Origin: Fistulifera solaris
Lineage: Eukaryota > Bacillariophyta > Bacillariophyceae > Naviculales > Stauroneidaceae
Assembly: GCA_030295235.1 (NCBI GenBank)
Contig: AP026125.1
Location: 620,001 to 684,000 of the forward strand
Direction of reading: 5' to 3'
DNA length: 64,000 nt
Position numbers and translations under genes: made by a program. The notes under the pieces were generated by a model. That model ran no database searches. It worked only from the letters and a program-made list of their open reading frames with translations, and had not been told where the DNA came from. This document shows positions 1-64,000 of this stretch, in pieces (position 1 is the first letter of the stretch; each line of letters starts with the position of its first letter).

Positions 1-1310
1 GTTTACATCTCACAGAAATTATGTGCACGTTCAAGAAACGTTGCACCTCGTCATAATGGGTCATACAAGGATTTCCTGCTATTTCCCGAAAGTCTGGACA
101 AGGTTTATTCCAACAAACAACGCTTCTGTCTAAATTCCAGAAATTCTGGAAAACACCATCTCATCATACAGATATTCTGTGGATGGTCCGGAATTTCTGG
201 ACCAGGTGTTTTCATCTCACAGAATTTATGTGGACGTTCAAGAAACGTTGCACATTTCAAAAAACAGCGTTTCTGTCTAAATTCCAGAAATTCTGGAAAC
301 GGCCGTCTCATCATACAGAAATTCTGTGGATGGTCCAGAATTTCTGGACCAGGTGTTTTCATCTCACAGAAATTATGTGCACGTTAAAGAAACGTTGCAC
401 CTCGTTATAGTGAGTGATACAAGGATTATTCCCTGCTATTTCCCGAAAGTCTGGACACGGTATTTTTCAACAAACAGCGTTTCTGTGTAAATTCCAGATA
501 TTCTGGAAAACGCGATCTCATCATACAGAATTTCTGGACCAAGTGTTTTCATCTCACAGAAATGTGTGCACATTCAAAATACTTTGTATATTGTCGTCAT
601 GGATCATACAATGAGTCCGTATTGTTTCCAGAGAGTCTAAACACGGTATTTTTCAACATACAGCGTTTCTGTGTAAATTCCAGATATTCTGGAAACCGCG
701 ATCTCATCATACAGAAATTCTGTGTGAAGGTCCAGAAATTCTGGACCAAGTGTTTTCACCTCACAGAAATGTGTGCACATTCAAAATACTTTGTATATCG
801 TCGTCATGGATCATGCAATGAGTCCGTATTGTTTCCAGAGAGTCTAAACACGGTATTTTTCAACAAACAGCGTTTCTGTGCGAATTCCAGATATTCTGGA
901 AAACGCGATCTTTTCATACAGAAATTCTGTTTGAAGTGTTTTCATCTCACAGAAATTGTGTGCACGATCCAAATACTTTGTAAATCGTCGTCATGGATCA
1001 TACAATGAGTCCGTATTGTTGCCAGAGTGTCTAATTACGGTATTTTTCAACAAAAGCGTTTCTGTGCGAATTCCAGATATTCTGGAAAACGCGATCTCAT
1101 CATAATGAAATTCTGTTTGATGGTCCAGAAATTCTGGACCAAGTGTTTTCATATGTACTACGTACCTCGTTGTTATGGATCGTACCTGGTACAGTACCAG
1201 GTATAAGGGTTCTGTGCTAGTTTTTCAGAAAGTCTGGAGACGGTGTTTTTCAGCAAACAGCGTTCTTGTGTACATTCCAGAAATTCTGAAAACCGCGATG
1301 GACCTTTTCC
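1..1310. repeat. minisatellite with palindromic AGAAATTCTGG core
   Basis: At least seven imperfect copies of a unit of about 146-211 bases follow one another; the TTCTGTG(T/C) landmark recurs near 124, 270, 481, 667, 874, 1060 and 1264. Each unit carries one or two inverted repeats of the type TCCAGAAATTCTGGA or GGTCCAGAA-T-TTCTGGACC (near 333-351). Several short open frames run through it on the plus strand because the unit has few stops; they change frame from unit to unit and look non-coding. A near-perfect palindrome of 10-base arms, TACCTGGTAC/GTACCAGGTA, lies at 1183-1203 inside the last degenerate unit. The array starts before the window edge. Confidence 0.85.
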
Positions 1311-1406
1311 GTCTTGTAGGCGTGAGCCCCTCGCAAATATCGCAACATCGACATCACCATTGTTTATACTTGTCTCAGCTTGTTTTTCATATGATCAGAA
1401 AATAGC

Positions 1407-3408
1407 ATGTTCGCACCGCGGCAAATCTCTGTACGAAGACAACACTTTGCAAGTCTTCAATGGCGCTTATTCTCGTCGTTTCGCGTCTATCCGGCAGTGG
1501 AGGCGGCTTTGAAGGAAGGCCGACCCGTCGTGGCGTTGGAATCTACCATTGTAGCGCATGGCATGCCCTTTCCGCAGAATCTGGAACTCAGCCAAAAACT
1601 AGCATCCATATTACGCGCAAAAGGTGTGGAGCCGGCCACCATAGCATTGCACAAGGGAGATATCAAAATTGGCTTACATCCGGACGAATTGCACGAGCTG
1701 GCTGAATCGGGCGACGCTGTGAAATGCACGACGCGACAACTCGGACTGTTCTTAGCGAACCAAAAAGGTCCTTCCTGGGGAGCAACGACGGTAGCTTCAA
1801 CTATGTTTTTAGCGCATCAAGCAGGAATACAAACATTTGTGACGGGAGGAATCGGGGGAGTGCATCGGTACGGACAAGACACACTGGATATTTCGGCCGA
1901 TCTACTCGAGCTATCACGGACGCCTGTAGTAGTTGTATCGGCAGGCATTAAATCCATTCTCGATATTTCCAGAACTTTAGAAGTTCTGGAAACCTACTCA
2001 GTCCCTGTGGTGACATATCAGAGCGATGAATTCCCTGCCTTTTTCTCTCCTCATTCCGGTGTTGCCACTCCTGCTCGTTGTGATACTGCTGCAGAAATTG
2101 CCGCGGCTTTTTCATTCAATCAGGAGACATTTGGTTTGAGGAGTGGGATGCTAGTCGCTGTTCCCAATTCTAGTCCGGCTGGAGAAGCGGTGGAAGCGGC
2201 TATACAAAGTGCGCTGGCAGAAGCAGTCGATCAGAATATTTTTGGACCGGCTGTCACTCCTTTCATCTTGAAACGAGTAGCGCAAATGACAGCTGGCGAA
2301 AGTTTACGAAGTAATATGGCATTGGTGGAAAACAATGCTTCTGTTGGTGCCGATATAGCAATCGAGCTTGCTCAGCAGAAAGGGGGGGAAAGTAAAAGGG
2401 CCATCAATAGCTCACAAGAAACAACGATCACGAGTTGTTGTTATGGGTGGATCGGTGCTGGACTACATAGCGAAGCCCACCAATGATCTCATCATCGGAA
2501 CGTCGAATGCTACGCTTACTACGGAATCGGATGGAGGGGTGGCGCGAAATATTGCAGAAACCTTGGGGCGCTTGGGGTCGCGACCGACTCTCTACACGGC
2601 TGTTGGTGCTGATGCAAGAGGCAGTGCAATGCTTTCTCGTCTCAGAGAGAATAACTGCGAGGTTGTTGTTTCTCCAGCGAAGGCAGACGATCGAACACCG
2701 ACTTATCTTGCTGTTCTCAATCGCGATGGGGATTTGCACGTTGCTTGTGCCGATATGGACGCTATGAAAAGAATTGAGCCTCTGGATCAATCAGCAATGG
2801 AGGGAGTCGAGATTTTGATATTAGACTCAAACCCGCCATTGAATGTACTACAAAGGACTGCACGACTGGCATTTGAGTCGGGGGTAAAGGTGCTTTGGGA
2901 ACCGACGAGCGTCCCCAAGGCCAGCATTCTATCTCAGGAAGATAAGTTTATATCTTGCCTATCGTATGCTACACCCAATTTAGACGAGCTTCTTGCAATG
3001 GATACAGGTGATGCAAATCCGGAAAAAAGTAGAGTTTGTGAGGCGTTTTCAAAGAAACTTACGTCGAAAGAAGTACTTCCACTTTTGTCGGAAATAATGT
3101 TTCGTGTTGTGAACCGGATGGATATTGGGGCATGTCTGCTTGTAACACTCGGCAGAAATGGTATTGCAATGGTTGAACGGTCGAGACACGGCAGAAATCC
3201 CGAATTCTCTCATTTCTTGGCTGATAATATAGTAGTGGCCAACGCCACAGGCGCTGGTGATTCGTTGACAGGTGCCTTTGTTCATGCAATCCTTCTTGGG
3301 AAGACACCAGAAGAAGCTGTCAGGTTTGGAGTCCAAGCTGCTAGACTGAGTTTGGAATGTTCAGGCGCTGCTGTGTCTCCGGAAGTCAGCCAGCTAATCA
3401 TTCGGTGA
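1407..3408 (+). CDS. bifunctional pseudouridine-5'-phosphate glycosidase / PfkB-type pseudouridine kinase
   Basis: The first half (1407 to about 2385) is an IndA/PsuG-type glycosidase: VVALESTIVAHGMP, the ALHKGDIKIGL segment, TVASTM and TGGIGGVHR are family landmarks. The second half (about 2425-3408) is a PfkB/ribokinase-fold kinase with RVVVMGGSVLDYIAKP near its start and the ATP/anion-hole motif ATGAGDSLTGAF near 3243-3280. Together they would phosphorylate pseudouridine and cleave pseudouridine 5'-phosphate to uracil plus ribose 5-phosphate. Fusions in this order are known in fungi and other eukaryotes. The two halves lie in different frames; the shift falls at a G7 run (2382-2388), where one G too many explains it, and the second half has no good ATG of its own. 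The N-terminal 30 residues are basic and Ser/Phe-rich, which may be a mitochondrial targeting sequence (inference). Confidence 0.85.
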
Positions 3409-3828
3409 TTCTGTCGATTGCATGTACTGCATAGTCTCTGAAATTGTTCGTAACAAGTAGGTGGCAGTGTTTGATGTGCTTAGTAATTTGACATGGCATT
3501 TTGCAGCAAACTGGATTTTAAAAGCTTTAGGAGCTTCAGTCTCGTTTCCAGGATCAATCCCGAATAATCATCCCGGGCCGGTCTTGTGTCTTGTGAAGGC
3601 GCAAATTCTTATGCCAGTGACCGATGACCGTGACATCATTATTTGTCTGTACGAGCAAGAGTACAAAGTACATAGTATGACGTATGAAGTAGTGTTAGGC
3701 TTGGAAATGGACTTATGCGCAAATGAGGTGCGCGCTAGGAAGCAACCATACAAATAAGTAAGGGATACTGAGTGAGAGATAGTGGACTTGATATTATTTT
3801 CTGCCTCGTCCGTTCTAAACGAAAATGT
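3409..3828. other. intergenic, no gene seen
   Basis: Between two same-strand genes. An open frame of about 98 codons (3461-3757) lacks an ATG at its 5' end and resembles nothing I know; I treat it as chance. No repeat recognised. Confidence 0.5.
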
Positions 3829-4794
3829 ATGACTAACCGACGAAAATCTAAGCCCTCACGTTTTGTAAACCAGTTGGCGCACCTCAACGAACGGCAACGT
3901 TCAATCGATTGCCCACGACAATTCAACGCATTCTCACATTATTTTGCAAGAGACGGGCTGAACGGCAACAACGCAATGAACGATACTTATTCGTCGAATG
4001 TGAGTGATAGGGAGAGAAATGGCATGCATTCTGTCACAATGAGACAACACGACGGTGTCATGAAGTCTAACAACAAACACGCGATCGGCCTCATCGATGA
4101 TCGCACAAGTTCCGATGAATCATCGGACGCCTCAAGTTCATGTGAATTGGTTGAGTCCAGGAATGATGGCCCCGTTAAAGCTAGTTTCGTCCATACGTAC
4201 AGGAAGCCCTGCATGCCTAGCCGCACGTCGTACGTCGCTATGGATTGCGAGATGGTCTCCACCACTTGTGGGTTGGAGGTTGCTCGCGTTGTTCTCGTCG
4301 ACTGGAAAGGACGTACGGTCTTGGACACCTTTGTGAAGCCAACATATCCTGTTACAGACTATTTGACCTTTATCTCTGGGATCGTGGAAGCTGACCTCAA
4401 AGAAGCCCCTGGCTTTGCGGACGTTCGAAACGATGTAAGAAACGCCATTTATGGCAAAATATTGGTGGGACACGGCTTAGAAAATGACCTAGCGGCTTTA
4501 CAGCTGCAGCATCCGTGGTGGTTGACTCGAGATACCGCGTACTACCAGCCATTTATGCAACGGCGCGAATGCAACGGTGAGGCCATCTACGTTCCTCGCA
4601 GGCTAAAAGATTTGTGCAAAGAAAAATTGAACAAAGATATTCAGCATGTAGGAAAAGCTCATTGTCCTGCGGAAGATGCTCAATCTGCCTTGGATTTATA
4701 TAAAACACATCGCCCGAGATGGGAAAGGTGTGTCACCGTCACGATTCGGAATCAGCGGAGATTTGCACGTCAACAAGATCCTTATTCTTATTGA
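3829..4794 (+). CDS. REX4/ISG20-like DEDDh 3'-5' exonuclease
   Basis: The predicted protein has 321 residues. The exonuclease domain occupies roughly residues 130-310. YVAMDCEMV supplies the first D and E, VGHGLENDLAAL the second D, and HCPAEDAQSALDLY the H and last D of the DEDDh set. FVKPTYPVTDY and SGI near the middle match the REXO4/ISG20 group, whose members trim rRNA precursors or other RNA in the nucleus. The first 120 residues are hydrophilic and Ser/Arg/Asp-rich with no domain I recognise. I chose the ATG at 3829; the frame extends further upstream but only with non-ATG codons. No intron and no frame break is visible. A second, larger nuclease of the same superfamily lies at the far end of the window (61047-62753). 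Confidence 0.85.
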   Translation: MTNRRKSKPSRFVNQLAHLNERQRSIDCPRQFNAFSHYFARDGLNGNNAMNDTYSSNVSDRERNGMHSVTMRQHDGVMKSNNKHAIGLIDDRTSSDESSDASSSCELVESRNDGPVKASFVHTYRKPCMPSRTSYVAMDCEMVSTTCGLEVARVVLVDWKGRTVLDTFVKPTYPVTDYLTFISGIVEADLKEAPGFADVRNDVRNAIYGKILVGHGLENDLAALQLQHPWWLTRDTAYYQPFMQRRECNGEAIYVPRRLKDLCKEKLNKDIQHVGKAHCPAEDAQSALDLYKTHRPRWERCVTVTIRNQRRFARQQDPYSY

Positions 4795-4966
4795 AAGTAG
4801 CTCCGCTGAAAAGCTAACATATATATTACACGTTAACTAAATTTTTACTTTTGTAGACAAGCTTTTTTACAGCACAGTGGCATACGTTTCTTAATCACAG
4901 TGTCTAATTGTTATCACTATTCAAAAGGAAAGACCCAGCAAAATTTATCATCAGGAAAATCGGAAT

Positions 4967-5680
4967 CTACTTTCCATCCATCTCTCTTGCCAATTCGTTC
5001 GGCTCAATATCTGATAACGAGCAGTTGAAGAGTTTTTGCAGGTTCGACCATCTAGATGGTGAAGCACCGTCAGCGTTCTGCTCCACTAACGGTCCCCCAA
5101 ATTCAACCTTCCAAACATCGCAGTTCCCAAACTTGAAATCCAGATGCAGCAGCGCTTTGAAAAACTGGGAATGTCCTACTAGAACAATCTTGGATTCGGA
5201 TTGTTGTTCTAACCATGTTTCAAAGTCACGTAATCTTTGTACAAACGATGAATAGCGGATAGTCCATTCCGCTGGTGTTTTCTCTAATAATAAGTCAAGT
5301 TCGAGCACTCTTTGTACGGGCGCGACCTTCGAATCCGGTGCGGCACAGCCCAACATTCCCAGGGAGGTTTCCTTGGCGCGCAAGAGGGGAGAATGTACAA
5401 CCATTTCGATTTGTTCGGTTTCCAAAAAGTTAGCAGCCTTTAACGCCTCCGCCATTTCGTTGATTTGTGATTTGCCGACCGGAGACACGTTCGAATCGAT
5501 CTGTGCGGGAATGTTGATGAGTTCCATGCCCGCATAGATATCTGACGATTTGGGTAAGGTCAACTTAAACAAGTCTTTGATCGCGGTTTTGGCGGAGGCG
5601 AGTCGGCGATTTTCTTCGGATTGGGCGTGACGGATCAAATAGATCGTCTTGGTTTGTTGTTGCGTTATAGAAGAAGTCAT
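4967..5680 (-). CDS. histidine phosphatase (phosphoglycerate mutase-like) family protein
   Basis: The 237-residue protein carries the phosphohistidine motif LIRHAQSEEN at residues 15-24, SPLLRAKET near the middle and the second catalytic histidine in VLVGHSQFFKAL. This layout defines the branch-1 histidine phosphatase superfamily; the enzyme transfers or removes phosphate through a phospho-His intermediate. The substrate cannot be told from sequence. There is no signal peptide, so it is probably cytosolic. The gene is convergent with the exonuclease upstream, with about 170 bases between the two stops, and divergent from the cyclin gene, with which it shares a 391-base promoter region. Confidence 0.85.
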   Translation of the reverse strand: MTSSITQQQTKTIYLIRHAQSEENRRLASAKTAIKDLFKLTLPKSSDIYAGMELINIPAQIDSNVSPVGKSQINEMAEALKAANFLETEQIEMVVHSPLLRAKETSLGMLGCAAPDSKVAPVQRVLELDLLLEKTPAEWTIRYSSFVQRLRDFETWLEQQSESKIVLVGHSQFFKALLHLDFKFGNCDVWKVEFGGPLVEQNADGASPSRWSNLQKLFNCSLSDIEPNELAREMDGK

Positions 5681-6071
5681 AGTCGAGAGAGGTATTATTT
5701 GATACGGAGTAATAAAGATAACAAACGATTATGTCTCATGTAACTTTACGTCGATTGACTTTTGCGCTTTCCGCCTTTCGCGAGATGGGAAAAAATGCCC
5801 GCAGAAAAAGTCGCGACGTCGCGACCAATGACAAGTGACGTATGATTCATGACTGCACATGTTCCGAAACACACGTCAAGTTCTTCAACGGCTGCTGGCG
5901 TGCGCGGCGTGCGTGGACGGACGACGGCCGTTCGTTTCACGAAACTGCAAAATTTTTTTTGCCCTCCATTGGAACAATCGAATTTCGACGTCAAGGAACA
6001 CGATGTAGATTGTGGCATCATTCAATAATTCACTCATGTAAAACTCTCACGCAACCGTTTGTTTTCACGTC
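5681..6071. promoter_or_regulatory. shared divergent promoter region
   Basis: This 391-base spacer separates two divergent start codons. It contains one copy of the recurrent 9-mer TACGGAGTA (5703-5711). GTGACGTATGA near 5833 includes the CRE-like core TGACGT. No TATA-like box is obvious. Its regulatory role is inferred only from position. Confidence 0.45.
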
Positions 6072-7578
6072 ATGGATAGATCACCTGGAGCTTCTACGAC
6101 ATTAGAAAGCGTTAGCTCGTCGCACACGAGTTCACGTGTACCTGTTATGTATAGTGCAATAGGATCGTTAGAAGATCCTGCATCACGGTCTCTTCCGAAA
6201 CAAAGAAATCATGCAAATAAAAATGATTCTTCGTTTCAGCTCCCTTCCGATGTCATGCTGCCGCCTCCTAATTTAATATATCAGCACTCCTTGAAAGAAG
6301 GAGATTCATTGCAGCAGATCAGCGAACAACAGCCTCTGGTGGGTGTGCTCACCACCAGTGCCAAACAATCCAGTTTGTCGGCGAAAATGACAGCTCTGGA
6401 AAATGAATCGCTGACTCGCCGAGCGCTTCATGAGGATCCAAATCGATCATTGAACGGAGGAGGTGATTCCATTTCCACCATCGATACAACGTCACAAAAC
6501 GGTGTTCTCCGTTCCAGCTTGCGGCCCAATTCTCGGAAGGAAGATACCGAACAGTGGAACCGGAAGAAAGTTACCATTGCCGACGGTCCTTCGGCCGCAA
6601 AAAAGAAAAAGAAACAACGACCCGTGGAGATGTTTCGACCTTCGTCTGATGCTTACACGCCCCGGATGGGAAAGAAAGATTTAAAATACAAACCGGCGGA
6701 GATGCGGACGCCGGTACAGAAAATAGCATCGCCCATGGGCACATTAAGCCGGCCTAATTTTCGTGATGCGCTACGAAGAGTGGCTATGATCATTCATCAA
6801 CATATTGTTAAGATTGAGCGACGCTTTGAACAGAAACAAGAGAGCCATCGAAACCATCCGCGAGACGATAGTCTTTTTCTGACATCCATGCGTGATGCGT
6901 TTTCCGAAGATTGCTTCATATCTCCTAAGTACAAGTTGACTATGGTTCGCGTCCCTATGGCAATACCGAGTACTGTCTTTGGATTGAAGCGCATTCGTCC
7001 ACGATACGAGATTCCCTCGGAGAAGGAAATATTTGATTTTGCTCACCAGTTGTTTGATTCGGTTCATCTTTCTTCTGAATGTTCGATTGTTTGTCTCATT
7101 TATATGGAACGATTGATGGAACATGCCAAGGTGCCATTGTTGGCGTGCTCGTGGCGGCCCATATTCATGTGCGGATTGTTACTGGCGTCAAAAGTGTGGC
7201 AGGATCTTAGTTCGTGGAATATTGAGTTTGCGAGCGTGTATCCCCAATATCCGCTCGATGCGATCAATCGGTTGGAGGTGAGTCGGGTTGTTGATGCTCT
7301 CGAGTGTGTTTGATTCCTTGGCGAATCACTCAACATGGACTGCTTTCCAGCTCCAGTTCCTTCGAATGGTCAAGTGGGATCTGTACATTTCTAGCAGCTT
7401 GTACGCGAAGTACTATTTTGCCCTGCGATCTGTCGTGGAAAAGCCCGGTTTTCGTAATCGATATAACCGCATGGTGGCTGGAGTAGACAATGTGCAAGCT
7501 TCGGAAGCTCGTAAAATTGAAGAAAGAAGTACACAGGTGAAAGAAGAGGCACTTTTGCAGTTGAGTCGATCCATGTAA
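6072..7578 (+). CDS. cyclin Y-like (Pho80-type) cyclin
   Basis: Two exons, 6072-7277 and 7351-7578, are joined by a 73-nt phase-0 intron (gtgagt...ccag). The cyclin box starts near residue 230. VPLLACSWRPIFMCGLLLASKVWQD and, across the splice, WNIEFAS...LQFLRMVKWDLYISSSLYAKYYF... follow the human CCNY pattern closely (in short segments LLASKVW, WN, FL, VYAKYYF-like). Cyclin Y partners PCTAIRE-class CDKs and is usually membrane-tethered through N-terminal myristoylation; here the start is MDRSPGAS, with no MG, so that mode is not supported. The N-terminal 220 residues are low-complexity with a basic KKKKKQR patch. The splice is supported because it restores the family motif exactly at the junction. 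Confidence 0.85.
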
Positions 7579-8031
7579 TTGTTAAAAATAGAAAATATTT
7601 TTCTTACAATGAATTTAACACATGCCAAGTGGTTAGTCACGCGGTAAAGAGACTTTCCTTATCCTTAGCAACGTTGTCCTATTCCTATCCTTAGTTGTTT
7701 ATCTTCTATCCGGTTGTCTGTCGTCAACCGTAGATGGCGTCAGATTGTCTGCGTTGTCCGTTGACCGATGCGAAAATACCGAGTGTTCTGCAGAACAATA
7801 GAAAGTCGGAGGAAAGCAGAAACTCTTTCGCCAGATACTATATAACTGATACTAAACTCTAAAATATTCAGAAATAGAAGATCCAGTTTCTGACACTCTA
7901 CTTGAATACGCCTCAGCAAGCAAAATGCCCAACTGCAAAACCCATGAACCGAACTTTTACACACAACAGCAACAACAACAAACAATACCCTCTATTTCAT
8001 TGTTAGAAGTAACAAGCATTTAAAAGAAACA
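7579..8031. other. intergenic, no gene seen
   Basis: Spacer of 453 bases before the kinase gene. It holds only a short CAA-rich tract just upstream of the start (about 7966-7984). Nothing else recognised. Confidence 0.5.
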
Positions 8032-9659
8032 ATGGTGCTTCAAGAATTCCCCGCCTGTTCAGACCCTTCGTGCGACGTGGATGAATCAGAGAAACAGAAT
8101 TATGCTTCCAAGCCTAGCTGCGAGCTGACAGAAAAGTGTGTGAATGCTTGCGCCGTCTACGGCCGCGTTTGCCCTTGTGCGGCGCGGATTGCATCTCATG
8201 CCGCATGTGATGCCATGCAGAAATTAATCGATGGGAGCCATTTCTTTCCTAAGGAAAAACCAAGTTTTCCTTATTTGAACGCTGATGATGTTGTGATAAA
8301 AGAGAAGCTCGGAGAAGGCGGATATAGCGTAGTTCACAGCTGCGTTGTGACTGCCGGGGAAGAAGCAGGCCAAGAGTTTGCAATCAAGTATCTGAAGCGT
8401 AAAGCTATGGTTGATCTTCATCAGTTCAAACACGGAGCTGCTGACATTGCTGTCGAGGCGTTGTAAGTGTGCGATTGCTTTCCATTCTGACCTTCGCCGT
8501 TCTATGTCGGTCACACTGACACCTTTTTCCGCTTTACTATCCATCAGTTTCTTGCACAATTTGAATCACCCGCATATTGTTAAACTACACGGAGTAACAG
8601 CAGGATCTATTGAAACGAATGTTGCCACGGGCAAAGAATGCGGATTTTTCATCGTCGTGGATAGGCTTGTTGAGACTCTGGAACATCGCATCGAAGTTTG
8701 GCATAAAGAAAAGGAAGAAAACCAGAAAGATGGTTTCATGACCCGAATTTCACATGAGCGTCGAATGTTGAAGCGTACGGAACTGATGCAGAAAATCCGA
8801 ATAGCTTATGAAATCGCTGACGCGATGGAGTATCTCCATGCTGCAAATATCATTTATCGCGACTTGAAGCCGGGTACGTAATTGTTTGTTGATTGTCGCT
8901 GCGCATAACTACTGGGTTCTTACGCAAGTCTTTGATGCGAAAGATAATCTTGGATTTGACCAAGATGGAGTTTTGAAAGCTTTTGACTTTGGACTAGCAA
9001 AAGAACTACGGCCCGAAGATGTCAAGGAAGATGGGCGCTACGAATTAACCGGAAATACGGGTAGTAGACGATACATGGCCCCCGAAGTTGCGAAAGAATG
9101 TCGTTACGATAAATCGGTGGATGTATATTCGTTCGGAATTCTTCTCTGGGAGCTTTGTTCCACGGAAAAGCCGTTTTATGGATATTCGAGCAACAAGCAC
9201 ATGCAAAAAGTAGTTCTTGGAGGTGAACGACCCAAGATGGACGGCCAGCACACATCCGAGTGGCCGACGAATTTGAAATGGTTGATGAGTCGTTGCTGGT
9301 CCGCCTTTCCGGCCGCTCGACCCAGTTTTACTGACATAAAAGATGTATTGAGGGACATTCTTCATGAGAAGGATGCTATTCCTCCCAACTTGGCGATTCT
9401 CGACGAGGCAGAGCACTCCGAGGAACTCGTTGAAGAGCCAATAAAAGAGGGAGGTGGATTATTTGGCGGTCTTTTCCGCTCCCCACGCCTTCGAGGAAAG
9501 AGTGAAGGCAAACATGAGTCCGATATCCGGCCTTCTTTTCAAACATATCGCCTGTGGAAACAAAAAGCAGTAGGTCTAAGTCGTGGGGCTTCGTCCATAG
9601 AAGATAATTGGGTTAAAGAAGAAAAGTTATTTTGTTGTCGTAGCTTCTTGCTTTCCTAG
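8032..9659 (+). CDS. protein kinase (TKL/Raf-like), Cys-rich N-terminus
   Basis: Three exons (8032-8462, 8548-8873, 8944-9659) encode 490 residues. Kinase landmarks in order are LGEGGYSVVHS (glycine loop), EFAIKYLKRK (ATP-binding Lys), the helix-C Glu in VEAFFLHNL spanning intron 1, IIYRDLKPDNLGF (catalytic loop, spanning intron 2), FDFGLAKEL, the APE motif in SRRYMAPEV, and CWSAFPAARPSF near the end. The last is typical of tyrosine-kinase-like Ser/Thr kinases. The HRD histidine is Tyr, a tolerated variant. The first 70 residues hold about ten cysteines in pairs (ACSDPSC, CVNAC, CPC), which could bind metal or be lipidated. The 85- and 70-nt introns are chosen because they restore catalytic motifs in frame. 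The C-terminal tail is basic and unrecognised. Confidence 0.9.
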
Positions 9660-10131
9660 TACACGTGATAGGATATAATTGAGTCGGAAGAGAATCATGC
9701 GTACCTGGTATACCGTATCTCATAGTTTGCACCGGTTGGATATTACCAAGCGCCTGCTGAACGTACCTTAGTCCGGCAAAAGCATCAAGAGCAAAACCAT
9801 CAATGAAATCTCACTGTGCAATTGCGTGGTTTGAAACATGCATGGACTTGATAAGGCAGCAAACGGGACTGAATTTGATAGTTTGAATCGGGCTAAATTA
9901 ACACTTTAGGTGATAGTGGGCGCGATACCACGTCACCACGATACGACAGGCGCAAAACCGATAACCGATAACCGATAACCGATCGAGATGGTGTGAGATA
10001 AAGACGATGAACGTCATGCGATTGCCGCATGCATCCATGAATCTCCGAGAACTCTTTACGTTTCTATTGCACATAGTAAAGACCGAGATGGCTTTCGAAC
10101 ATCACGGTAATCATTAACGTTCTGTTCCATC
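9660..10131. other. intergenic with four tandem AACCGAT units
   Basis: No gene seen in 472 bases. Four perfect head-to-tail AACCGAT heptamers lie at 9956-9983. A TACCTGGTA 9-mer that recurs elsewhere in the window is at 9702-9710. Confidence 0.5.
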
Positions 10132-11238
10132 ATGATCTTTTCTTCGCTCATTGGCTTGCTGCTTCTTTTACCACAAAGTTTTGCTTTTGTTCCAAATTCC
10201 GTCGGACGTACTTTTCTTTCTCCAACCATCACATCCCTTGCCATGTCGGAGGAACGCTACACCATTGCCGATCAGCCGGCTCGCTTTGCCCGCGCGAAAC
10301 GCGAAAACAACCAACGTTACCTGGATATTACGACCGTCTATGATCCGTCTCTCCTCCAAGGCAAACGGGTTGCCGTCACCGGAGCGAACCGAGGGATCGG
10401 ATTGGCGTTGGCCAAGGAGTTGGCGGCGGCCGGTGCGAAAGTAATCGGGATTGTCCGATCATCGTCTCCCGAACTCGATGCTTTGAATCCGGAAGAAGTC
10501 GTTACCGGAATTGATGTCACCGACGATGCCAAGTGTGCGGCACTAAGCAGTCAAATCAAAGGCGGTGCCATTGATGTGGTAAGTGTCATGCCTGCCGAGT
10601 CTTGAAAGTGTTTTTCGACTACAGTTTCTGACGACATGATCATTTTGCCTTTTGGTTGCTATTAGTTAATCAATAACGCAGGTTATTTCAAAGAAGAGGT
10701 GGAACGATTGGACACTCTTGACTTTCCGGATCAGCTCAAGACCATTGATATCTGCGCTTGTGGTCCTCTTCGTGTAGCGTCTTCTCTCATCAATGGAGGT
10801 CTCTTGAAGGAGGGATCCAAAATTGTCATGATCACGTCCCAAGGAGGTTCGGTCGGGTGGCGAGAGGTACAATGCCCCACGGGCGGCGATTACGGTCACC
10901 ATGTAAGTCGTATCATGCAGATTATCGCGTAGGTGTCGACGCGATTCACCGGTCTTTCTCACAGTCTTTCTTTCTGTCAGATGTCGAAAGCTGCCGCCAA
11001 CATGATGTCGGTTCTTTTGGCCAATGAAGTGAGGAGCAAGGGCATCGCCGTTGGTGTTTTCCATCCTGGTTTTAACAAGACCGAAATGACGGCGAAATAC
11101 AAGGAAATCTGGGAGATCGAAGGAGCTGTGGATCCGTCCGTGGGCGCCAAACGAGTGCTTCACGAAACGAACCAGCTCTCGATGGAGACGTCGGGCAAGT
11201 TCATCAACTGTGAAGATGGACTCGAAATTCCTTGGTAA
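10132..11238 (+). CDS. short-chain dehydrogenase/reductase, secretory or plastid-targeted
   Basis: Three exons (10132-10578, 10666-10902, 10981-11238) with phase-0 introns of 87 and 78 nt encode 313 residues. The N-terminus is a signal peptide-like stretch (MIFSSLIGLLLLLPQSFAFVP) whose FAFVP end resembles the diatom plastid A|F motif. The Rossmann motif is VAVTGANRGIGLALAKEL, followed by INNAG for the adenine-ring/central strand. The active-site region reads GGDYGHHMSKAAANM: the Lys is present, but the residue four before it, normally Tyr, is His. A Tyr sits two positions further upstream. The Ser of the triad is probably in MITSQGGSVGW. Substrate unknown. An alternative start at the Met of SEERYTIADQ (about 10243) would drop the targeting peptide. 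Confidence 0.85.
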
Positions 11239-11658
11239 TTGTTTTGTACCGTTAGCGAATCCATAGCATATCTCTCAGCTTACTACACTAGTTTTCTTAG
11301 AGTCCTTATGGACTATGATAGTCTAGTCTAGTTTTATCATTTCAATCGATGAGATCTCTAGAAGATGATGCGGTGATGTCAGAGAATAGAGTGAACCACT
11401 CGTGAATTGGTTCCTCAATCATGAGTCAGTTGCAGTGACGGCTTGACGTTTGTACACTTTTGCTGTAGATTCTGCTCTGGAACGACACGCGTTGTTGCAT
11501 TTTTGATTTTCGAGATCTGACTCGAAAACAAAACGACCATCTGGCTCAATCGAATTCGACTTCATTCACCCCGTTCTCTCTTTTCGACTTGATATTTCAT
11601 TAAGCAACACAATCGGATCGTAAAGTAACACAAATGTGCTGCAGGTGAAGCTAGAAGT
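11239..11658. other. intergenic, no gene seen
   Basis: Spacer of 420 bases between two same-strand genes. No repeat or RNA gene recognised. Confidence 0.45.
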
Positions 11659-14600
11659 ATGTTCATATCACCCGACAAGAAGAAAAGAAGCCTGTTTTGG
11701 CTTCTGGCAGTGGCTCATTTATTTGCATTACCGTTCGCATCTCCTTTTGCGAATGCTGGTCAGCAAGCGCTTCCGCAGCGAGAACCCAGAGACTCGTTTC
11801 CGCATAACGCGAAATCGAATCGCAATCAGTTCACGAGGCTCTTTCAAGCTCTCGATGGCACCCAACCGACATCGAAAACATCGAGCTGGAAAAGACTAGG
11901 TCGATTCATTTTCCGTTCCAAAGAAAGCTTGTATAGTTCTTTACAAGAAGGAGACGGTGCATCAAAAGCCTCGCTTCTATCGCGATTATTTTTCAATCAT
12001 GTTACACCGCTGGTGCAAAAGGCGTCGACGCAACGACTCGACCAGACCGACGCTTATCATGTCCCTGTCGAGGAAGAAATGGGGTCTGCCGTCACCAGCT
12101 TTAGTCGAATTCACGAACTAACGAAATTATCCACTGCGCAAAAGCTTCGTGGCAAAGGAAAAGACCCGACAACAATCGATTCTCAGGCTCTCATGTTGGG
12201 AAAGGCGCTACTACTTTTTACAAAGCGCAATTTGTTCATCACGGGATCGTTGCGGTTTCTCAATACGGCCGTACAAGCGTTCCCTGCCATTCTCGTCGCC
12301 CGGCTGCTGCGTTTGGTGGAAGCGGGCACGGCTTCTCCCCCTCAAAAAGCATTGGTGGCGGTCGCGTCGCTCATTTTTGTCTTGACGGTGAAAACAGTGC
12401 TGGAAAATGCGTATTTTGATCTTGTCGTGCGAACGGCCATGCAAGTGAGAGGCGTTTTGGCGGGAATGATCTTTGATAAAAGTTTGCGTCTTTCTAGCAC
12501 CGGTGTTATATTGCCGGCCAAGGGTGCGAATTCGACGGTGGGAACGGGTGAAGTCATGAATCTTATGCAGAGCGATACGAGTCTCGTGGAATCGTTTGCC
12601 ATGCAAATTCATACAACGTGGGAGTAAGTTTCGTGTGGTATTGTTGAAAGACGTGCTTGAAAATGTTCGTTTGTCTCACATGTGATTGTCATTTCTAGTG
12701 GTCCGCTTCAAATTGCTCTCTACACAGCCTTGCTGTACAAATATCTGGGCTCATCTGTGTTTTGGGGCATGGGCGTTCTTTTAGTTTCGATCCCCATCAA
12801 CAGTATTGGATTGAGAATATTGAATCGATTAACGCGAAGTGAAATAGCGGCACGAGATGCCAGAACGAAACGGACGGCCGAGTCTATTAGTAATATGAAA
12901 CTTCTCAAATTGCAAGGATGGGACGAACGATTTGCTCAAGGTATCAGGGAACATCGAAAAGAAGAATTAGGGCGTATGGTGAAGAAGGGTGTGGTTCGGG
13001 CCCTATTGACGGCTTATAGCTCAGGAGTACCGTCACTTGTACTGGTAGTGACTCTATTAGCATACGTCCGACAGTCAACGACTTTGGTTGCGAGCACCAT
13101 TTTTACGGCAATTTCCTTGTTCAACCAACTTCGATATCCTCTCTTCTTCTTTCCGATGTATATTGATAGCGCGGCGAACGCCAGGCAGGCTCTACACCGC
13201 ATTGGGAGCTATTTGGCTTCAGAGGAAAACGTCCGATACGTCAGCCATCAACCACCTCTTTTGATTTCGCCGGGTGGTCCACTGGGCGGGTCAGTTGAGA
13301 TTTCTGATGGAAACTTTCTGTGGTCCAGCGAATCAACACACGATGAAAAACACGGGGCACCGGCTTTGGCTAACGTTAATTTCAAAGCCAATCCAGGAGA
13401 GATTATCGCGGTGGTTGGGACTGTAGGCAGTGGCAAAAGTGCGATCATCAAAGCCTTACTTGGAGAATTAAAGCCTGTTCCCAGTATCGTTTTAGAGCAG
13501 GCAATAACTAACGAAAACGAGAAAGACAAGCTTTCGAAGAACCCCAGTGCATCTGACAGACCCAGAGTCGTCATGCACGGAAATGTGGCCTATTGCTCGC
13601 AGGAGGCGTGGCTTCCTAAAGGATCGATACGTGACGCCATTGTTTTTGGAAGGGAATTTGACGAGGAACGATACAATGCTGCAATTAGAGATGCTGGGCT
13701 GGACAGAGATCTATCGTGTTTTTCGAATAATCAATCATCAAAGTCAACCAGTGTTCTCAGTCACGACACTGATGTAGGAGAAGGAGGCTCGTCTCTTTCT
13801 GGTGGACAACGTGCAAGAGTTGCTCTTGCACGTGCACTTTACAGTGCAGATGATACAAAGGTATTTCTTTTAGACGATTGCCTTGCTGCTTTAGATGCTA
13901 GCGTGGGTTCTATGGTGTTCGAGCGGCTTAGCGCGAGGCTGAGAAAAAACGAACTCAGTTGCAATTTTAGTCACAAACGACCCGTCCATACCTCGCCGAT
14001 GTGATCGTACAATCTTGATGGGCAAAGTGGCAGCGTCCTCATCATGTTCAACGATTATTGACGTTGGAACCTACGATCAGCTAGAGGCTAGAGGACACAA
14101 TCTTCGAAGTGTAACAATAACTGATTTGAAAGAGGTTGGCGATGATTCTGATGAAGAACTCTTGAATACAGAACAGGATAAGTTTTCAAGCCATAAAGAA
14201 GTCGCCATAAATACCGACCCCATCAAACTTCGTTCTCTCGGCGAAAGCATTGTTTCAAACGGTACTGATGATTGTCACCCGGATCCTGAACGCTTCCAAT
14301 TAATGGCGAATTGTCCTGACTACATGAACGATGAATCGGCAATCGTTCACCAAGATCTGAACAAAAGGGATGGTATCAAGGTTGAGCTTTACGCTTCTAA
14401 CGAAACACAGGGGGAATCAACTCCGTATTCCATCCCACTGACATCAGAAAAAGGTGCAACATCACTGACAAATACAATCAAATCAGCCGATGACTCGATG
14501 TCAGTTGGTGCAGTCCCGCTCTCAGTTTACGTGTCCTATTTTAAAGCTGTGAGAAAGCCTGTTCTTTTACTTTTCATGATCGCCTCCTTCCTAATGTCGA

Positions 14601-16401
14601 ATGGGGCTTCCTTCTACCAGCAGTATACGGTTGCAAAGTGGACGGAGATACCGAATTTGAGCAATGCGATTTCTCTAAAATATATGCAGAAACTGGTAAA
14701 GGCGGCATGGGCTGTATCCGGCTTTCTGTTTCTTCGAAGTTTTCTGTCAATGCAAATGGGAATTCGTGCTTCAGAACACCTCCACTCTCAAATGCTATCT
14801 TCCATTTTCGCCGCAACAACCTCATTCTTCGACAGCACGCCGAGTGGTCAGTTATTAGCTCGCTTTGGGAAAGAAATGGAGACTGTTGATCGTGGGGTGC
14901 CTGAGAGTATCAGTTCCGTACTATTCTGCTTTCTTAACATTTTCATGTCTATCGGCGCGCTTGCTGGTGTAATCACACCTGGGATGCTTGTTCCACTCGG
15001 CGCTGTGACTTTCCTCTACATAAAAGCAATGGCATTATATCGACCAGCTGCTCGTGATCTGAAACGGGCTGAAACTAAAACGAGATCCCCCGTTTATACG
15101 CACTTTGCTGAATCTCTTCGCGGAAAGGATATCATTAGATCCATTCCTGGTGCTCGGCAGCGCTGGTCGGATTACCATAGAGCTCTTACTGATAAGAATC
15201 TCGAAGTGTTCGCCACAGTTAAAATATTGGACCGATGGTTATCAACCCGCCTGGAGACTCTAGGTAACTCGGTTGTATTGACTGCTGCCGTGGCTGCCGT
15301 GTTGCTGACGAGAGCTGGAAGACTTCAGCCTGGTTTGGCCGGTTGGGGCCTTACGCAGTCCTTAGCCATCACCGGTCTTATGACTTGGGCTGTCAGGGTT
15401 CTTACCGACATGGAAGGCAATTTTTGAGCGTTTTGCGAGTTAAAGAATTGACGCAAATGGGTAGTGAAGTAGATGCAGGTTCTTTGGCGACGATGCCCAG
15501 AGAATTTTCAAATCCGGGAGAAGCGTTGCGTCCACTACTTCCACCAATGATCACCCAAAAGAACCTCGCTCCCCTAAATTCTACAAGCTTGGTACACAGT
15601 GGATGGCCGTGGCGTGGCAATGTACAGTTTACAAATGTCTCCATGAAGTATAATGCCTTTTCGAAGCTTGTCTTAAGAGGAGTCACTCTGACTGTTCCTG
15701 CGGGGTCCACTCTCGGAATTGTTGGTCGCACGGGCTCTGGCAAAAGTAGCCTGTTATTGACGTTATTCAGGCTCGTGGAAATCGAAGAAAACGGCAGTAT
15801 AGAGATAGATGGAGTGGATATTCGTTCTGTCGGGCTGAAAGAACTTCGTCAATCATTAGCGATCATACCACAAGACCCTGTCTTATTTTCTGGCTCAATC
15901 GCTTACAATCTTGATGCAACTGGAACATCGACAGCGGAAGGAATGTGGGCTGCTCTCGAAGCTGCGTCCCCATCGCTTGCTATACAGTTCCGAAAAATGC
16001 AAGGACTCGCTACAGCAGTCACCGAAGGTGGCAAAAACTTTAGCCTTGGGCAGAGGCAGCTTATCTGCTTAGCAAGAGCTTTATTGCGAAGGAGTCGTAT
16101 CCTCATTCTGGACGAGGCCACGAGCAGCGTCGACTCGACGACAGATCGAGAAGTACAGGGAACAATACGAAGGGAGTTTGTGAATAAAGGTGTAACTGTC
16201 ATCACAGTTGCCCACCGTCTCGACACAGTTCTTGGATATGACAAGATAGCTGTCTTGGGCGACGGCGAAGTGCTCGAGTATGGTTCCCCCAATAGCTTGC
16301 TGCTCAACCCACGAGGTGAGCTTCGTCGCTTAGTCGATGCTGATCGACAGAACAAACGCAAAGGCTCTAGACGACCGATCGCGCCCGTTCCTGCGAACTA
16401 A
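11659..16401 (+). CDS. ABC transporter, ABCC/MRP type, full-length
   Basis: Exon 1 is 11659-12623; a 75-nt intron follows, and coding resumes at 12699. The order is TMD1-NBD1-TMD2-NBD2 without an extra TMD0. NBD1 has GTVGSGKSAI (Walker A), LSGGQRARVALARALY (signature) and VFLLDDCLAALDA with Asp instead of the catalytic Glu, as is normal for ABCC NBD1. NBD2 has GRTGSGKSSLL, FSLGQRQLICLARALL and ILILDEATSSVD with the Glu. Such proteins export conjugates or amphipathic anions. The N-terminus begins with a signal peptide-like MFISPDKKKRSLFWLLAVAH. Two one-base frame jumps interrupt the locus, at an A6 run (13944-13949, one A too many) and a T5 run (15421-15425, one T too few). Conserved ABCC sequence continues directly on both sides, so I annotate one gene. 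Confidence 0.85.
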
Positions 16402-17006
16402 TAAGATCCAGGTCACAGGAACCATTATGGTTCACCAACTTACAACACAGTAAATACGGCATTATAGATTACACAATTGATTGCGATCATCTATGGTTTT
16501 TTTCTTGAGCTCTAGGCTAGTGAGACGTTTCATTTTGATCATGTCTTGGGTGAAGACATATTTGAGCTTCGATATTGATTGAATCTTCTTGAAGGCAAAG
16601 ATGCATTGATTTGTTAGCTGCTAAATGATCGTTCTTTGTACCGTAGGTAGACTTGGGCATTGTCCTTGAACCTTAGCTTGATGCAACATGCAACTAGTCT
16701 TTTACATTAGGTCTAAGGTTTACCTGGTACAACCATTTCAGATTACTTCCCCTTCTAAGTTCTGAGTACCGATCTGAAATGATAAATCCTAAATAATATG
16801 AGGGTGCGACACCTACATCATGCTTACTATACGGAAAATTGTTGGTTTACGTTAGTAAAATGCTCATATATGACATACATACTCGTAGGTATGCATATAA
16901 ATTTGAAAACGACGGAAAGTTGTTGACTCGCATTTGCATCGATCTCTCATCCACAGCCCACAGCCTCTTTTCTTTACATCACCACTTTGGTTGCTTCTTT
17001 TGAGCA
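16402..17006. other. intergenic, no gene seen
   Basis: A 605-base AT-rich spacer. It contains a TACCTGGTA 9-mer at 16721-16729 and an imperfect palindrome around 16862-16902 (CATACATAC...GTAGGTATG). No open frame of note. Confidence 0.45.
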
Positions 17007-20000
17007 ATGAACATGGAAACCATGGACGAAACAACACCCGTGAAGGAGGTTTTCCAGTCCCCCGGAGAAATGGGGACCGAACCTCCTCCTCGTCTAATGA
17101 TCACGAAAATTGTAAGTAGCCGCACCTTTCCGTTCGTCTTTTGTTGTCAGTTGACTAACATTCTATGTTCGGTCTTGTAGGAGCTTGAGAATTTCAAAAG
17201 CTATGCTGGAGTGAGAGAAATCGGACCTTTTCACAGCAACTTTTCGGCTGTCGTGGGCCCTAACGGGAGCGGCAAGTCGAACGTAATCGATGCCATGCTT
17301 TTCGTCTTTGGAAAGCGTGCCAAAAAGCTCCGTCTCAACAAAGTTTCCGAACTGATTCACAACAGTGACGCAGTCAAAGACAATCCACCTACATCTGCTA
17401 GAGTTTCTGTTTACTTTCAAGAAATTGTTGATACAGGACCCGATCAGTATCGCGTCATTCCGAACACGGAGACTGTTGTGACCCGAATCGCGCGGAAAGA
17501 CAACTCCTCGACGTACAAAATTGACGGGAAGAACTGCCAGTTCAAAGAGGTTGCTACATACTTGGATGCGAAGGGAATCGATTTAGATAATAACCGATTT
17601 CTGATTCTGCAAGGAGAGGTGGAGATGATTTCCATGATGCCGCCGAAGGGTAAAACGGAGCACGACGAAGGACTTTTGGAGTACCTCGAGGATATTATTG
17701 GAAGCAACAAGTTTGTCGAGGAAACGAATTTAGCAGCGGAAAAGGCAGAGGTTCTGACTGGACAGCGAAGCGAAAAGCTCAATCGCGTGAAAGCGGCCGA
17801 GAAAGAGAAGGACGCTTTGGAGTCTGCTAAGGTGGAGGCGGAGCAACTATTGGGCATCGAGCGAGAGATCCGTCGTCAAAAGAATATCCTGTACCAGATC
17901 AATCAACTGCAAGTCGATCGAGAAGCGGCGAAGCTCAACGAAGAGAAAGAAAACGTTCAGAGTCAAATTCAGGCACTCGGAGAAGACCTTCGAGCATCCA
18001 ACGATCGTATCAAAGAAATCGAAAGCGGTCTCTCGGAACAAAGAAAGGAATATGAGCTAATCTATGACGAGCTTACAAAGACAAAGGAAGAGTTTGCCGC
18101 TTATGAACGTCGTGATATCAAGGTTAGGGAAGAGATCAAACACTTCAAGAAACAAAAGAAGTCTCTCCAAGCCAAGATATCAAGCGAAGCCGAGAAAGAA
18201 GCCAGTGCAATAGCCAAGGGCAAAGAAGCCGAGGAGAGTATTCCTGAAATAGAGCGGGCAATCTGTGATGTCAAAGAAAGTAAGGCAGTGGAAGATGAGA
18301 AGCTAGAGAAAATCTACGACGAGATAAAAGGTATTACGCAGAATCTTCGTACCGAGTTGGACCAAAAAACGCAGGAGCTTGCCCCAATTCTTCAAGAAAA
18401 GGCAACTCTTCAGGCTTCACTTGAGACTGCTGAGACGGAAGCTAAACTTTTACAAGACTCTGCCAAACGTGCAAAAGAGAGATTGGAAGCGTCCGAAGAA
18501 GAACTCGCATCCCTAGATGAAGTACAAGGACAAAAACGTCGTGAAAAAGATGAATGTGAGCTGGCTTTGCAAGAAGCGAAAGACCGAATCATTGCCGCTG
18601 AATCAGAACAAGCTACACTGAAGGGTCAAGAAGAGAAACTGGCAGCAAAGGTAAAACGTTCCATGGTAAGTCTAATGATTTTTAACTGATGTTGCGGACG
18701 AATCAACAATTACTCACTGCGTTTTCCTCAGGCTCGTCTAGAAGAGACGAAGCATGCACTCAATCAAAGGTGGAAGTCGCTCTCCTGTTGTGCGCGATAT
18801 CTTGAAAGCAACAGCCAAAGGCGGAGAGCTTGAAAAATGCGGGGTTTTGGGCCGTCTCGGAGACTTGGCAACCATTCCGGAAAAGTATGACGTAGCAGTC
18901 TCAACTGCTTGCGGCATGCTCGATCACATTGTAGTCCATACAACTTCCGGTGCTCAGAAATGTCTGGAGTATTTAAGAAAGCATAATCTTGGACGTGCTA
19001 ACTTCATTCCTCTCGATAAGATGAAGAAGGGAGCCCACGATCAAGTAGTTAGCACGCCAGAAAATGCACCGCGTTTGATGGACTTGATTGCTCCAAGCAA
19101 TTTTGCCGTCACCCCGGCTATTTATCTTGCTGTCGGAAACACGCTCGTTGCTCCGGATCTGGAAGTAGCCACTCGATGGGCATATGATTACGGAAAGCGT
19201 TGGCGGGTAGTTACCGTAGATGGGAAGCTCATCGACACCGCCGGTACCATGTCTGGAGGAGGAAAGAGCGTCCGCAAGGGTGGAATGAAGATATCGGTAC
19301 GTACGCCTTCTGCGATTGTCACTATGCATATTGAATTCTCTCGTCTGATATTAGAATTTTCCAGAATGCCCGAGCGAGTGCCAAGGACGATGAAGAGGAC
19401 GACATTGCCACTACTGACATCATGAAGCTTGAAGAGGATGTTGACAAGGCAAAACAGTATCTCAGCGAGTGCCGCTCGTCAATGAAGAAGCTCGTCGATG
19501 AAATGAGAACTTTGCAAAAGCTAATCAAGGAGCTTGAAGTCAAGATTCCAAAGTTGGCGATGGAAGTTGAAGGATGCAACACGATTAGGTCGGAACTTAC
19601 TAAACTCATCCCGCACCTTCGTCAAGGGTGTGAGCTGAGCGACGCTGATAAGGACAATTTGAAGAAGCTTCTTCATAAGGTTGACTCGTGCAGATCAGAT
19701 GTTGACGGATGTGCCAAGATGGCTTCCAAATTAGAAAAGGAAGTCGCACGCCTTCAGAAGGCGATTCTTGATGCTGGTGGGCCTGCCTTGAAATCTCAAA
19801 AGGCGACATGCGAAAAACTTTTGGAAGAATTAGAAGCTCTCGAAAAATCCCTTAAGTCAGCTCAAGTAGCAATCGGTGCATCCTCAAAAGCTGCGGAGAA
19901 GGCTCGGAAAGCAAAAGAGAGTGCCGAAGCGCAAATGGAAGAGTGTCTTAAAAGTGCCGAAGAAAAACAGCAGGAATACGAGTTGCTCGAGAAAGATGCT

Positions 20001-21268
20001 TTTGAGGTGATGCAGGCCTACGAAAAAGTGAAGGTGATCGAAGAAGAGAAACGTATAAAGCTTGAGGAAGCATCCCAGGAGTGTGAAGAATTGAAAAGGC
20101 TCAATCGTCGGCCAAATGTGCCGAAGTGGACTTGGCTGGGCAAATGGATGCTCTAAAGAAGCAGTTTCGCGAGTGTGCCTCCAAGAAACAGCACTGGGAG
20201 CAGGAGCTAGCGAAGCTCCAGAAAGCGGCCGACGAAGACGACTACTTCTTACCCGAGGATCAGGACGACAAAGACGAAGAACACGATGCAGGTACTTCTG
20301 ACGAAGAAATGCCCGACTGCAATGATGCCAAGGACAACGATGCTGTCGCTAGCACCCAGACCACACTTCCTCAGTACGCCCCAGACATTCTTGATCGACA
20401 CGGAAAGGATAAAATTAAGGAAAGAATTCAAGTTCTGGAAGCCGAGCGGACCGACATCGCCAAAAATGCCAACATGGGTGCCATTGCAGAGTATCGAAAG
20501 AAAGAAGCTGACTATTTGTCAAAGTAAGTGCGAAGCAAATGAGTCAAAAAATATAGCATCACTAGCCCTCACACTTTCTATCAATCTCTATCCAGGGTGG
20601 CTGAGCTAGATGCTGTTACCGAAGAAAGAAATGAAGCACGTCGACACCATGAAGACCTTCGACGCCAGCGCATGGAAATGTTCATGGATGGTTTTGGAAA
20701 GATTACTTTGAAGCTCAAGGAGATGTACCAGATGATCACACTTGGTGGTGACGCCGAATTAGAGTTGGTGGATTCACTTGATCCGTTTTCTGAAGGAATT
20801 GTATTCTCTGTCAGACCACCGAAAAAATCTTGGAAAAATATTTCCAATCTGTCCGGTGGTGAGAAGACTTTGTCGTCTTTAGCGCTTGTTTTCGCACTGC
20901 ATCACTTTAAGCCGACTCCCTTGTACGTCATGGACGAAATTGACGCTGCCCTTGACTTCAAAAACGTCTCCATTGTTGCAAACTATGTCAAAGACAGAAC
21001 GAAGAATGCCCAGTTCATTATTATTTCGCTGCGTAACAACATGTTCGAGCTGGCTGACCGTCTCGTCGGTATTTACAAAACAAACAACTGCACAAAGTCA
21101 GTTACCATCAATCCTCGCTCTTTTGGTGTCCAAGGACAGCAAAACGGATACGTTCCAGCCACACCAGCCTTGAAGGACCGCAGCAATAAATCTACAATCG
21201 CGTCTTCCGCTGTGAAGACCATCGATCGCTCAACGACAATCGATGCTAGTTTGGAGACCGCTGCTTAA
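17007..21268 (+). CDS. SMC4: condensin subunit SMC4
   Basis: Five exons: 17007-17111, 17181-18665, 18732-19296, 19365-20523 and 20596-21268. RLMITKI|ELENFKSYAGV spans intron 1. Walker A is VVGPNGSGKSNVIDAM, followed by LFVFGKRAKKLRLNK, which is diagnostic for SMC4. Long coiled coils flank a hinge (GVLGRLGDLATIPEKYDVAV, STACGMLDHIVV). The C-terminal ATPase has the signature NLSGGEKTLSSLALVFALH and Walker B YVMDEIDAALDFKN. SMC4 pairs with SMC2 in condensin to compact mitotic chromosomes. Two one-base frame jumps are inferred: an A3 run in exon 3 (18766-18768, one too many; a different 3' splice site at 18741 is an alternative) and an A4 run in exon 4 (20094-20097, one too few). The start ATG gives a short acidic N-terminus. 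Confidence 0.93.
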
Positions 21269-21711
21269 GCTCGTCTAAATCCTTATCTATATAATGAAAA
21301 GTTTAATTTTTTTAGCTCTCAGATTACTCCAATAATCTGATTTGTGAGGAGTCGTCATCTCTAGTTGACGATACCAGACAAACCTCACACACACTAGCTA
21401 TGGTCAAGGCAAGGGGAGTAGCATTAGCTAGAGTTCTGCGTTACGGATCGAGTTTTCCAACCTTCAAGTCCTTCAAGAAAAAAAAAGATCGAAAATCGCT
21501 TTCGGCGTCAAATAATAATGATATGTATCTTGGCAATACTTTCATCTTGGCAATACATAGCATTCATTTCGTCGTCAGCTTTCTGTTTGATTAGCTCAGC
21601 GGCGGCATCTAACTCACTGAACTGGATGAAGCACCTAGCATTGACGTGCTGTTCTTTGTATTGTACCCGACGCGCTTCGTCCTTCTTTTGCCGTGCAATC
21701 TTGACGCCAGA
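21269..21711. other. intergenic; small hairpin after SMC4
   Basis: No convincing gene. A 7-base stem hairpin, CAGATTA-CTCCAA-TAATCTG, is at 21320-21339, 50 bases past the SMC4 stop and preceded by a T-rich run; it may lie in the 3' UTR. A 64-codon open frame at 21400-21594 has no recognisable feature. Confidence 0.4.
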
Positions 21712-22526
21712 ATGAAGAAACGAGTGCTTTCTACTAGAGCAACGGCCGAAACCGGGCTCACAAAGATATCGGTTACTGCGGCGTCAGCTGGTGGTAATGA
21801 TGGCAATGCAAGAAAGAAGATAAGACAAGCAGTGGAGGAGAGCATCACAGACGAAACTATCCGAGATGATATCGTGTCGAACCCCTGGTACACTTTTTTT
21901 CACAAAAGGCGATGCCGAATACGGCGAATACATGGCAACCGAGTGGGGCTTTGAGCGCCGGGGAGATGTTGCTCTCTTCGAGAAGCTTTCTTTGGAGGGG
22001 GGCGCAAAGTGGGCTTTCATGGTTGACGGTTCTTCGAAAGCGTCCGGCGTATCGAAAGGCGTTCTACAATTTTGATCCAGCGAAAGTGGCGCTCATGACA
22101 GAGAATGATGTACAAAAGCTCATTGATTTTCAGAGCGAGAATCCACGTGACCAGCTGGTTCGACACCGAGGGAAAATTGAGTCGGTAATCAACAACGCAA
22201 AATGCATCGTTCAATTGCGAGAGGAATTGTCTACAAAAGAGACGACGTTCGGTGTCTTTGACGACTTACTCTGGTCGTTTGTGGATAACAGGCCCATCTT
22301 AAGTCGCTGTAGTCTGTCACAGCTGCCATCGAAAAGCCCCGAGAGTGAGGCAATGAGCAACGCACTCAAAAAGAGGGGTTTCAAATTTGTCGGTCCAACG
22401 ACCTGCTATTCAATGATGCAAGCGCTCGGAATGGTGATCGATCATCCAATGGATAGTCCCGAATGGTTGGCGGCTTACGAACGATTGAAACAGAGGCCCG
22501 GTGGGTTCCAGGAGAGATCGCCTTGA
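21712..22526 (+). CDS. DNA-3-methyladenine glycosylase I (Tag family)
   Basis: The locus encodes a base-excision repair enzyme that removes 3-methyladenine. Family landmarks in order are GEYMATEWGFERRGDVALFEKLSLEG, then AQSGLSWLTVLRKRPAYRKAF, FDPAKVALMT, IESVINNAKCI, LWSFVDNRPI, and SNALKKRGFKFVGPTTCYSMMQALGMVIDH (seen in pieces). They occur in three frames: two one-base jumps fall at a T7 run (21894-21900) and a G6 run (21997-22002), each one base too long. The ATG at 21712 precedes a 60-residue Ser/Thr/Lys-rich leader, which could be an organelle presequence. The zinc-binding His and Cys of bacterial Tag are only partly conserved: the final DH is present and the tail differs. Confidence 0.85.
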
Positions 22527-22889
22527 GCAATTTGTATGCGCGTAGTTTGCAAATATGATACAAACCAATGTGATATTAAAGAATAATCACTTATAAAGTT
22601 ACTGGAATGAGGAATGATCACCAGCTTGCCAAACAAGCGGCTTTTACACAATTTCTGTCTGGATCAAACATATTTTAACCACGCCACTGATCGACTTGAA
22701 ATGCACCGAGCCAATGGAAAATGAGCCCTAATTCTGAACAGAACTTTTTGCTTGTTACAATAGACGTGCGGACGATCAATAGTGCGAAGCGAGGACGCTA
22801 TCCCCTTGTTGTTACTCATTGTCCCCGGGGGAAAGCGTGCGAAATGTTGTCTGCTGTATTTTACTACTCCGTATAACTTTGTGCTGTCA

Positions 22890-23850
22890 ACTTATTCACG
22901 ACTGCACTTCAGTCATGAATCAATTCGAGCGACAATATTACCTTACGAATTCCTTCGTTCGCCAGATTCTCTTGACCTCCATTTGGACTCCATTTGGAGT
23001 TATTGCAACCAATTAATTTAGCAGAGTTTGCATTACACGCCTTGATCTGTTTACGTGAAAAGCCTAAGAAACGATTCTTTCGTTTTTTTCTATAAACCCA
23101 AAGTGATGGTTAAGGGGACCACGACTGCATTTCAGTCATGAGACATCACCTTTCAACACCTCGTCAGCAATGTTACCTTACGAATTCCTTCGTTCGCCAT
23201 ATTCTCTTGACCTCCATTTGGACTCCATTTGGAGTTGTTGCAACCAATTAATTTAGCAGAGTTTGCATTACACGCCTTGATCTGTTTACGTGAAAAAGCC
23301 TAAGACACGATTTCTTGCGTTTTTTACTATAGACCCAAAGTGATGGTTCAAAGGGACCACGACTGCATTTCAGTCATGAGACATCACCTTTCAACACCTC
23401 ATCAGCAATGTTACCTTACAAATTCCTTCGTTCGCCATATTCTCTTGACCTCTATTTGGACTCCATTTGGAGTTGTTGCAACCAATTAATTTAGCAGAGT
23501 TTGCATTACACGCCTTGATCTGTTTACGTGAAAAAGCCTAAGACACGATTTCTTGCGTTTTTTACTATAGACCCAAAGTGATGGTTCAAAGGGACCACGA
23601 CTGCATTTCAGTCATGAGACATCACCTTTCAACACCTCATCAGCAATGTTACCTTACAAATTCCTTCGTTCGCCATATTCTCTTGACCTCCATTTGGAGT
23701 TGTTGCAACCAATTAATTTAGCAGAGTTTGCATTACACGCCTTGATCTTTTTACGTGAAAAAGCCTAAGAAACGATTTCTTCCATTTTTTACTATAAACC
23801 CAAAGTGATGGTTCAAGGGGATCACGACTGCATTTTAGTTGGGTTTTATT
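22890..23850. repeat. four tandem copies of a 238-bp repeat
   Basis: The landmark CACGACTGCATTTCAGTCATG begins near 22897, 23120, 23358, 23596 and (decayed) 23823, giving periods of 223, 238, 238 and 227. Within a unit, CTTCGTTCGCCATATTC, CTCCATTTGGACTCCATTTG, GTTGTTGCAACCAATTAATT and CACGCCTTGATCTGTTTACG recur nearly unchanged. The two central copies differ by only a few bases, so the last expansion is recent. The surroundings (22527-24730, 2.2 kb) hold no gene. Confidence 0.92.
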
Positions 23851-23862
23851 CATCACCTACAC

Positions 23863-23893
23863 CATGAGTAAATGGGTTTACCATTTACTCATG
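23863..23893. repeat. perfect 13-base hairpin
   Basis: CATGAGTAAATGG and CCATTTACTCATG are exact inverted repeats around the loop GTTTA. The block is flanked on both sides by CCTACAC, which may be a target-site duplication or part of a longer palindrome. Confidence 0.85.
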
Positions 23894-24022
23894 CCTACAC
23901 AGAAAAATCTGGGGATGTGGAATCTTTGTGTACACAGAAAATCTGTGGATCTGTATAATTTTTGTGCAATGATCGATGTTGTGGCGCTTCGCGTGTCTTC
24001 AGTCTTCACACCACATCCATGA

Positions 24023-24478
24023 ATCTAAACGGTAAACCCTGGGTTCTTCGTACACGTCCGTTGCGATACAAAAATAGTAGGAACACGGATTAACGCGTCT
24101 CAGTGTGACATAGACTTTGTCATATAAGCTCATTATGTACACGGTCTGTCATTGCTTTTTTCATGAAATTTTCACCCTGTAACATCGCGGTAAAATTCAG
24201 ATCTTAGCGTGTCAATAAAAATGTGAAATCATGGTCCGAATGGATGCAAACACTTTGAATCGATTCAATATAATATATGAAATAATATCGAGGTGTTTGC
24301 ATCCATTCGGACCATGTATATATTTATTTATAAGAACGCTAAAATCAACATTTTGCCGTGATGTTACGCGGTGAATTTTTGTGCCAGCAGCGCAGTACAC
24401 TAAGGCACAGTAGGAGGCGCGTGGATGTCTGATGCGACATTTCGGCCATATGCCCAACCCAGGGTTTACCGTTTAGAT
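24023..24478. mobile_element. 456-bp foldback (MITE-like) element
   Basis: Exact 23-base terminal inverted repeats lie at 24023-24045 and 24456-24478 (ATCTAAACGGTAAACCCTGG...). A second exact 24-base inverted pair lies at 24230-24253 and 24293-24316 (CATGGTCCGAATGGATGCAA...), next to the 39-base loop. Between these, the two arms remain alignable but diverged (for example TTCACC..GTAACATC.CGG near 24170 against its partner near 24370). There is no coding capacity. The arms probably form a non-autonomous DNA-transposon derivative, or one half duplicated in inversion. No clear target-site duplication is visible. Confidence 0.75.
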
Positions 24479-24542
24479 TATTCATGCCAGATCATCGTCG
24501 TCATCATCATCATTACAGTATTACTACGTACACCCGGAAACG

Positions 24543-24609
24543 ACGTTAAAATTCTGCCTCGCCGTAGGCTTTACGTAGAAACTTGTACTGAGAGGCAGAA
24601 TTTTAACGT
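24543..24609. mobile_element. 67-bp palindromic mini-MITE, copy 1
   Basis: Terminal inverted repeats of 18 bases, ACGTTAAAATTCTGCCTC and its exact complement, enclose a 31-base centre with GCCGTAGG and TACGTAG. A second copy with the same ends and almost the same centre lies 27.8 kb away at 52393-52459, which shows that this is a dispersed element rather than a local hairpin. It is too short to code. Confidence 0.8.
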
Positions 24610-24730
24610 CCTTCCCGGAGTATTATTTTTTATGGTTTCACGTGTTTTTGCACCCATTTCGAAGGTCTACCTTAATAGAGAGGCACATTTTTCGATAATA
24701 TTAAGCTGAAACAGGCCGCAAGAATTCACA

Positions 24731-25872
24731 ATGAGATTCCAGTCGACAATTACCGCCTCGCTCTTGGCGACAGCCTTCGGTTTTCAGCCCCAACAACAAC
24801 TCTCTGTGAGATCGACATCCACAGAACTCCATATGTCTTCTGTTTTACCGAAAGCCGCCGTCAAAGTTGTCACGATCGCTGCTGGAGCTGCCTTAGCTGG
24901 AACCGCTGGAGTGAAATTGATCCTCGACAAACCGTCTCGTACGTATGCTGAGGGATCCGTCGGGGATGAGTATGATGCATGGACGTCCGAGGGGATTTTG
25001 GAGTATTATTGGGGAGAACACATTCATCTGGGTTACTATACCCCTGAAGAAATGAAAGCCGGTTACAAAAGAAAGATTTTATTCAAGCGAAATACGATTT
25101 TATTGACAAAATGATGGAGTTTGGTGACATCGACCCCGCCCAGTTCAAGAAGGCCAAGGTTCTCGATGTTGGCTGCGGATTCGGTGGAACTTCTCGATAT
25201 CTCGCGAAAGCACTCGGGCCCAGTTCTCATGTAACGGGTATCACTCTGAGTCCGAACCAGGTCAAACGTGGTACAGAGCTGGCGGTAGAGCAAGGTGTTG
25301 CCGAAAACACCAAGTTTATGGTCATGGATGCCCTCAAAATGGATTTTCCCGACAACTCGTTTGATATTGTTTGGGCGTGCGAGAGTGGAGAACACATGCC
25401 TGACAAAAAGACATACATTGAGCAAATGATGCGTGTACTCAAACCTGGAGGCAAATTTGTCATGGCGTGCTGGTCGCAGCGGGAGGAAGGGGACCAACCC
25501 TTCACCAAACGCGACAAGCGTGACCTACAATATCTGTACGAAGAATGGTCACATCCTTACTTTGTTTCTATCAACTATTTCAAAAAGCTCATTGACGATA
25601 CTGGTGTGATGGGCGAAGTTAAAACCGCCAACTGGGTCGACGAAACGATTGCGTCGTGGCGCCATTCGGTGTGGGTCGGTATCTTTGATCCTCGTGGCTG
25701 GATTTTCAAACCAAAGCAATATTACAAGTGCGTCCGAGACGCTTACTGCCTCGAACGAATGCACCGCGCTTTCAAGCGTGGTCTCATGGAGTACGGAATG
25801 TGGGCGGCCACCAAGAAAGTACCGCCCGCACCCGCCGCCGAGACCAAAGAAGAAAGCTCGGAGTCTAGTTAA
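24731..25872 (+). CDS. plastid gamma-tocopherol methyltransferase-like SAM methyltransferase
   Basis: The protein begins with a signal peptide-like MRFQSTITASLLATAFGFQP, whose TA|FG is the diatom plastid-import motif, then a hydrophobic segment (VVTIAAGAALAGTAGV). YYWGEHIHLGYYTPEE matches the VTE4 group. The SAM-binding motif is KVLDVGCGFGGTSRYLA, and DIVWACESGEHMPDK follows. The C-terminal half keeps the tocopherol/sterol-methyltransferase pattern (RVLKPGGKFVMACWSQRE). Members methylate gamma-tocopherol at ring position 5 using SAM. A one-base frame jump lies at an A4 run (25067-25070, one A too few); the family sequence GYK-KDFIQAKYDFIDKMM crosses it in the other frame. The gene is convergent with the hydrolase downstream, 64 bases between stops. 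Confidence 0.85.
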
Positions 25873-25936
25873 ATTATTACAGAATAATAGTTCTCAAAAG
25901 GATGTAAAGAAATCACAACAAGCAGCAATTATTTGC

Positions 25937-27341
25937 TTAGTCATTCTTTTTCGTAGCGTCCTCCATTGTTCGGCCTTGCACAATGTCCATAAACCGGGAT
26001 GACATGGTTGGGATGGCAGACTTTTTGTCGGTTTCGACAGTATCTGAATTAGACTCAGTCACCAGGCACTGATCTTCCCCTGACGAGTCGGCAGAACTTT
26101 GCTCGGGGGGAATGGGAAAGAGCCGCCTTCACGAAGCCTTTCATTGCATCCCAGTAGGGCTGCCCGCCGTGCATGTGAGTATCATTATGTGTACCCTCGG
26201 GTACTATGTGCATCCGCACCAGACGTGATGGCTTGATTGACTGCAATTGAAACAATTCCAACATTTGCTCGTGTGGTACGAGTTCATCTTTGCCGCCCGC
26301 CATGTACAGCGTCGGTGTCTCCAAGTAGGGGGCGATCTTGGTGGAATCCCACCCAATTCTCAATACCAGAGCCTTGATCGGTGTAAGAAATGGCATGAGC
26401 TGATCAACCATGGCGGATATAGATGTAAAAGTATTTTCAACAATCACACCCGCCAACGGAATATCGTTTCGTTGCGCATAATCGGCTAAATGAAACGCCA
26501 CGGCTCCTCCCAGCGAGCGACCAAACAAAAATGCTTGCTTCGGATCGATCCGCGGGTGCGACTGGCAAAATTGTAAAGCCGCTTCGGCATCCAAACGCAA
26601 TCCTTTTTCACTGGGCCCGACATGGGATTCGCTGTCGCCGTAACCACGATACTCCACCAACAACACATTTGCTCGTAACTGCTTCGACATTTTAATAGCA
26701 TTCGGTAATCGCAAGCCAATGTTACCAGCATTCCCGTGAAAGAAGATGACCGTAGGGACTTTTTTGTTCACATTGTTGTCGTGAAAAATCAACCATGAAT
26801 GTATTTTGACTCCGTCGGGACACGGAATCATGATGGATTCAAAGGGAAGGTCGTCATATTCACTTGGTGATCGATAGCCTCTCGGATTGCGTCTGGGTGA
26901 CTTCGGTAACCCTCCAATGGTCGGAAAGTACAGCAAATTGTCTTGTTTCATGTAAAGAATAGCCGCCACTACAATCGCCACACCTCCGGTGAAATAACCC
27001 AGCCGACAGGCAAAGGTCACCAGTGTCGAGGAGAGAAAGCTACTTTGAGTCACAAGATTGTTGGGTTCTTCGGTCATGATGGTTCGTCTTTGGAGTAAAT
27101 GATGAGGATTGTTGTTTCTTCGAAGATCGAGGTCCGTCGAACTGTGCGGAACTAAAAATTCTTTTCGATCAATCGTCGCGTACGTTCTGTTCGTTAAGGA
27201 GCTGATTGTTCTTCCGAGCTCAAAGGAAGTGCACACACGCTTTTTTAATGAACCAGATAGCAATATAGACGACGACGACAAGACCCACAATGACCTCGTC
27301 TTCATCATTGTCATTTTGCTATCATTTCTTTCGTTTTTCAT
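25937..27341 (-). CDS. ABHD13/BEM46-like alpha/beta hydrolase, membrane-anchored
   Basis: After an N-terminal extension, a single hydrophobic segment (GYFTGGVAIVVAAILYM) is followed by the hydrolase fold. Landmarks are VIFFHGNAGNIGLR (oxyanion strand), LVEYRGYGDSES, the nucleophile elbow LFGRSLGGAVA with Ser, the acid AGGKDELVPH and the catalytic His in PEGTHNDTH. The architecture matches ABHD13/BEM46 proteins, which are membrane-anchored serine hydrolases of poorly known substrate. Near the C-terminus a G6 run on the plus strand (26105-26110, one too many) shifts the frame. Beyond it the more natural tail ends at 25937 and includes SSRFMDIVQGRTMEDATKK. Starts at 27314 or 27077 (MTEEPNNLV) are alternatives to 27341. 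Confidence 0.83.
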
Positions 27342-27789
27342 TGCGACGACGAGAAGGAGCAAATAAGCGCAAAGCGCTCCTTGAGTTGCGGAGAGACAAC
27401 TTCAAGTTTTTTAGGACCGAGTCAGTCGTCTGGGCGGCGCTCGGCTCGGAAGTGGAGTGATGAGTGATGTCGGTCCCAGTACCGCATCGACTATAAATCA
27501 GATAGTAGACCCTGGCATACGTCATTCGCGTCATTTTGGTTTGTCAGATCGGTCTCCAGCCTACTTTTGCAGTCACGGTCATTTCGACGTTCGTGTACAC
27601 TCCGATCGATAATTGTTTGCAGCATTTATTCGTTGTCGTGTCCCGTGTGTCCCCCTTGTTGATTGCGCTCCAAAGACTCCGCGTTTATCACAACAACAAC
27701 GCGGCTCCGCTGTGTCGACGCAATTATTCATTCTTTCTTTTGACACTACGAAGACTTGCTCTCGCGAAATACAAGAACGAACGTAAACA
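27342..27789. promoter_or_regulatory. divergent promoter region
   Basis: A 448-base spacer lies between the divergent hydrolase and UDP-glucose dehydrogenase start codons. No gene or repeat was recognised; the role follows from position only. Confidence 0.4.
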
Positions 27790-29437
27790 ATGAGTGACGA
27801 CTGGGAGCTGAAGATCTGCTGCATGGGCGCAGGATATGTGGGAGGACCGACGATGGCGGTAATTGCCAAGCGATGCCCTAAGGTGCGTTGCGCTGCTGTT
27901 AGTAGTTTTCTTTCTGTTCTCGATAAGGCTTTATTATGAAAAGGGACACTTCGCACTGTGTCTGAGGTTTTGCGAGTCGGGTGAATGCCATTTCTTTTAG
28001 CATTTGTGCAGCCCGAAGAATTGCCGATCAATCTCACGACGTGCCTTCTCCTGCGTCAAACTCAATCTTCTCTACTTTGCCTACTTCCCTGCTTTACTTT
28101 AGATCCGTGTTTGCGTCGTGGACATCTCGCAAAAGCAAATCGATGCCTGGAAGACAGACGATCTTCCCATCTATGAACCAGGGCTTCTCGAAGTCGTCCA
28201 GGAGTGCCGCGGTCGCAACCTTTTCTTCTCGACAGACATCGCTACCGAAATTGAAGCTGCCGACATCATCTTCATCTCGGTCAACACACCCACCAAGACA
28301 CAAGGTATTGGTGCAGGCCGAGCCGCCAACATCAAAAACTGCGAGTTGTGTGCTCGCACGATTGCGGATGTTGCCACCACCGGCAAAATTGTCGTCGAGA
28401 AGAGCACCGTGCCCGTGCGTACCGCCCAAGCCATTGCGCGTGTCCTCCAGTCCAACGAAAAGGGGCTCAAATTCCAGGTTCTCTCGAATCCCGAATTCTT
28501 GGCGGAAGGAACCGCCATTGCGGACCTGATGAACCCCGATCGCGTCTTGATCGGAGGACAGCAGAGTGAAGAAGGCTTGGCGGCGGCCGCCAAATTGGTT
28601 TCGGTCTACGCACACTGGGTTCCTCGTGAACAGATCATTACCACGAATTTGTGGTCCTCCGAATTGAGCAAGTTGGTGGCAAATGCCTTTTTGGCACAGC
28701 GTGTGTCGTCGATCAACTCAATTTCGGCGCTCTGCGAGGCCACCGGTGCCGATGTCTTGGAGATTTCCCGAGCGGTCGGTATGGACGATCGCATCGGCAA
28801 GCGCTTCTTGCAGCCTTCCATTGGGTTCGGTGGTTCGTGCTTCCAAAAGGATATATTGAATCTGGTATACCTCTGTGAGACGTACGGTCTCAATGAGTGC
28901 GCGGCCTACTGGAACCAAGTCATCTTGATGAATGACTTTCAAAAGAAGCGATTCTCGGAGAAGATCGTGGCGAGCATGTTCAACACGGTGACGGGCAAGA
29001 AGATTGCCATGTTGGGATACGCCTTCAAGAAGGACACGGGTGATGTTCGCGAGACTCCCTCCATGTTTGTCTTGCGTGACTTGGTTCACGAGCAGGCCAA
29101 TGTTCATGTCTACGACCCTCAGGTGAAGCGCGAGGACATGTGGATCGAAATGGACTACACGTGCGGAATGAACAAGGACAATACTCCCCGACTTGAGGAG
29201 TCGGTCGTGACGGCCCCCGACGCCTACGCTGCTTGCGAAAAGGCTCACGCCCTTCTCATCCTGACGGAATGGGATGAGTTCAAAACGTACGATTACAAGA
29301 AAATCTACGATTCCATGATGAAACCTGCCTTTGTTTTTGATGGACGTAACTTGCTGGATCACGATGCCCTTCGTGCGATTGGTTTCGAAGTACATGCTCT
29401 CGGAAAGCCCGATCCGTTGAAATTCTCTGACCTTTAA
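27790..29437 (+). CDS. UGDH: UDP-glucose 6-dehydrogenase
   Basis: Exon 1 (27790-27882) and exon 2 (28103-29437), split by a 220-nt phase-0 intron, encode 475 residues. [24 protein letters not shown] contains the NAD-binding GxGYVG. Other landmarks are [45 protein letters not shown] and the catalytic cysteine block [17 protein letters not shown], then [14 protein letters not shown]. The enzyme oxidises UDP-glucose to UDP-glucuronate in the cytosol with two NAD+, feeding uronic-acid polysaccharide synthesis, which matters for diatom extracellular matrix. Length and residues match the animal/plant enzyme, including the eukaryotic N-terminus. The intron is three times longer than the others here. 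Codon choice is GC-richer than neighbouring genes, consistent with high expression (inference). Confidence 0.95.
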
Positions 29438-30655
29438 GAAATCAGTTTTACCGGTGTTTCCGCAACAGATTGAAGTAAACAAAGAACAATGCACCTGTGG
29501 CTTGAGTTAAACATAATAAAGGTTAATTATTAGTGTAAAAGTCTCCGCCGTGTGTATTTTTAGTTCGACAACGAACGAAAATGTAACTATGACGATGGTG
29601 TTTAGAAGATTGATTTTGACGCCCCCTATTGGTTTTCGACCCTTTAGACAGATAGGGTGGAAAGTAGCTTCACCTGTTCAATCTTAATTGTAGAAACGAG
29701 GACGCTGCGAGAAAATGCTTTTGATTTGTGAATTGAGCACGCAAAGAACCGTGTAATGTATAATCGGATAATAGATATTCTCGCTGCTAATTCTGAATCA
29801 AGCGAGTTATAGCGTAAGCCAAGCATACCTTAATACTAAGGAAATTTCCATTCTCTGAGCGGCGAAAAGTGTTGCACGGATCTCGTTGCTCTTAGTAATA
29901 CGGAGTACCTTGTATCAGGTACTGGAAATGAATGCAATGATTTAACTTACCACGACTGCATTTCAGTCATGAATCAATATTCTTCCATGCTTTATTGCTA
30001 CCAGCTACCAGGTACCTAACATTCGTTCGTTCGTCATATTTCTTGCTCGACGTTTGCTTTTACCATCGTTAAACTATTTATACCGCACTTACAATTCATG
30101 CATTGAATCTTTACGGTATCTTTGTTTTCCCATCGACACTAGGCATAAAGTGTAGATTACTTTTTTCACGACTGCATTTCAGTCATGAGTATATTTGTTC
30201 CTGAAATCGACAGCTAATCCTGCTACAAGGTAAATACAGACTCTCTAACAACTCGGGAAGCTAAGTATTCGTATCAAAGTTTACTCATTTTCATCAGCCT
30301 CTTCAGAACGACTTTATAATGATGATGTTGCGTTGACTCACCAGGATCTTTAGGACTCGGGACTAAAGACCATGACTGACTTTTCATGACCGGTATCCGA
30401 ACGGACAATCGGCTACTTTGCTCAGATAGTGTAGACTGCCACTGTATGTTTTACTGTAATAGAACGGCCGCGCTCTTTGTAATTAGCTCATTCGTCGTTA
30501 GTCGTTAACGAGAAAAAGATTTTTGTGCGTCCATTATTAGTGATCTTTTTCAATAAACCGTTCCGGGGAAATAAGCTATCTTCAAAGAGCTGTATCTTGA
30601 CTGTATTGGAGTGGAGAAAGAAGTTGCGCTGCGCTGCTAATAACGGAGATCGACG
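29438..30655. other. repeat-bearing intergenic stretch
   Basis: No gene in 1.2 kb. It contains two CACGACTGCATTTCAGTCATG hairpin motifs (near 29951 and 30168) outside the main tandem array, one TACGGAGTA (29899-29907) and one TACCAGGTA (30006-30014). The stretch around 30020-30060 (TTCGTTCGTTCGTCATATT) resembles part of the 238-bp repeat, so this looks like a decayed solo copy. Confidence 0.6.
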
Positions 30656-32778
30656 ATGAGAATACTTTTCTTTTATGTTTTTGCCGTGTCGACTATCGTA
30701 GCCTCCAGCTTGTCGCTTTTTCCGCGAATGTTTTGTCGAACGAAAGGGACAGCAACACTTCGGCAGCACTTTCAAACTTTCTCTTTTGCTGAAAAATCTT
30801 TCCTGATGTTTTCTTCTTCTTTTGATGGCGAAGATAACATGAATCTCACAAACTCGTCGATATCTGCATCCGAGTACATGGAAATGGCGGCCCGTTATAA
30901 GAAAAGAGCGAAGGAGATCATGGACGAGGCAATAGAACTAGAAGCACAGCAACAAGTGAAAAAAGCAATAAAGACGCAACAGCAAGATCAAGCGAACCAA
31001 GAAGCTATCCGACGTTTCTTTTCGTCAACCAAGAATGTTTCTTCACAAAGTGTGTCGGAGCTACTGGAAAGGAGCGATGGACTGTGGATCAGCTTATTCC
31101 TATTGTACATACGCTTTATGAGCGAGAAAAATCCGCCATCGCTGCGAACAATACCGAGCAGCTGGAAGTGGCTAGATCCCTGTTACAAACAATTTTGGAT
31201 GGCGCCGCTATTACAGACGGGAAGAGGGGAGTCGAAAAGTTGGGCGATAAATCTTCGCGATGGTCAGGGAAGGGTTTCTCGACTCTCAAAGCGCAATTAA
31301 AAGAATGGCGTCGCAAAGATGAAGACAGCTTTCAGCGACGTTTGGCATCGGACTTATACGATGCGATCAAAAGCAATACCACCATTGAAAAGTACATCAA
31401 AAAGTCGTTAGGTCTGGCTACGGAAAACGAAGAAGAAACGGATGGGACGCCGATTGCAAGTAACCAGATGTCAGTTACAGTGCTTCCTTATTGGATTCCT
31501 ATGTCACTTTTACCATACATTGTTGCGGCAAAGACCTTGTTGGACCGGAAGGACGTTGAGGATATCAAGGAGAAAGTACTATCGTCAAGTCGCTTTTACT
31601 GCACATCATCAGAATCCGTCCCAGTAGCCGCTTTGTTCAGAGGAAATATTCGCTTGAAGGGGGCATTTACAGAGAACGATAATTCACAACTGGTGGCAAA
31701 CGTATTTGACGAAATCCAGCAGCTGATGAGGGAAAAATCATTATCTTCGCGAGTGCAGTTATTTGTCATGCCTGATCCTGAGTGGGTACCCGACAGAGAC
31801 AAGCGAGAGCCCAAACCCAAACCAGTGATTTTGGCGCTTCCAAGAGCCGTGGTACCGGATGATGCGTTAGCTGGTCGATCCAAAATCCGAAAATTGGTGT
31901 TAAGCGTGGTGGCTTTCACGGCGTTTGCTAGCATATGCAATTTTGCGCTCAGGTGCTATTCCTTGAACTGGACCTTCTATTCATCCATTATTCAGGCGAA
32001 CAACTTCAATAATGCCTTGTCTTGCTATCCCATTGTCGCTGGTATTATAGGCGTCCAAGCAGCACACGAAGTAGCTCATCTGGTTGTTGCACGAAGAAAT
32101 GGTATCCGAACAGGAAGGCCTGTGCCGATTCCCTCTCCGTATTTACATGCAGGGCTGTTTGGTTGCATAACCCCGCTACGGAGTTTTCCTCGAAACCGGA
32201 CTTCGCTCTTTGACTGGGCTCTGAGCGGGCCACTGACGGGCATCATAATATCCGTGCTTCTTATGATTTTTGGTTTGCATCATACTGTGAATGCTTCCCA
32301 TGCAGCTTTGTCACGATTCCCAGTAATTTCTATCGCCGAACTGAAATGCAGTTTTCTTGTCGGATCAATAACTTCGCTCATCGCCCCCAAGGTTATGATG
32401 CTACCAAATTCGCAACCAATTCCCATGCATCCACTATTCATGGTCGGCTTCACAGGACTTTTGTCGTCTGCTCTGAACATGCTGCCGGTATTTCGCTTAG
32501 ACGGAGGTAGGGCTTGCACGGCAGTTTTAGGAACTCGTACAAGTGCCCTGGCGTCGTCGTGGACTTTGTTGATGTTGCTTTCGGCAGCCTTGTCAGGAAG
32601 CAGTATTTTTGGCTATTGGGCAGCACTTATTATTTTCTTTCAACGGCGACAAGATATCCCTGTCCGTGATAGTGTCACCCAAGTTAACGATATGCGCGTG
32701 GCTGCTTGGATTGCTTCTCTTGCTACCAGTCTTCTTGCTCTGCTACCTTTTCCAGGGGGTCCATTTCCCTTGCTATGA
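30656..32778 (+). CDS. EGY-like plastid site-2 metalloprotease (M50)
   Basis: The C-terminal half is a polytopic membrane domain with the zinc motif GVQAAHEVAHLVVARRNG (HExxH) and ALNMLPVFRLDGGRA (NxxPxxxLDGG), the two hallmarks of S2P/EGY proteases. RTGRPVPIPSPYLHAGLFG and PMHPLFMVGFTGL match the plant EGY group, which sits in thylakoid or envelope membranes and is needed for chloroplast development. The N-terminus is hydrophobic (MRILFFYVFAVSTIVAS), then hydrophilic with a coiled-coil-like stretch (residues about 75-110). A one-base frame jump lies at 31068-31070, where an A3 run seems one base short; LLE and KERWTVDQL join there. The locus is convergent with the DUF6824 gene downstream. 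Confidence 0.87.
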
Positions 32779-32916
32779 ATCGCAATACCTACGTTCGGCT
32801 TAGAGACAAAGCTTTGCAAAAGATATATAAAGTTATAGGAATTGTAATTAGACATCTGATCCCGTTATGCAAAAGTTCGTGTGATCAGCACCATTACGCT
32901 GGGTCGAAAAGGCGGC

Positions 32917-34290
32917 CTATTCCAGCATGGGTGCAGATTGCAATCGATCGCGCTGATAGCTAATATTGTGGCTACCGCATTGAAAACTAGTCACAGCAGC
33001 CGACTGATCCACCAGTCCGTAGCTGTTGAAAAGGCGCCTTGGGCTTCCATCACCAATTGGAGAGAGGATAAGGTCTTCACCGAAGGAATCGGAGTTATCC
33101 TCCATGTTTCCTTGCCGATAGGACTTTTCAACATCCATAGCCATATTTGTATCGGAGTTGCGGCGAACATGCATGATTCGATGTTGACGATGTGGGGAGG
33201 GTGATAAATCAAATCCATCAAAGAACATATCTGGAGCTGAATTGTTCATTTTTTGAAAGACCTCGGCTTGGTTGTCCGCCTCATAGGACCATCCTCCTAA
33301 GTTAGGACAAGAATTGTTGAAGATCGCCGATGAAACAACTTGAGGCGGTTGTACATGCTGAGACTGTTGCTGAAGCTGTTGCCCGATATGGTAGGGCAAT
33401 TGCATCATCTGCGGTGGCTGTGATCGCAACCCGTTCAATTCCACTACTGAACGTGCCGACTGATGACCGACAATGTCAATTGTTGCCTTGGGCCCGCCAA
33501 ATCCTGCCGTTAGCTCTGCATCTAAAGCCCCTAGAAGCGAGTCCTGGAGCGGTTCATAATTTCGAGAATGTACCATGGATGGCTTCCCCATGTGCAGTCC
33601 CGTAGGATCGAAGCTCAACGAACTAGAAGAACCTTGTAGAACAGAGCTATGAGAACTGTGATTTAGAGAGCTGTGCGAGCTGTGATCCAGATAGCCATGA
33701 TCAAGATAGCCCTTTTCACCGTGTTCGGCTTGACGGCGCTTCTTTTTGGCTGTGTTACTAGACTTGTACTGGTCGTGAAGTGCATCTCGGAAAGCCTGAG
33801 AGGTCTTCTCTCGGGCAAGGAAATCGCCAACCTCATACCAGCGACCGCTGGATGAGTCTCGTTTTACAAACCCTCCTTGGGGGCTTCGCTGGCGAACCTC
33901 ACAGACGATATCCGAGAGTATATAGGATTTCTCGAGCTTAGCGGCTGCGTTGGAGTATTCCTCAAGCCGGCTCTCAACCAACTTACGGAAACGTTCGTTC
34001 CCTACATGATTAAATGCTTTACGGCCACCTGTGAAAAGAAGACGGAAAGGTAAGTCACTGTGGAAATACAACTTTTAACAAAGGAAATTTTAACGTACGG
34101 CCGCCTGTGGAAGAAAGATCGAAGGTAAGTAATGTTCACAACAAAGCAAAGGGCACGAGTCATAGACACCATCTAACTTACAAATAACATCCCATTCTCC
34201 CGGAATATAATGTCGGGGCAGGGCCGTCATGTTCTGTCCAGCAACTCCCTGTACTTCGCTTTCACTTTCCGAATCATTTGAGTCGTTCAT
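32917..34290 (-). CDS. DUF6824 protein with a 6-nt microexon
   Basis: The inferred exons on the minus strand are 34290-34182, 34104-34099 and 34028-32917, giving 408 residues. DUF6824 is a diatom-enriched domain of unknown function, often in proteins with nuclear-type low-complexity tails. The domain reads GEWDVI-CGRGRK-AFNHVGNERF, later GGFVKRD...GRWYEVGDFLAREKTSQAFRDAL, then KKKRRQ. Direct joining of the two large exons would give CGRK, lacking two residues of the conserved CGRGK core. A 6-nt exon, GCGGCC, bounded by ag and gt, gives exactly CGRGRK and keeps the frame. The paralogue at 35377-36705 has CGRGKK without an intron. The C-terminal 250 residues are Ser/Gln/His-rich. A regulatory role is plausible but unproven. 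Confidence 0.8.
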
Positions 34291-35376
34291 TGTAATTAAA
34301 TGCGTATTGTTGTGACCTTGACAAAAAGTTTACGATGTTGCGTGCTCGTGATCCTCGACTAGCTGACGTTCCGTTTCGTAATTGTTTTGATCGTATTTGT
34401 TTATCAATATTCGTTCGCAAAGCTCCTTGCTTTGCTACAGCTGAATAAGTCTATTGAAACAACGATCCTATTTCAAAAGATGATCATGTAACATCATCAT
34501 GGTGTGGCTTATCACCGCGATGAAGGCTATTCGTAATTACCGCAGGTGGCCAAACCAAGGGGCTAATTTACTCCATGTGCCCATGCGAAAATCTCGGAGT
34601 GGAAGTATCGATCTAAAATGTAAAGTCATTAGTCAGTCGTGCTGCTCAATGTCCTATAGTAAAATAGTACATTTTGTAAGTAAATGACAGTCATTCTAGT
34701 CACGAAGCTAGTTTAGTGCCCACTTTATGTAGACATTAGACATTAAGCACTGGGACATTGAGAAACTATGAAATTTATGAAGAATGTAGTATGTAGTTAA
34801 CGATGTTATTGGGCCTTGTGCTAAGTTTTTAGCGTTTCAGTATCTACATTATCCATTTATTGCTTGTAAAATAAGGCGTTTGACAATCTGTACGCAAAAA
34901 TAAATATATTTTGAATAATTTCAAATTTGTTCTTGAAAACGAACGAAATCGCGTTGGGCTTGCGTCGCGCTGAGACAGAAGGCTGAAATCATAAAGACGA
35001 TTGACATTGGGACATCCTAAACCGTTCGGTATGACCATGATCCATGACCGTGACTTAGGTCTACCATTCATTCGTTTTGCACGAAACACAAAATAATGGT
35101 AAACGCCGAACGATGTACCATAGTTTCCAAAGTGGATAAGAATTCATTAGCATCAATCTGACCTGCGCCTCGCATCCGGTTATTCTGAGGGCTGCGCTGC
35201 TAGGATGCAATAGACGACCTTTTCAAAAAAGGGGTGTGTGCCGTATTATAGTCGTTGGAATGGCCGTCACAGCAAGTCGACAAAGCGCAATTGACATCCA
35301 GGAACGAAGCATGGTACAACAAATCAAGCCTCTGTACAGACAAATCATTCTGGCTCTATTTTTATAATGAATAGTA
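34291..35376. other. intergenic, no gene seen
   Basis: About 1.1 kb of AT-rich DNA separates two same-strand paralogues. I see only short open frames and no repeat belonging to the dispersed families of this window. It is the likely promoter of the upstream DUF6824 gene and the 3' region of the other. Confidence 0.5.
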
Positions 35377-36705
35377 CTATGATGAACCTTGTCTGCCACC
35401 TCCGAGTGGCACGGGCTCGTAGGGATCGTCGGAAAGTTTGTATTCGGTGAGTTTGTCCAGGCACTGAAGAAGCTCCTGATCATCAGGGGACGTCTTCTTC
35501 GATTTGCGAGAGCTTACTCGCTTGCTGGGTCGGCTTGCTACGTCTATTGGTTGAGCACTCAGCAAAGGCGCCCCTGAATTTACCTGTGGTGGCTGACTGC
35601 CAAACTCGGGTTCAAACTCCAATGCAAAGGCTTGACTTGAATGCTGCTGAACAGGTTGTCGCTCGAAACGAGCCTGATTTAAAGTCGAATGTCGAATCGC
35701 TTGCAGTTGCATGTCATACTGCGTCGGAGCCGCGAAGATGCTTTGGTTAGCTTCCGGATTGTAATTGAAATGCATATTCGGAAGAGAGTGGTGCATTTGA
35801 TCACGAAAAGCTGTCGTTGATGCATTCATATCGTAGCGCATATCAGGTAGGGAATTGAAATTTGACGAGCTGTCACCCTCAAACATTAGCTGGAATGGAC
35901 GTTGATTACCCACAAAGGAAGAGGCGCCGGCTAAAAGCTGGTCAGAAACGCTGAAGCTTCGATTGCCAAAAGCATTCAAAGTGTGCGATTCAGCAGGTGA
36001 AGGACCCAAAGGCGGTAGGGCGGAACTTGAATGAAAGCTACCGGGAACAGTGAATGCTGGTGTAATGCTTGAATTCGACTGATTCGTCAACTGCAGTGAT
36101 CGCGGAAAGGGAAGCAAACTCTGTTGTGAATCCATTGCATAGTTCTGCGAGAAAATTCCCGTGGAAAGCTCTATTCGTGGGCGCCTGTCGGTTTCCGAAT
36201 AAGTTTGCATCATTTGAGACCTGTCAGAAAATTTCATCACTTCTTTTCTGCGCTTTTTCTTGGAGACATTACTCGATTTATATCTCTCATGTAGCGCATC
36301 ACGAAACGCTTGCGATGTCTTTTCTCTCGCTAAAAAGTCGCCTACTTCGTACCACCTTCCAGAATCATCTTGTTTCACAAAGCCTCCACCGGGGCTTGCG
36401 CGGCGTACGTCGGCAACAACTCGATTAAGAACGGCGGACTTGTCGAGCTTGGTCTTGGCCCTCGAATATTCGTCGAGGACTTTTTCCACCCTAGATTTGA
36501 ATAGCTCATTCCCTGCATGACTGTAACACTTCTTGCCTCGACCACAAACAACATCTTGTATGGTTGGTTGGAAATCCTCCGCTAGAAAATTTAAGGTTGA
36601 TCCTGATCGCTGTTTCATTGACACGAGAGAATTATTCCGGCTTTGCCCGTCGTGACTTTCTACCTCACTCGCAATTGACGAATCACATGGCTCCGGTCGC
36701 TGCAT
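35377..36705 (-). CDS. DUF6824 protein, intronless paralogue
   Basis: A single uninterrupted frame encodes 442 residues. The domain (residues about 45-155) begins IQDVVCGRGKKCYSHAGNELF and continues with AVLNRVVADVRRASPGGGFVKQD and GRWYEVGDFLAREKTSQAFRDALHERYKSSN, followed by KKKRRKE, a probable nuclear-localisation signal. It is clearly paralogous to 32917-34290: GRWYEVGDFLAREKTSQAFRDAL is identical. The rest is Ser/Gln/Asn-rich, as in transcription regulators, and a basic RPSKRVSSRKSKK stretch lies near the C-terminus. The two genes probably arose by tandem duplication, although the 5' intron structure differs. Function is unknown; regulation of transcription is an inference from composition. 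Confidence 0.85.
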   Translation of the reverse strand: MQRPEPCDSSIASEVESHDGQSRNNSLVSMKQRSGSTLNFLAEDFQPTIQDVVCGRGKKCYSHAGNELFKSRVEKVLDEYSRAKTKLDKSAVLNRVVADVRRASPGGGFVKQDDSGRWYEVGDFLAREKTSQAFRDALHERYKSSNVSKKKRRKEVMKFSDRSQMMQTYSETDRRPRIELSTGIFSQNYAMDSQQSLLPFPRSLQLTNQSNSSITPAFTVPGSFHSSSALPPLGPSPAESHTLNAFGNRSFSVSDQLLAGASSFVGNQRPFQLMFEGDSSSNFNSLPDMRYDMNASTTAFRDQMHHSLPNMHFNYNPEANQSIFAAPTQYDMQLQAIRHSTLNQARFERQPVQQHSSQAFALEFEPEFGSQPPQVNSGAPLLSAQPIDVASRPSKRVSSRKSKKTSPDDQELLQCLDKLTEYKLSDDPYEPVPLGGGRQGSS

Positions 36706-39251
36706 GTTTTCGAACTTTTTGTGGGTGCTTGGTACGAAGTGATTATATGTGAGATTGTTTGTTTGTAGATTAATGAACTGATGTGTGATGAGAGAAATAT
36801 CAATGCGAAGATGTAATTGAACGCAGTGTGTCGCTCACCAAAAGGCGTCCGCCACCTTTTTCTCGTTTCTGAAGTTGGGTCACAACTATACTGGGATAGG
36901 CAGTCCCGGTCGCATCCCAGTAAGTACAGTCTGTAACTTTCTCTTTGGACTTTCCCTATAATTTCTGGCCTAAATCTGTGAATGACGACGGTACGGAGTA
37001 TCGAATCAACATAGGGAAAAATAACCAGTCAACCGTCAGTACTAGCTATCATCAAGGGGCTTATGTGTAAGTTGCATTACGCCCCTCTACTTTTTGAAAT
37101 AATCTGCGCCGAGGGCTCAGCTAATTTGGGAGCTTTGAGTTTTCGATATCTAAGTTCCGAGTTCGTTTGAAGTTTCGCACGATGTGGCTGGATGTATGAG
37201 CTAATTTGTAGGGCATAGGTGTGATTGTTCGTGATTCACAAGTCAGAACTTCAGTGCCTGTGCCTTTAGCTATTTTCTAAGCAGAGAGAAAGACCTAGAA
37301 ATTGATGAAGAAGTTGTCTTTGGTCTTTCTTGCTGTAACCGTAAACCGTTAGCTTGTAGCTCGTAGGGCGAGTTGGAACTTGGAACACTCAAGAATAAAC
37401 AGAGTTTCTAGGTGGAACGTCCGAGTTTACAGGATAGAGTAGAGTAACTCCGAAACGAACATAGCTTAAGGGAAATGGCTGATGACTGATGACTAATGAT
37501 TCAGGACTCAGGACTCAGGATGGAACGGAACAGAGAGCGTGAAACGTGAAACGCTTCTGACTTCTGACTTCTGAATCCTCTAGATTATTCATTTTCAATT
37601 TTCAATAGAGACGAACCAGCAGCTATCAGCAACAACAGTAGCTTTTGTGTTTAGTCTCTCTAACTAGTTCATCGTTAAGAAACTAGAATCGTCGCTAACC
37701 ACAGTAGAGAGATTAGAGATATTAATGATCCATGATCAATGACTCACTAGTTCTCATTCGGGACTCATGACAAACTTTAGGTTTTTGATCTTTTTCGAAT
37801 TTGAACACATTAGCTATTTTCTCCCATAATAGAAGCATGATATACCCACTCCTTAAGAATGTGAGAGTCGAAGTTCCGGGTTGTAGTGGTTGGCCCTTAG
37901 GCTGGAGTCCTGGAGTTAGGACTGAATTGCGAGTTTTGGCCTCTATGACGAGTGATTGATTACTTACCATTGCGTTTGATGTCGGCCTTGTAGCTGGTAG
38001 CTCCTGGAATTAAGCGTTGGGCGTGGAGTTTAGGGTCTTTTCTTAAATAACTATTTAGTTACTCGAGACGTCTTCGGATCCGATGTCGATATGATCATAT
38101 CTAAACCCTTAACGCCAGATTCCGAAGTCGACATTCGATGCAGCAAGCAGCACATGCTCTTAGATCGTCCAGGGTCTGTTAGCCGCTTTTTTACTCCGTA
38201 ATACTCCGTACTTGTTTCTAGGTTGTTTGACGATGACACACGTATGCACGGCACAAAATTGTACGGAACACGGACGTTCAAAGTGTGTCTCGCGAGTCGC
38301 GAGTAGCAAGTTGGCTGTCTACATGGCACGTCTGACCGTCGAGTTAGTCACGATTCATGATCATAGTTCATTGTGGCACCTGCAAAGCCAACTTTGAATT
38401 GAAGAACGGAGCGGCAAAGCTTATCTCTTGTCTTAGTCCGAAATATGACAAATCACCTAAGATCTTCTAAGGTTACGGTGGTCTGAGTATGACATTATGC
38501 TCGTCTCAATTTGATGAGGGCCTCCTTGAACTTACTTCTTAATTTTAACCTTGGCTAAAAGTACAAGCTGAACAATTGCACAACATAAAGCACCCGTGAT
38601 CGCTACCAGTATCATAAAAAATCCATTACGATTGTTCACGTTTGCGATTATTTTTTTGGGAGGAAATACATTAACAATCGACGTCGCAGTTTCGATCGCA
38701 GCTCGATTAAATTCTTTACTCTTTTACGCCAAAAGATCCGCCCAGTTTTTAAGAATCGACCATTGAAGATGAGCGTGGGTGGCTGTTGTGACGTTGGACA
38801 AGCTTTAGTTTTTAGGAAGGTGTTAGGTGTTTCGGCTTTTCATTACCTGGTAGTGTCTTACGTCATGAAGCTACCGCATACGTAACTCGGATTGTTACTA
38901 CAAATTGCCGAACGTCTCGTACATTTTCAGAAAGCCCTTTGTACTGACTACAGACACTGGTACATCTTGTCATATAGTACAACGTGGCACTATCTTCTAC
39001 AGAATGTACTACAATGACGGCTTGCCCTTTCGACTTTCGGACCTTCAGACTTCGGATCATCGGAAAGCGGAAAGTGCAACTTTTGCTTGCAACGTTGGCG
39101 AGAAAAGTGACGTGAAACGAAGATCATCAATCGATCGGCGTCTACCATCACATCCATTAACACATATCTCTTTGTTTTGTTGTGCGCATACAAGACGAGA
39201 GGTCGCTGCCAACTATTCCTTTATTCTGGGTACGTTGCACATGGTGACAGG
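36706..39251. other. 2.5-kb gene-poor stretch with short direct repeats
   Basis: I see no convincing complete gene. Simple direct repeats are dense at 37480-37580 (GGACTCAGGACTCAGG, GATGACTGATGACTAATG, CTTCTGACTTCTGACTTCTG). Copies of TACGGAGTA or its complement lie at 36992-37000, 38192-38200 and 38202-38210, and of TACCTGGTA at 38844-38852. A possible coding remnant at 38532-38723 is listed separately. Confidence 0.5.
38532..38723 (-). other. possible orphan coding stretch ending in a membrane helix
   Basis: An open minus-strand stretch of about 63 codons without its own start reads through RAAIETATSIVNVF and a 22-residue hydrophobic helix (MILVAITGALCC...) to a short basic tail, KVKIKK, and a stop. 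The order polar segment, helix, basic tail is like the end of a single-pass membrane protein. It could be the last exon of an unrecognised gene, a decayed gene, or chance. I do not recognise the family. Confidence 0.25.
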
Positions 39252-40024
39252 ATGGTCACGGTAAAGCACAGTGGCAGCAACGTCGTGAAGATGCCGTTGG
39301 AATTATCCAACAAGTCTCTTAAATCTTTTCGATCGGATTCCTCCTTGTCATTCTCTTCTGCTCAAACAGATACTACTTTTGAGAAAGGAGGACGATTGCG
39401 CGTGTCGAAATCTCCGTCGCTCAGGAAGCTTTCTACAACTAGTTTTTCTGTTGACAGTCACTCCATGCAACGAGATGAAACCCCCTTACGACCCAATACT
39501 CCTGCACCTTATGGTCTGACCGGATTCATGAGTCAAAAGAAGTAGAACTGAATACATTTGCTCAGTATTTCTTGTTGATAGCCGTCGCCAGTCAACTGGG
39601 TGACATTCTGGATGAGCTCATTGAAATCATCGAGCTTCATCTTCATACGTTCCCGGTGCTTGTCGTCCTTGGTGTTCTGCCAAGGATCTTTCTTAAAAAA
39701 TCGAAAGCACAAGCGACCAAGAGCATCTGTTCAAACCAAAAGAACTCGTCTCTGGTTTCATTATCCTCCGCCGATATTTTGCGTGACATGGAAAAGTACT
39801 ACGCGACGAAAGGCGAAGACGAGGCGGTCCCTCAGCTAGACGTGAAGTCACCACCCCAACTTCGCCGTGTTGCTACACCCACAAATCAAGGCGACGAATG
39901 GGGCCATTTTGCAGATTTTGATGACTGTGTGGACCCCGTCGGAGAAAGTTTCTGTTTCCAGCGTCAGGATTCAGGACCAAGAGCTGTCCTGTCTCCTCTT
40001 CACGAAACAGAGATCGATGAGTGA
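39252..40024 (+). CDS. unrecognised protein with one hydrophobic segment
   Basis: The N-terminal 95 residues are Ser/Thr/Lys-rich and look disordered (KSLKSFRSDSSLSFSS, RVSKSPSLRKLSTTSF). A segment follows that mixes hydrophobic and acidic residues, FLLIAVASQLGDILDELIEI, and then HTFPVLVVLGVLPRIFLKK; it may be a membrane hairpin or a buried helix pair. The C-terminal 100 residues are acidic and contain EWGHFADFDDCVD. The two parts lie in different frames; an A4 run (39535-39538) that is one base short explains it, since the second part has no start of its own. No family recognised; probably a diatom-specific protein, perhaps phosphorylated at the RxxS sites near the start (inference). Confidence 0.6.
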
Positions 40025-40397
40025 GTTCGTACAAAACTATTTCTCCGCATCTTTTGAATATATGCTACGCTACGCTATTGGTTCGTTGACAGGAACGAAC
40101 TATTGAACAAACAGGTCTCAGCGACTGAACTGCTAATAATATATAAAGGTTTTCTCCGTGCTATTACAATACTTTGTATTCATAGTGGATGTGAGACCTT
40201 GGCGCCCATCCGACTTCAATCAGGGTTCGGCTATACATTTGCAATCGGTGCACGAGTAGTGATACCATGATAATCCCATCTGATACATGCACCCGCTTCC
40301 TACACAGGCGTCCCGATGTTCCCAACGGCAAATGCATTCTATCGACAATGAACTTAGTAAGATGTTCTCATGAATTTTGACTTTTTATCAGAAAACA

Positions 40398-40625
40398 CTA
40401 CAGCCGTACCTCCTGTTGTTGCTGTGATTGTACCCGTGGCTTTAGGACAAAACTTAGTGTGTGCGATGAGAAACTGTAACATGAAGGAGAGCGGCTTGGT
40501 TCACACATCGAAACACTTACTCCGGCTGGTAATTGAGGCGCATCTTTGGGTGCCATCCCAGCGTTCACGAACGGAACGATAAAGAAAAGAGAAATGAACA
40601 CTAAAATCGTTCGAAATCGGGCCAT
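40398..40625 (-). CDS. small putative secreted protein
   Basis: An ATG at 40625 starts a clear signal peptide, MARFRTILVFISLFFIVPF, ending VNAG. The mature part would be about 50 residues and is unrecognised. After PQLPAG the sequence reads gtaagt, so a short intron is possible. A tacag 47 nt later would open an alternative second exon rich in Thr/Gly (ATGTITATTGGTAVVF). I cannot choose between the unspliced and the spliced form. Confidence 0.4.
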   Translation of the reverse strand: MARFRTILVFISLFFIVPFVNAGMAPKDAPQLPAGVSVSMCEPSRSPSCYSFSSHTLSFVLKPRVQSQQQQEVRL

Positions 40626-41287
40626 CTTCCTAAATTATAAACATGATGCTTGCCATCGTCAACAAAGAATTGGAAAATTCGGGTTTGCCTCTGTCGATAA
40701 ATTTCCGTACGGGAGGTTACGTGAATTTCACGTAGACAATCGCAACCTTGTATCTGTTGTCTTTTACCTGTTTGGCGTTCCAATCAAGGTCGATTCTTTT
40801 GATACGTAGTAGGCCTTTATGCAATTATGTTGAGGATTGTTGCGATGTTTGTCGCTGTCGGACCGGAATTTCATTGAGATGGAACCCGGTAAGCTCCAAG
40901 TGCTACCTGCATCGATAAAATGCCTACGAGGCCTACGTGGATTTCACGTAGAGATTTAAAGCGTTGTGTCTTCGCTCTTTTCTACGTTTCAATTTAAAAC
41001 TAATAAACTACTGTTGATTGTTGATAGGTCTATTCGATGTTAGATCAGGGTTTAAATGAAAGTGCAGTCGAACACTCGGATCTTAGTTTTCCACGACTGG
41101 ATTCCAGTCACGTTGCTCCGGTTTTATTGTTGTTCGTTTTCGTTTACCATTGATATTGACTCAACTAAACCTGTTGTTTACATCCCTCTTCCAGGCAAAG
41201 TGTAGCTTTTATTGTTTCTTGACTCATGCTTTTGAGATTGAGTCGAGGGTGCATACGGAAGGGTTTTTAACAATTGCGCCGTACATC
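40626..41287. other. intergenic with small palindromes
   Basis: No gene seen. GTGAATTTCACGTAG near 40730 and CTACGTGGATTTCACGTAG near 40930 are two related small palindromes 200 bases apart. A decayed hairpin of the CACGACTG/CAGTCA type (CCACGACTGGATTCCAGTCACG) is at about 41091-41112, immediately upstream of the desulfhydrase gene. Confidence 0.5.
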
Positions 41288-42704
41288 ATGATGATGGCGT
41301 CCGCCTTGTTCCTTCGAAACCATCGGCATCGCACACATTTCCGAAGATCGCCGTTAACGATCCATTCCAGTCTCGATGACATTATGAACGAAGTTCTGAA
41401 CGTCGGGAATTTTTCGCAATTTCAATTCTCTACCAACAATAAGCGCTCGGGTCCCGAAGATTGGTTGGCAATCGACTGGAATCGAGAAGAGCAACATGTC
41501 GTGGCGAGTCCTCCTTCGCCCGTAGATCAGGTCTGGATTCGCGATCGTCCCGTTTATATCAAGCGAGACGACCAATTGCGCTTACCGGGCTCACAACTTT
41601 CGGGAAATAAGGCGAGAAAGATGCTCACGCTCACGTGCCTGCAAGACTTTCCCGAATGTATAGTTAGTTACGGTGGGCCACAATCCAATGCCATGTTGGC
41701 ACTGGCCGCCGTGGTCCACTTTCAGAATCAAAAGATGAATAATGCAGACAACAAAAAGAGATTTGTGTATTACACCAAGAAACTACCACGCTTTCTGCGG
41801 AGTCAGCCGAATGGCAACTTGTTTCGGGCGTTGTTACTCGGGATGGAACTGGTCGAAGTGTCCGTCCAAGATTACAATGATTTGTTCGGCGGCGATTTTG
41901 GTGGAAGTCCAGAACCACCAAAGAATTTACCGCCACCGATTCCCGGTAAATCCATTTGGATTCCGCAAGGTGGCGCATGTGGAGTGGCCGTCGCTGGTGC
42001 GAAACTGTTGGCAGAAGAAATCATATCATATTGGCGTGACCACGGCAGAGGCCGACCATTGACCGTGGCTGTTCCCGGTGGCACTTGTTCGACGGCTGTA
42101 TTATTGCATAATGCGGTTCGTTCTTTACAAAGTGAGAACACGACTGCGGATAAACAACTCGACATTCAAGTTTTGGTGATACCGTGTGTCGGTGACGATG
42201 GTTATGCACGCCGACAAATGGCATCTCTCCTTTCTCAAATTCGACAGACTGGAACGATCGATGACGTACTCTGTGACTTGCCGGAAATTTTGCCTCCGTA
42301 TCCGGAGGATCTGTCAGGTCGTGGCCGAAGCAACACGGAGCAGTACGTGACATTTGGAACGCCTGATGCAAGCGTCCTGGATGTTTATCGCGAGATTAAA
42401 GATGAATGTGGCTTCCAATTGGATTTGCTGTACGGCGCATCCGCGTGGACTGTGTTGCTTCGTCACTGGCGATCCGAATCGTTGTGGGAGTCATCGGAAC
42501 ATCCTACGTCGGCCAATTTTCAGGGAAGACAGTTGATGTATGTGCACTCGGGCGGACTGGAAGGGATTAATAGTCAGGTGAGTGTTCTCGTTTTTGCCAA
42601 CATTCTGGATTCTGGATTGATTTGATGAAGAGCTCACATTTCTCTCATAGCTTCTTAGGTACCACTACAAGGGACTGGTTAGCATCGAGGATGTTCAAAT
42701 ATAG
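41288..42704 (+). CDS. PLP-dependent D-cysteine desulfhydrase / ACC deaminase-like enzyme
   Basis: Exon 1 (41288-42577) and a small exon 2 (42651-42704), joined by a 73-nt phase-0 intron, give 447 residues. The PLP lysine lies in GSQLSGNKARKML, followed by IVSYGGPQSNAMLALAAV. WIPQGGACGVAVAGAKLLAEEI and VAVPGGTCSTAVLL form the phosphate-binding part. LMYVHSGGLEGINSQ|LLRYHYKGLV crosses the splice and supports it. The family (tryptophan-synthase beta-like fold II) includes enzymes that split D-cysteine to pyruvate, sulfide and ammonia, and ACC deaminases; sequence alone does not decide between them. Three ATGs at 41288, 41291 and 41294 are possible starts. The N-terminus is basic and may target an organelle. 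Confidence 0.87.
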
Positions 42705-42785
42705 AGTCAGAAAAAGATGTAGCAGTGCAAAGCTAATTCATAATATATGTAGTGTGCTTAATGAATAATGACGACATTGTGAAAC

Positions 42786-44175
42786 CTAAGGCATCTGATT
42801 AGTTGCCGGCTGTTCTTGATTGGGCTGTGCAGCAGCAAATGAGTCCAATAAAGTCTTGAACTGGTGCTGTGAAAGTGCTGCTGCAGCAGCAAAGCCAGCC
42901 GCAAACTGCGAAGCCGCTTGCGAGGCCTGGAAGGCAGCAGCCAACTCACTCGCGGCAGCAAGTGGAGACGGCTTCTCGGTTCCAAATGCCGCAAAGTTGA
43001 GAGGAAAGCCTACAGGCATCGCCGCAGGAGGTGCAAACGATGAGGCCGGAATACCAAGAGCGGTTGGTAAGACGGGAGCCGGATGCGCGTTGCCACTACT
43101 TTCGGCTGCACCAAGGGATTGTTCGAACGCAGAAAGAGCGTGCTGATCACGAGGCGTCAAAGACGATAAATTGCGATCAAACGTGGACGTGCTTCCAGAA
43201 AGAACGCTTCCCGAGTAGATCGGCATGCGAGCCTTGGGACCTCCCTGGAGAGTGCAATCGTGCATGAGAACATCCTCCTTGGCTTTTTTCGGGCAGAGGG
43301 TGAAGCTCGCTGATTCGGTAGAGATCAGGCTCGTGATCTGGATCCGATGCGGGTTTCTTCGAAACACCAGGGCGCTTCATGCTTTTGCAAAGGTGAGGAA
43401 GCCCTCGTAAGAACGATTCGTGATAATAAGCATTGCGATCACGTCCTTGGGTGATTCGTCGGAAGCCCCAGCCGTTTGCCTGTGGAAAAAGAGTAGACAG
43501 AAAGGTTAGAATTGAAGATTCAACGAAAGGAAACCTTAAACGCCAAACCAAATCGGTCTAGGCTTCAAATTGAGCTGATGGGAAGCCATAGACGCCAAGA
43601 AATCAAATCTGATCCCGCCAAAACATAAAACCCGGTTCTAGGCGCCGCAATCGAACCCTAGACACACCAAAACACAACCTAGACCCCCCTAAACGCAACC
43701 TAGACCCCAAAAAAACCTACCTGGCGAATAAACGATGAATTTTTCGAATGCTCGAAGTAACTTGGTAGAATCCTTACTTCGAATTCTCTCGGTTTCAGGA
43801 TTCTCCACGCTCTGCCGTGGGGCATCCAACAGATGATATCAGCTAGATCGTCCCTGCTAAGGATCGCGTGCATCTTAGCTGGAAAGTTCGGGACCCTTCC
43901 TGGGAGAGTGAGCGGGAGAAGCGGATCAGGATCTTGCTCAGTCGAACGATCGGTGTAATAGAAGAAAGGAGCAGGGTTCAATACTGCGCCTTCCTCTGGT
44001 TCTGCCTCCATGGCTACATCCTCAATATTTTGCGGAGCAACTTCATCCTCCACGCGCGCGCGCTTTACGCTGAAACCAGCGGCCATATCCGGCCAATCCT
44101 CTTGTCCACGTTTACCATCTGCCTGAAGCAAAGCAACAGCAGATGCAGCGTCTGCTCATCCATGTTGAAGTCCAT
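42786..44175 (-). CDS. heat-shock-factor-type transcription factor
   Basis: Exon 1 (start to 43721) and exon 2 (from 43479), split by a 241-nt phase-0 intron, encode an HSF DNA-binding domain: FPAKMHAILSRDD, ICWMPHGRAWRILKPREFE, LPSYFEHSKNSSFIRQ|ANGWGFRRI, DRNAYYHESFLRGLPHL. The intron sits at the position common in HSF genes, after the recognition helix. The C-terminal part is Ala-rich (AAAFQASQAASQFAAG). HSF-type factors are strongly expanded in diatoms, and most are not heat-specific. A T6 run on the plus strand (43284-43289, one too long) separates the Cys/Lys-rich middle from the tail. The N-terminus is uncertain: MDFNMDEQ at 44175 is in another frame from VALLQADGKRG, so one base may be missing near 44148-44152. 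Confidence 0.87.
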
Positions 44176-45035
44176 CTTTGTCTATGAAAGCGACTTGCTG
44201 TTCAACAAATTTTGCAAGAAGTGAAAGTGTGCGTTGTCCTTGTGCGTACCGCGTACGCCTTTCTTCCTTCTCTCCGCGTAGGAGTTGGTACATCTTCTAC
44301 GTCTCGAGGAAAGTTCACCACAACCAGCGAAGCTCGATGGTCGATGCCAGCACCACGTTCTATAATTCTACAGCCAACCAAATAAAACCATGTACACTCA
44401 CTACTATAGTCATTTCCAACCGGTATTAAAGTGGTACGAGAAACGAGAAAGACTGGTCACTATTGTTTCGACAGTAGCAAAAAAATACAAGATTAACTTT
44501 AGGGATCGGGGACCTATTACCTAGTATTCTGATCGAATTTAGAATTTAGAAACCGCAGAACAGGGGAGAAAGAATACAGAATACAGCAATCATCACTGTG
44601 ATTTAGAATGTGTACAAGTAAGTTGAAAAGTAAGTTTTTTAGCAGTGAAGCACAGAATGTAGAATGTAGGTGGAGCTTCAAGTTCCGGTGGATTTTCGTC
44701 CGTCGTCCGGCGAACTGTGTCGACGGAGATGAACTATAGGGTTATGTGTTGTGACGTGGATAGCGGTAAAACACCTTGTGCTGGGCTATTGACTGACGCA
44801 CATTTTGCTGGCACCTCCATTGAAGCTGAAAGATGTGAGTGCGACGTCTCAAGAGCGTGACTAACATTAATAAAGTAAATCTAACGTCTAACGTTACTAA
44901 ATTTCTCAAAATTTTTTAGCTAATAACATTGGGTCGAGCAATTAAAAATGGTTGTTTCTTAAGAATGGTTGTCTACAGCAATATTGCTCTATAGTTAAGA
45001 TAGATTCCATTTTGAACGATTGTTTCAGGAATTGT
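44176..45035. other. intergenic, no gene seen
   Basis: An 860-base spacer lies upstream of the HSF gene and downstream of the hydroxylase gene. It is AT-rich with short imperfect repeats such as GAATTTAGAATTTAGAA near 44534. No RNA gene or dispersed repeat recognised. Confidence 0.45.
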
Positions 45036-46139
45036 TCAAGCATCAAGCACGTCTTTGCTATCCGAGTTACCAAAAGAATCGGCAAGACCAAGTGGATGAG
45101 GAACCCGTTGTGCACGACCAAACATCTGCACGATCCATTTGTCATCGCTGATCGGCGGCTTGGATTCATGCGTGGTTCGATCATCGGCAATCCAGGTGAC
45201 TCCGTCGGCGGGGAAGAAGAAAAGAGCTTTGCCCGCTTCTGGTTTCACCGCAATATTCAAACGATCAAAGTACGTCTCGCCTCCTTCGCGTAGTGTATTC
45301 AAGTAGCAAATACAAGTAGTGACTCGTTGTCCGCCCTTGTCTTTCCATTCGTCACCTTGAATCGGAGATGCATCTCCGTGACGTGAGAAAAGAGCCCCCG
45401 GATCGTAGCGCGTTACCACAGGTGCTTCCCAATTCGTCCACGGGTGCTTCGTGAGCGTTGAAACTTTCTTTACCAGTCTTCGAACAAATGGATGATCGGC
45501 TTCCGTGTTTAAAGCGACAGCGACGCTAGTCCTCGACGAGCGCTTCGATAATTGTCGTAGTAGCGGCAATACAACACCGTATGCCAGTGTACCGCTTGCT
45601 GAGAGTGCTATCACAACATTTGGGACAGCCACTTGTATAACGTCAACGAGTGAAAGGGCTTGTTGCTCTTCCATTGAGTGCAATACGGGCGGTATGCCGG
45701 CGAACAAAGATAGCAGAGGCAATGGCCATAATCGTGAAGCATCCAATGAAACTGCGGGAGGATTAGATCGGGTCATATTTCGGCCGTCAAGATTTTGAAC
45801 GTATTCTTGGTACGCTTCGCATTCTTCTTTCGTAAGAAAGTTGGAGATAGTATACACAAGGGGATCTTCCGAAAGAATTTCCGCGCCCTTCAAATCGAGT
45901 GCATCGCCTTGTAACGCAACCAAATCTATTCTGCCTGCCTTAGTAATATCTTCCTTCTTTACTTTGTTCAAGGAAATCATGTAATTCGGTCGGTACCGAC
46001 GATTCAATATTGGATTTCTGCAGTTTGTCGTCCATGACGGCAAGGAAAAACCGAATGTAGGACATCGGAGAATGAACGCGAGAAAGCAGCTTACACTTCC
46101 TAAGGTTAGCAATTCTTTGCAAAACAGTTTGGATCTCAT
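45036..46139 (-). CDS. prolyl 4-hydroxylase-like 2OG-Fe(II) oxygenase
   Basis: An intact 367-residue frame. After a signal peptide or anchor (SVSCFLAFILRCPTFGF), YTISNFLTKEECEAYQEYVQ is the usual P4H N-terminal signature. The double-stranded beta-helix core supplies the iron ligands in RYDPGALFSRHGDASP (H and D), then VTTCICYLNTLREGGETYF, and the distal His in TTHESKPP with the 2-oxoglutarate-binding Lys in DDKWIVQMF. Such enzymes hydroxylate proline in the ER or Golgi. Residues about 150-215 form an insertion between the two parts that contains a hydrophobic segment (VPNVVIALSASGTLAYGVVL) long enough to span a membrane; this is unusual for P4H. The first ATG is used. Confidence 0.83.
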   Translation of the reverse strand: MRSKLFCKELLTLGSVSCFLAFILRCPTFGFSLPSWTTNCRNPILNRRYRPNYMISLNKVKKEDITKAGRIDLVALQGDALDLKGAEILSEDPLVYTISNFLTKEECEAYQEYVQNLDGRNMTRSNPPAVSLDASRLWPLPLLSLFAGIPPVLHSMEEQQALSLVDVIQVAVPNVVIALSASGTLAYGVVLPLLRQLSKRSSRTSVAVALNTEADHPFVRRLVKKVSTLTKHPWTNWEAPVVTRYDPGALFSRHGDASPIQGDEWKDKGGQRVTTCICYLNTLREGGETYFDRLNIAVKPEAGKALFFFPADGVTWIADDRTTHESKPPISDDKWIVQMFGRAQRVPHPLGLADSFGNSDSKDVLDA

Positions 46140-47154
46140 GTAAAGTATCTTATAGCGTTATTGTTTTCACTCCATTTTATTTTAAAAGCAATAATAATGC
46201 AGCAGGATATGGTGTCTCCGCGGCAACAGAAAATCTTGGGGCTTGGGGCAAGGATTAGTCCCCTTGGAGTTGGAGATGTGGCGATGTGCGATGTGGTGTA
46301 GTACTTACAAAGTACCAATTCAGAGTTTCCGTCTGCCTAAATTACAGAATTACAGACTGCTGATTCTATTATAGATCAAAGTGTAGAACTTGACCAAACA
46401 TGAATTATAAATTTCCTTCAAGTGACAAAGCAGTTTTCAATTCATTCGTTCACCGAAATTCTTGCAATTTTTTGTCGTTGTTGCAATCAAGTCTTTGCAG
46501 TGTTTGGATTACCCGCCTTGATACGTCGAAAAAGCCTGCGATCCGCTGTCTGCCGTAAGTACTATGGACCAAAGTGTTGTCCGTTATCGCCAAGACTGCA
46601 GTTCAGTCACGAATCCTTTTGATAGCCGTTTTTACTCCGTAAATTCGTTCGCCCGATTGCGTGAACTCCATTATTTGTCATTGTTGCAATTCTTCTAGAA
46701 GCGTTTGAATTACACGTCACTATATTTATGTCAAAGAGCCTTGAGAAATGTTGTCTCCCACTTCTATTTTGACCCGAAGTGACGGGTCTCGGAGACGACG
46801 AGGAGGAGTCGTCGTGGTTTAGGTCCAGCCAGATTGTCACCTCACCAAGATTACACTACCAAGAAGCAAGGAGGTGCCAAAAAGATGATTCAATTGTTTT
46901 ACACTCAATATCACAGTCAATCACTTTTTCGCCTCTTAAAACGTTTTTCAGAAAGTCTGTTAGTGTGATGTCTGCCAGTCCCCAGAAAATCTGGGTAAAT
47001 GTGGTCTTACAGAGCACAGAAAATCTGGGAGAGTTCCGTCTGCAAGTCGCCCAAGTTCGGAGCATTTTTCTTGGTAAAATAATACTGAGTATTGACAACG
47101 ACGATAGAAGGGGACCATTACAAAGAAGTGGAAACCACGATCTATTTCTGATCC
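46140..47154. repeat. spacer with two decayed 238-bp-family units
   Basis: No gene in this 1-kb spacer. From about 46430 to 46610 and again to about 46790, two head-to-tail units match the tandem repeat of 22.9-23.8 kb in order: TTCGTTC.CC, TTGTTGCAA, ATTAC.CGCCTTGAT, AAAAGCCT, CTAT.GACC.AAGTG, and the hairpin AAGACTGCAGTTCAGTCACG near 46590. They are much more diverged than the array copies. A TACTCCGTA lies at 46633-46641. At 46980-47030 two CAGAAAATCTGGG blocks resemble the core of the minisatellites at both ends of the window. Confidence 0.7.
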
Positions 47155-49712
47155 ATGGAGACAACAAAACCAAAGAGAATACGCTTCTACGAACAGCTTG
47201 GTGCTCCGTCCTTGCTATTTCGAAATGGAGACGCTTGCAACGTTGATGTTGACTTTGTGAGCGATGACTTTGGTCCGTCCGTGATCGAAGATTTTTGGGA
47301 AGAGCGAGAGCGACGTTCACGAGCTCAAGCTTGTTTTTATTACAAGATTGAGCAGCCCAAATTGAAAGTGGACTTAAGAGCTAGATCAAAAGTGATTGCG
47401 AAACAACGGAAACGTAAGAACGCGCATCGTCATATGAGTTTTTGGATGAAAGAGGGCTCGGAACATCTTACATTCGACAAGCCGCACCCTGCGAAAGAAG
47501 TCAATCACTTCAAAACTAAACTATCCACGGCACAAGTATTTGAGTCAGCTTACTTACGTTCACATTTGATAGCCTACAAGCCGTCAACAAGTCGGGGCAT
47601 TCGTCGACCCATGGTAGAATTTTCAACATTTATGGCGACACTGCGTCGCGATCATGGCGATCCCAACTACATGGCTCCGTTTCCAAAAGAAGAAGATTAC
47701 CAATTGATGAATACTAAAGAATTGAAAAGAGCAAAGCATCGGCGTCTGTATTCGCATCCTTTTGGAGAGAACCATCCCAATCGACCGTCACTCTACGGAA
47801 ACTGCTTGATTTGTTTCCACTGTGTTTGTTCGCGCTGCAACGGACAAAAGGACCCGACAATTTGCCTTCTTCATCCAGTAGGAGAAGAATGCGATAAGCT
47901 GCGTTTGTCCTTCATTTCCTTACCCCACGGACCTCGGAGAGAAAACGCGCCGGAAACAACGGAAGATGGCCCTGACATGCAGCTAAATCTGGGCGAATCG
48001 ATCCGTCAGCTTCGACAATGTGGCAGTGAAACTTTCATGGCGCGTACAGCGTTATTCTGTGTCTTCTTTCGTGTGAGCTTGGACGAACAGGAAACCCATG
48101 GTAATTTGGTATGCGGTAGTTGCTACAAGCTTTCCTTACTACACAAAGTCGACCTTCGCACCCTCTCAAAGTTCGCTCCCTCCTATATCCCTGCCAGCAT
48201 ATCGTGTCATCCCAAGTATGGTCTGAATTTTTCAAATCCGAGGAGTGCTATTCTGTCTGTTTGCCAGAAAACGGGTGATCGTGTAACGGTATACCTGGCT
48301 CAATGCGATGATCAAGAGGTCCCCATTACGAAACATCGATTCAACAATCTGCACGATATCTCTTATATCGAATTCACAATGAACCATCCAATGGTTCTCT
48401 GGTCCGCTGCTCGGTCCCACATTCATCCAATTACGAAAGTCAGTATCGATTCCCAAGATCATCAGTTTGGTTTCGGCAACGGACTTTTTTGTTTAGATGC
48501 ACGATCGCAACAAGCTATCTTTCAGTGGAGTCCCAGTCGGGAAGAATTTGTTGCGGAAGGTGTACACGGCTTATCGGGTATCCACGTCGATGAGAAAATG
48601 CCCTATTCTCTTTGGGTGTCATCTTTTCCGCCGGAAAAGTCTGGGAGATTGATTCGAGAATGCCTTCCACGCCTGTAACAACATGGTCACTGGCACATGC
48701 CTGCAATGGTTTGGGGGCTGTCTTACCACCAACAGGTCTGTATGGAGCCGGGCATTTGTTCTCGCGACCAATCGTAAGCAGCTTTTATGAGAATCAGAAA
48801 CAGGCGCAATTTCAGCCACTTTTGAGCGTAAGCCAAGACCCTGGCGCATTTTCTCTAAACGTTTATCAGCGACCCTTCTCGAGACCACGCTTCGCAACAC
48901 GGCCTGTTGAATGTACACCCGATCCGAATCTCTCTCGAATGAAAGGACTGAATGTCGCTTCCAGTTCGATGTTTTCACTGCCCGAAAGATCAGACAAGGT
49001 GTTTGTGACTGGGTTAGTTTCATTTGACGTGTCGCCGACAAGATTACTTACCGTTGCAGATCTCGTGCGTATCGGCTATGCAGATGAGAATGAGATTGAT
49101 GCTTTCTGTGCCGTAACTATGAACAATCAAGGAGATTTGCACATGTATACGGTAATGGACGGTCGAGAGAGGGAATGTTCATTGGGAATGAAAGCTGACT
49201 CTCCCGTCGGCGGGGGTTTCATCGCGTTGCCACAGCAAGTAGATGCTGTGAATCAAAATGATAGCGTGGCCTCGCATACCCTAGTTGTTCGGCTTGGTAA
49301 CGATTCTCCAGATCCAGTCAGTGCTTTTGCATTACCGACAATTACCCATGATATGCGTTCCCTAGCCAAATCATGCGAAAAATTAGGATCGTTTTCTATG
49401 CCATCACAAGAAGCCGTGACGTTGGAAGAGCAAGAGCCGGACGGCCATTTGTTCTGCAAGAACGAGAACATGCTTTTTTCTTTTGTTGTCGTCGACCAAT
49501 CGAAACAACCCTCAGCTCTGCAATCACCACCGCAAACAATCAGTGACGGGAACTCTGAGATGAAAAGCATGGAAGAAAATTTTTTTCTTCCATTTCGATT
49601 GCAAGACTTCGATGAAAAGGATGTGCGATCAAGATCGGACATGAGCTTTGAGGCGGTTGAAAAGGTCTCCGACGTGCTACGAAATTGGGGTGACTACGAA
49701 GGCAATGACTGA
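47155..49712 (+). CDS. large unrecognised protein, possibly beta-propeller
   Basis: About 850 residues in two frames that join at a T4 run (48624-48627, one base short), where SLWVSSF continues as SAGKVWEIDSRMP. The N-terminal 250 residues are basic and hydrophilic (RARSKVIAKQRKRKNA). A cysteine cluster, CFHCVCSRCNGQKDPTICLLHP, follows, which might bind zinc. From about residue 300 there are repeated beta-strand-like blocks with WD-repeat-like ends (HPMVLWSAARSHIHPIT, GKVWEIDSRMPSTPVTTW). This layout resembles the Rrn6/TAF1C-type RNA polymerase I initiation subunits, but the resemblance is weak, and I assign no function. The acidic/Ser-rich tail is probably disordered. The gene is convergent with the next, with 55 bases between stops. 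Confidence 0.6.
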
Positions 49713-49767
49713 TAATTATACGGAGTGTATATTGAAAATAACATAGAAAAGATTACTGTCATGCAAA

Positions 49768-52189
49768 TTAATGCGAGGATATATCTAAGCACGTTGCAGC
49801 CAATTCAATACTTCGAGCGACATGCGCAATAGAATAGCGATTATCAAGTCCAAGGACATACTGCAATAGCTCCAAGCGGAGACAGGGAGAATGCATCCTC
49901 TGCACCATCATGTGAATTGCTTGCAAGAATCTGATATCAGTAAAGTCCGTCGCTGAGACAGCGTCACGAAGCTGTTGGGCAAAGGCTCTTCTATTTGCTA
50001 TTGCTTTGTTGCTGACAAAAGCCATGAAGCTGCTGTTTTGTGCCGTATTTATCTTGAGATCTCCCTGAGCTGCTACAAGATCATACCAGGACGCCAAGCG
50101 AAAAGCGACACTCTGTTCTCCATAGTTGACCCATTCTTCGACTGCATTAACGCTCTCTTCAACACGCTTCTTTGCACTCCCATCCTGCATTGCCCGAAGG
50201 ACCTGAGCAGCGCCCAAGACTGCCAATAGCCCGTCCGAGTTTGTAGCACTTCTGAGACGGTCTGTATCGAGAGGAGGTGGGGAGGTGGCTCTGGAAGCCC
50301 GGTAGAGGCAATGTCTTGTTTGGAAGCATTTGCAGCGATCTTTGCATCCTTCTCAATGAGCTCGCCATCTTTGATCAGGGACTGTTTCTGTTTCAATACA
50401 CTTTCCAGCTTCATTACCTGTTTTGTGCCCCTATAAGATGCTTCACTGAAATCATCTTTTTCTTCATCCCGGCATCTTTGTGATGCCACTAGACTATAAA
50501 GAATCAACAGTTGACGCGATGTGTGGTAATCACCAGCTCGCAGCGCTGACGCCAGTCCTTCGTTAACGAAATCTTGCAACATATGGCTGCTTCCGCTGTC
50601 CACGCTGGATTCATCATTGTTGATTTTACGGTCGATAGACATAACGTGCTTGAGAATACTTGCGACCGATTCATCGGTTGCGCCGAAGCTCACCTGCAAT
50701 GTGCGACAGTTCCTCGGGAGTCAGAATACTTTGAATGTCTTCGTCCAGATCTAATAGCTCATCCACTTTCTGCTGGAATGCGCTATTGTCTGTGCAATCA
50801 ATCGTAGTTTTATGCGCTATTGTCGTGTTTTGAAAAGGATTCAGGTTTCGTGCTGCCACTTTCCAGAGCTCATGTTGCAAGCTCGATGTCAGCACTTTAA
50901 CACCCTCCTCAGGAGTAATGAGCAAAAGAGGAATATTTTTGAAATGCTGCTCGCCTAAGACATGCATCAATCGAGCCCTAGTGCGGAGCAAGGTGATCAA
51001 ATCCCCATACGTGGCTGTACGTACAAACAATGCAATAGGTAAACCAACACCTCGGTCGAAGGAGCGTATGGCATCTGGAAAGCGTCCCGTACAGTCCCTT
51101 CCATTGACTAGCCTTCCAACTCCTCCTATCCGTACATAGACCTCGTTGTATGGAATTTGGTTTAGTCCGGAAACCTTTCGGAACCCGACGGTGTATTCAT
51201 CTTTTGTCAGATACTCGTCGTTGTACTCACGCAGCCTCGACAGGGAGACCAAAGCTTCTCTTCTTCCATTGATGAGTTTGCCACGACCATCAATGTTGAA
51301 CTCAGTCTTCGCCGAGTACCCCGACGGCCAAGCCCACGTTTCGGTTTTCGTGGCGACGGAATTTTCCGTCTCCCCCTTCGGGAAACGAGTCCGGTAAAGC
51401 AAATACGACGCCTACCGGATACGAGACCGGTGATCCGTAGCAGCGCATCTTTTTCGCGCCTCTCGGCAATAAGGATGTGCTTGTAACAAAACTGTTGAAG
51501 GGATGAGTCTCGTCTGGTGGTTGGTCCTCGTGTTCATTGGGAGCCCTGGTCCTCGATTTTTGATAATGACAGAATCGATGCAGAAAATCCGTCCAGTCGG
51601 TACCCTTGAGCGTTTTGACGACACATTGTTGCTTTTCAAACAGATCCACAACTTCTCGTTCCGCTTCAGTCCAGTCGGCGTTTTCCCTTGATTCCTTCAA
51701 TGGCGTAAATTCATCGTTCGGTCCGAAGTCCAGACCGGGCAGGGGTTCAATGTGAGGTCTGTAACCGCATATTTGACTTTCCGGAATCCCTGCTTCCGAG
51801 GGAAGAACCGTATCATTGGGATCCAGTATTTCTGTAGCGATGATCCCGATTGTCTCGGCTTGGTCAATTTGTTTTCCGTCTTTCAGGGCCACCAGTGGCT
51901 TGTGAGGCAAGGGTGATGTGAAATGATCGTTCACGGATGCATCCGAGTTCATTCGCTTGTTCTTATCACCCACAGCACGTCTCAAATGGTCACGGAAGAC
52001 AATAGAACGGGCCGATTCATGATACACAAGGACAGGTTGCTCGAGCCGACGCCCTGCATTGGAATATCCCGAGTGACTTCCTTCGTCGGAAGAGAACGAA
52101 GCACTCCCGCGCAGCGCGCTGTGTTGGGACCGATAGCGACATGGTTCGTCAGCACTCGTAGGGCTAATGTTGGTGGAAGCACTTGTCGT
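49768..52189 (-). CDS. large unrecognised protein, N-terminus unresolved
   Basis: Four overlapping frames form one locus of roughly 800 residues. The frame jumps fall at 51380-51382 (G3, one too many), 50676-50677 (one too many) and 50279-50282 (G4, one too few), read on the plus strand. The N-terminal part is Ser-rich and disordered-looking (ALRGSASFSSDEGSHSGYSN), open from 52189 with no ATG before 51952, so an upstream exon is likely. The centre contains CYGSPVSYPVGVVFALPDSF and TWAWPSGYSAKTEFNIDGRG, which look like a globular beta domain. The C-terminal 300 residues are helical, with EELSHIAGELRRN and LLQYVLGLDNRYSIAHVAR. I recognise no family. Confidence 0.5.
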
Positions 52190-52392
52190 TCACTGTTGTA
52201 GTTCTCTATGATACTTTGTTGAGTGTTGCTTCTATTGAAAAGATTTTTCTGTGAATGATTAGCGACATCAAAGCGAACAGTTGGACGGATACCGATGTCA
52301 AGAAAATGGACCGAGGAACGCTTCTGCGTTGCTTCTCGATCCTACTTCCACTTCCACTATAAAAGTTTCTTTCATTTTCACGTCGGAAAACG

Positions 52393-52459
52393 ACGTTAAA
52401 ATTCTGCCTCGCCGTAGGTTCTACGTAGCAAATTGTACTGAGAGGCAGAATTTTAACGC
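52393..52459. mobile_element. 67-bp palindromic mini-MITE, copy 2
   Basis: It has the same terminal inverted repeats (ACGTTAAAATTCTGCCTC and complement, with the last base changed on the right) and the same central GCCGTAGG..TACGTAG as the copy at 24543-24609. It ends 12 bases before the first unit of the 248-bp satellite array. Confidence 0.8.
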
Positions 52460-52471
52460 CCTCTCCGAAAT

Positions 52472-54040
52472 CCGAGGATCGACACATTGAATTTCCACTA
52501 TGAAACGGAGAGTTGGTTTACGCCAGCCAAGACTGGATTGTACATGAGTCATGAGTCATGAACCGAACGACAAAGGATTCCGTTTTGCGTCGCTCGCATC
52601 CGTCCATTGTCATTCAGCTGCGAATTTAATTATGATTGCTGGTAGCTAAAGCTGCAACAATGATGATTCTGAACGACTTGTTAAGAGTTTCTTTGATTTT
52701 CATGTCGAAAAACCGAGGATCGACACCTTGAATTTCCACTATGAAACGGAGTGTTGGTTTACGCCAGCCAAGACTGGATTGTACAGTAGCCATGAGTCAT
52801 GAGTCATGAGCCGAACAACAAAGGGTTCCGTTTCGCGTCTCTCGCATCCGTCCATTGTCATTCAGCTGCGAATTTAATTATGATTGCTGGTAGCTAAAGT
52901 TGCAACAATGATGATTCTGAACGACTTGTTAAGAGTTTCTTTGATTTTCACGTCGAAAATCCGAGGATCGACACCTTGAATTTCCACTATGAAACGGAGA
53001 GTTGGTTTACGCCAGCCAAGACTGGATTGTACAGTAGCCATGAGTCATGAGTCATGAGCCGAACAACAAAGGGTTCCGTTTTGCGTCTCTCGCATCCGTC
53101 CATTGTCATTCAGCAGCGAATTTAATTATGATTGCTGGTAGCTAAAAATGCAACAATGATGATTCTGAACGACTTGTTAAGAGTTTCTTTGATTTTCACG
53201 TCGAAAATCCGAGGATCGACACCTTGAATTTCCACTATGAAACGGAGAGTTGGTTTACGCCAGCCAAGACTGGATTGTACAGTAGTCATGAGTCATGAGT
53301 CATGAACCGAACGACAAAGGATTCCGTTTTGCGTCGCTCGCATCCGTCCATTGTCATTCAGCTGCGAATTTAATTATGATTGCTGGTAGCTAAAGTTGCA
53401 ACAATGATGATTCTGAACGACTTGTTAAGAGTTTCTTTGATTTTCATGTCGACAATCCGAGGATCGACACCTTGAATTTCCACTATGAAACGGAGTCTTG
53501 GTTTACGCCAGCCAAGACTGGATTGTACAGAAGCCATGAGTCATGAGTCATGAGCCGAACAACAAAGGGTTCCGTTTCGCGTCTCTCGCATCCGTCCATT
53601 GTCATTCAGCTGCGAATTTAATTATGATTGCTGGTAGCTAAAAATGCAACAATGATGATTCTGAACGACTTGTTAAGAGTTTCTTTGATTTTCACGTCGA
53701 AAATCCGAGGATCGACACCTTGAATTTCCACTATGAAACGGAGAGTTGGTTTACGCCAGCCAAGACTGGATTGTACAGAAGCCATGAGTCATGAGTCATG
53801 AGCCGAACAACAAAGGGTTCCGTTTTGCGTCTCTCGCATCCGTCCATTGTCATTCAGCTGCGAATTTAATTATGATTGCTGGTAGCTAAAGTTGCAACAA
53901 TGATGATTCTGAACGACTTGTTAAGAGTTTCTTTGATTTTCACGTCGAAAATCCGAGGATCGACACCTTGAATTTCCACTATGAAACGGAGTGTTGGTTT
54001 ACGCCAGCCAAGACTGGCTTGTACAGTCAACCTTAGTCAT
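52472..54040. repeat. 248-bp satellite array, about 6.4 copies
   Basis: CCGAGGATCGACAC begins units at 52472, 52713, 52961, 53209, 53457, 53705 and 53953. The first period is 241 and the other five are exactly 248. Copies differ at only a few positions, and some variants alternate (for example GCTAAAGTTGC against GCTAAAAATGC), which points to expansion by blocks. Each unit includes GAAACGGAGAGTTGGTTTACGCCAGCC, the overlapping heptads TGAGTCATGAGTCATGA, and ATTTAATTATGATTGCTGG (given here in pieces). There are no open frames of note. The array is flanked by the mini-MITE on the left and the RING-ankyrin gene on the right. Confidence 0.95.
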
Positions 54041-54285
54041 GAACAAAAGTTTCGGACTTCGGACTTCGGAGCGGCGGACGGAATGCGATCCCTCAAGTGA
54101 CGTCACGCTCTTTTCCCGCGAAATTTTATACGGAGTACTCCGTACCAAAAATATGCTCCGTAATAAACACGTAGTAATGATGTCAAGAGCATGACCGCAA
54201 AGCAATATGTTGTTGACGCTGTCAACCGAATAGAGACTACGGAGTATTTGTTTTCAGAATACAATGAGAAGACAACATAATAGCG

Positions 54286-56130
54286 ATGACGGAAGAGACT
54301 GCTGGAAGACTGCACGTGAGCGCAATCGAATTAAAGCTCGTTTTGAAATCCGAAAAGAGTCGGAGAGCGTCAACTCACTATTTCCAACGATTACAATCAA
54401 GAGCTTATGCACCAGATCTTGTTCCGTATTGTCAGAGGAGATCGCTCGTTTTTCTCCCTGAAATCTCTTTTTGATAATATAACTATTTTGTCCTCGCCGA
54501 TTCCTGTCGATCATTGTCTACGGAACGCACAGGGCGGGATTCTCATGGAGACTATGATTCACAGCCGAATCGGATTCGACCGGTTACAAGCCTTGAAACA
54601 GAGGCTCGAAAAGCGAGAGACGTGCACATTTATGGAGTATGCTGCTTGGATTGGACGCTCCAGTATCATAGGGAGCATGATGGAAGGAGGAATCAATCCG
54701 TGTCTACGAGGTTCGCTGCGAGGAAACACTGCCACAAACGGAGCATGCAACAAAGAACTACTGGATATAGGAACCGAGGCCCTCAAAAAGTTTTTGCTAG
54801 CCGTTCCTTTGTCTTTATCGACCCATGTTGTGCAACGCGTTGTTGATATGCGGGTGCTGGAGCCGGTGCAAAGATCGGTGTGTGCTATCTGTGATAAAGA
54901 AAGCTCTCCAGATGATCTACTATGCTATGGAACTCCTTGTTTTCACCTATTTTGCGAGACTTGTTTCTGGAAGGATCTACTGGCTAGAATATTCTTACCT
55001 TCGACTACAAAAGTCGTGATCTGTCCTGTGTGTTCTATACAGGAATCACCGTCTTGCTCTATGACAAGGAGCGACCCACAAACGTGTTGCAAGGAGAGTC
55101 TTGATCTTTATCTGTCGCTTCCTTCTGGAAGTAAAGACATTCAAACCGCAAAGAAAGGAAAAGGGAAAATCAGAGATGACACATATGCCAGCGAATCATG
55201 GTCTATAGCTGTCGCACCTTCTCTAGGTTATACGCAAGCCGTTCGGAGAGACAAGTTTTTCACTCATGTAGAGAGAGGATCATTTCATTTCGTAAAAGGT
55301 TGCATAGACCGTGGTATTGATTTAAATCTTCGCAACGAATACGGACAAACTGCTCTTTTCATTTCCGCATGGTATGGTTACCTTGAAATTGTTCAGCTGC
55401 TATTGCAAAGTGGCGCGGATCCGTCAGTTGCTTGCAATGCAGGAATCACGCCTTGGCAAGTTGCTAAACGTTGCAATCATCAGCAAATACGTGATCTACT
55501 TGCAGAATGTAGCTGTGGGTCGTTTACTTTTCACGAAGAGGTCTTTCCGAAGCCTTTGAGCTTTGAATTGTTGACGCTGATCGACACTACAGTCGACCAC
55601 CCCGGGGCCGGATCCTTCTTTATCGACAGAGCAATTGATAATACAGTCGCTGATAAGTTGGTAGAACTTTGGCAGATGCTTCCTGTCGTCGAATCTTTGA
55701 CGAAAAAAGCAATGGGCAAGCCATGCTCTGTTCGAAGTTATTTTTGTGATTCGCTCGGTTGGATATCAAACTTACTTGCCGACGCCTTAAACCAAACGCT
55801 CGAAGACAAAGAGATCTGTGTCTTTCCGCACATGCGGTATCTCTGCTATAGAGACAAGGGATCTGTTTGGCACGACATGTTGATCTGAATCGACAACATC
55901 CTTGCCAAAACATTCGCAGCACGCATTCCTTCCTCCTATATCTGTTTGATTGCGACGAAGGAGGTGAAACGACATTACTTCAGGATCTCTCCCGTGACGA
56001 GATCGCCCTAACCAGTGTAAAGCCCAGAAAGTCGCGTTTACTTTGTTTCCCCCACGCATGTCCGCACAAGGGCGAAGAAACCGTAGATCTCCCCAAGCTT
56101 CTTATTCGTGGTGAAGTTAGTATCGTGTGA
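54286..56130 (+). CDS. RING finger - ankyrin - 2OG-Fe(II) oxygenase fusion protein
   Basis: One locus of about 615 residues. After a helical N-terminal region, a RING-like zinc finger reads CAICDKESSPDDLLC, PCFHLFCETCFW, VICPVCS. Ankyrin repeats follow: GSFHFVKGCIDRGIDLNLRNEYGQTALFISAWYGYLEIVQLLLQSGADP and CNAGITPWQVAKR (in parts). The C-terminal 200 residues have the prolyl-hydroxylase-type oxygenase layout: RYLCYRDKGSV, then LARHVDLN for the H and D, SFLLYLFDCDEGGETTLL, VKPRKSRLLCFPHACPHKGE with the distal His. Frame jumps at a T5 run (54468-54472, one too many) and a T3 run (55866-55868, one too few) are bridged because family sequence continues across both. RING would suggest ubiquitin ligase activity; the oxygenase substrate is unknown. 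Confidence 0.8.
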
Positions 56131-56284
56131 CAAGCGCTGGATTTCGTCTACGCTTTCTTTCAAGATTTCAGCCACCTTAATGTGCTCAAAAATTCTTTTA
56201 GAAAATAGAATGAAAAGGAGTTTAGCTTGTCTAAATATCATTCGCAAAATTTACCCCTTATCCGGTTGAAGGCACAAAATTGTA

Positions 56285-58130
56285 CTACTTCGCAACCAAA
56301 GGCACAATTGTCGCACCAATAACAATACCGACCACAAGACCGACAGCTATCCCTGTTGCAAGCACTGCAATAGTGCTCAGTCTGACTTCGCTGGCGTGAC
56401 GCCAAGGAATACCCCCACGCATGACAACTTGTGGGGGAACTTTTGGACAGCAGGGGAACAGCCTCTTGGTGAGACAAATAGCTTTCAGAATTCTCTGGGA
56501 GTATTTCACCAGCCTCCAAAGAGCCGTAATTTACAAGGGAATCCCTTGGTAAAGATACTTGGCGTCGAACCTGCAAGGGCGAGACGTTCATCCCACCTTT
56601 CGGTGACCACGTACCCGTTGTAAGGTCTGCGTCAACGTGCATCGGTGACCCAGGGGCAACAATACGGATCTCGTCAATTTCATGGGGCCCTTCCGTCGTG
56701 ACCGATCGGATATCGAGTCTCAACGCATCAGCGGTAATGTCCTCTTGCTCGGCAAAATCTTTTTGTTCGGATCGTGGCGATAAATCGGCTCCAAAGTGGT
56801 ATGATGAATTCAATTGATTATCCATGGCTCCATCTCCTCTCGCAGAAATACTTGAGTATGGATTTGCTTTTCGCGTGTCACTCGAACTTGGTGACAGCTG
56901 CGCGAGCGGAGAAGGAATCTTAATGGCTTCTAGACCTTCAAAACTTCGTTGATCAGAATGACGATCAAGCTCATGAAAGGTATTTATATTCTGGATCCCA
57001 CTTAAGAGGGATGTTGTTACCGACTCGTCCTGTGCAGTTGTAGGCGTGTCCACACTCTCTAAACCATATCGCGCATGCTGTAGACCACCAAAGTCGGCGA
57101 GTTCTCCTATCTCAGAAAGCGTCTCCTCTCGTTCAGAAGGAGGCGCATTTCCAATACTAGCTTCATCAATTGCTGCTAGTTCTTCCATATCAGCTTCTGT
57201 AAGACGTAGCAAGCGAGGTTCGTGGTGCGTGTGACTGTTTGTTGATGAAGCTACGTCACTTATAAGATCATGATCGTCCACAGAGTTTTCCCTAGAAATA
57301 GTGTTCTCTTGATGAACTTCCGCCATAGTCGACAATGAGGGTTTCTCCGAGGCGTTAGTATAATCGTCGAATGACGGCATCAAGAGGGTAGCCGAAGATT
57401 GCGGAGGTGTTTCATCGGTAGGTCGATCGACATCCAAAGATACGTTTCGATCTATTTCCCCGTTTGTTGCTGCAATAGTAGCCTCCGGCATCAAGGGCTC
57501 GTTTAAGAAGCGTTCCATGAGAACACCTTGTTCGGGCGTTTCCTTACTATCCGTTGGTTTTACCTCTGGATCAAACGAAGTGCTATTTCTAAGAAAACGT
57601 TCCATGTTGAAACCGAGACGAGACTCATCTAAGTTTTCTTCGTCAGGATGAGCCACGATACTCTCTTCGCCCAATGTATCCGTAACACTGCCATTCTCGC
57701 GAGAACTTTCCATCGTCGACTGGTGCAGCATGTCCGCATTGACACGAATCAGATCATTGTCCATTATTTCCGTATCCACATCTTCTTGCTCGACATTGTT
57801 TAAAGCAAATTGTCGTTTCAGACGGGCCCGTTCGGTTTCAATACGTCGTTCTCGTTCCCTCATAACTAACTTCTCTTTCAAAGTAAGGGGCCTCTGGCTA
57901 GGGGGCTGTGGCGGTCCACCGTCCTGTTCCTCGACAACCGATTCCATCATGCGCAGCGAATCGTCGTGTCCTAAATGCACCAAAGTTTCGTCCGTTTCCA
58001 CTTGCCGGCTCCAATCATCATCGTCCTCGTGACTAACGCTGTTAATTGAACTTCCGACGCGCTCATTATTTTCGACATTCAAATGGTTCTCGTTCGCGTT
58101 ATCCTGGTTGGCATCGTCGACCGTATCCAT
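56285..58130 (-). CDS. unrecognised acidic protein with C-terminal membrane anchor
   Basis: About 615 residues from ATG 58130. Most of the protein is acidic, Ser/Thr/Glu-rich and predicted disordered. A short charged helix lies near residues 85-115 (LKEKLVMRERERRIETERAR), and two similar motifs, GFNMERFLRN and GVLMERFLNE, follow about 40 residues apart. The last 35 residues, in the frame that ends at 56285, form a Gly/Val/Ile-rich helix (AVLATGIAVGLVVGIVIGAT) with a short tail, as in tail-anchored proteins. That frame is reached through a T4 run on the plus strand (56441-56444, one base too many); otherwise the protein would end in a Cys-rich stretch at 56238. The function is unknown. Confidence 0.6.
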
Positions 58131-58469
58131 CCTTATTTTCCACAGAAAATGACACCCTGCGGTTGCAATAAACGAACAGCAATTCTATAGTCGCTTCTCA
58201 ATCCCGCTGTTGTATCAGAATCTTTACTACTTGTTAGGATTGCTTTTACCGTCGCTATCTTTCCTTACTTCGTGTTTTGACGATGTTCTGATGAAATGCT
58301 CAGCGCAGCTGCTCAAACAAAACGTGATTTTTTTACAAAAATCGTTATTCTCGATGTACAACTTGTTCGAATTTTACTTTTTTTCCGAAAATGCAAACTA
58401 CCAGTGTATCAATAAAATTTAAGGGTACTTCGTATCGTTTTTCATAAAAAGGTCATTTTTCACAAAGAT

Positions 58470-59150
58470 CCTCTTGAATACCTGGTATGCCCACATTTTC
58501 TGGACATGTAAAATATCACGTTCCCACATTTTCTGGGAGTGTGAAAACCCACATCCCCACATTTTCTGGTCATGTGAAAATACCACGTTCCCACATTTTC
58601 TGGAGATGTGAAAATATCACGTTCCCACATTTTCTGGATACGTGAAACCCACGTTCCCACATTTCCTGGATACGTGAAAACCCACATGCCCACATTTCCT
58701 GGACACACGTGAAAATTCACATCTCCACATTTTCTGGAGACGTAAAACCCACATGCCCACATTTTCTGGAGACGTGAAAACCCACATGCCCACATTTTCC
58801 CAACACGTGAAAACCCACATACTCACATTTTCTGGAGATGTGAAAACCCACATGCCCACATTTCCTGGACACACGTGAAAATACCACGTTCCCACATTTT
58901 CTGGAGATGTGATAATACCATTTTCCCACATTTTCTGGACACGTGAAAACCCGCGTTCCCACATTTTCTGGAGACGTGAAAATTCCACGTTCCCACATTT
59001 TCTGGACATGTGAAAATACCATTTTCCCACATTTTCTGGATACGTGAAAACCCGCGTGCCCGAATTTCCTGGACACGTGAAAATACCACCCTCCCACATT
59101 TTCTGGACACGTGAAAATATCAACTCCTCATATCACAGATTTTCTGGGGA
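58470..59150. repeat. 33-36-bp minisatellite, about 20 units
   Basis: The unit is close to CCCACATTTTCTGGA followed by NACGTGAAAANCCACGTT. Landmark CACATTTTCTGG recurs every 31-36 bases, mostly 33. Because 33 is a multiple of three and stops are rare, long minus-strand open frames with an 11-residue period (MWERGIFTSPE-like) run through it in all three frames; I regard these as non-coding. The remaining spacer to the left (58131-58469) holds no gene, only a TACCTGGTA at 58479-58487 at the edge of the array. Confidence 0.9.
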
Positions 59151-59286
59151 CGTGAAACGTCGACGATGGACAGCACCAGAGAGATTTTGTTGCGCTTATC
59201 TTCTTTAGTCTATCTAAATCAAAGACCGAAACGATGCTATGTAATACGAAAAAGAAAGGCTGCTGATTTTGCTACTTATCCGTGCT

Positions 59287-60736
59287 ATGCTTCCGGCGGA
59301 AGGTCTGGCTTCATTGCCATGTTTTGTGGGCTTTGATTTGGGAACATCCGGCGCTCGGATTTCCATCATTCGACCCAGCAATGATTCATCAAGCTATCAA
59401 GAATTGCATTCTGATACAGTTTCGTGGAGTGATGAGAAACGATATGACGATCCTGACGCGTGGATGAGTGCCGTCGCCATTTTGTTGGAGGGTTCTGCCG
59501 CCTATCTGTCGTCGGTGGCATCCATTTGTTTTTTCGGGAACGTCGGCCAGCTGCTTGCTGATCGACAGAGCCAACGCTGGGGCAGTGACGCGACGTCCTC
59601 GTATGTATGATTATGATGTGTGTCACTCAGTGGATCCCATTTACGGCGTTCGGGCCTTGACTCGCTTGGAGTCGTTCGCGCCTCCGCAACACACCACCCG
59701 CAGTCCGACGAGTTCCTTGGCCAAATTACTGGCGTGGCACGAGCAAACCCCACTGACGAAACAGGAAGCATTGGCGCATCAAGCGGATTATTTGGCACTG
59801 CAGTTCCTCTCGGAAAACAAGGCATGTGGGTCTGGTCCGAGTAACTTTCGGTCCGTCTCTTCCGATTGGCACAATTGTCTGAAATTAGGCTATGACGTGC
59901 GAAATCTGTGCTGGCCTTCGTGGTTGCTGGATTGCTTGAGTCAAGCAAACATCGATCCGCGCAATGTTTTACCGGAAAAGGTGGTTTCACCCGGTGAACC
60001 GTTCGGAACGATTAGTCGTCGAATGGCCGAACGATTTGGTTTGCCGGCAACGACCGTCATCGTTGGAGGGACGACCGATTCCAATGCAGCGTTCTTTGCT
60101 TCCTGTCCTTCGACGGCAAACGTGGGTACAGCCGTGACATCGCTTGGAAGCACACTGGCGATCAAACAGACCAGTAGAAATTACATCGAGGACGCTAGCG
60201 TTGGTGTTTACAGCCATCGCTTTCCTTCTGTCCTCATGCCTGCGTCGACGTCCGAAGCTTATTGGCTAGCAGGAGGGGCTAGTAACGTTGGCTGTGCGGT
60301 ATTACGGCAGCAGAATTTTACAAATGATGAATTGCGGGATTTGAGTTTACTCATCGATCCAAATGTGGATTCGCACTATCGATACTACCCGCTCACGAAG
60401 AAAGGCGAGCGGTTCCCAGTCGCCGATAGCAACAAAGAACCTATTCTGCATCCTGTTCCCAATGATCGAGCTGAATACTTACATGGGATATTGCAAGGAA
60501 TAAGTGATGTGGAATGCGGTGGTTATTTGGCTCTTAGCAAGCTAGGAGCTGATCCACCGATCCCACATACAATATTCACCAGTGGGGGAGGGGGCAAAAA
60601 TGAGATGTGGAGAAGCATGCGGCAGAGGAGACTGACAGATACCTTCAAGGAAAACGTCCAAGTGCTTCGTGCACAGAACTCGGAACCATCTTTCGGAGCT
60701 GCTGTTCTTGCTGCCGCTCATCTGCGTGTCTCATGA
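59287..60736 (+). CDS. FGGY-family carbohydrate kinase, D-ribulose kinase-like
   Basis: About 482 residues from ATG 59287. The N-terminal phosphate-1 motif is FVGFDLGTSGARISII, then DPDAWMSAVAILLEG, the SGTSASCLLID strand, and the C-terminal domain with TTVIVGGTTDSNAAFFAS, VTSLGSTLAIK, YWLAGGASNVGCAVL, IFTSGGGGKNEMW. This set matches the short FGGY proteins of plants and cyanobacteria (AtXK-1 group) characterised as D-ribulose kinases, rather than classical xylulokinase. The first 20 residues show no convincing plastid motif. A T6 run (59529-59534, one T too many) causes a frame jump between the two parts; FSGTSAS continues the family strand across it. Confidence 0.86.
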
Positions 60737-61046
60737 CAAACAAATATATGAAAGAGCTTGTTCGACATTGAAATCACCAACAAACCACACGCCGATTTTC
60801 GCCATACCAATTGTTAAACAAAGCAGAGGATTGACGTGATTTGATAGTGTTATCGATAAAATACAGACGATCAATCAGCGCCAACGAAAGGGCGCGACAA
60901 AGTCCGTCGAATAATAACGAAATGGGAGAATAACGTAAATCGAAAAGCGTCTAGTCAGTTTTATTTCTAGATTTTCAATCTAGAGAGTGATCTCAAACAA
61001 ACGGAAACGGGGATGTTATAATTACGCAGCCGCATTTCTAAGCTTT
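60737..61046. other. short intergenic region between convergent genes
   Basis: 310 bases between two stops. TTCTAGATTTTCAATCTAGA near 60965 is an 8-base inverted repeat (TCTAGATT/AATCTAGA) that may lie in a 3' UTR. Nothing else seen. Confidence 0.45.
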
Positions 61047-62753
61047 TTATCCACTCGATGCTCTGCGCGTGCATTTTGTGTTCTCATTGCCATCATTTTC
61101 GTCGTCTGATTTCTCAGTTTTCTCTGTCTTCTCAAACGCCATCTTCCGAACTCGAATATAGCTCTTATTACGCAAGAAAACTTTCTTTTGCAGTCTTCCG
61201 GAAGGATCTGGTTCTGGCTTGCCTCCTTCCAGATACTGAAAGGCCAAAGTAGCATGCTCCGGCGACCGAAAGACAACATGCGTTTTTCCCATGCTGCCCT
61301 GGAATTCAATTGTCTCGACAGATAACGGCTTGATGTCAGCATGCGCGAGGAACAGGTTAGTCAGGTGTTCCTCGTTTACAGTATTCGGGATGCGGTGCAC
61401 AAAGAGCTGAGAAGCATAGAAGGTAAACGACTTGGCAGAAGAGGGAGTATTCGAAGACCGATCAATGGTCTTCATATCGCTGCCTTTTGCAAGTAGTACT
61501 CCAAACATTCCAGAGCTGTAAGGGCATCATTCACCGAGTCGTGTGTCTCCGGCATATCCTTTCCAAGAATCGATTTTGCCGAGTCCTTCAATGACACGGT
61601 TGCCGTTTCCGAGTCGGTCGCCTTGAATAGGAGAGCCGAATCGACCACACAATAATGTTCCATACGAACAGCGGCGAGATCATTGTGAACAGCGTGACCT
61701 ACGATGACAGTCTCTTCACTGCAAAGCGCCATCAAGAACGCTTGCGCGTGTCGAACAGTGAATTGGACATTTTCGAGATGTTCCTCGGTTATTCCGTTCA
61801 CCCATGAACGATGGTTGGAAACAGGCCAAGCCGGTTTGCAAAGTGAATCGAGCAAAACTTCCTTCGTCACAGCATCCACAATCGAGATACGGCACAGCGC
61901 ATTAAAATTCTTGTCTCCCGAAACAGGATCTTGCGTCTCACACATCTCGCAATCAATAGCGATAACTTGTGGGAGCTTTTCACACCATGGGCCGTATGGC
62001 TTGGCTTTGACCCATCCATTCGCACTACAGATACCTGATTCTTCATCTTTCTGTTTGTATTTCGCGAAGTTGTAGTTGATGGCAAACGCTTTCGAGGATT
62101 GTGTCGTCTGGATGGCGTTGATCCACTTTTTGGCCGCGGGATTCGACTTGGGAAGCATGAAACCGTCCGTTTCATTCTTTTTCTTCTGAATTTCAGTTGC
62201 GGTCTTCTCTTCTTTGGAAGGAACTTTTGTTTCATCTTTCTTCGACGAAGTATTCTTTGCGGTCGGCACGGAGAATGAGGCGATGGGGAGATTCAAATTA
62301 AGGAATGGGGGCGTGGTCGATTCCACAGGGGTTTTGGGTACCTTCTTTTGCTTGTTATTATTCAAAGGTGTAGTAGAGCTGGGGTTGACAGTCGTTTCGA
62401 CTTTGACTTTCTTTTGGGGTTGGCAAGGGGAGGTCGTCCTCGGAGCGTTTTCCCCTGCGATTTTTTCTTTTTTGCGGCGCTATCTTCGCCTCCCTTATTT
62501 CTCGGAGGAGCGAAAGGATCATTCTTGTCGTCATTCTGTTTCGACTTACCCATTTCTGGTTCGCTTTCCGAGCTCACCACAGAACCGTGCTCGGTAACTT
62601 TGTGAATGTCGTCGGACGCGTTCACTTCGTGAGAAAACTTACATGAATCACCGTGTCGACAGCCAGCCGCCGTTACAAAAAGGCACACGGCGCCTTTTTC
62701 CCGTCAGCTGGTGCAGCGAAAAGCTTGTATTTCTTGTTGCTCATTGTTGACAT
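61047..62753 (-). CDS. CCCH zinc finger - DEDDh exonuclease - RRM protein (REXO-like)
   Basis: From MSNKKYKLFAAPADG the N-terminus enters a CCCH finger, CAF..GCRHGDSCKFSHE. A Lys/Ser/Pro-rich linker follows. The nuclease has VIAIDCEMCET (D, E), VIVGHAVHNDLAAVRMEHY (D) and HDSVNDALTALECLEYYL (H, D). The C-terminal 120 residues form an RRM-like fold: QLFVHRIPNTVNEEHL, GKTHVVFRSPEHATLAF. The domain set resembles animal REXO1/REXO5-type RNA exonucleases; RRMs occur in REXO5, and a CCCH finger is unusual in the same protein. Three one-base jumps (61485-61488, 62412-62415 and 62677-62681; all A/T runs one base short) are bridged, since each frame continues the expected domain. The last 20 residues are uncertain. 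Confidence 0.83.
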
Positions 62754-63430
62754 GTACGTAGTATGCTGTTTATTATCGAAAAGATCTTCGAAATGGGTAC
62801 GAAAGAATTTTTTGTTGATCGATGCATGCTTTTATTGGTTGGCCCGCCCTTTCCCGTACAAATGACGGACGGAACAAGGCCGATTGTCTATCCGGTACTA
62901 CTATCTCTAGGTCGGAAACAGCTTCTGTACAGCATGTGCCGCATTGGCTTTTGGTCTTGGCACGCGTTCATTCACGCGGGTGACAAAGCGCGCAAAAATC
63001 CTACGCACCCATTTCTGTGATACTACATTGTCTCCTATACAAAGAACAGGAGGCCGCGAAATTGACAAGCACGATTGACGGCGTCGTTCCTTTGTCCATG
63101 AAAATCGTACACTAGCTTCCGTGTAATTTTCCGTTGGAAGATGTTTTACGTTCCGTTCGCACGCTTTGATAGGACTGATTTTCGGTAACAGTAATAAATA
63201 ATTTGAGTCCTCCGAGGAAAACTGTAGTCCGTGGCAGTACTATCGCGCGACTGTTCGCTTTTCTCGTCCGCAACGAAAACCAAAGCTGAACAAACAAGTC
63301 CACTTTTCGGCAGCTTCCACCGCCAAATCAACACAACTCCTTTTGGCTTTTGGACGAAAGGTTGATCCTCGGAGCCGCCAAGCCACACAAAAAAGCTTGT
63401 CATTTCCCCTTTCATCCTCTAAATTCGAAG
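62754..63430. other. intergenic, divergent promoter region
   Basis: Spacer of 677 bases between divergent genes. Open frames here are short and unrecognised. No dispersed repeat seen. Confidence 0.45.
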
Positions 63431-64000
63431 ATGAAGTTTGCGTTAAGAACTACCGCCTGGTTGCTGGCTCTCGGCATCGCCTCGTTGGCTTCCGCTCAAT
63501 CGACGGGTGCCTGCGTCGAAACGATTAACGATATTGCGCTCCGCGAAAGCTTGGTGACGGATACGTCGCTTCTTCGAACGTACACGTTATGCTCCCAAAT
63601 CACTCACACAATTGGGACACTCGACTTGAACTACGATCTGGTTGACGGACAAGTCATGTTGCCCTTACGACCGAACATGAAAATCCAATGCGGCGTCGAC
63701 GGAAAGAAGGAAAACAATTGCTTGATCACCGGAGGAGATATTCAAGTCGACGGCACGTCGCGCTTTGGGATTGGTGCTGACGTGCCTCTGGATAACATTG
63801 AGTTTCAGGGTATCACCTTTCAAAGCAGCTCTCAGTACAGTGTATGGCTGACGCGTCCTGGATCGGTTACCTTTACGGACTGTGTGTTCCGCGTAAGTTC
63901 CTTTCATTGTTGATTAACGGTCGCTGAGTGCTGTATCTGACCCTTGTTGTCTTTCTCTTTTCGTGGTTTCACAGGACAACTCCCAGGCAATTACACCCGT
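63431..64000 (+). CDS. secreted protein, right-handed beta-helix-like, partial
   Basis: ATG 63431 begins a clear signal peptide, MKFALRTTAWLLALGIASLA, cleaved near SAQS. The mature part reads RPNMKIQCGVDGKKENNCLI, then GGDIQVDGTSRFGIGADVPL and NIEFQGITFQSSSQYSVWL, with the regular beta-strand turns of pectate-lyase-like parallel beta-helices. Exon 1 ends at 63892 (gtaagt); exon 2 starts at 63975 and runs off the window (DNSQAIT). It is probably extracellular or cell-wall-associated; no enzyme motif is visible in this part. Confidence 0.75.

What the first reader, a model, noticed from the sequence alone, without database searches (positions are those of the whole stretch)
34099..34104. A 6-nt microexon restores the conserved CGRG motif of a DUF6824 gene
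On the minus strand, exon 1 ends DVI+T (34182) and the next large exon starts GTGGCCGTAAAG (34028). Joined directly they give CGRK, two residues short of the family core. A GCGGCC block between ag and gt yields CGRGRK in frame. The neighbouring paralogue has CGRGKK without interruption, which supports the reading. Two-codon exons are rare, and none is easily found by gene predictors.
Basis: partly seen in the sequence, partly recalled or inferred. Interest (0 to 1): 0.78.

Follow-up and report, generated by a model that had tools for sequence, protein, structure and literature searches.

The report
Six-base microexon in a diatom gene
In what appears to be the oil-rich diatom Fistulifera solaris, a gene of unknown function seems to carry an exon only six bases long that supplies two residues of its family's conserved core; both subgenome copies have it, but no RNA data were available to confirm it.

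Summary
In detail: GCGGCC at 34104-34099 (-) lies between AG and GTACGT, with introns of 77 and 70 nt. Inclusion gives ICGRGRK; skipping gives in-frame ICGRK; the three retention cases tested give stops. The genome is most likely Fistulifera solaris (a published primer and a guide target match exactly). The homoeologous gene on contig C6 has the identical microexon and splice dinucleotides, although its introns differ at 16/77 and 5/68 bases plus indels. Eleven of eleven closest orthologues without the interruption read ICGRGRK. Dinucleotide shuffles restore it in 23 of 200,000. P0001, 98% identical, reads through the same arrangement, apparently with a synonymous TGC-to-TGT change (decoded by hand). 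Close orthologues that seem intron-free suggest both introns are recent gains, not proven. In 50 paralogous loci read (a biased sample) this stretch is often split by an intron, and one pair carries a candidate stwintron. The microexon is very probably real and constitutive, without RNA evidence. It is a new member of a known kind; interest lies in its probable recent origin inside an invariant motif.

The parts
34182..34290 (-). Exon 1: ATG to ...GATGTTATTT (109 nt, ends in phase 1 of the Cys codon)
   Evidence: Translation and orthologue N-termini with AGQNMTALP-like strings; homoeologue 5/109 substitutions
34105..34181 (-). Intron 1, 77 nt, GTAAGT...CCACAG; branch-site-like CTTAC at 34129-34125
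   Evidence: homoeologue 78 nt, 16/77 substitutions, 1 gap column
34099..34104 (-). Microexon GCGGCC (two bases of the Cys codon, Gly, first base of the Arg codon)
   Evidence: identical in homoeologue L002
34029..34098 (-). Intron 2, 70 nt, GTACGT...TTCACAG; branch-site-like CTTAC at 34054-34050; about 32 bases identical between homoeologues (about 34071-34040)
   Evidence: 5/68 substitutions, lowest of 13 intron pairs examined
32917..34028 (-). Exon 3: rest of the DUF6824 domain and C-terminal part, to the TAG stop
35377..36705 (-). Neighbouring tandem paralogue, one open frame, CGRGKK uninterrupted
   Evidence: (L003)

Best explanation
This is a DUF6824 gene whose mRNA is made from three coding exons, the middle one being the 6-nt exon GCGGCC at 34104-34099. 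Shown by sequence: GT..AG ends and a branch-site-like CTTAC in both introns, reading frame, an intact family core only if the block is included, and presence in both subgenome copies. Inferred: constitutive inclusion, by intron definition. Each flanking intron (77 and 70 nt) is close to the 78-nt median of 22 introns of this family, so the spliceosome can recognise the introns and not the exon. Removing one intron first fuses the six bases to a large exon, so no tiny exon has to be held between two spliceosomes. Skipping would remove two residues from the CGRG core without shifting the frame. Also inferred: both introns were gained in the F. solaris lineage, in a stretch of the DUF6824 coding sequence that often carries introns.
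For: Coordinates, frame and alternatives. Identical microexon and splice sites in homoeologue L002, whose introns are 78 and 68 nt with 16/77 and 5/68 substitutions and non-triplet indels, so the flanks are not coding. 118 of 120 listed homologues of the first search, and 192 of 214 over both searches, have the spacing xGRG or xARG-x5-x-x-GN; none of the 214 shows CGRK-xxx-H-x-GN (106 further hits were not listed). Chance restoration 23 of 200,000. Pfam 98.5 v 88.1 bits. P0001 (98% identical over 90% of the query) carries RRWPYVK...HSDLLFVFFSTGGRKAF, i.e. ?TGGCC followed by GTA-like donor bases upstream of the same exon 3: compatible with the same arrangement with TGC changed to TGT, synonymous (decoded by hand). 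Intron lengths. Species: an apt primer of PMC13276009 matches once and a guide target twice, exactly.
Against: No RNA read or annotated gene model was available; among the proteins listed by two searches none was a spliced F. solaris product. Six unchanged bases are weak evidence alone: at the pooled intronic rate (21/145) about 39% of 6-base stretches would be unchanged. GCGGCCGTA resembles the start of exon 3 (GTGGCCGTA), and both introns share CTTACCTT, so a dead duplicate is conceivable. Pfam still matches without the microexon. P0192 has shorter spacing after CGRG, so spacing is not absolutely fixed. The branch-site-like pattern used is loose and was present in 19 of 22 family introns, not in all.
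Confidence: 0.92

Rival explanations
1. The 153 bases between 34182 and 34028 are one intron; the protein is CGRK, two residues short, and GCGGCC is a chance or relict sequence.
For: The join is in frame and Pfam still matches. AG-N6-GT alone occurs in 25% of shuffles.
Against: No CGRK-xxx-H-x-GN form among 214 listed homologues. The homoeologue keeps the microexon and its splice sites. 153 nt is longer than 20 of 22 family introns measured, and it contains two donor, branch-like and acceptor sets. Chance restoration 23 of 200,000.
Confidence: 0.04
2. The microexon is a regulated cassette: cells make CGRGRK and CGRK forms, and skipping switches off the CGRG core without a frameshift.
For: Six bases, so skipping keeps the frame. 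Intron 2 is the most conserved of 13 intron pairs (5/68 substitutions, 32-base identical run) and changes less than fourfold sites (34/153; Fisher p = 0.007), as expected if it carried splicing signals.
Against: No isoform data. One conserved intron of two, noticed after the fact. R-G is invariant in the 96 homologues aligned (P0001 and P0110, which lack the motif, were among the 24 of 120 left out), which suggests that the short form would be non-functional.
Confidence: 0.1
3. The two introns are copies of one another (tandem duplication of intron plus GYGGCC), and the microexon is a by-product that is now spliced in.
For: CTTACCTT occurs in both introns in both homoeologues, and CTTAC in none of 22 other family introns. 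Pyrimidine tract, CAG and G(C/T)GGCCGTA recur at both acceptors. Ancestral CGRGR can be written as tandem GTGGCC units (inference).
Against: The local alignment score between the introns is 13 (12 in C6), while intron 1 scores 14 and 13 against unrelated family introns, so overall likeness is not above background.
Confidence: 0.2

Closest known systems
Plant small coding microexons (1-15 nt; e.g. 1-nt APC11 and VPS55; PMC8831610, abstract and passages seen)
   Same: Tiny exon within a conserved protein motif, easily missed by annotation, merged into a larger exon in relatives without the introns
   Different: By that paper 35 of 45 plant clusters are shared with moss and have RNA-seq support; this one looks recent, is in a diatom, and has no RNA support
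Animal microexons (a 6-nt neural microexon is mentioned in PMC8831610; the 6-nt ME18 in Drosophila UGP in PMC8042270; passages seen)
   Same: Two-codon exon, skipping keeps the frame
   Different: Those named are alternatively spliced; here nothing is known of regulation
Stwintrons (spliceosomal twin introns; PMC6616335, abstract and outline seen)
   Same: Two introns nearly on top of each other
   Different: Here each intron has signals of its own and six coding bases remain; the family's C3/C4 paralogues (L043/L044) fit a donor-disrupted stwintron instead

Membership tests
Coding microexon (15 nt or less) | Exon of 15 nt or less flanked by two introns with GT..AG ends | tested here: met
   6 nt; GTAAGT..CAG and GTACGT..CAG
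Coding microexon (15 nt or less) | Inclusion gives the conserved protein | tested here: met
   ICGRGRK, as in 11 of 11 of P0002-P0012
Coding microexon (15 nt or less) | Conserved in another lineage | tested here: met
   Homoeologue L002 identical; P0001 compatible (decoded by hand)
Coding microexon (15 nt or less) | Present in mature mRNA | not testable with these tools
   No RNA reads held; protein searches listed no spliced F. solaris product
DUF6824 (PF20710) | Score above the Pfam gathering cut-off (27 bits) over the whole model | tested here: met
   98.5 bits, profile 1-84 of 84, with the first 159 residues of the spliced protein
Stwintron at the window locus | One intron interrupts a splice element of the other | tested here: not met
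   Both introns have donor, branch-like and acceptor elements of their own, and GCGGCC lies between them

The most novel reading that the evidence does not exclude
Two introns gained recently, six bases apart, cut the invariant CGRG core of a diatom DUF6824 protein into a skippable two-codon exon. Its in-frame skipping, steered by the unusually conserved intron 2, acts as an on/off switch of the domain. The CGRG..GN coding stretch of this family would be a hotspot where diatoms keep gaining introns, yielding microexons and stwintrons.
Probability: 0.1. Interest if true: 0.72.

Novelty: new member of a known kind. Interest (0 to 1): 0.42.

Why it matters
Six-base exons are hard for gene finders, so part of an invariant motif, or the N-terminus, may be lost from the annotation of both subgenome copies. 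Three searches of the held library (microexon with diatom: one paper; micro-exon with Phaeodactylum and splicing: none; microexon with stramenopile: two papers) listed nothing that by title and abstract start deals with a diatom microexon. If the introns are recent gains, the gene is a datable case of how a microexon is born. F. solaris can be edited with Cas9 RNPs (PMC13276009, passages seen), so skipping and splicing order could be tested directly.

Full report
Observation. On the minus strand, exon 1 (34290-34182) ends ...GATGTTATTT, a 77-nt GTAAGT..CCACAG stretch follows, then GCGGCC (34104-34099), then a 70-nt GTACGT..TTCACAG stretch, then GTGGCCGTAAAG from 34028. Inclusion gives ICGRGRK, skipping ICGRK in frame, and the three retention cases tested run into stops. 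In 200,000 dinucleotide shuffles of the 153 bases an AG-N6-GT appeared in 25%, but one restoring ICGRGRK in 23.

Species and second copy. The window lies in a 51.7-Mb assembly (61 contigs) in which many family members come in near-identical pairs on two contigs. A locus-specific apt primer from PMC13276009 matches exactly once (C39), and an apt guide target matches exactly on C38 and C39 (sequences seen). The organism is therefore most likely the allodiploid diatom Fistulifera solaris. The homoeologous gene on C6 (L002) has the same six bases, the same AG and GTACGT, and the same encoded residues at this place. Its introns are 78 and 68 nt with 16/77 and 5/68 substitutions; fourfold sites differ at 34/153. 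The indels (one gap column in intron 1, two in intron 2) are not multiples of three, so the flanks do not code.

Homologues. The first protein search gave 226 hits, of which 120 were listed; 118 of these 120 have the spacing RG-x5-x-x-GN. The other two are P0001, which reads through this very stretch, and P0110, which starts later. Over both searches 192 of 214 listed proteins have the spacing. Most of the 22 exceptions lack the N-terminal part, P0187 and P0192 diverge, and none shows CGRK-xxx-H-x-GN. P0002-P0012, 11 of 11, hold ICGRGRK. R41 and G42 are invariant in an alignment of 96 of the 120 (P0001 and P0110 left out). Skipping would thus remove part of an invariant core, though Pfam would still match (88.1 v 98.5 bits).

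P0001. This JGI-sourced protein, 98% identical over 90% of the query, begins in what would be intron 1 and reads ...RRWPYVKYAWIENLCLHSDLLFVFFSTGGRKAF. Trp-Pro-Tyr-Val is TGGCCNTAYGTN, so the bases before the presumed donor are ?TGGCC. If the preceding Arg codon is AGG and the Pro codon CCG, this is AG|GTGGCC|GTAC: the microexon with TGC changed to TGT, a synonymous change. This is decoded by hand from protein and stays an inference.

Age of the introns. The database seems to hold raw reading frames: P0001, P0006 (a 21-residue in-frame insert) and P0110 look like intron read-through. P0002-P0005 (80-89% identical, covering 99-100% of the query) are unbroken here, so their genes very likely lack both introns. 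P0003 and P0093 are both listed with a longest contig of 3,933 bases, and P0093 matches the window's neighbouring paralogue at 67%, which suggests one genomic contig. For the lgn entries (P0002, P0004, P0005) a transcript origin cannot be excluded. The tree puts P0002-P0005 beside the F. solaris copies with more distant unbroken orthologues outside, but does not resolve C5, C6 and P0001 as one clade, and its change count was 2. Gain in the F. solaris lineage is the simplest reading.

Family context. One search listed 88 matches in the genome; I read 50 loci (the 30 best, and 20 chosen mainly because the match was partial or began late, so the sample is biased). In 23 of 50 the motif segment was not found uninterrupted; L005/L006, counted there as uninterrupted, are also split in the Arg codon. 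Read by eye, introns fall in the Arg codon in L008/L010, L035/L049, L036/L037, L047/L050 (phase 2) and L038/L048 (phase 1, as intron 2 here). At this motif only L001/L002 showed a microexon; other parts of the genes were not checked. Of 23 introns that I specified, 22 were extracted (L032 missed); their median length is 78 nt, range 62-180. A loose YTNAY branch pattern 15-50 bases from the end is present in 19 of 22; CTTAC is in none of the 22, while CTTACCTT is in introns 1 and 2 of both homoeologues, a hint that the two introns may be related although their overall alignment is not above background.

Constraint on intron 2. Of 13 pairs taken as homoeologous (11 introns, counting introns 1 and 2, plus the inner and outer parts of the candidate stwintron), intron 2 has the lowest substitution rate (0.074; others 0.104-0.312) and the longest identical run (32 bases; next 26). 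It differs from fourfold sites at Fisher p = 0.007 and from intron 1 at p = 0.03. This was noticed after the fact and is a lead.

Mechanism. Most likely both introns are recognised by intron definition and leave in sequence, which fuses the six bases to a large exon before the second step. This rests on intron length and general knowledge of splicing; the order is unknown. The function of DUF6824 remains unknown: no paper in the library holds the name, and no solved structure was found at a telling level.

Literature. Searches listed three papers in all, none of which by title and abstract start deals with a diatom microexon. Other microexon searches list mainly animal, plant and some fungal or streptophyte-algal work. 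Seen: passages of PMC8831610, PMC8042270, PMC13276009 and PMC5935921, and the abstract and outline of PMC6616335.

Verdict. Very probably a real and constitutive six-base exon; a new member of a known kind with a clear comparative case and an open question about its birth and any regulation.

Noticed in passing
L043 (G000:C3:2477431-2479667) and L044 (G000:C4:2341563-2343793): Candidate donor-disrupted stwintron in a DUF6824 paralogue, in both copies: CATCATCC|gta[gtaagt...ccgcag, 75/78 nt]agtt...gcag|GGG. Removing the inner intron builds an outer GTAAGT donor (72/71 nt) and gives NHHPGNEWYRR; the inner donor with the final acceptor gives a stop. Direct use of the weak outer GTAGTA donor would give the same protein. 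Most of the ten papers holding 'stwintron' in the library have titles on fungi; none names diatoms in its title.
   Followed up: partly
window 34071-34040 (-): About 32 bases of intron 2 are identical between homoeologues, the longest run in 13 intron pairs; they include the branch-like CTTAC and an upstream CCACAG.
   Followed up: partly
P0002 model, residues 31-149: DUF6824 is predicted with high confidence as a mostly helical domain with two short strands; no telling PDB match by fold or sequence was found.
   Followed up: partly
C-terminal part of exon 3 (-): Besides the domain, the orthologues aligned share short motifs near SCPN and SPIGDGS that may be interaction sites.
   Followed up: no
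P0006 and P0110: P0006 has an apparent in-frame intron read-through between WYEVG and DFLAREK; P0110's homology starts at the same place.
   Followed up: no
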